25,980 nucleotides of DNA from a virus. The stretch covers positions 1 to 25,980 of IMG/VR virus record IMGVR_UViG_3300048033_000646; one strand, given 5' to 3'. Shown in pieces: positions 1-25,980 of this stretch (the first letter of the stretch is position 1; each line of letters opens with the position of its first letter). The notes under the pieces were generated by a model. It saw only the letters and a list, made by a program, of their open reading frames with translations, was not told the DNA's origin and did no database searches. The position numbers were made by a program, and so were the translations under genes.

Positions 1-2
1 TG

Positions 3-137
3 CTGGTAATTGTAATGGGATGGATTGTTTGGGAATCGTCTGTTATAATTGACGAGCGCAAAAAAAGATATCGTGCTGGCACACACGACTACTACGACAA
101 TCCAATTAAAAAGGAAAAAGATGAAAAAATATCTTAA
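3..137 (+). CDS. Small membrane protein, C-terminal part (cut by window start)
   Basis: An open frame enters the window from the left and ends at TAA 135-137. About 44 codons are visible. The first visible residues, LVIVMGWIVWESSVII, form one hydrophobic segment, followed by a charged cytoplasmic-looking tail (DERKKRYRAG, then KKEKDEKIS). It overlaps the start of thyA by 17 bases, a packing style seen throughout this window, which supports it as a real gene. No family is recognised. The true start lies outside the window, so length and topology are unknown. Confidence 0.55.
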   Translation: MVIVMGWIVWESSVIIDERKKRYRAGTHDYYDNPIKKEKDEKIS

Positions 138-984
138 TGCCCTAGAATATATTTTAGAAAACGGTGAAGATGTAAGCGACAGGACTGGTGTAGGCACACG
201 CACAGTATTTGGATATCAAATGCGTTTTCCACTATCACATAGTGAGTTTCCGGCAGTAACTACAAAGAAACTTGCTTGGCGTAGTGTTGTAGGTGAATTG
301 CTGTGGTTCTTGGAAGGCAGTACAGATGAGCGTAGACTTGCTGAACGTACATTTGAAAAGCCTAGAGAAGAACTAGAAGATAAAACAACTATCTGGACTG
401 CTAATGCAAATGCACAAGGTGTAGCACTAGGATATCGCAACGACGATTTATACAAAGAACTAGGACCTGTATATGGAAGTCAGTGGCGTGACTTTAATGG
501 CGAAGGATTAGATCAGATTGCTGTGATTATTCGTCAACTAACAGCAGAGCCCGACAGTCGCCGCATTATTTTAAGTGCTTGGAACCCTAATGAACTAGAA
601 CATATGGCACTTCCTCCGTGTCATACCCTTGCACAGTTTAAAGTTATTAATGGCAAACTAAGTTGTCAACTGTATCAGCGCAGTGCAGACATGTTCTTAG
701 GCGTGCCTTTTAACATTGCATCGTACAGTTTGCTTACGCACATGTTGGCACAAATCTGCGGATTAGAATTAGGTGAGTTTATTTGGACAGGTGGAGATTG
801 TCATATCTATAGTAATCACTTTGAACAAGTTAAGCAACAGTTAGAGCGTAGACCTGTATCTGGTCCTACACTCGATATGCCAGAGTTTGAAAATATTGCA
901 GAACTATTAGAAACTAAAACTAGTGATTATAAACTGCTAAACTATGACCCTATGGACAGTATTAAGGCACCGATGGCAGTATGA
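121..984 (+). CDS. thyA: Thymidylate synthase ThyA
   Basis: Methylates dUMP to dTMP using 5,10-methylene-tetrahydrofolate, supplying thymidylate for phage DNA synthesis. The product is 287 residues, close to the usual ThyA size. The catalytic cysteine is visible in LPPCHT (C167), preceded by the phosphate-binding arginines of DSRR (146-149) and followed by QLYQRSADMFLGVPFN (183-198), the nucleotide-binding core. The C-terminus ends in MAV as in classical ThyA. I chose ATG 121 because AAGGA lies just upstream and family similarity begins at MKKYLNALEYIL; an in-frame TTG at 49 would add unrelated residues encoded over the preceding gene. Its TGA overlaps the next ATG (ATGA). Function is near certain. 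Confidence 0.96.
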   Translation: MKKYLNALEYILENGEDVSDRTGVGTRTVFGYQMRFPLSHSEFPAVTTKKLAWRSVVGELLWFLEGSTDERRLAERTFEKPREELEDKTTIWTANANAQGVALGYRNDDLYKELGPVYGSQWRDFNGEGLDQIAVIIRQLTAEPDSRRIILSAWNPNELEHMALPPCHTLAQFKVINGKLSCQLYQRSADMFLGVPFNIASYSLLTHMLAQICGLELGEFIWTGGDCHIYSNHFEQVKQQLERRPVSGPTLDMPEFENIAELLETKTSDYKLLNYDPMDSIKAPMAV

Positions 985-1583
985 CACAACAAGGTTACGG
1001 AATATATGACTACGAATACTCTAACAAGTATTTTATAGATAGGATTTATTATAATCATGTTGATCCTAACTTAACAAATTTTGTAAAAGAAAAATCTGAA
1101 CAAACAAGACAAGATTATCGTAACAATTTAGCAGGAGATATCCAGCGACAGTTTTTGTTATATAGTATTCCTGACGAATTTAATATAATTGGTGACAATG
1201 GAATCAATGATATTAACAATATGCTAAAGCAGCATCTCCAAAAAATAATGAAAGATGACTACACAGAACATACACTTGTAGATTTATGGGTTAACTTTCA
1301 AGAAAAATATGAATTTAATCCTATTCACGACCACGGCGGGACATTTAGTTTTGTTTGGTATTTAGACATTCCAGAAGAAATTAGAAAAGAACATCTTGAA
1401 TCGGTAGGAACTGCACAATGCAGAGGGTTGATACAGTTTGCTAGTACATTTACTCCAGAACAATTAACTTTTAATCCAAGTACTAATGATATACTGATTT
1501 TTAGAAGTTCGCAAATGCATCAAGTATATCCTTTTTATTCAGATGCTACTAGAATAAGCGTAAGTGGAAATATTAGTGTATGA
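981..1583 (+). CDS. 2OG-Fe(II) oxygenase-like protein
   Basis: A 200-residue protein whose C-terminal half looks like the double-stranded beta-helix of the 2-oxoglutarate and Fe(II)-dependent oxygenases common in marine T4-like phages. The segment NPIHDHGGTFSFVWYLDIP (113-131) carries the proximal metal ligands (H116 and H118 or D117). H180 in SSQMHQVYPF fits the distal histidine, and R191 in ATRISVSGNI fits the 2-oxoglutarate-binding arginine. Residues 1-100 are polar and not recognised. The start ATG overlaps the thyA stop codon and the gene is coupled downstream to 1580, so it is probably co-expressed with thyA. The substrate (protein, nucleotide or DNA base) cannot be told from sequence. 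The fold assignment is fairly confident; activity is inferred from conserved ligands. Confidence 0.7.
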   Translation: MTQQGYGIYDYEYSNKYFIDRIYYNHVDPNLTNFVKEKSEQTRQDYRNNLAGDIQRQFLLYSIPDEFNIIGDNGINDINNMLKQHLQKIMKDDYTEHTLVDLWVNFQEKYEFNPIHDHGGTFSFVWYLDIPEEIRKEHLESVGTAQCRGLIQFASTFTPEQLTFNPSTNDILIFRSSQMHQVYPFYSDATRISVSGNISV

Positions 1584-1828
1584 TGGGGCATGGCTATTAC
1601 GGTAGTAAGTTAGACGATCAAGAAATGCACGAAGAAAAATTTGCCTGGTTTCCTGTGCGTAGTACGTTTAATAAAAAACTCATATGGTTTAAAAAATATC
1701 ATATAGTGCATATACTATACGATGATACCGGCCGTCCTCCTATCAAAGGCTGGAGTTGGCCTTTGATATACACAAAGAATGAATATTTATTGTATTTGTT
1801 AATGAAAGAGTCGGAGGGTAAATCATAA
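1580..1828 (+). CDS. Hypothetical protein, 82 aa
   Basis: Not recognised. The product is 82 residues, rich in aromatic residues (many W, Y and F) with several His, including FAWFPVRSTFNKKLIWFKKY and IKGWSWPLIY, and has no signal peptide or membrane segment. It starts with two consecutive ATG codons, the first overlapping the TGA of the oxygenase gene, so translational coupling is likely. Its last codons and TAA lie inside the 1813-1841 hairpin. The compact aromatic pattern suggests a small folded domain. It is the last gene of the thyA-oxygenase group before convergent phoH. Confidence 0.7.
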   Translation: MMGHGYYGSKLDDQEMHEEKFAWFPVRSTFNKKLIWFKKYHIVHILYDDTGRPPIKGWSWPLIYTKNEYLLYLLMKESEGKS

Positions 1829-1841
1829 CGATTTACCCTCC
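1813..1841. terminator. 12-bp hairpin between convergent genes
   Basis: GGAGGGTAAATC (1813-1824), loop ATAAC, then its exact reverse complement (1830-1841). The stem overlaps the last codons of the 82-aa gene and ends 8 bases before the phoH stop. A perfect 12-bp stem between convergent genes is what a bidirectional terminator looks like. Neither side has a long T-run, so if it terminates it is not of the classical U-tract type; it may instead protect mRNA 3' ends. Confidence 0.7.
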
Positions 1842-1849
1842 TTACTGCG

Positions 1850-2572
1850 TTAACTATCGCCGTATACTTGTAGTACCTCGGTTACTGCCTCGTGACGTTC
1901 GATGTCTCCTTGTGCAAAATGGACTACGTCCAGGTGTGATTTATTACTTGATTCTAACAGTTTAGTAAAATCTATTAGACCGTTATCCTTCAGCCTATCT
2001 GCCTGTGCTAAATCGCCAGTCACTGCCATCATTGAGTCTTGACCTAAACGAGTTAAAAGCATTTTCATTTGGTTTGGTGTTGCGTTTTGCATTTCGTCTG
2101 CTAAAATAAACGCTTGTTTAAATGTGCGCCCACGCATATATGCTAGGGGAGCAATTTCAATGATGCCTTCTTCAATCATTCCTTCTATCTGTCGTGCATC
2201 AAAATATTCTCTTAGCACATCAAAAATAGGCCTCGTCCAGGGTGCCATCTTTTGTTCTAGCGTTCCTGGTAAAAAGCCAAGTTCTTCGTCAACCGATACT
2301 GCTGGTCTAGTAACAATAATTTTATCGACTTTGCCTTCTTTAAATAACTTAACTGCTACTTGCACAGCAAGTAATGTTTTACCCGTACCAGCAGGACCGA
2401 CGCCAAATACAATACTTTTGGTGTCGTCAAGAAGTTTTAATACATATTGTTCTTGATTTTTATTTCTTGGTAGGATAGTTACATTTTGCTTTTTTTGATG
2501 TGAATCGAAGTTAATTACATTAGTGTAATTACTGGAGTTTGCGTTATTACGCTGTTTCCTTTTTGCACCCAT
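1850..2572 (-). CDS. phoH: PhoH-like P-loop ATPase
   Basis: A 240-residue PhoH-family protein with a RecA-like P-loop NTPase core. Walker A is GPAGTGKT (59-66) and Walker B is FILADEMQN (155-163). VTRPAVSVDEELGFLPG (87-103) and VTGDLAQAD (184-192) are typical PhoH motifs. Residues 1-35 are polar and low-complexity. PhoH is common in marine phages; its role (RNA or phosphate-stress related) is unsettled. The start is supported by AGGAGG about 8 bases upstream of the ATG. It is the only minus-strand gene seen here, convergent with the thyA group and divergent from the late gene at 2726, so it is its own transcription unit. A GGTAAATA late-type promoter and a hairpin lie upstream. Confidence 0.93.
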   Translation of the reverse strand: MGAKRKQRNNANSSNYTNVINFDSHQKKQNVTILPRNKNQEQYVLKLLDDTKSIVFGVGPAGTGKTLLAVQVAVKLFKEGKVDKIIVTRPAVSVDEELGFLPGTLEQKMAPWTRPIFDVLREYFDARQIEGMIEEGIIEIAPLAYMRGRTFKQAFILADEMQNATPNQMKMLLTRLGQDSMMAVTGDLAQADRLKDNGLIDFTKLLESSNKSHLDVVHFAQGDIERHEAVTEVLQVYGDS

Positions 2573-2599
2573 TAAGTGTCCTCCTATATGGAATATGGA

Positions 2600-2634
2600 G
2601 TAGGACTGTTTGCTCGTAGGAGCAGTTGTCCTAC
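2600..2634. promoter_or_regulatory. Two-tier hairpin in the phoH leader
   Basis: The outer arms GTAGGAC (2600-2606) and GTCCTAC (2628-2634) enclose inner arms TGCTC (2611-2615) and GAGCA (2620-2624) around the loop GTAG, with a small internal loop of TGTT against GTT. On the minus strand it lies in the phoH leader, 28 to 62 bases before the start codon. It could be a 5'-end stabiliser, a protein-binding site or a barrier against transcripts from the divergent side. Confidence 0.5.
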
Positions 2635-2638
2635 AATG

Positions 2639-2646
2639 TATTTACC
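2639..2646 (-). promoter_or_regulatory. Candidate T4-type late promoter for phoH
   Basis: The minus strand reads GGTAAATA here, the same octamer as upstream of dnaJ at 6739. Assuming T4 geometry (TATAAATA at -13 to -6), +1 falls at about 2633, the first base pairs of the hairpin, which would give phoH an mRNA with a 5'-terminal stem-loop. The assignment rests on motif and position only. Confidence 0.4.
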
Positions 2647-2689
2647 AAATGTGTTACTATGAAAAACTATTTGTTATCTCCCTAGAGGC

Positions 2690-2697
2690 GATAAATA
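2690..2697 (+). promoter_or_regulatory. T4-type late promoter, GATAAATA
   Basis: GATAAATA differs from the T4 late consensus TATAAATA by one base. Predicted +1 is about 2703, giving a leader of about 23 bases with AGGA before ATG 2726. The same octamer recurs upstream of three other genes in the window (5778, 10934, 14680). Recognition would need a gp55-like sigma factor, which is not encoded in this window. Confidence 0.65.
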
Positions 2698-2725
2698 AGT
2701 ATATAATTAGAGTATAGGAAATTCC

Positions 2726-3271
2726 ATGGAAGACGTTTACGATCTTATTAAAAATGTAGAAAAAATTTACAGTAGTAACACTGCATTTCAAGTATTGAAA
2801 GATTTTGAAAGAGTTTTAGAAGAACTTGATATGTATGTCTATAAAAACTGGCAAGATGGTGAATTGCTATCAGGGCCAACAATTAGCCGTCATTGGGTAA
2901 CTTGTAAATTTATGTGGGACAGAAAAGATATGCCTGATCCAATGGGTGCAAAACGTCTAACAGAATATGATTGTAAAATTGGCTATGCAAAAAGCTATAT
3001 ACTAAAACCAAGAAAAATTAAAAAACCGGAAGATGTTAGAGATGGTACTAAAAAAGGAAAACTTGATAGACATCCTATCTGGATTGTAGAAATTCAGATG
3101 CCTAAAAAACTTATTGCTGATATGTATAGCAGTTATGCAGAACAAAATGATATCGATACTGAGCCAGCAGTTCCAGCCAATCTTCCACAGACAGAACCAC
3201 AACAATCCGAAGATCAGGCATTAGGGCTTGACGCAGGTATTGATTCTCCAGATTTAGGAGCAACAATCTAA
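2726..3271 (+). CDS. Hypothetical late protein, 181 aa
   Basis: Function not recognised. The N-terminus (1-50) is helical and acidic (DVYDLIKNVEKIY, then DFERVLEELDMYVYKNW). The middle contains SGPTISRHWVTCKFMWDRKD and GAKRLTEYDCKIGYAKS, which look like a compact mixed alpha/beta domain. Residues about 140-181 form a Pro/Gln/Asp-rich, probably disordered tail. No signal peptide or membrane helix. It is the first gene behind a GATAAATA late promoter, and its stop shares a base with the next ATG, so the two form a coupled pair read just before the lysis genes. A virion or assembly role is plausible from late expression only. Confidence 0.75.
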   Translation: MEDVYDLIKNVEKIYSSNTAFQVLKDFERVLEELDMYVYKNWQDGELLSGPTISRHWVTCKFMWDRKDMPDPMGAKRLTEYDCKIGYAKSYILKPRKIKKPEDVRDGTKKGKLDRHPIWIVEIQMPKKLIADMYSSYAEQNDIDTEPAVPANLPQTEPQQSEDQALGLDAGIDSPDLGATI

Positions 3272-3987
3272 TGAGTTTACGAGAAGGTGATTTAAAAGAT
3301 TTAATTGAAGATATTTTTGAGATTGATTCATTCCAGTCAAAAATGGGCGACGACAAAAATATTATTACTATTAGTTTTAATGTAAACGGGCACGAACCAG
3401 CCAACGACTTAGCAAATTTTCTTGAAAAAGGATACGATTTTATTTTAGATGCTGATGTCACAAGTGGAGAGCAAAGTGATGGTAAGTATAAAGTATTTGT
3501 TGAAATTGAAAGACAGCGTAGTGCAACTGACGAAATTACCGAAATGCTAGATGGTGTAAGTAAACTATCGAACATTAGTAATTTTAAATTTAGGTATTAC
3601 AAAGACTTTAAAAGTAAACCAGCAACAACTGAAGAAATGGCTCAGTCAATACCTTTAGACCCTGACGGTTATATAGTTATTGCTAATGAGTCAAATTTAA
3701 ATAATTTTAAAAATTTCTTCAACAAAAGTTTTTTAGATGAAGTTGACATGGTTAATGAAACTTTAGTTATTAAGAAGAAATGGGCTGACCCACTTGCATT
3801 TAATTTTATTGAGTTTGGCAATACATTAGAAATTCACGAGTCGATAGACGGTAAATTTGATCTAATGGAAAGCTATCCAGAGATACTCTTTCTTACCAAA
3901 TATATTGGTGACTATAACATAAGTAAGTATGGAGACAAACTTGTCTTTGAAAATGAGGACAAAGCCCTAGTTGTTAAAAGGATATAA
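3271..3987 (+). CDS. Hypothetical late protein, 238 aa
   Basis: Not recognised. An acidic, soluble-looking 238-residue protein with no signal peptide or membrane segment. Alternating hydrophobic stretches (NIITISFNVNG, KYKVFVEIERQ, NFKFRYYKDFK) suggest beta strands in the first half. The second half (DGYIVIANESNLNNFKNFF, then LFLTKYIGDYNISKYGDKLVFE) looks like a second alpha/beta unit. It starts on the stop codon of the preceding gene, and the endolysin follows one base after its TAA, so it belongs to the same late transcription unit. The partner-like arrangement with the 181-aa gene suggests the two work together; a function cannot be given. Confidence 0.75.
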   Translation: MSLREGDLKDLIEDIFEIDSFQSKMGDDKNIITISFNVNGHEPANDLANFLEKGYDFILDADVTSGEQSDGKYKVFVEIERQRSATDEITEMLDGVSKLSNISNFKFRYYKDFKSKPATTEEMAQSIPLDPDGYIVIANESNLNNFKNFFNKSFLDEVDMVNETLVIKKKWADPLAFNFIEFGNTLEIHESIDGKFDLMESYPEILFLTKYIGDYNISKYGDKLVFENEDKALVVKRI

Positions 3988-3988
3988 A

Positions 3989-4864
3989 ATGAGTTTTGAA
4001 TTTGATTTTACTAAAGAACATCTAGCTGAAATTATCTCAGCAGATGCAGATGATTGGTATGACGCATTATGCGAGCTACTACCTAAATACGGAATTACTA
4101 CAGAACGTAGAGTCGCACACTTCCTAAGTCAGTGCGCTCACGAATCAGGCGGCTTTAAACGCCTAGAAGAAAACTTAAACTATTCAGCAAAAGCACTACG
4201 TGCAGTGTTTGGACGTTATTTTGGTGATGCTCCAAAGCGTGATGCAGACGAGTATCACAGACAGCCAGAAATGATTGCAAACTATGTGTACATGGATGAA
4301 TTCCGTAAGTACAAAATGGGCAATACAGAAGAAGGTGACGGCTGGAGATTCCGCGGTCGTGGTCTAAAGCAGTTGACTGGACGTGAAAACTATACACGTT
4401 TTGGTGCTAGTGTTGACATGACAGCAGAAGAAGCAGCAGAATATGTAGCAACTCCAGCAGGTGCTATTGAGTCAGCTTGCTGGTTCTGGGATGCAAACAA
4501 CCTAAATGACATTGCAGATGGTGATGATGTTAAGCGTATGACTAAGAAGATCAACGGCGGAAGCATTGGTCTTGAAGATCGTAAGAAGCGTTACATGCAT
4601 GCAATGGAAGTACTAGGCATGGATGCTGAAGATTTAGCAGCAGACGACGATGACATCGAAGATATCATTGATGATATCGGTGTACTACGCAAAGGTTCTA
4701 AAGGCGAAGGCGTTAAGATTATGCAAGAAGCATTAGGTGTTAGTGCAGACGGCGACTTTGGGCCTGGCACAGAACGTGCGTTAAAAGAGTGGCAGGCAGC
4801 AAACGGTCTAACAGCAGACGGTATTGCAGGACCTGCAACATTTGCGAAACTATTGGACGACTAA
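3989..4864 (+). CDS. Endolysin: GH19 chitinase-like muramidase with C-terminal PG-binding domain
   Basis: Cleaves peptidoglycan at lysis. Residues 1-215 form a GH19 (chitinase/lysozyme-like) domain: QCAHESGGFKRLEENLNYSA (48-67) holds the likely catalytic Glu52 and Glu61, and GDGWRFRGRGLKQLTGRENY (116-135) is the family signature. An Asp-rich linker (217-230) leads to a PG_binding_1 domain (about 231-291) with the paired repeats DGDFGPGTERALKEWQ and DGIAGPATF. The protein has 291 residues and no signal peptide, so it needs a holin or other export. The start is ATG 3989 behind AAAAGGA; the in-frame TTG at 3971 would overlap the upstream gene. Many GH19 phage endolysins carry the binding domain at the N-terminus; here it is C-terminal. 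The spanin genes follow directly. Confidence 0.9.
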   Translation: MSFEFDFTKEHLAEIISADADDWYDALCELLPKYGITTERRVAHFLSQCAHESGGFKRLEENLNYSAKALRAVFGRYFGDAPKRDADEYHRQPEMIANYVYMDEFRKYKMGNTEEGDGWRFRGRGLKQLTGRENYTRFGASVDMTAEEAAEYVATPAGAIESACWFWDANNLNDIADGDDVKRMTKKINGGSIGLEDRKKRYMHAMEVLGMDAEDLAADDDDIEDIIDDIGVLRKGSKGEGVKIMQEALGVSADGDFGPGTERALKEWQAANGLTADGIAGPATFAKLLDD

Positions 4865-4865
4865 T

Positions 4866-5327
4866 ATGGGTATGAAGCTAGCAGCAGTAATGGCAATTAT
4901 GATGTTAGCACTATGCGGTGCTGGCTATATGTATTATCAAGATACACAAGAACGCATTGCTATCCTAAACGCAAACAATGCAAAGTTAGAAACAGCAGTA
5001 GCTATAAGTGAAGAGGCTGTTTCGACTTTGCAAGCCGATTTCGCAAAGGCAAACGCAGAGTTAAGTCGTGTTAATCAAGAGTTTGCTGCTATACGTGCGC
5101 AAAATAACGTACTAGCAGATAAACTTGCGAAACACGACCTAGCTGTGTTAGGCGCAGGGAAACCTGGACTAGTAGAAAGACTAGTAAACAAAGGCACGAT
5201 TAATGCAGGTAGATGTTTTGAATTACTTGCAGGTGCAGAACTAACTGATAAAGAAAAGGAAGCAAAAGATGGGAAAGCGTTTAATAACGAATGTCCTTGG
5301 CTTTGGCCTGGTCCTAGCACTCCTTAG
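4866..5327 (+). CDS. Inner-membrane spanin (i-spanin, Rz-like)
   Basis: A 153-residue protein with one N-terminal membrane helix (AAVMAIMMLALCGAGYMYY, about residues 5-23), then a long heptad-like coiled coil (about 28-95), then a periplasmic tail with two cysteines (GRCFELL and NNECPWL). This is the standard i-spanin plan: an inner-membrane anchor that spans the periplasm to meet the outer spanin and fuse the membranes after endolysin action. The start is ATG 4866 or ATG 4872; neither has a strong Shine-Dalgarno, and coupling to the endolysin stop two bases earlier is likely. The last 59 bases overlap the outer spanin gene in another frame, an arrangement known for spanin pairs. Confidence 0.82.
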   Translation: MGMKLAAVMAIMMLALCGAGYMYYQDTQERIAILNANNAKLETAVAISEEAVSTLQADFAKANAELSRVNQEFAAIRAQNNVLADKLAKHDLAVLGAGKPGLVERLVNKGTINAGRCFELLAGAELTDKEKEAKDGKAFNNECPWLWPGPSTP

Positions 5328-5733
5328 TGGATGCACAAGCATGCCTCAGAAGATTGAGGTTAGTGCTAAACCTGTAGACAAACCTGAGCTTGTACTTCCT
5401 AATCCAGAAGCACTCAACATGAAAGATGTTACGTGGGTACTTCTTACTCCAGAAAACTTTGAAGAAAAAGTAGCTGAACTATCTAAGAACGGCAGACCAG
5501 TAGTGTTCTTTGCACTTACTGACGAAGGCTACGAAAATCTTAGTATAAACTTTTCTAGTATACGTGCATACATTCAACAACAGCAAGCAATTATTGTTGC
5601 ATACGAAAACTACTACAAGAACGCAAACGAAGCACTCGACGCTGCTAATAGCAATATAGAAGGTGCAGCAGCAGAAGTAGAAGCACAACAGTCTGTAGAA
5701 GAAGATAACAACCCTTTTTGGAAAGTGTTCTAA
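5269..5733 (+). CDS. Outer-membrane lipoprotein spanin (o-spanin, Rz1-like)
   Basis: A 154-residue protein with a lipoprotein signal peptide: basic start MGKR, hydrophobic core, and lipobox LLSGC with the acylated Cys at residue 22. The mature part contains VTWVLLTPENFEEKV and a helix YENLSINFSSIRAYIQQQQA followed by IIVAYENYYKNANEA, resembling the family of phage outer spanins encoded beside T4-like i-spanins. It ends in an acidic stretch and NPFWKVF. It starts inside the i-spanin gene in a different frame (59-base overlap). Together with the endolysin and i-spanin it completes the outer-membrane disruption step of lysis, so the host is a Gram-negative bacterium. Confidence 0.85.
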   Translation: MGKRLITNVLGFGLVLALLSGCTSMPQKIEVSAKPVDKPELVLPNPEALNMKDVTWVLLTPENFEEKVAELSKNGRPVVFFALTDEGYENLSINFSSIRAYIQQQQAIIVAYENYYKNANEALDAANSNIEGAAAEVEAQQSVEEDNNPFWKVF

Positions 5734-5777
5734 ACTTCCTCCTGATTTGTCCTTGCTCATTAATCCTAGCATTGTAA

Positions 5778-5785
5778 GATAAATA
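5778..5785 (+). promoter_or_regulatory. T4-type late promoter, GATAAATA
   Basis: GATAAATA followed by C. With T4 geometry, +1 falls at about 5791, inside the left arm of the 5788-5812 inverted repeat, leaving a leader of about 19 bases before ATG 5810. Confidence 0.65.
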
Positions 5786-5787
5786 CT

Positions 5788-5812
5788 CATAGTAAAGAGA
5801 GGGTTTACTATG
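5788..5812 (+). promoter_or_regulatory. Hairpin with RBS in loop and start codon in stem
   Basis: A perfect 9-bp inverted repeat: CATAGTAAA (5788-5796), loop GAGAGGG (5797-5803), TTTACTATG (5804-5812). The loop is the Shine-Dalgarno sequence of the gene at 5810 and the right arm ends in its ATG. A transcript reading through from upstream can form the full stem, while one starting at the late promoter (+1 about 5791) loses the outer three pairs, so translation could depend on which promoter made the message. Confidence 0.65.
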
Positions 5813-6091
5813 GAAACAATTCAAGCAATGTTCGGCGACACCTTGTGGATCTATACCGCTATTGCAGGTAGTGTATTAGGTGCGGCATTTTTATTCTGGT
5901 TTAAAGACACAAGAATAGCAACGTGGGGCGTACAAAAATTTGATGCTACATTAGAATACCTTGCAATACGTTGGGGCTGGACGTGGCTACAAAATGATCC
6001 TAATGCTTGGCGTGTAAAGTATCCTAAAATAACAAACAAAATTGACGAGCTTGAGGCTCGTATTGCTAAACTAGAGGGAAAATCTAAATGA
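5810..6091 (+). CDS. One-TM protein with coiled-coil tail, holin candidate
   Basis: A 93-residue protein: a short N-terminus (METIQAMFGDTL), one strong membrane helix (WIYTAIAGSVLGAAFLFWF, 13-31), an aromatic amphipathic middle (TWGVQKFDATLEYLAIRWGW, 38-57) and a C-terminal coiled coil (KITNKIDELEARIAKLEGK). The size, single N-terminal helix, charged coiled tail and position just after the spanins fit a class III-like holin or holin accessory, but no family signature is certain. It has its own late promoter and a start-codon hairpin. The stop overlaps the next ATG. The alternative is an unrelated small inner-membrane virion or lysis-timing protein. Confidence 0.72.
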   Translation: METIQAMFGDTLWIYTAIAGSVLGAAFLFWFKDTRIATWGVQKFDATLEYLAIRWGWTWLQNDPNAWRVKYPKITNKIDELEARIAKLEGKSK

Positions 6092-6354
6092 AAAAAACTT
6101 TAATTGCAATGATGCTTATAGCATCTACTACTGCATTTGCTGATGAAAGCAAACAGTATAAATGCGGCGGTCAAGTATATGATCCTGCTGAATATGAATG
6201 TGTAGGAGACAACACACTAAAGGAATTGGGCAGTAAATCTGCTTGGGATGCAATGGGCGAAGGTGTTAATCAAATAGGCGGCGCCATTTCAGACGGAGCA
6301 TCTGCCGCAGGTAATGCTATTTCAGGCGCAGCAAAGAAATTAAAATTCTGGTAA
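6088..6354 (+). CDS. Secreted small protein with CG-Y-Y-C motif and Gly/Ala-rich tail
   Basis: An 88-residue protein with a clear Sec signal peptide (MKKTLIAMMLIASTTAFA, then DES), so a mature periplasmic product of about 70 residues. The mature N-terminus contains YKCGGQVYDPAEYECVGDN, with two cysteines 13 residues apart. The spacing resembles the short CBM52-type carbohydrate-binding motif known from fungal glucanases, but the trailing Cys of that motif is absent. Residues about 55-88 are Gly/Ala-rich and amphipathic (GGAISDGASAAGNAISGAAK), ending KKLKFW, reminiscent of membrane-active peptides. ATGA overlap with the holin candidate and location in the lysis block suggest a role in envelope contact or lysis. 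Family assignment is tentative. Confidence 0.7.
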   Translation: MKKTLIAMMLIASTTAFADESKQYKCGGQVYDPAEYECVGDNTLKELGSKSAWDAMGEGVNQIGGAISDGASAAGNAISGAAKKLKFW

Positions 6355-6372
6355 TTGAGAGGGGAAAGACTA

Positions 6373-6708
6373 ATGACAGAAGAAACTAAAACAATCGACG
6401 CAGCAGCAGTCGAGGGCATGGACGCAAACGGTGACGGACACATTTCAAAAGAAGAAATGAATATGCACTTAGAATTTAAACGTAAAGCACTAGAAGATGC
6501 TGATGCACAACGTGATGCAATGCGCAGCATGACTTGGTTTGCACTATTTGGTATGCTACTATACCCATTTACAATCGTGCTAACTAGCTTCTTAGGTCTA
6601 GACGTAGCAGCTGGCATTGTAGGTGATATTGCTCCTACATACTTTGTTGCAATTTCTGCACTAGTAGCAGCATTCTTTGGTGCTGACGCAGTTAAGAATA
6701 AAAAGTAA
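6373..6708 (+). CDS. EF-hand protein with two membrane helices, holin-like
   Basis: A 111-residue protein. Residues 16-27, DANGDGHISKEE, are a complete canonical 12-residue EF-hand loop (ligand positions D, N, D, S and the final E), predicted to bind Ca2+. A charged helix (NMHLEFKRKALEDADAQRDA) follows, then two hydrophobic segments (MTWFALFGMLLYPFTIVLTS and YFVAISALVAAFFGADAV) and a basic end, NKK. The N-in, two-TM, basic-tail plan is that of class II holins. The start is ATG 6373 behind GAGAGGGG; the TTG at 6355 would destroy that spacing. It sits at the end of the lysis block, before the dnaJ late promoter. The EF-hand loop is plain in the sequence; a calcium-responsive holin is inference. 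Confidence 0.78.
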   Translation: MTEETKTIDAAAVEGMDANGDGHISKEEMNMHLEFKRKALEDADAQRDAMRSMTWFALFGMLLYPFTIVLTSFLGLDVAAGIVGDIAPTYFVAISALVAAFFGADAVKNKK

Positions 6709-6738
6709 TCACTAACATTAAAATGTAATAGTCTGTGC

Positions 6739-6746
6739 GGTAAATA
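6739..6746 (+). promoter_or_regulatory. Late promoter GGTAAATA predicting a leaderless dnaJ mRNA
   Basis: GGTAAATA, then exactly five bases (ACTGT), then ATGG. With the T4 late element at -13 to -6, +1 is the A of the dnaJ start codon. No Shine-Dalgarno is visible upstream of this ATG, which agrees with leaderless translation. The same spacing occurs at 10934. Confidence 0.5.
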
Positions 6747-6751
6747 ACTGT

Positions 6752-7555
6752 ATGGACTATTACTCTATTCTAGGCGTACCTAAAAACGCTTCTTCAGAAC
6801 AGTTAAAGAAAGCATACAAGAAACAAAGTATGCAACACCATCCCGACAGGGGCGGTGACGAAGCACAATTCAAAAAAGTTAACGAAGCATATAGTACACT
6901 AAAAGATCCTGCTAAACGTCAGCAGTATGATAACCCTCAACCACAATATAATTTTAATACAAGTAATATGGGAGGACATCCGTTTGATGACCTGTTTGCG
7001 CAGTTTGGATTTAGACAAAACCAAAGACAGCAACCACGCAATCCGGATATAACTATTGCAGTAGAAATGACTATAAAAGAACTTTTTATAGGTAAAAAAG
7101 TGTTAGCAGTATATAGATTACGAAACGGACAAGAACAACCAGTTGACTTAGATATTCCACCAGGGGTATCTAACGGTGATAAGATAAGATATCCTGGCTT
7201 AGGAGAAAATATAATACCCGGACCAAGAGGAAATTTATTTGTTGTAATTAATATATTACCTAATAAAGAGTTTGACATCCGCGGAAACGATGTGTATACT
7301 ATTAAAAAAGTCAACTGTTTACAGATGATAGTAGGAACACGTATATTAATAACTACACCCGACGATAGAAACATAGAACTAACTATACCACCAGGCACAA
7401 AAAACGGAACAACTTTTAGTATGAATGGTTATGGGATCCCAAATACACGAACAAGACGAAAAGGAAATATGCTTATAAAAATTGAAGCTGAAATACCTAA
7501 AAATTTAAGTACTACACAAATAGATCAAATTAGAGGAATAATAGATGGATCTTAA
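6752..7555 (+). CDS. dnaJ: DnaJ-like co-chaperone (type II J-protein)
   Basis: A 267-residue J-domain protein. The J domain is at 1-60 (DYYSILGVPKNASSEQLKKA) with the essential HPD at 30-32. A short Phe/Gly/Asn/Gln-rich linker (about 62-92) follows, then two beta-rich C-terminal substrate-binding domains (about 94-175 and 176-262) marked by VDLDIPPGVSNGDKIRYPGLG and IELTIPPGTKNGTTF. There is no zinc-finger region, so it is like CbpA or type II DnaJ rather than classical DnaJ. It would stimulate the host Hsp70 (DnaK), possibly for virion assembly. The start is fixed by the J domain beginning at residue 2. It overlaps the deformylase gene by 11 bases. Confidence 0.92.
   Translation: MDYYSILGVPKNASSEQLKKAYKKQSMQHHPDRGGDEAQFKKVNEAYSTLKDPAKRQQYDNPQPQYNFNTSNMGGHPFDDLFAQFGFRQNQRQQPRNPDITIAVEMTIKELFIGKKVLAVYRLRNGQEQPVDLDIPPGVSNGDKIRYPGLGENIIPGPRGNLFVVINILPNKEFDIRGNDVYTIKKVNCLQMIVGTRILITTPDDRNIELTIPPGTKNGTTFSMNGYGIPNTRTRRKGNMLIKIEAEIPKNLSTTQIDQIRGIIDGS
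7272..7300 (+). promoter_or_regulatory. Possible sigma-70 promoter inside dnaJ
   Basis: TTGACA (7272-7277), 17-base spacer, TATACT (7295-7300; one mismatch). It lies within dnaJ, about 245 bases before the deformylase gene, and could give early expression of def and clp. TTTGAC also encodes Phe-Asp, so chance is possible. Confidence 0.3.
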
Positions 7556-8054
7556 ACTTGTAAAATCACCCGATCCTTGGTTAGAAAAACAACTAGATCC
7601 GTTTAGCTTTAATTTTCTAAATGCTAAAGAAGTAGCTAAACAAATGATAGAATTAATGCACAAAGAAGGTGGCATTGGTCTAAGTGCTAACCAAGTAGCA
7701 TTAAATGCACAGATTTTCGTTATGCGGCCTTATCTAGACAATAACAAAGAAGCGTTTGCTATTATTAATCCTGAAATATTACAAGTATCAGATGATCAAG
7801 AAATAATGCCCGAAGGGTGTTTAAGTCATCCAGATTTGTTTTTAACAGTAAAACGACCAAAATTTGTTACAGCAAAATATCTTGACACTGACGCAAAAGA
7901 ATGTATAATAACATTACAAGACATTGATGCAAGATGTTTTTTACACGAATATGATCACTTACACGGCATTGAATTTACTGACAGAGTTAGTAAACTTAAA
8001 CTTGATCGCGCAAAGAAAAAGCAAAATAAAATGAGGAAAAAGCAAAATGGTTGA
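7545..8054 (+). CDS. def: Peptide deformylase
   Basis: Removes the N-formyl group from new polypeptides. The product is 169 residues, a typical PDF length. All three metal-site motifs are present: GIGLSANQ (43-50), EGCLS (90-94, metal ligand C92) and HEYDHLHG (134-141, ligands H134 and H138 with catalytic E135). The C-terminal tail is strongly basic (KKKQNKMRKKQNG), unlike the short phage PDFs that lack the last helix. GAGGA precedes the ATG, which lies inside the end of dnaJ. The gene overlaps clp by 8 bases. Phage PDFs are known in marine phages; placement between a co-chaperone and an unfoldase makes a protein-maturation module here. Confidence 0.95.
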   Translation: MDLKLVKSPDPWLEKQLDPFSFNFLNAKEVAKQMIELMHKEGGIGLSANQVALNAQIFVMRPYLDNNKEAFAIINPEILQVSDDQEIMPEGCLSHPDLFLTVKRPKFVTAKYLDTDAKECIITLQDIDARCFLHEYDHLHGIEFTDRVSKLKLDRAKKKQNKMRKKQNG

Positions 8055-10287
8055 ACCAAGTAAAGAATTACAACTAGTATTTGAAAAAAGTATTAAAGAT
8101 GCTAAAAAGTTACAGCACGAATACGTAACTGTAGAACATCTCCTCTTTTCTATGCTGTGTTCTGAAAATTTTTATAATCTAGTTAAAGGGTTTGGTGCCG
8201 ACGTTGATTATTTAAAAACAAATCTCGAACATTATCTAAAAAATAATTTAGAAGAAATTAAAATTTCTGATCCAAAGTATAAGCCTAAAAAGACACAAGC
8301 AGTAGAGCGTGTACTTAATCGTGCATTTACACAAACACTTTTTGCAGGACGTTCCGAAATAGATTTAAGTGATGTACTACTAAGTATGCTTAGTGAAAAG
8401 AAAAGCCATGCTGTATACTTTTGTGAAAAATCGAATATTAACAAAGACTCGTTTTCGGAGTATGTTAGTTCGGAAATGGACGAACTTATTGAAGACGAAG
8501 AAATGTCAGGTGCTGCACAAAAAGCTCTTAATGCATTTACCACTAATCTTAACATTGAAGCGAAGAGAAATAAAATTGATCCTATCATTGGGCGATCAGA
8601 GGAACTTGAAGGTATTGCACTAGCTTTAGGTCGTCGCAGTAAAAATAATGTAATCTTAGTAGGCGATCCTGGTGTAGGTAAAACAGCAATTGCCGAAGGC
8701 ATGGCCTATAACATTGTTAATAATAATGTACCAGAATTCCTAAAAGAATATGAAGTCTTTATGCTAGACATCGGTGCAATGCTTGCTGGTTCAAAGTACC
8801 GTGGTGATTTTGAAGAACGCTTTAAACTTGTAATGGCAGGTCTTAAGAGTAAAGGCAATACTATTATGTTTATTGACGAAGCACATATGATGAATGGTGC
8901 TGGCGCAGGCGGACAAAGTAATTCAAATGATCTTGCTAACATGCTTAAACCTGCACTTACAAAAGGTAATATTAAAGTAGTAGCATCAACTACATGGGAC
9001 GAATATCGCAAGTACTTTGAAAAGGATCGTGCGCTGATGCGTAGATTCCAACGTGTAACAGTAGACGAGCCTACACCGGAAGTAACACGAGACATCTTAC
9101 GTGGAATTAAGAAATACTACGAAGATTACCACAAAACTGTTATTACTGAAGAAGCAATTGAAAGTGCTGTTAAACTTAGCATTAAATATCAATCAGATAA
9201 AAAGTTGCCAGACAAAGCAATTGATTTAATTGACTTAGCATGTGCTCGTTTTAAAATTACTCAAGAAACAGATAAAATTGTTACAGCAGAAAAAGTTGAG
9301 TTTGAGCTTTCGAAAGTAGTTAAATTGCCTCCAGAACAAATTTCTCAACGCGAAACTGAGAAACTAATAAATCTTGAAAAGAATCTTAAAGGTAATGTGT
9401 TTGGTCAAGACGAAGCAATTGAAGGCATTGTTGACAAAATTCTTGTTAGCCAAGCAGGTCTAAAACCAGACGACAAACCAATTGGGTCATTTGTATTTAT
9501 GGGACCAACTGGAACTGGTAAAACAGAAACTGCAAAACAACTTGCAAGTCAATTAGGTGTAGAACTTGTACGCTTTGATATGAGCGAATATCAAGAAAAA
9601 CATAGTGTTGCTAAACTAATTGGTAGCCCTCCAGGATACGTAGGTCACGAAGAAAACGGCGGCTTACTAATTACAAAATTGCAGGAAAATCCTAACTGTG
9701 TATTATTGCTAGACGAGATTGAAAAGGCTCACCCAGATGTTTCGCAGATCTTGCTACAAGTAATGGACAACGGTAAGCTAACAGGCTCAAATGGTAAAGA
9801 AGCTGATGCACGTAACTGTGTACTAATTCTCACAACTAATCTAGGTGCCCAGTCAGCAGAGAAAAATACAGTTGGATTCGGTGATGACTTTGATAATAAC
9901 GATTACGAAGATGCCGAACTTAAAAAATTCTTTGCTCCAGAGTTTAGAAACAGACTAGATGGTGTAATTACATTTGCTAAACTAGGCAAAGAAGTTATGC
10001 TAAAAATTGTTGGCAAGTTCCTTGTTGAGCTTAAAGACATGGTTAAAGATAAAAATGTAGTAATTAGTGTTACAGACGAAACATTAGATGCACTTGTAGA
10101 CAAAGGATTTGACCCTAAAAATGGTGCTCGTCCATTGCAGCGTGTAATTGATAAAGAAATTAAACGTCCGTTGTCTAGAGAGTTACTGTTTGGTGATCTA
10201 AAAAATGGTGGAACATTAAATATTGACTTTAAAGACGATAAGTTTATTCTAATCTGCAAGTCGGAAGAAATTGTTGAAAACGTTTGA
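8047..10287 (+). CDS. clpA: Two-ring AAA+ Clp unfoldase (ClpA/ClpC-like)
   Basis: A 746-residue Hsp100 protein, about the size of ClpA. It has a Clp_N repeat domain (1-145), then ring D1 with Walker A GDPGVGKT (206-213), Walker B IMFIDEAH and pore loop KYRGDFEER (250-258), then ring D2 with Walker A GPTGTGKT (486-493), Walker B LLLDEIEK (553-560), pore loop GYVGHEE (530-536) and sensor-2 GARPLQR. No long middle (M) domain is seen between the rings, so it is not a ClpB disaggregase. VGF at 609-611 sits where ClpA has IGL and ClpC has VGF, the tripeptide that docks on ClpP. No clpP is in the window, so it may recruit host ClpP. Both ATPase sites look intact. Confidence 0.9.
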   Translation: MVEPSKELQLVFEKSIKDAKKLQHEYVTVEHLLFSMLCSENFYNLVKGFGADVDYLKTNLEHYLKNNLEEIKISDPKYKPKKTQAVERVLNRAFTQTLFAGRSEIDLSDVLLSMLSEKKSHAVYFCEKSNINKDSFSEYVSSEMDELIEDEEMSGAAQKALNAFTTNLNIEAKRNKIDPIIGRSEELEGIALALGRRSKNNVILVGDPGVGKTAIAEGMAYNIVNNNVPEFLKEYEVFMLDIGAMLAGSKYRGDFEERFKLVMAGLKSKGNTIMFIDEAHMMNGAGAGGQSNSNDLANMLKPALTKGNIKVVASTTWDEYRKYFEKDRALMRRFQRVTVDEPTPEVTRDILRGIKKYYEDYHKTVITEEAIESAVKLSIKYQSDKKLPDKAIDLIDLACARFKITQETDKIVTAEKVEFELSKVVKLPPEQISQRETEKLINLEKNLKGNVFGQDEAIEGIVDKILVSQAGLKPDDKPIGSFVFMGPTGTGKTETAKQLASQLGVELVRFDMSEYQEKHSVAKLIGSPPGYVGHEENGGLLITKLQENPNCVLLLDEIEKAHPDVSQILLQVMDNGKLTGSNGKEADARNCVLILTTNLGAQSAEKNTVGFGDDFDNNDYEDAELKKFFAPEFRNRLDGVITFAKLGKEVMLKIVGKFLVELKDMVKDKNVVISVTDETLDALVDKGFDPKNGARPLQRVIDKEIKRPLSRELLFGDLKNGGTLNIDFKDDKFILICKSEEIVENV

Positions 10288-10942
10288 AACTCATAAATTA
10301 TTCTATGGACAATATCTTTATAGACTCGAAATAAGAAATAGTCTTTCGATATTTTTTAGAGAGAAAAATTTACCGTTAGCACGATCTACTTTAGACAGTC
10401 TTCATAGTTTATACGATCAAGGTAGTCCTTTATGTTTTAATAGAGGGCTACGACAAATAAATGTATCAGAAACTGATTTCTTTAATGCTACTAAACTATA
10501 TCGTATTTTTTCCAAAGCAAAAAAATATAAGTTAAGAATTCAATCAAGTATTATGCTTGTATATTCAAATGACTTAACATGGATTAACGAAATTGCAAAA
10601 CAGATTTCTTTAGATAAAGTAATATCGTTATCAAAGCCTAATGATGATTATAAAGAATTACTAAATTCGAATACTATTATTATTGAGAAAGATATAGGTT
10701 ATAACTATAAGGTAACATTTGGAACAGGGTCTGGAGAACCTGCGTTTGGCAAATGGGCTATTGCAAATCCTAATTTAATCAAATTAGGTGCAATTGCATC
10801 TAACGAAATCATTAATAGCGGATTTGTCAATGGTATGTATTTTTATGCAAGAGACGAAAAAACCTTGCAACTTTGTAGTTTAATGACTACAAATATACGC
10901 AGGATCGACAAATTAATAGTTAAACCAAATATAGATAAATAG
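10271..10942 (+). CDS. Hypothetical protein, 223 aa (TTG start)
   Basis: Not recognised. About 223 residues, basic and soluble-looking. The frame opens with two TTG codons (10271 and 10274) inside the end of clp, with GGAAGAA a few bases upstream; there is no nearby in-frame ATG, so a TTG start is likely. Visible features are an N-terminal aromatic/basic helix pattern (FETHKLFYGQYLYRLEIRN), a central stretch resembling alternating strands and helices, and FGTGSGEPAFGKWAIANPNL. There are no membrane segments. The end, NIDK-stop (GATAAATAG), doubles as the late promoter of the next gene. It is co-transcribed with the deformylase and Clp genes, but the function is unknown. Confidence 0.7.
   Translation: MLKTFETHKLFYGQYLYRLEIRNSLSIFFREKNLPLARSTLDSLHSLYDQGSPLCFNRGLRQINVSETDFFNATKLYRIFSKAKKYKLRIQSSIMLVYSNDLTWINEIAKQISLDKVISLSKPNDDYKELLNSNTIIIEKDIGYNYKVTFGTGSGEPAFGKWAIANPNLIKLGAIASNEIINSGFVNGMYFYARDEKTLQLCSLMTTNIRRIDKLIVKPNIDK
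10934..10941 (+). promoter_or_regulatory. Late promoter GATAAATA predicting a leaderless mRNA
   Basis: GATAAATA overlaps the last codons and stop of the 223-aa gene. Exactly five bases (GTTAT) separate it from ATGG of the next gene, so the predicted +1 is the start-codon A, the same geometry as before dnaJ. No good Shine-Dalgarno precedes ATG 10947. Confidence 0.55.
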
Positions 10943-10946
10943 TTAT

Positions 10947-11285
10947 ATGGCACAGAGTGAAACTATTTTATCAGCAACAACACATCCCGGAGACAGTACA
11001 GTTGAGACTGTAACTGGAGAAAAGTTTAAAGGGGACGGTTACTACGGACGTAGTGACGGTTTACATACGGTCCAATATACTTATAATGGACTAACAGGAA
11101 CTATAACTATACAAGGCACTTTAGTAGTCGACCCGGGTGATAGCGATTGGTTTGATGTGCATACATATACGGCTGGCAACGAAACATCAAGTGCTGTTAA
11201 AAGTTTTACCGGTAATTATGTTTGGGTAAGAGCAATAGTCGAATACACTGGCGGCACAATAAATTCAATAGTATTAAATCATTAA
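10947..11285 (+). CDS. Small beta-rich protein, probable virion component, 112 aa
   Basis: A 112-residue protein, almost entirely beta-strand-like: LHTVQYTYNGLTGTITIQGT, then DSDWFDVHTYTAGNE, FTGNYVWVRAIVEYTGGTI and a final VLNH. It has no signal peptide, no membrane helix and no cysteine. The pattern (a sandwich with a WFDV strand and a terminal strand ending in NH) looks like small structural or decoration proteins of marine myoviruses, but I cannot name a family. It has its own late promoter with no leader. Late expression and the beta fold favour a virion role; this is inference. Confidence 0.75.
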   Translation: MAQSETILSATTHPGDSTVETVTGEKFKGDGYYGRSDGLHTVQYTYNGLTGTITIQGTLVVDPGDSDWFDVHTYTAGNETSSAVKSFTGNYVWVRAIVEYTGGTINSIVLNH

Positions 11286-11294
11286 GGTAGTAGA

Positions 11295-11858
11295 ATGGAA
11301 CACTTTGTAAGAATAGTAATGGAAAAACAAGAAGGCGCTCAACTATTAGATGAGAGCATTTTTGCAGAACAAGAAATTTTTGAAACTGAGCAAAACGGAA
11401 CAGTATTTCAAATTCCTCTACAAAGAGAATTATCAGAAGCCGAAGCAGACGAATATGCTGAAAAATTAGCTAATTATATGTTTGAGCAAGGATACGAAGA
11501 TTTTGATATTGAAATTTCAGCAAATGAAGCTGTTGAAGATCAAATAACATACGAAGATGATGATGAGTTTTTTGAAGACTACGGAGTTATGTGGTTTAAC
11601 GAAGATGACGACTTAGACGAAGCAGAGTACCAAGGACGTAAAGTTAAACTAGGCAAACCTATGGCAGGTGATGTTAAAAAGTTTAAAGTATATGTAAAGA
11701 ATCCAAAAGGTAATGTAGTTAAAGTTAACTTTGGACAAAAAGGTGCTAAGATTAAAAAGAACAATCCAGAACGTAGACGCAGTTTCCGTGCAAGACACAA
11801 CTGTGATAATCCCGGTCCAAGACATAAAGCACGTTACTGGTCATGTAGGAAGTGGTAA
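11295..11858 (+). CDS. Acidic protein with basic Cys-containing C-terminal module, 187 aa
   Basis: The first ~110 residues are very acidic (EDDDEFFEDYGVMWFNEDDD). The last ~75 are strongly basic and form a separate module: GDVKKFKVYVKNPKGNVVKV, then RRRSFRARHNCDNPGP and KARYWSCRKW. I recall this C-terminal module as a frequent ending of structural or head-associated proteins in marine phages; its two Cys plus His could bind a metal. The opposite charge of the halves suggests an internal or scaffold-like head protein with a DNA- or capsid-binding end. AAGG precedes ATG 11295. The next gene starts one base after the stop. Function is not established. Confidence 0.75.
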   Translation: MEHFVRIVMEKQEGAQLLDESIFAEQEIFETEQNGTVFQIPLQRELSEAEADEYAEKLANYMFEQGYEDFDIEISANEAVEDQITYEDDDEFFEDYGVMWFNEDDDLDEAEYQGRKVKLGKPMAGDVKKFKVYVKNPKGNVVKVNFGQKGAKIKKNNPERRRSFRARHNCDNPGPRHKARYWSCRKW

Positions 11859-11859
11859 T

Positions 11860-12195
11860 ATGAGAATAGATGAATTTTCCCAACAACCTGAAAATAAATT
11901 TGATTATGACATAGTAGATGATGTTTGTGTTTTCATGCGTAACGATCCATTATTTTATCGTAAATCATTTTTTCCGGCTGTATCTAACATGGCCGATCTG
12001 CAACGCAATGGCTCTAAAATTGATAAACAAAGTTGCTTAGGAGGAATGATAGAAACAGCAATAGGTGCATACTGTAAAAAATATGATATTGCCGAAGTTC
12101 CTGACGAAGTGTTTACAATAGAAGATAGAGCTAATATTATTGATAAAATATTTTCCGAGGAAATGGAACAAATTAAAGCAGGTGAATACAAATGA
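11860..12195 (+). CDS. Conserved-looking hypothetical late protein, 111 aa
   Basis: A 111-residue protein beginning MRIDEFSQQ. It contains CVFMRNDPLFYRKSFFPAVS and CLGGMIETAIGAYCKKYDIA, then a helical end (FTIEDRANIIDKIFSEEMEQ). It looks helical and soluble. The start is ATG 11860, preceded by AGGAAG; an in-frame TTG at 11731 would run back over the previous gene's basic module and is rejected. The short M-R-I-x-E-F opening resembles those of neighbouring genes (see the N-terminus finding). It overlaps the next start by four bases (ATGA). No function can be assigned. Confidence 0.75.
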   Translation: MRIDEFSQQPENKFDYDIVDDVCVFMRNDPLFYRKSFFPAVSNMADLQRNGSKIDKQSCLGGMIETAIGAYCKKYDIAEVPDEVFTIEDRANIIDKIFSEEMEQIKAGEYK

Positions 12196-13097
12196 GACTG
12201 CGTCAGTTATTTGAATCACCCCGTACTGCGGTAATGGCATTTGGAAGAATGAATCCCCCTACTATAGGACATGCTAAATTAGTTGATGTAGTAAAAAGTC
12301 AAGGTGGCGATCCGTATATATTTTTAAGTCAAACGCAAAAGCCTAAAACAGATCCACTATCTTTTCAAGACAAGTTACGTTATGCAAAATTCTTTTTTCC
12401 AGAAGTTACAATAGGTAATCCTGAAGTAAAAACTGTTATTCAGGCATTGCAAAAAATAAATTCATTAGGGTACGAAAATCTAATTTATGTTGCAGGCTCA
12501 GATAGAACACAATCATTTGAAGAATTAATTAACAAATATAATGGTAAAGATTACAACTTCAAGTCAATTAAAGTGGTTAGCGCAGGCCAACGTGATGCGG
12601 ATGCTGAGGGTGCGGAAGGCATGAGCGCAAGTAAACTAAAGAAACTTGCTGCTGAAGGAAAACTTGAAGACTGGACAGACGAAACAGGTAAAAAACAACC
12701 AGGGTTTAGAAGCGGTGTTCCTAAACCAGAATTAGCAGATGAAATGTTTGCAGCAGTTAGACAAGGTATGGGCATTAGAGATGAAGAGCCTGTAGCAGCA
12801 GAAGCATTTAGTCCAGTACAGTGGTTAAAAAATACTTTTAGTAGTGACCCACAATTTAAAGCATGGCAAAGAATGTATTCACAAGACCCTGACAGAGCTG
12901 CTAGAACCTTTAGAACAAAGCACAAAGAATTTTTAACAGCACTGCAAAAAGCAGGACAAACAGAAGATGCTCCGCCAGGCAGAGAAAAACAAGTTAAAAA
13001 ATTAAAAGGTAAGTTTGATGACCCGGGAGCTCCATATGCTATAGCATGGGCACAGCATAACAAACACGGTAAACCAAAAAGGTCTAGCCGTGGATGA
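12192..13097 (+). CDS. Nucleotidyltransferase-fold protein with virion-type C-terminal module
   Basis: A 301-residue protein. Residues 12-150 form a cytidylyltransferase/NMN-adenylyltransferase-like Rossmann domain: VMAFGRMNPPTIGHAKL (14-30) holds the HxGH-type motif as TIGH, followed by GSDR (102-105) and MSASKL (144-149), equivalent to the family's second nucleotide motif. The extension (about 165-301) has GFRSGVPKPELADEMFAAVR, a helical linker and a basic end, APYAIAWAQHNKHGKPKRSS, a module I recall from other marine phage proteins. The first His of HxGH is Thr here, so catalysis may differ or be lost. The N-terminus MRLRQLFES resembles a cleavable head-targeting peptide. The substrate is unknown. 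Confidence 0.75.
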   Translation: MRLRQLFESPRTAVMAFGRMNPPTIGHAKLVDVVKSQGGDPYIFLSQTQKPKTDPLSFQDKLRYAKFFFPEVTIGNPEVKTVIQALQKINSLGYENLIYVAGSDRTQSFEELINKYNGKDYNFKSIKVVSAGQRDADAEGAEGMSASKLKKLAAEGKLEDWTDETGKKQPGFRSGVPKPELADEMFAAVRQGMGIRDEEPVAAEAFSPVQWLKNTFSSDPQFKAWQRMYSQDPDRAARTFRTKHKEFLTALQKAGQTEDAPPGREKQVKKLKGKFDDPGAPYAIAWAQHNKHGKPKRSSRG

Positions 13098-13314
13098 ACT
13101 TGAGTATATCAAAAAACTAGCAGGTGTTAACGAATTTAAAGGATACACAGAGTATACTTTAGAAAATATCAGTGATGCAGCCGCATCTAATCGTAAAAAA
13201 GAACGCGAACAGAATATTAAACCAGGTGACAAAGAATGGTTCGAACTTTGGTTTGGACTTCCTAAAATGACAGGCGAAAATATGCCTCGAGGCTTTAGGG
13301 GACGTAAGAAATGA
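13090..13314 (+). CDS. Small basic protein, 74 aa (GTG start)
   Basis: A 74-residue protein starting at GTG 13090 inside the end of the preceding gene (8-base overlap), with AAAGG about 8 bases upstream. The N-terminus DELEYIKKLAGV is helical, a middle stretch SNRKKEREQNIKPGDKEWFE is charged, and the end PRGFRGRKK is Arg/Lys-rich. There is no membrane segment. Its stop overlaps the next ATG. It looks like a small late DNA-binding or internal head protein, but that rests only on its charge and neighbourhood. The start codon is inferred because no in-frame ATG lies near. Confidence 0.65.
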   Translation: MDELEYIKKLAGVNEFKGYTEYTLENISDAAASNRKKEREQNIKPGDKEWFELWFGLPKMTGENMPRGFRGRKK

Positions 13315-14312
13315 AAATAAGTGACTTATCTGAAGACGGAAGAATTGTTAAAGGTGTTAACACTACTGTTGATGTTGCTCCTAACGAAATCAAAACACAA
13401 GCCGCTAAGTTTGGCAATACTGTAGACAAAGACGGTAAGCCACCTACATTATCTAAAAAAGTAAAAGGCAACTCAACTAATGTATTGTTTAACTTGGGTC
13501 TCACCGAAGGCATTAAACTACGTTTAGAGCGTGATAAACACATCGATGTGCTGCACATTATGGATACCAAAGACAAGCAACGTATAGAAGTACGTGGTAA
13601 AAAAGGCTACGAAACCGGCGGGTATGATGCTAATGATAAATTACATCAAGTATTAGATCGTGTAGGTAAAGCAGCAAACATTGCAGAACTAATTAATGGC
13701 GAAGTTGTAAGTATTAATCCTAATCATCCACAAGGTACTAGAGCAATACGTACAGCACGAGATGTGCTACAAACTGAAGAAAAACGTTTTACAGCTATGG
13801 AACAGGCTTGCATAGAAGGCGGTCATGATATAACTGATCTTTACGAAAAAGAATCTGCACCTAAAAAACCGGGTAGACTGTTTACCCAGTTACAAAATTT
13901 TGCAGAAGGTAAGAACAGTGGACCACAAATGACTCCTGATGAGATAGAATTTGAGTTATTACGTGATGCAGAGAAGCGTAGACTTGCAGGCGAATATAAA
14001 AATTTAGGGCCTGAGCTGTTTGTGCTTTCATATGGAGCAGCGTTAGCACAAAGTATTGCCGCATATATTGGTATGACTGAATTGACAGCATTGCAAAGAT
14101 TTTTAGCAAAGAAAGGTATAGATGCAGTTAGTGAAAACTTTGCTGACGGTAAGAAAAAAGGCAAAAGCAGACCTGGTAGAGTAAAGAAGTCAGGTGCTAG
14201 TTGTAATGGAAGCGTTACAGCACTACGCAAACGTGCTAAAAAAGCAAGTGGCGAAAAGGCTAAAATGTATCATTGGTGTGCGAACATGAAGTCAGGTAGA
14301 AAGAAGAAATAA
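13311..14312 (+). CDS. Late protein with basic Cys-containing C-terminal module, 333 aa
   Basis: Not assigned to a known function. It starts MKISDLSED, followed by a lysine-rich domain (about 20-130) and a mostly helical middle with EEKRFTAMEQACIEGGHDIT and a hydrophobic helix FVLSYGAALAQSIAAYIG. The last ~55 residues are a distinct basic module: KSRPGRVKKSGASCNGSVTA, then ASGEKAKMYHWCANMKSGRK, with two Cys and one His. I recall this ending attached to varied marine phage proteins, comparable to the HNC/WSC module of the gene at 11295. It is coupled to both neighbours (ATGA before, TAATG after). An internal or virion role is inferred. Confidence 0.72.
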   Translation: MKISDLSEDGRIVKGVNTTVDVAPNEIKTQAAKFGNTVDKDGKPPTLSKKVKGNSTNVLFNLGLTEGIKLRLERDKHIDVLHIMDTKDKQRIEVRGKKGYETGGYDANDKLHQVLDRVGKAANIAELINGEVVSINPNHPQGTRAIRTARDVLQTEEKRFTAMEQACIEGGHDITDLYEKESAPKKPGRLFTQLQNFAEGKNSGPQMTPDEIEFELLRDAEKRRLAGEYKNLGPELFVLSYGAALAQSIAAYIGMTELTALQRFLAKKGIDAVSENFADGKKKGKSRPGRVKKSGASCNGSVTALRKRAKKASGEKAKMYHWCANMKSGRKKK

Positions 14313-14416
14313 TGGACATAGAGTATTACGTTAAAAAGTACAAAGAACACGAAGAACAAAGACTAAGTACTAACGAACGCAATGCATTTTGGAGGAAATA
14401 TAATGAAAATAAATGA
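14312..14416 (+). CDS. Tiny highly charged protein, 34 aa
   Basis: A 34-codon frame starting at the TAATG junction with the preceding stop: MDIEYYVKKYKEHEEQRLST, then NERNAFWRKYNENK. It is entirely helical and charged in composition. The ATG overlaps the upstream stop, which suggests reinitiation, and the next gene starts inside its end. The alternative is that the segment is only the leader of the 14403 gene, since GGAGG for that gene lies within it. Moderate confidence. Confidence 0.5.
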   Translation: MDIEYYVKKYKEHEEQRLSTNERNAFWRKYNENK

Positions 14417-14681
14417 ATTACTAGCAGAAGAAAAAAGAGATACACATTGCTCAGACAGATGCTGTGGTAGTGATGTTAAAGCAGAAGATTGTACGTGTGC
14501 TCCATCATGCCCACATTGTAATTGTAACGCTGTTAAAGAAACTGCTTCGGCAGGCGGAATGGGTGCAGGATCTTTTGCTTCTAGTATGGGTGGCGGCAAC
14601 GGATTTGCAAATGGCGGTATTGGTACTATTAGTAGAGCCGGTACTGTAAACAAAAAACGTAAGAAGAAAAAACAAAACTGA
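14403..14681 (+). CDS. Cys-rich small protein with Gly-rich and basic tail, 92 aa
   Basis: A 92-residue protein in four parts: a short N-terminus MKINELLAEEKRD, a Cys cluster (residues 16-41) with eight cysteines and two histidines (HCSDRCCGSD, DCTCAPSCPHCNC), a Gly/Ala/Ser-rich linker, and a Lys/Arg tail (KKRKKKKQN). The Cys/His density suggests one or two bound zinc ions. The start is ATG 14403 with a strong GGAGG about 10 bases upstream; an ATG at 14382 is too early for that site. The stop codon overlaps the late promoter of the next gene. It could be a packaged DNA-binding protein; function unknown. Confidence 0.75.
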   Translation: MKINELLAEEKRDTHCSDRCCGSDVKAEDCTCAPSCPHCNCNAVKETASAGGMGAGSFASSMGGGNGFANGGIGTISRAGTVNKKRKKKKQN

Positions 14682-14687
14682 TAAATA
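14680..14687 (+). promoter_or_regulatory. T4-type late promoter, GATAAATA
   Basis: GATAAATA overlaps the TGA of the Cys-rich gene. Predicted +1 is about 14693, giving a leader of about 25 bases with TTGGAG before ATG 14718. It probably drives the 14718-19050 group. Confidence 0.6.
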
Positions 14688-14717
14688 CGTTATACTAGTA
14701 TAATTGGAGCAGCTCTA

Positions 14718-15056
14718 ATGAGAAAAGAAGAATTTAAAGAAGGTTTAGGCGATTTAGCCGATATGGCCGAACGCGATCACGAAGTACAAATGGCTCGTGC
14801 TGATTTGTACAAAATTGCAAAGTATGCAATTCAGTTACACGACATGATGAAAAATGTAACAGAAGCAGAAGGACTACAAGGTTGGCAACAGGCTAAAATT
14901 ACAAAAGCAGCCGATTACTTAGGATCAGTGTTTCATAATTTAGAATATGAATTAAAGTTTGGCAAAGATCAAGGAATAGTTAACCCTGAGTTGGCAACTG
15001 AATCTTATAAAGAAAAACTAAAATCAAAACTATCTAGTAAGACTACTAACCAATAA
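14718..15056 (+). CDS. Helical hypothetical late protein, 112 aa
   Basis: A 112-residue, all-helical, soluble protein. It opens MRKEEFKEGLGDLADMAERD, continues with ARADLYKIAKYAIQLHDMMK and contains GLQGWQQAKITKAADYLGSV then FHNLEYELKFG, a pattern I associate with short helical domains in marine T4-like virion proteins. There are no Cys or membrane segments. GGAG lies 8 bases before the start and a late promoter sits just upstream, so this is the first gene of a late unit continuing into the 866-aa gene 10 bases later. Function unknown. Confidence 0.75.
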   Translation: MRKEEFKEGLGDLADMAERDHEVQMARADLYKIAKYAIQLHDMMKNVTEAEGLQGWQQAKITKAADYLGSVFHNLEYELKFGKDQGIVNPELATESYKEKLKSKLSSKTTNQ

Positions 15057-15066
15057 GGATTAATAC

Positions 15067-17667
15067 ATGCGTGAAATATCAAGTACGTTAATTCAACAAC
15101 TAGTAACTGACATGCCTACGCCTACAAATGGTGGAGAGATTGCTGCGGCAGTACAGATAGTTGCTAATCGACTACAAGATACTCGTGCTAATCAAAGAGA
15201 GCTTAATGTTAAAGATATAGAAACTACTGCTGCACAATTAATTCAAAGAGCCGGACTCACGGGAGGAATTTATCAAGATCCCTTTGCATCAGACACTCAA
15301 GGCAATGACGGAATAGTTATCATAATAACAGAGTCTGGCCAAGACGGTTATGCAGCTTACGATAATTCAGTCTTTGAAGAAGAAAGCTATGCGGAAAATT
15401 TAGAAACAATATTATCTTCTACTGCAAGACGAGGGTTTCTGCCAAATTGGTTTCAAAGTACTTGGCTACAGTTTGAAGACGAAGGATCATTAAAATATAG
15501 AATTGCTAATGCAGCAGTTAATTTTAGTGACATTGAGAACGCAGTGATACCTGGCGAAACAGATAGCGAAACAAGTGACGAAACAGATAGCGAAACAGGT
15601 GACGAAACAGATAGCGAAACAGGTGACGAGCAAAGAAGCAATCCAACAGGTAACGTTTTACCTCATTTAAACGGATTTGTTGCTGCTGAAAAAGGAGGCC
15701 TGCGAAATGATCGTGACGAAGTTGAAGCCATTGAAGAACTGCAAGAATTTTTAGTTTCTTTAGGATTAAATGTTGGTAATAACGGTGTTGACGGTAAGTA
15801 TGGTCCTAGAACAACAGAAGCAGTACAGGCATTCCAAAGAACACAAATTGACCTAGAACCAGATGGAGACGCAGGTCGATATACAATTAGCAGTATGACT
15901 GATGTAGTAACTGACTTTAATCGTATGCAAGAGTTATTAAATATACTAGAAGAACAAGCGTTAGGCGACAGTGTAGTTCCTTTTCAATATAAAAGTAGTA
16001 TAGCTAAATTATTAGAAAGAAATTTAAATCAAGAAGAGGTTGACGAACTTGAAAGACTTTTACAAAATAATAGACAGTTTATAGATACGTTTCCAGAATT
16101 TAAAAATGATGTAGTTGAAAGAGCAACAACTACTATTCAGAATGGTGGTTTGGTTACTACTAGTGACGAACAAGGTGGCGTAACAAGTGACGAAACAGAT
16201 AGCGAAACAAGTGACGAACAAGGTGGCGTAACAAGTGACGAAACAAGTGGCGTAACAAGTGACGAACAAGGTGGCGTAACAAGTGACGAAACAGATGGCG
16301 AAACAAGTGACGAACAAGGTGGCGTAACAAGTGACGAAACAGGTAGCGAGTCTATCAGTGGAACAGACAACGGTAAGTCCTGGGTTATTAATCAAAACGA
16401 TAATCAAGTAATAGTTACTCCTTCAGATACTGATATTTCTTTAGTATTAAATACACTTGAAGAAGTTGATACAACTAGACAAAGATATGGAGCAGATTTA
16501 GTAGAAGAACGCGATGATGGTCAAAGTGCCTTTATAAATTATTCTTCTTGGCCAAATTTATTAGATGCTTGGATACCGTTAGTAGACGGAGTGCGCACAC
16601 CTGAAGAAGTTGATAATTTTTATAATAACTTTTTTGGCATTGATCAACAAACAGTACCAGAAATGTTGCCACTAAGTGACGAAACCACAGGAGTGTTACG
16701 TCTTGGATTGCAAGGGGCAGATGTTACAGAGGTATATGTTACTAGACAACCAAATACTGACGAGTATACATTTATGCCAGTTAGAGATGGACGTATTCAA
16801 CCTAACGAATCTATTATGAAAACCTTAGACGAGTTAACATCAATAAATAGGAATATTCACGCAATATGTAGCCAGGCACTACTAAGAACAGGCGCTTCTA
16901 GGTCATTAGACGATCTAGGAGATAGTCGAAGACTGGCTCGGCCTACATATTCTACCACAGGTCCGCTCGACGAAGTATTTGCTGCTAATGCTAAACTATA
17001 TTTCCGAACTGATCTAAGCAGACTAGAACAGGATAGACTATTTGAGGCAACTAGAACTAATATAGCTAATACTGAATTATCACAAGAAGTTTTAGAAGAT
17101 TTATTTAATAATGTTGTTTTGTTCCAAAGAGTGTTACGTGGACAACAAGTAACTAGACCATTCCATACAATTGTAATACCAAGAATTCGATCAGATGGTC
17201 CTGATGACTCTCAGTACGATCAACGTGTAGCAGAACGTGAAGAAATAATCGAAGCAGCTACTAGCTTTGTTAACGAGATTAGAGATCTTAAAGATAGAAC
17301 AGATGATTCACAACGATCTGAATACCGTACAGCTTTACAACAATATACTAGAGAAGAACAAGATATAATAATAGATATATGGGAAGTTGTTGATCAAAAC
17401 TTTGGATCAGATGACGCAAAGCTATTATCCGCAATAGCACAAATTACAAGTCCAGAACAATGGGAAAGAATATATAGTGGTTATCAAATAGTGTCAGGCT
17501 CTAGGACCGGACCATGGATTGATATACAAAACCAATGGACAATTAGTCAAGCAACAGAAACTCGTATTAGAAATCATTTTATACGTCATGGCATAATTCA
17601 AATAGGTAACACTAGTAACGAATCATTAGATATTTTATCATTGTACAAGAAAATAAGTAGGTTGTAA
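15067..17667 (+). CDS. Large late protein with PG-binding domain and DE/T/S tandem repeats, 866 aa
   Basis: An 866-residue acidic protein. Residues 1-160 are an unassigned N-terminal domain. Residues 163-186 are three 8-residue DETDSETG-like repeats. Residues about 216-278 form a PG_binding_1-like domain (IEELQEFLVSLGLNV, then GVDGKYGPRTTEAVQAFQRT). Residues 366-428 are a second repeat block (SDEQGGVT and SDET units). Residues about 440-866 are a large unassigned region, mixed alpha/beta then helical. There is no signal peptide or membrane helix. The binding domain suggests contact with host peptidoglycan, so an ejected, internal or tail-associated virion protein is plausible. AAGGATT precedes the ATG. 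The stop overlaps the next ATG (TAATG). No catalytic motif was recognised. Confidence 0.8.
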   Translation: MREISSTLIQQLVTDMPTPTNGGEIAAAVQIVANRLQDTRANQRELNVKDIETTAAQLIQRAGLTGGIYQDPFASDTQGNDGIVIIITESGQDGYAAYDNSVFEEESYAENLETILSSTARRGFLPNWFQSTWLQFEDEGSLKYRIANAAVNFSDIENAVIPGETDSETSDETDSETGDETDSETGDEQRSNPTGNVLPHLNGFVAAEKGGLRNDRDEVEAIEELQEFLVSLGLNVGNNGVDGKYGPRTTEAVQAFQRTQIDLEPDGDAGRYTISSMTDVVTDFNRMQELLNILEEQALGDSVVPFQYKSSIAKLLERNLNQEEVDELERLLQNNRQFIDTFPEFKNDVVERATTTIQNGGLVTTSDEQGGVTSDETDSETSDEQGGVTSDETSGVTSDEQGGVTSDETDGETSDEQGGVTSDETGSESISGTDNGKSWVINQNDNQVIVTPSDTDISLVLNTLEEVDTTRQRYGADLVEERDDGQSAFINYSSWPNLLDAWIPLVDGVRTPEEVDNFYNNFFGIDQQTVPEMLPLSDETTGVLRLGLQGADVTEVYVTRQPNTDEYTFMPVRDGRIQPNESIMKTLDELTSINRNIHAICSQALLRTGASRSLDDLGDSRRLARPTYSTTGPLDEVFAANAKLYFRTDLSRLEQDRLFEATRTNIANTELSQEVLEDLFNNVVLFQRVLRGQQVTRPFHTIVIPRIRSDGPDDSQYDQRVAEREEIIEAATSFVNEIRDLKDRTDDSQRSEYRTALQQYTREEQDIIIDIWEVVDQNFGSDDAKLLSAIAQITSPEQWERIYSGYQIVSGSRTGPWIDIQNQWTISQATETRIRNHFIRHGIIQIGNTSNESLDILSLYKKISRL
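15553..15624 (+). repeat. Three tandem 24-base coding repeats
   Basis: Three near-identical 24-base units encoding (D/G)ETDSET(S/G) at 15553, 15577 and 15601, differing at only a few bases. In-frame multiples of three let copy number vary without a frameshift. They encode an acidic, probably disordered linker before the peptidoglycan-binding domain. Confidence 0.9.
16162..16350 (+). repeat. Composite tandem repeat of 12- and 24-base coding units
   Basis: About 190 bases built from AGTGACGAA-type units encoding SDEQGGVT, SDETDSET, SDETSGVT and SDETDGET, sharing motifs with the 15553 block. SDEQGGVT appears four times. The near-identity of units at the DNA level points to recent expansion. It encodes an acidic linker and is an obvious site for copy-number change. 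Confidence 0.9.
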
Positions 17668-18413
17668 TGAGATATATATTTTTAGAAGAAACACGCGAAG
17701 GTGACAGAATTCAAAATTCTCAACAAATGGCAGATGCATTTGATGAGACTGAATGGGCTAGAATTGCAAATTATTGGATTACACGCAGCGGTTTAAGAGG
17801 CGGTCCTAGTGCAGATTTTAGATCTTTTGGAGATAATGGATTACGAGTTCGTAGAAACTTACAAGCATTTAATAATTCAATTGGCAACAGTATGCCAAAC
17901 ATAACTGCATCGGATTGGATTACTCGAGCAAGTCGATATGGTATTACTGGGTTTACTCCTAATGAAGCAAACTGGGGTGCAATATATCGAAAACTAATCC
18001 GTGGAGTAAATTTTGATTTACCAGACCACTTTGATGACGATACTCCTGCAACGAATGCTGTAGTATTGAATACTACAGAAACATTAAATGACATATCTCA
18101 ATGGGTACCTACTAATAGTACTGGATGGAGTGATCCAATCAGACTAAGAGAGGATTATATACGACCTTGGGTGCGTCAGCTATTTGCAATTCGTGACAAC
18201 AATGTTGACGATGGTCCTTACCGAGTATGGTTTGAGACTTCAACTGTAAACGGTAATGATAATTACGCTCGTGTAACATTATTCGCAACAAGAGATCGAT
18301 TAGTAGATACTATTGAACGCGATGGTAGTATTACTAAAAGGGCAGTTGATCAAGCATTATATACTTGGCTTAGAAATGCTGATAATTTATGGGCTAATTC
18401 GCAGAGAGATTGA
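17667..18413 (+). CDS. Hypothetical late protein, 248 aa
   Basis: Not recognised. A 248-residue soluble protein with N-terminus MRYIFLEETREGDRIQN, Trp-rich throughout (DETEWARIANYWITRSG, TASDWITRASRYGITGF, REDYIRPWVRQLFAIRD), with helical segments in the first half and strands near PYRVWFETSTV and NYARVTLFATRD. There is no Cys, signal peptide or membrane helix. It starts on the stop codon of the 866-aa gene, so the pair is probably translated together and may interact. The 5' end resembles the short M-[RK] openings of other genes in this cluster (FLE at 5-7). Function unknown; late expression inferred from the 14680 promoter. Confidence 0.75.
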   Translation: MRYIFLEETREGDRIQNSQQMADAFDETEWARIANYWITRSGLRGGPSADFRSFGDNGLRVRRNLQAFNNSIGNSMPNITASDWITRASRYGITGFTPNEANWGAIYRKLIRGVNFDLPDHFDDDTPATNAVVLNTTETLNDISQWVPTNSTGWSDPIRLREDYIRPWVRQLFAIRDNNVDDGPYRVWFETSTVNGNDNYARVTLFATRDRLVDTIERDGSITKRAVDQALYTWLRNADNLWANSQRD

Positions 18414-18417
18414 TTAT

Positions 18418-19050
18418 TTGAATTTAGTAAATTTAAATCCTAAGTTTACAACCCTTCCATTTCTTACTAAACCAATAGAGCGATCTTTAGTTGAAACGCT
18501 GCCTTTCAAGGACTTTGACAAAGACGGTTACGAAGTTCCTACTCCATTAGAACATTTGCACTATGAAGCTAACGGGGTAGAACTTAATCGCGAAATCCAA
18601 TACCACATAGCACCTGTACAAGAATGGTACACAGACACTGAATCTAGCGAGCACGGTCTTGTGTTGGATCATTGTATGCTGTTAACACGTTATGCATTTG
18701 CAGGCGATGCTAGAGAACAAATTCAAGAAGTTTGTAAAAATCGTCCTATACTACAGAAGTTACTAAACATTAAACCTAAGTATGGCATTGACTTTAGCTT
18801 GGATTATGTAACCCGTGACATTGTTATGGAAGTGATACACATCGAACAAGACTTTGACAACTTAGACGCTGCCGAAGAAGCAAAGTTTAAACTAGAACAA
18901 ATTATCGATAATACAGATTGGTATGACGGTGCAATGCGTTTATACCAACGTAGAGATGAATGGGAAAACTTATCAAGTGACGACCATTCGGACTATAAGG
19001 CGCAGTTCTTCGGGTGGGAACGTGCGTTTGATAACAAAAAAGTATTTTAA
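18418..19050 (+). CDS. Hypothetical protein, about 211 aa (TTG start)
   Basis: Not assigned. The likely start is TTG 18418, five bases after the preceding stop, with GAGAG upstream; the open frame extends back to 18313 but would overlap the previous gene by 100 bases with unlikely residues. The product begins MNLVNLNPKFTTLPFLTKPI. It contains EHLHYEANGVELNREIQYHI, HGLVLDHCMLLTRYAFAGDA and many Asp/Glu-rich helices ending in FFGWERAFDNKKVF. His/Asp-rich stretches could hold a metal, but no motif is diagnostic. It is soluble with no membrane segment. The stop lies within a small palindrome at the next promoter, so it ends the late unit. Confidence 0.72.
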   Translation: MNLVNLNPKFTTLPFLTKPIERSLVETLPFKDFDKDGYEVPTPLEHLHYEANGVELNREIQYHIAPVQEWYTDTESSEHGLVLDHCMLLTRYAFAGDAREQIQEVCKNRPILQKLLNIKPKYGIDFSLDYVTRDIVMEVIHIEQDFDNLDAAEEAKFKLEQIIDNTDWYDGAMRLYQRRDEWENLSSDDHSDYKAQFFGWERAFDNKKVF

Positions 19051-19055
19051 TACTT
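19040..19055. promoter_or_regulatory. Palindrome overlapping the -35 of the replication promoter
   Basis: AAGTATT (19040-19046), TT, AATACTT (19049-19055): 7-base arms around a 2-base centre, spanning the stop codon of the upstream gene and the first two bases of the -35 hexamer. It could be a repressor operator. On the minus strand it is followed by a T-run, like a weak terminator. Confidence 0.4.
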
Positions 19056-19082
19056 GACATCTATCTAAATATATCGTATAAT
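19054..19082 (+). promoter_or_regulatory. Perfect sigma-70 promoter for the replication genes
   Basis: TTGACA (19054-19059), a 17-base spacer, then TATAAT (19077-19082): an exact consensus match. Predicted +1 is near 19089, about 20 bases before ATG 19110, with AAGGAG in the leader. It likely gives early, host-polymerase transcription of the DsbA-like gene, the membrane gene and gene 43. Confidence 0.88.
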
Positions 19083-19109
19083 AAATGTAAATTAACAAAG
19101 GAGTAATCT

Positions 19110-19370
19110 ATGAGCGATAGAGTATACGGTGCTGACGAAAAGGCAAAACTTGAACGACTGGTACAAGAAGGTGTAACAGTACTACAAGAAGTAGAAGACC
19201 TTAATATGGGTCTTAAAGAAACTGTTAAAGCAGTAGCAGAAGAACTAGATATTAAACCTAGTCTAATTAACAAGGCAATTAAGATTGCACAAAAACGTGA
19301 CTGGGAAAATCATGCTGATGCATACGATGATCTCGAAACACTTATTACTACACTAGGCTACGACAAGTGA
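19110..19370 (+). CDS. DsbA-like double-stranded DNA-binding protein
   Basis: An 86-residue helical protein resembling T4 DsbA, a small dsDNA-binding protein linked to late transcription. The core GLKETVKAVAEELDIKPSLI followed by NKAIKIAQKRDWENH has a helix-turn-helix look, flanked by an acidic N-terminal helix and a C-terminal helix (YDDLETLITTLGY). The length matches T4 DsbA (89 residues). It is the first gene behind a perfect sigma-70 promoter, with AAGGAG at proper spacing. Its stop overlaps the next start (GTGA). Similarity to T4 is by pattern, so the family call is moderate. Confidence 0.68.
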   Translation: MSDRVYGADEKAKLERLVQEGVTVLQEVEDLNMGLKETVKAVAEELDIKPSLINKAIKIAQKRDWENHADAYDDLETLITTLGYDK

Positions 19371-19648
19371 TTAGTCGCATAGGTGATTTTTTTAAAGAAA
19401 GCTATAGGTCAAGTCCTATAGCATTCTATGCCGAAATGATAGAAGCAACACTGCTAATTGGCGCAAGTGCTGTACTAACATTTACTATTTTAGATCCTGC
19501 AACAAAAATATTTGTTCCTATGTATCTTGTAGGCAGTTTGTTGGGTGTAGTAAGTGCTGTGATTAGACAAGCAGCATTTGTTATTGTATTATGCAGTTGG
19601 TTTGTAATGATGAATACTATCGCTCTTTACCAATTGTTTTTTATATAA
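19367..19648 (+). CDS. Small inner-membrane protein, 93 aa (GTG start)
   Basis: A 93-residue integral membrane protein with three hydrophobic segments: about 22-43 (EMIEATLLIGASAVLTFTIL), 47-67 (KIFVPMYLVGSLLGVVSAV) and 70-92 (FVIVLCSWFVMMNTIALYQL). The first 20 residues (ISRIGDFFKESYRSS) are basic, favouring N-in. The start is GTG overlapping the preceding stop (GTGA), which implies coupled translation. It lies between the DsbA-like gene and DNA polymerase, so it is probably expressed early; it could be a membrane anchor for replication or an immunity or exclusion protein. No family recognised. Confidence 0.72.
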   Translation: MISRIGDFFKESYRSSPIAFYAEMIEATLLIGASAVLTFTILDPATKIFVPMYLVGSLLGVVSAVIRQAAFVIVLCSWFVMMNTIALYQLFFI

Positions 19649-19697
19649 TACTATATACTTGTAGGTTCGCTCACTTTACGAGCAGGTAAGAAGGTTA

Positions 19698-19713
19698 GTT
19701 GGCCAGAAGCAAC
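19698..19713 (+). promoter_or_regulatory. Small hairpin before the gene 43 ribosome-binding site
   Basis: GTTG (19698-19701), 8-base loop GCCAGAAG, CAAC (19710-19713), immediately followed by AAGGAG and ATG 19726. T4 gp43 represses its own translation by binding a short hairpin with an 8-base loop just upstream of its Shine-Dalgarno. The layout matches, but the stem here is only 4 bp. Confidence 0.35.
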
Positions 19714-19725
19714 AAGGAGAAATGA

Positions 19726-22395
19726 ATGCCATATGTAGACGCGATGTTTGATCGCGATCAAGATATTATTCGAGTAGTCGAACGCAGAGACGGGAAGCGA
19801 CATTTCCGCGAATATCAAGCAAAATATACGTTTTATTATAAAGACGAAAGAGGCAAGTACAAGAGTGTGTACGGTGATCCTCTAAGTCGTATTGTGTGCA
19901 AGAACACAAAAGACTTTCGTAAAGAAGTTGCAATAAACAGAGACAAAGAACTATTCGAAAGTGACGTTAATCCTATCTTTCAGTGTTTGAGTGAAAACTA
20001 TCTCAATCAAGATGGTCCTAAACTGAATATTGCTTTCTTCGATATTGAGACAGACTTTGATCCAGAGCGCGGCTTTGCTGATCCGGCAGATCCGTTTATG
20101 CCAATTACTTCTATATCTGTATACTTGCAATGGATGGAAACAATGGTATGTCTTGCTGTTCCGCCCAAGACACTTACAATGGAACAGGCAAAAGCAGAAC
20201 TAGAAGGCATTGACAATGTAATGCTGTTTGAGCGAGAAGGTGACATGATTGACACGTTCTTAACACTGATCGAAGATGCTGATATTCTAAGTGGTTGGAA
20301 CAGTGAAGGTTATGATATTCCATACACTGTAAACCGTACTGCTAGAGTACTAAGCAAAGATGACACACGTAGATTCTGCTTGTGGGGTCAGTTGCCTAAG
20401 AAACGTGATTATGAAAAGTACGGCAAGGCAGCAGTTACATTTGATCTAGTAGGCCGTGTACACTTGGATAGCTTAGAACTGTATCGCAAGTACACATATG
20501 AGGAACGTCACACATATCGACTGGATGCAATTGGTGAAATTGAAGTAGGCGAAAACAAAGTGCCGTATGAAGGTACACTGGATCAGCTGTACAACAATGA
20601 CTTCCGCAAGTTTATTGAATATAACATTCAGGATACTGCACTACTTGACAAGCTAGACAAGAAGCTACGCTTTATTGATTTAAGTAACACAGTTGCACAC
20701 GAAAACACTGTGTTACTACAAACTACAATGGGCGCTGTTGCTGTTACCGAGCAAGGCATTATTAACGAAGCACACAATCGCGGACTGCAAGTGCCCAATC
20801 GCAAGAAACGTGACGACGAAAACACACAGGCTGCTGGTGCGTATGTTGCGTTTCCAAAAAAAGGATTACACAAGTGGATTGCTAGTATGGATTTGAATTC
20901 ACTATATCCAAGTGTGATTCGTGCGCTAAATATGGCGCCAGAAACCATTGTAGGACAGATCCGTCCAGAGATTAGCGATGCTCGTGTTACAGAAGACATG
21001 GGGTTGAAAAAGAAGAGCTTTGCAGGTAGTTGGGAAGGACGTTTCTCTACAGAAGAATATGATGCTGTTATGGAACAACGTAAAGACATTGCTCTTACAA
21101 TTGATTGGGAAGACGGACGTAGCGATGTACTAAGTGGTGCAGAAATACACCAACTTATCTTTGATAGTCAAATGCCTTGGATGCTTAGTGCTAACGGCAC
21201 AATCTTTACAACAGAGTTTGAAGGTGTTATTCCAGGTATTCTAAAGCGTTGGTATGCTGAACGTAAAGACATGCAGAAGATGCTAAAGAAAGCGAAAGAT
21301 GCTAAAAATGATGCAGAAATTGAATACTGGGACAAACGACAGTTGGTCAAAAAGATTAACCTTAACAGTCTTTATGGTGCTATTCTTAATCCTGGGTGTC
21401 GCTTTTTTGATAAACGTATTGGCCAGAGTACTACACTAACTGGTAGACAAATTGTTAAGCACATGAGTGCAGAAGTAAACAATTGTATTGCAGGAGAATA
21501 TGATCACGTAGGCAAAGCAATGATTTACGGTGATACTGACTCGTGTTACTTTAGTGCTTGGCCACTAATAAAAGATGACGTTGAAAGTGGCAAACTAGAT
21601 TGGTCGCCAGAAAAGGCAATTATATTGTATGATCAAATCTGTGAACAAGCAAATACAACGTTTCCAGACTTTATGGCAAAAGCATTTCATTGTCCAAAGA
21701 CACGAAGTGATGTTATTGCAGCAGGACGTGAAATTGTAGCACGTAGCGGGTTGTATATTACTAAGAAGCGTTATGCAGCACTAGTAACAGACAACGAAGG
21801 TTTTAGAACAGACACAGACGGTAGTCCAGGAAAAGTAAAAGCAATGGGGTTGGATCTAAGACGATCGGATACTCCTGTGTTTATGCAGGACTTCCTAAAA
21901 GAGTTGCTGTTGATGGTGCTTACTGACGTTCCGCAAAAAGAAGTTCTAGATCGTATTACAGAATTCCGAAAAGAATTTAGTGCAAGACCAGGTTGGGAGA
22001 AAGGATCTCCTAAACGTGCAAACAAAGTAGGACACTACAGACGTTTAGAAGAAAAGCAAGGCAAAGCAAATATGCCCGGACACGTCCGAGCAAGTCTTAA
22101 CTGGAATACACTAAAGCGTATGAATGGTGACAAGTACTCGCAAGAAGTTGTAGATGGTATGAAAGTTATTGTTTGTAAACTAAAAGCAAATCCGCTCGGT
22201 TATACAAGTGTTGCTTATCCTACAGATGAGTTAAGACTGCCTGAGTGGTTTAAAGAACTGCCATTTGACGATGCAGCAATGGCAGAAACTATTATTGATA
22301 ATAAGTTAGACAATTTGATCGGTGTGCTAAACTATCCGCTAGAGGATACAAAGCAACACACTACTTTCTCAAGTTTGTTTGACTTTGGAGACTAA
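19726..22395 (+). CDS. 43: DNA polymerase, family B (T4 gp43-like)
   Basis: Replicative DNA polymerase of 889 residues, matching T4 gp43 in length. The 3'-5' exonuclease motifs are intact: Exo I FFDIETD (104-110; D106 and E108), Exo II SGWNSEGYDIPY (189-200; D197) and Exo III YNIQDTALL (299-307; D303). The polymerase motifs are intact: A MDLNSLYPS (388-396), B KKINLNSLYGA (542-552) and C YGDTDS (601-606). The C-terminus ends FSSLFDFGD, consistent with the clamp-binding tail of family B phage polymerases. The start is ATG 19726 with AAGGAG at 19714. It works with the gp45 clamp encoded at 25105. No intein or intron interrupts it. Confidence 0.98.
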   Translation: MPYVDAMFDRDQDIIRVVERRDGKRHFREYQAKYTFYYKDERGKYKSVYGDPLSRIVCKNTKDFRKEVAINRDKELFESDVNPIFQCLSENYLNQDGPKLNIAFFDIETDFDPERGFADPADPFMPITSISVYLQWMETMVCLAVPPKTLTMEQAKAELEGIDNVMLFEREGDMIDTFLTLIEDADILSGWNSEGYDIPYTVNRTARVLSKDDTRRFCLWGQLPKKRDYEKYGKAAVTFDLVGRVHLDSLELYRKYTYEERHTYRLDAIGEIEVGENKVPYEGTLDQLYNNDFRKFIEYNIQDTALLDKLDKKLRFIDLSNTVAHENTVLLQTTMGAVAVTEQGIINEAHNRGLQVPNRKKRDDENTQAAGAYVAFPKKGLHKWIASMDLNSLYPSVIRALNMAPETIVGQIRPEISDARVTEDMGLKKKSFAGSWEGRFSTEEYDAVMEQRKDIALTIDWEDGRSDVLSGAEIHQLIFDSQMPWMLSANGTIFTTEFEGVIPGILKRWYAERKDMQKMLKKAKDAKNDAEIEYWDKRQLVKKINLNSLYGAILNPGCRFFDKRIGQSTTLTGRQIVKHMSAEVNNCIAGEYDHVGKAMIYGDTDSCYFSAWPLIKDDVESGKLDWSPEKAIILYDQICEQANTTFPDFMAKAFHCPKTRSDVIAAGREIVARSGLYITKKRYAALVTDNEGFRTDTDGSPGKVKAMGLDLRRSDTPVFMQDFLKELLLMVLTDVPQKEVLDRITEFRKEFSARPGWEKGSPKRANKVGHYRRLEEKQGKANMPGHVRASLNWNTLKRMNGDKYSQEVVDGMKVIVCKLKANPLGYTSVAYPTDELRLPEWFKELPFDDAAMAETIIDNKLDNLIGVLNYPLEDTKQHTTFSSLFDFGD

Positions 22396-22396
22396 A

Positions 22397-22561
22397 ATGA
22401 AAGTAAAACTAGAAGTTGAACTCGATACCGAAAAACAAAGAGACCTAGACATGATTGAAGATGTAATTTATCATCTTCAAGACGTCCGTGAATTGTTAGA
22501 AGAACATCAAGAAAACCTAAATAAACGTAATAACAATACAAAGAAAAAGGTACAACGATGA
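22397..22561 (+). CDS. Small coiled-coil protein, 54 aa
   Basis: A 54-residue, highly charged helical protein: MKVKLEVELDTEKQRDLDMI, then EDVIYHLQDVRELLEEHQEN, with heptad spacing of Leu/Ile/Val and a Lys/Asn tail. TTTGGAG lies just before ATG 22397. It starts one base after the gene 43 stop and its TGA overlaps the next ATG (ATGA), so translation is likely coupled. An in-frame ATG at 22379 lies inside gene 43 and lacks a ribosome site. It may be a small polymerase partner; not recognised. Confidence 0.7.
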   Translation: MKVKLEVELDTEKQRDLDMIEDVIYHLQDVRELLEEHQENLNKRNNNTKKKVQR

Positions 22562-22980
22562 AAGTAGGATTCACCTGTAGTACATTTGACTTGCTTCATG
22601 CAGGTCATGTGCAAATGTTAAGAGAAGCAAAAGACCAATGCGACTATCTTATCTGTGCTTTGCAGATTGATCCTAGCATTGATCGTGCTGAAAAGAACGC
22701 TCCGATACAAACTGTTGTAGAGCGTTATACGCAACTTAAAGCAGTTAAGTACGTTGATGAAATAATCCCGTATTCTACCGAAAAAGATCTAGAAGATATC
22801 TTGACAATGTATCAAATAGATGTTAGAATATTAGGAGAGGAGTATAGAGATGGAACGTTTACAGGTCGAGCAATCTGTGCAAAGCGTGACATTGAGCTAT
22901 ACTTTAACAAACGTGATCATCGCTTTAGCTCAAGCGATCTAAGAGCAAGAGTTGCAGAAAGGCAAATCGATGGAGTTTAA
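22558..22980 (+). CDS. Glycerol-3-phosphate cytidylyltransferase-like (TagD family)
   Basis: A 140-residue cytidylyltransferase, the usual TagD size. GFTCSTFDLLHAGHVQML (4-21) contains the HxGH nucleotide-binding motif as HAGH (14-17). RFSSSDLRAR (122-131) corresponds to the family's second motif (RTxGISTT-like), and KYVDEIIPY and ILGEEYRDGTFTGR fit the core. It would join CTP with a phosphorylated alcohol such as glycerol-3-phosphate, or adenylate or cytidylate a sugar phosphate; the substrate is not certain. It starts by ATGA overlap and lies with phosphomannomutase and an epimerase downstream, pointing to activated-sugar synthesis. Confidence 0.87.
   Translation: MKVGFTCSTFDLLHAGHVQMLREAKDQCDYLICALQIDPSIDRAEKNAPIQTVVERYTQLKAVKYVDEIIPYSTEKDLEDILTMYQIDVRILGEEYRDGTFTGRAICAKRDIELYFNKRDHRFSSSDLRARVAERQIDGV
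22801..22829 (+). promoter_or_regulatory. Possible sigma-70 promoter inside the TagD-like gene
   Basis: TTGACA (22801-22806), 17-base spacer, TAGAAT (22824-22829; one mismatch). It lies about 140 bases before the tiny gene at 22970 and could serve the small genes and the phosphomannomutase. Coding constraint makes chance possible. Confidence 0.3.
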
Positions 22981-23113
22981 ACAAACTGACCCTACTTCAA
23001 AGGAGTTAAGAAAAATTTTTGTAGATAATCAACTAGAGTTTTTTATTAAAGAAGAAAATAAAGGTATTCTCAAAGTACACTTTATAGTAAACACTGACGA
23101 AAAGGATAATTAA
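22970..23113 (+). CDS. Tiny hypothetical protein, 47 aa
   Basis: A 47-residue frame beginning MEFKQTDPTSKELRKIFVDN and ending FIVNTDEKDN. It overlaps the TagD-like gene by 11 bases and ends immediately before the next ATG, the same packing as its neighbours. AGAAAGG lies 6-12 bases upstream. The composition is mixed helix and strand, with alternating hydrophobics (LKVHFIV). Not recognised. Confidence 0.55.
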   Translation: MEFKQTDPTSKELRKIFVDNQLEFFIKEENKGILKVHFIVNTDEKDN

Positions 23114-23293
23114 ATGACTGAAGGTCCATTTAAAAGTGCATTTGATGCAGACACAAACGGCGTAGTGCGTAGAGAGATTGTAACATATCGTTTGAAGAAC
23201 GGTATGATGGTTAAAGAAAGTGCCTGTCGTGATTATTACAAATCAGGCGACTATCATGATAGTCAAAGCACAATGCCACTAGCGGATAGATAA
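23114..23293 (+). CDS. Small hypothetical protein, 59 aa
   Basis: A 59-residue protein with VVRREIVTYRLKNGMMVKES, then CRDYYKSGDYHDSQSTMPL. It looks like a short beta-sheet domain (a YRLKNG turn) with a Tyr/His/Asp-rich loop. I recall similar short genes in marine T4-like phages beside replication or nucleotide genes, but no function is known to me. It begins directly after the TAA of the 47-aa gene and ends two bases before the next ATG. Confidence 0.68.
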   Translation: MTEGPFKSAFDADTNGVVRREIVTYRLKNGMMVKESACRDYYKSGDYHDSQSTMPLADR

Positions 23294-23294
23294 G

Positions 23295-23468
23295 ATGTGG
23301 GTACTATTTGTAATAGACTACATTGTAAACACACATGCTAAGGATGATTACAAGTATGTTCGTTACGGCGAGTATGTTACAGAGTTAGAATGTGTATCAG
23401 ATGCTGTAGACTTATATAAAGAATTTACACAAGGTGAAGAAGCAATTTGTAAATGGGTTAAACAATGA
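23295..23468 (+). CDS. Small hypothetical protein, 57 aa
   Basis: A 57-residue protein that starts with a hydrophobic strand (MWVLFVIDYIV) and continues with DDYKYVRYGEYVTELECVSD, then helix AVDLYKEFTQGEEAICKWVK. It looks like a small beta-beta-alpha fold rather than a membrane protein. It overlaps the next start by four bases (ATGA). It is one of four tightly packed small genes; not recognised. Confidence 0.65.
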   Translation: MWVLFVIDYIVNTHAKDDYKYVRYGEYVTELECVSDAVDLYKEFTQGEEAICKWVKQ

Positions 23469-23626
23469 TACGTTGGTATGATTATCCCGCAGCATTTTTA
23501 GCAGCAGATTTAATGTTGACAGCAGCATTTGCTATTCCTTGGATTGGCTTTGTTGTAGCATACGCTATGTATGAATACGGTTGGGAGGCTTATTGCCAAT
23601 GGAGGTATAAACAAGAGTATGAATAA
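23465..23626 (+). CDS. Small membrane protein, 53 aa
   Basis: A 53-residue membrane protein. MIRWYDYPAAFLAADLMLTA begins a hydrophobic region (about 8-36, to GFVVAYAMY) long enough for one helix or a hairpin, followed by an aromatic, charged tail (YEYGWEAYCQWRYKQEYE). I recall very similar short proteins in marine T4-like phages, always small and of unknown role. It overlaps the previous gene (ATGA) and the phosphomannomutase start by 8 bases; GGAGG within its end serves as that gene's ribosome site. Confidence 0.7.
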   Translation: MIRWYDYPAAFLAADLMLTAAFAIPWIGFVVAYAMYEYGWEAYCQWRYKQEYE

Positions 23627-24326
23627 ATTTATATTTGATGTAGACGGAACACTCACTCCTAGCAGAGGTACGATTGATCCTAAGTTTAAAGAATTTTTTA
23701 ACTATTTTTGTCGTGACAACAAAGTTTTTCTTGTTACTGGCAGTGACAAGCCTAAAACAGTAGAACAAATTGGTGAAGACACATACAATCTGTGTTATAC
23801 TGTTTACAACTGCAACGGCAACGATGTATGGCAAAGTAATAAGAATCTTCGAACAAACGATTGGACATTACCTGAAACACCACACCATTGGTTAAGCGAA
23901 CAACTAACGTTTAGTGGCTTTCCTCTACGTACAGGTCTGCACTTTGAACATCGTCCAGGTATGGTAAACTACAGCATAGTAGGACGTAATGCAAATACAG
24001 AACAACGTGCAGAGTATGTAGAATGGGATACTGAAAAACTTGAACGAATTTGGATTGCAGATAAATTTAATTTAATGTTTCCAGATTTAGAAGCAAAGGT
24101 TGGTGGAGAAACTGGTATCGACATTAGTCCAAAAGGGTTTGACAAGAGTCAAATTGTAAAAGACTTTGACAAAGAAGATAGACTTTATTTCTTCGGCGAT
24201 GCAATGCACGAAGGCGGTAATGACTATCCACTTGCACAAGTAGCACATCATAGTAAACATGTTACTGGATGGCGACAGACTTGGGAATACCTAACGTGGT
24301 TTCAAGAACAAGGAATAGCAGAATGA
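23619..24326 (+). CDS. Phosphomannomutase, eukaryotic-type HAD family
   Basis: A 235-residue HAD-superfamily enzyme resembling eukaryotic PMM1/PMM2 (about 250 residues). FDVDGTLTPSR (6-16) holds the nucleophile D7 and acid/base D9. HRPGMVNYSIVGRNANTEQR (111-130) matches the PMM cap motif (GMLNVSPIGR-like with following EER). GFDKSQIVKDF and FFGDAMHEGGNDYPLA (191-206) match the GWDK and FFG-GGND motifs. It would convert mannose-6-phosphate to mannose-1-phosphate, precursor of GDP-sugars. The start is ATG 23619, since the family match begins there. It is coupled by ATGA to the epimerase. Family is confident; substrate preference is inferred. Confidence 0.87.
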   Translation: MNKFIFDVDGTLTPSRGTIDPKFKEFFNYFCRDNKVFLVTGSDKPKTVEQIGEDTYNLCYTVYNCNGNDVWQSNKNLRTNDWTLPETPHHWLSEQLTFSGFPLRTGLHFEHRPGMVNYSIVGRNANTEQRAEYVEWDTEKLERIWIADKFNLMFPDLEAKVGGETGIDISPKGFDKSQIVKDFDKEDRLYFFGDAMHEGGNDYPLAQVAHHSKHVTGWRQTWEYLTWFQEQGIAE

Positions 24327-25108
24327 AAATATTACTAACAGGACATAAAGGCTTTATAGGCAGTGCTTTATACAAAAGACTTGAAAAGAAACACACTGTA
24401 AAAGGTATAGATATAGAAGCAGGCTGGGATAGAGATCACTTAAACAATAGTCAGAACTTACTCAACTGTGACTTTCCTGAAGAGTTTGATTTAATCATTC
24501 ACCTTGCAGGACGTAGTGGTGTACGTGAAAGTCTCAAAGATCCAGCGGCATATTGGAACAACAACGTAGAAGCAAGCCGTAGACTGTTTGATCGTTACGA
24601 AGATACACGTATACTGTATGCGAGCAGTTCGAGCGCATACGAGCCCGATTTGAACCCTTATGCGGCGTCTAAGTACGTGCTAGAAGAACTAGCAGAACGT
24701 TATCCTGATACACTAGGCATGCGTTTCCACACAGTGTATAGCGATAGTTGTCCTAGAGAGAATATGTTCTTTAACAAACTGCGCAATGGTACACTAGAAT
24801 ATACAACTAGACACTACAGAGACTTTATTCATCTAGAAGATATATTAGATGCAATCGAAATACTTATAGCAAAAGAACATGTCAATGGTATAATTGATAT
24901 TGGTACGGGGCATCCTGTTAGGATCCAAGACTTGGCGCCGGACTTACCGGTTCGTCTAAATACCCCAGGAGAGCGGAACTGGACTTGTGCTAATATGGAA
25001 AAAATGCGAGCATTAGGCTTCGAACCTAAATACACAGTAGAAAAGTTCTTGACAAACAACAACTTAGGCAATATAATAAACTTATTCAATGGAGAAACAG
25101 TAGAATGA
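24323..25108 (+). CDS. NAD-dependent sugar epimerase/dehydratase (SDR)
   Basis: A 261-residue extended short-chain dehydrogenase/reductase acting on nucleotide sugars. The NAD-binding GxxGxxG is at LTGHKGFIGSAL (G7, G10, G13). LIIHLAGRSGV (58-68) is the usual strand-4 signature, and SSSSAYEPDLNPYAASKY (101-118) carries the YxxxK catalytic pair (Y113 and K117). DFIHLEDILDAIE and GIIDIGTG match the C-terminal sugar-binding half. It is somewhat shorter than typical UDP-glucose epimerases (about 310-330). The start is ATG 24323 overlapping the phosphomannomutase stop. Together with that enzyme and the cytidylyltransferase it suggests synthesis of an activated sugar for DNA, virion or host-surface glycan modification. 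The substrate is unknown. It contains the clamp promoter at its 3' end. Confidence 0.9.
   Translation: MKILLTGHKGFIGSALYKRLEKKHTVKGIDIEAGWDRDHLNNSQNLLNCDFPEEFDLIIHLAGRSGVRESLKDPAAYWNNNVEASRRLFDRYEDTRILYASSSSAYEPDLNPYAASKYVLEELAERYPDTLGMRFHTVYSDSCPRENMFFNKLRNGTLEYTTRHYRDFIHLEDILDAIEILIAKEHVNGIIDIGTGHPVRIQDLAPDLPVRLNTPGERNWTCANMEKMRALGFEPKYTVEKFLTNNNLGNIINLFNGETVE
25049..25077 (+). promoter_or_regulatory. Perfect sigma-70 promoter for the clamp gene
   Basis: TTGACA (25049-25054), 17-base spacer, TATAAT (25072-25077), inside the last codons of the epimerase gene. Predicted +1 is near 25084, about 20 bases before ATG 25105, with GGAG in the leader. An exact consensus placed exactly where a clamp promoter should be is unlikely to be chance. 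Confidence 0.85.
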
Positions 25109-25833
25109 AAGACATCTTACAAGACGTAGTAGCACATACTCACGCACTAGGCTTTTTGTCGCTTGTTAAAGTAAGCAACGATGAAGGCACAACAATTGAT
25201 TCAATGGCAGAAGACCGTAGTGTAATCTTGTCAGCAGAAACACACAACTCAGTTAACGAGTTTGTAGGTACATTTGGTATGCCTAATCTAGACAAACTAA
25301 GTTTGCACTTAAAAAATCCAGAGTACAAAGATAACGCAAAAGTTGAAGTTGTCCAAGCAGAACGCAACGGTGAAACTATTCCAACGCATATTCACTTTGA
25401 AAACGCAACAGGTGACTTTCAAAACGATTATCGCTTTATGAACAAAGCAATTATTGAAGAAAAACTTAAAACTGTTAAGTTTAAAGGTGCTGCTTGGGCT
25501 GTTGAATTTCAACCTAGCATGGCAAGTATTGCACGTATGAAGTTGATGAGTGCTGCACACTCAGAAGAGCCTACATTTAATGTTAAAACTGTAGATGGCA
25601 ACTTAGTGTTTAGCTTTGGTGATGCAAGCACACACGCAGGTGAGTTTGTATTCCAACATGGTGTAGAAGGTACACTACAGCACACTTGGAGTTGGCCTGT
25701 AGCACAGGTACAAGCAATCTTAGGTTTAGACGGCGATGCAACTATGAGCATTTCAGATCAAGGTGCTATGAAAATTAGTGTTAACTCAGGTATGGCAACA
25801 TACGATTATATTCTACCGGCGCAGAGCAAATAA
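25105..25833 (+). CDS. 45: DNA polymerase sliding clamp (T4 gp45-like)
   Basis: A 242-residue protein, close to T4 gp45 (228), made of two similar halves. The first (about 1-115) has VILSAETHNSVNEFVGTFGM and LDKLSLHLKNPEY, like the gp45 N-terminal domain. The second has WAVEFQPSMASIARMKLMSA, LVFSFGDASTHAGEFVFQHG and a final strand ATYDYILPAQ. The trimeric clamp tethers gp43 to DNA and in T4 also activates late transcription with gp33 and gp55. It has its own host-type promoter. The epimerase stop overlaps its ATG (ATGA). Identification is by pattern, length and late-gene context. Confidence 0.85.
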   Translation: MKDILQDVVAHTHALGFLSLVKVSNDEGTTIDSMAEDRSVILSAETHNSVNEFVGTFGMPNLDKLSLHLKNPEYKDNAKVEVVQAERNGETIPTHIHFENATGDFQNDYRFMNKAIIEEKLKTVKFKGAAWAVEFQPSMASIARMKLMSAAHSEEPTFNVKTVDGNLVFSFGDASTHAGEFVFQHGVEGTLQHTWSWPVAQVQAILGLDGDATMSISDQGAMKISVNSGMATYDYILPAQSK

Positions 25834-25834
25834 T

Positions 25835-25980
25835 ATGTGTCCAGCTTGTTATATTAACGGATTGTTGTTTTTAATATTTGGTGCCGCAGGTGCTAGTATA
25901 GCAAACAATCCTTGGGTAATAGCACTATCAGTAGTGCTAACAATCGCAGGCTTTTACTGGATGTATAAGGCTTATAAACG
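25835..25980 (+). CDS. Small membrane protein with N-terminal CPAC (cut by window end)
   Basis: An open frame from ATG 25835 to the end of the window, 48 codons visible. It starts MCPACYINGLLFLIFGAAGA, followed by ASIANNPWVIALSVVLTIAG and FYWMYKAYKR. There are two hydrophobic segments (about 8-23 and 29-45) and a CxxC right after the start Met. The stop is outside the window. It begins one base after the clamp stop, so it is read with it. The CxxC could bind a metal or form a disulfide; no family named. Confidence 0.65.
   Translation, partial: MCPACYINGLLFLIFGAAGASIANNPWVIALSVVLTIAGFYWMYKAYK

Follow-up and report, generated by a model that had tools for sequence, protein, structure and literature searches.

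Does a small membrane protein that carries an EF-hand loop, encoded in the lysis block of a virus, take part in host lysis, and may calcium, acting through this protein, influence the time at which the host cell bursts? Holins set the time of lysis, and their trigger is still debated; to our knowledge, ion sensing is no part of the accepted models of holin triggering. The locus lies in a 25,980-nt stretch of viral DNA (IMG/VR record IMGVR_UViG_3300048033_000646, positions 1 to 25,980), referred to here as the window. In a preliminary description of this sequence, the protein was proposed to be a calcium-sensing holin or lysis-timing protein, the state of which could be changed by membrane damage or by entry of sea-water calcium.

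The EF-hand ORF and its surrounding genes

The ORF at 6373-6708 on the plus strand encodes a protein of 111 aa with an EF-hand loop and two transmembrane (TM) segments, and 320 distinct homologues of it were found; the phages that carry this family are aquatic and abundant. Its coordinates, reading frame and start were as described previously, with the ATG at 6373, the stop codon at 6706-6708 and a ribosome-binding site, GAGAGGGG, at 6357-6364. The loop, DANGDGHISKEE (residues 17-28; 6421-6456), satisfied the EF-hand loop rule at each ligand position and was followed by a charged helix, two hydrophobic segments (residues 56-74 and 86-104) and a basic tail, KNKK (6694-6705), so that all elements listed in the preliminary description were present.

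Three lysis genes were identified upstream on the same strand, again in agreement with that description. They encode a GH19-type endolysin with a peptidoglycan-binding domain (3971-4864; PHROG 181 endolysin, E 3e-73; PF01471, E 5e-13), an Rz-like i-spanin with one TM segment and a coiled coil (4866-5327; PHROG 739, E 4e-11) and an o-spanin lipoprotein with the lipobox LSGC (5269-5733; PHROG 812, E 4e-11), the o-spanin gene overlapping that of the i-spanin. Two further plus-strand genes, which have to be added to the earlier account, separate the spanins from the EF-hand ORF. The product of the first (5810-6091) has one TM segment and a coiled-coil-like tail, and such a gene occurs near the EF-hand gene for 14 of the 119 distinct proteins of the window type. 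The start of the second (6088-6354) overlaps the stop of the first; it encodes a small predicted secreted protein with a signal-peptide-like N-terminus and an amphipathic basic C-terminus (GNAISGAAKKLKFW), for which no family match was found and which is possibly a further lysis or envelope component. A motif scan detected a T4-type late-promoter-like site, GATAAATA, at 5778-5785 on the plus strand, which may drive the gene group from 5810 to 6708.

Directly 3′ of the EF-hand gene, a phage DnaJ, a peptide deformylase and a Clp-type AAA+ ATPase were encoded consecutively (6752-10287). Farther downstream, positions 15067-17667 encode a large protein with tandem acidic repeats like SDETDSETSDEQGGVTSDET and a peptidoglycan-binding-like stretch.

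Conservation of the EF-hand loop

The strict EF-loop pattern occurred once in the 9,684 aa of the window ORFs, with 0.035 occurrences expected from shuffled sequences. Six scans of viral contigs, together with tblastn searches against cultured phages, yielded homologues at 429 loci, corresponding to 320 distinct proteins, and the loop was kept in all 320. A loop arising by chance is ruled out by this retention together with the shuffling result. Among the homologues, loop position 1 was D, position 3 N or D, position 5 D or N, position 6 G, position 8 I, V or L, and position 12 E, while position 9 was S, T or D in nearly all. The features that define an EF-hand loop, namely oxygen ligands at positions 1, 3, 5, 9 and 12, glycine at 6 and a hydrophobic residue at 8, were thus found throughout, at position 9 nearly always.

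In an alignment of 29 sequences with less than 75% identity, only Met1, D17, G22 and E28 were invariant; in an alignment of 69 sequences, the invariant columns were D17, G22 and E28. No other feature of the family is as conserved as the loop, with its positions 1, 6 and 12 invariant. Loss of loop ligands in close homologues had been named beforehand as an observation that would speak against the calcium-sensing proposal; as these residues are invariant across the family, no such loss has occurred. The codons at these sites varied freely (Asp1, GAT 231 and GAC 128; Glu12, GAA 252 and GAG 107; Gly6, all four), indicating that it is the protein sequence that is conserved. Selection bias is limited, the majority of the search peptides falling outside the EF loop. 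In the scan for CRP-345-type sequences, which gave a complete list, the loop was present at every one of 48 loci. No loop-less homologue was found among cultured phages with a query from which the loop had been omitted; this search returned the same phages and chance-level matches of E 0.9 or worse.

The window protein alone matched Pfam EF-hand_5 with E 6.7e-5 and 22.6 bits, the curated cut-off being 25.9, and 68 of 69 family members matched this entry at E up to 0.5. Comparison of the family profile with the PDB gave calmodulin-type EF-hand proteins over residues 7-49, with E values from 1e-9 to 1e-7 (best 1.1e-9). By these matches, the loop is part of a genuine EF-hand rather than a look-alike, and homology to proven EF-hand proteins is detectable at the profile level. 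The loop would be expected to bind calcium. Unpaired EF-hands frequently have a low affinity for Ca2+.

Membrane hairpin and predicted structure

Two hydrophobic segments were found in 315 of the 320 distinct proteins. The loop between them was acidic or neutral on average, and the C-terminal tail was net positive in every subgroup, with a mean charge of +1.5 to +3.5 by subgroup. This charge distribution suggests an N-in/C-in topology, which would place the KNKK tail in the cytoplasm and the EF-hand on the cytoplasmic side, at the base of TM1.

An AlphaFold2 model built with 69 sequences (mean pLDDT 80) displayed a short entering helix (residues 10-13), the loop, a helix of residues 26-73 running into TM1, a tight turn and a second helix of residues 77-110. 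According to this model and the hydropathy profile, residues 26-73 (6448-6591) would form one continuous helix comprising the exiting helix of the EF-hand, a charged cytoplasmic stretch and TM1, with a block pLDDT of about 77-91. The second membrane helix was assigned by hydropathy to residues 86-104 (6628-6684). The succession of entering helix, loop and exiting helix was seen in the models, at low confidence at the N-terminus, and the model of a distant relative of the DC31 type followed this plan too, with less confidence (pLDDT 71). In Foldseek searches, the best PDB match reached only E 7.7, and the viral matches consisted of one relative with 69% identity. The best VIA-align match, Entamoeba CaBP1, had a Z score of 4.8, too low for reliance. 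Past weak EF-hand matches, these fold searches were uninformative.

Lysis cassettes in non-T4 lineages

Association of the EF-hand gene with lysis genes was strong in four lineages other than the T4-like phages. The gene order was EF-hand gene, Rz and M15 endolysin in the DC31 type, and EF-hand gene, M15 endolysin and u-spanin in the CRP-9 type, in which the u-spanins had a lipobox and a C-terminal TM segment in 61 of 61 distinct sequences. In the CRP-345 type, the EF-hand gene was followed either by a u-spanin and an endolysin (M15) or by a c50/3TM holin and a hydrolase. In CRP-810, the EF-hand gene (gp33) was followed by gp32, the product of which matched PF11351, GTA_holin_3TM (E 2.5e-20), and by a gene for a GH108 endolysin. 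The EF-hand gene stays constant while the hydrolase family switches (M15, GH19, GH108).

A hydrolase or spanin gene was located within 2.5 kb for all DC31-type (60/60) and CRP-9-type (49/49) and for 21 of 24 CRP-345-type distinct proteins. The next lysis gene overlapped the EF-hand gene or began at most 60 bases from its stop codon in 48 of 60 DC31-type, 35 of 49 CRP-9-type and 21 of 21 CRP-345-type cases. In CRP-9-type and CRP-345-type genomes, the EF-hand gene is on the terminase side, where its neighbours are endolysin or spanin genes and not tail genes. The cassette of EF-hand gene, M15 endolysin and u-spanin contained no other recognised holin, leaving the EF-hand gene in the remaining slot. 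In most of the lineages examined, the EF-hand gene occupies the place expected of a holin gene. Since each type represents one lineage, these observations amount to a handful of independent lysis associations and not to hundreds.

The DC31-type phages include freshwater phages of Limnohabitans, and these retain the loop. Sea-water calcium, invoked in the preliminary description, is therefore not essential.

PHROG 32327, a C-terminally membrane-anchored family (the gene at position -1 in locus L216, DC31 gp113 and CRP-9 gp60), was encoded 1-2 genes before the EF-hand gene at most DC31-type and many CRP-345-type loci. CRP-207 gp73 (L083:3292-3873), annotated as a putative lysozyme, had no hydrolase match in Pfam or PHROGs and was for this reason left out of the lysis-gene counts; it has one TM segment and a coiled coil and is similar to genes found close to the EF-hand gene at T4-like loci.

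Location of the gene in T4-like phages

HTVC008M, Melnitz and the majority of their relatives carry the EF-hand gene between gp51 (baseplate hub assembly) and the gene for the tape measure, at a long distance from the endolysin and spanin genes. A location between these two genes or beside one of them was found for 54 of 66 distinct proteins of the HTVC008M type and for 28 of 119 of the window type. At 40 of the 74 window-type loci with full flanks, neither recognised lysis genes nor tail genes adjoin the EF-hand gene. Lysis genes are scattered in both phages. HTVC008M has the EF-hand gene at 16 kb, whereas its spanin-like gene is at 117 kb and its endolysin genes are at 141-144 kb; the EF-hand gene of Melnitz, at 59.5 kb, is likewise apart from the spanins (24 kb), a GH108-type gene (38 kb) and a Hydrolase_2-type gene (42 kb). 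Occurrence away from lysis genes had been named in the preliminary description as an observation that would speak against its proposal; the gene is in the lysis cassette in the four non-T4 lineages, in which it usually overlaps the next lysis gene, but occurs away from lysis genes in many T4-like phages. A second copy, one with the tail genes and one with the lysis genes of each T4-like genome, was considered and refuted, as the gene was always present once (28/28 genomes or records searched, complete ones included).

In phage T4, the holin gene t lies by the tail-fibre genes, away from the endolysin gene e. Because T4 also separates its holin gene from its endolysin gene, the location by gp51 in T4-like phages is compatible with a holin. 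The same location would also suit a role of the protein in the tail or in DNA entry.

In the report on Melnitz, no holin was named, curli pores were suggested as an analogue of a pinholin, and Melnitz was stated to lack lysin-like genes besides gp67 (PMC9004378). Melnitz nonetheless has the Hydrolase_2-type gene, which encodes a signal peptide (L448:3214-3741; about 42.2 kb in the record), and its spanin pair is at L447:4254-5408 (about 23.8-24.9 kb). DUF1353 proteins, named tail assembly chaperone in HTVC008M, are encoded next to the EF-hand gene or the spanin genes in several T4-like phages (for example, L047:5336-5929, L385:5334-5744 and L432:16428-17033) and are possibly linked to lysis.

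Search for known holin families

No supported match of the EF-hand protein to a named holin family was found in PHROGs and Pfam; holins being diverse, such a match is not a strict requirement for a holin. Phage_holin_3_6 was matched by 2 of 69 members, with a best E of 0.018. Membership in PF11351 was rejected, this family being outside the 25 most matched by members and the window protein giving no match to it; among ten genomes, PF11351 was found only in CRP-810, as the separate gene mentioned above. PHROG 27150 was matched by 50 of 69 members at E up to 0.5 (best E 5e-11) and is probably the existing, unnamed home of the family.

A further 44 small membrane proteins, taken from HTVC008M, Melnitz, CRP-9, DC31, CRP-207, CRP-345, CRP-13 and the window, were compared with PHROGs and Pfam, and no named holin family was matched by any of them. 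Unnamed two-TM proteins are present in several of these genomes, and for this reason the EF-hand protein is not claimed as the only holin candidate. A cellular origin was also considered and rejected: one contig scan was empty, and a second gave nine contigs in mixed-taxonomy metagenome-assembled bins (four in one Rhodobacteraceae bin), which are probably binned phage. No EF-hand holin was found in the published literature searched, subscription papers being outside its coverage; the preliminary description had likewise known of none.

Replacement of a membrane-gene block in CRP-9

Phages CRP-9 and CRP-13 have the same host strain and a region in common, with orthologous flanks formed by CRP-9 gp73 and CRP-13 gp74 (71% identity) and by the endolysins (72%). 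Between these flanks, CRP-13 carries gp73 (small TM protein), gp72 (c50 type) and gp71, and CRP-9 carries the EF-hand gene, gp72, alone. In CRP-9, the EF-hand gene replaces the membrane-gene block of CRP-13.

In HMO-2011, PA11 and CRP-13, the gene for the c50-type protein (PHROG 2524) has a lysozyme or endolysin gene close to it. Some relatives carry the depositor labels holin or DUF3154, the former name of PF11351. TeaA of phage ICP1, linked to DUF3154 by remote homology, is an experimentally supported holin (PMC7182436). Neither the c50-type proteins nor TeaA reached PF11351 in Pfam searches, so that c50 is itself a putative holin; CRP-13 gp73 is another holin candidate of that phage.

The hairpin profile of the EF-hand family aligned to c50 with an hhalign score of 30.4 (E 1.8e-4), the best of 60 column shuffles scoring 17.9. 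This similarity came mainly from the T4-like and CRP-345 subgroups and was absent with DC31 or CRP-9 profiles alone; it is therefore regarded as weak. The PF11351 protein of CRP-810 displayed no similarity to the hairpin in profile comparison, and homology to TeaA was rejected, no similarity being detected.

Possible role in lysis and alternative explanations

The reading we favour, put forward tentatively and at somewhat less than an even chance, assigns the protein to lysis, either as the holin itself or as an indispensable component of it. It would be a two-TM hairpin with both termini cytoplasmic and with a single EF-hand at the base of TM1, where Ca2+ would control or stabilise the hairpin. 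In favour of this reading are the conservation of the loop, the two hydrophobic segments with their charge pattern, the single copy, the cassette positions and the replacement in CRP-9; counting against it are the location by gp51 in T4-like phages, the second holin-type genes of CRP-810 and of many CRP-345-type loci, the lack of a match to named holin families, the weak hairpin similarity and the low Ca2+ affinity frequent in unpaired EF-hands. Late in infection, such a protein would accumulate in the inner membrane with its EF-hand in the low-calcium cytosol and mostly calcium-free. A first leak, depolarisation or envelope damage would admit calcium, and Ca2+ would fill the loop and stiffen the single helix running from it into TM1. 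Stiffening could shift the protein toward, or away from, a lesion-forming oligomer and so render triggering cooperative and all-or-none; the endolysin would then escape, and the spanins would complete lysis. The more specific proposal, a family of calcium-gated holins in which the EF-hand would translate the initial entry of calcium into cooperative formation of holes, is rather unlikely. If true, it would provide marine and freshwater phages with a calcium-triggered lysis clock and would supply the holin of pelagimyophages and methylophages.

The main alternative is a partner of the holin, that is, an antiholin or calcium-responsive triggering regulator that delays or times a separate holin and makes no hole itself. 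Since some loci carry a separate holin, it is a serious rival, although unlikely, and it is favoured where a second holin gene is adjacent. This is the case in CRP-810, where the EF-hand gene is directly upstream of the PF11351 holin and the GH108 endolysin, and for 15 of 24 CRP-345-type distinct proteins, for which a 3TM holin or a c50-type protein is encoded close by, in many cases immediately downstream; phages commonly encode holin and antiholin side by side (PMC7182436). However, no such second gene was found near the DC31-type (60) or CRP-9-type (49) distinct proteins, and the small TM proteins examined in CRP-9, DC31, HTVC008M and Melnitz included no named holin. Next in order is a structural metal site, in which Ca2+ (or Mg2+) would, in a holin-like protein, fix the TM1 helix at its N-terminal end or clamp a dimer without sensing. 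The equal retention of the loop in marine phages and in the freshwater Limnohabitans phages (DC31), together with its direct fusion to a long helix in the models, would fit such a site, but the predicted cytosolic position would see little Ca2+ before lysis and the invariance across very diverged members exceeds the need of a generic helix cap, making this explanation improbable.

Two further alternatives place the function outside lysis. A tail-linked or DNA-entry membrane protein, which would aid the tape measure or the genome across the host inner membrane in a calcium-dependent manner, would account for the location by gp51 and the tape measure gene in the HTVC008M-type and part of the window-type phages, and calcium-dependent DNA entry is classical for some phages. 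Such a protein is nevertheless very unlikely, since the CRP-9-type and CRP-345-type copies, on the terminase side, have an endolysin or a spanin gene and not tail genes beside them, the window copy belongs to a lysis block, and two TM segments are unusual in a small virion protein. Another membrane activity, such as superinfection exclusion or host membrane takeover, placed with lysis genes by chance gene order, would be compatible with the 40 window-type loci near neither lysis nor tail genes; the repeated association with GH19, GH108, M15 and Hydrolase_2 hydrolases and with several spanin types, and the usual overlap of the genes in non-T4 lineages, make it the least probable of these explanations.

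If the EF-hand protein is a holin, it provides a concrete candidate for pelagimyophages and OM43 phages and would annotate hundreds of viral contigs at present labelled hypothetical. With a widespread phage family that carries an invariant calcium site on a membrane hairpin, the idea that calcium serves as a lysis trigger would become directly testable by point mutations, and calcium may through this protein influence the time of host-cell burst.

Comparison with known systems

The EF-hand protein resembles calmodulin and Entamoeba CaBP in its 12-residue loop and flanking helix, and differs from them in having a single EF-hand instead of paired ones and an exiting helix that is predicted to be continuous with a membrane helix. 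The PHROG 27150 entry gives no function, EF-hand or lysis role, unlike the reading presented here. The c50-type proteins (HMO-2011 gp58, CRP-13 gp72) share the cassette slot and the weak hairpin similarity, but neither they nor the PF11351 proteins have an EF-hand. With PBSX XhlA/XhlB, the likeness is in gene arrangement: DC31-type cassettes have an XhlA-like one-TM protein upstream (PHROG 1193, E 0.003, a weak similarity), near the two-TM EF-hand protein. We know of no EF-hand in XhlB.

Class II holins, represented by S21 of phage 21, have two TM segments and an N-in/C-in topology; they differ in that the EF-hand protein has a long N-terminal EF-hand and helix and lacks a sequence match to named holins. 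They are similar to it in size, two-TM hairpin, basic tail and single copy. A gene position beside the endolysin and spanins is shared with the EF-hand protein of the DC31, CRP-9, CRP-345, CRP-810 and window types, but not with that of most HTVC008M-type loci.
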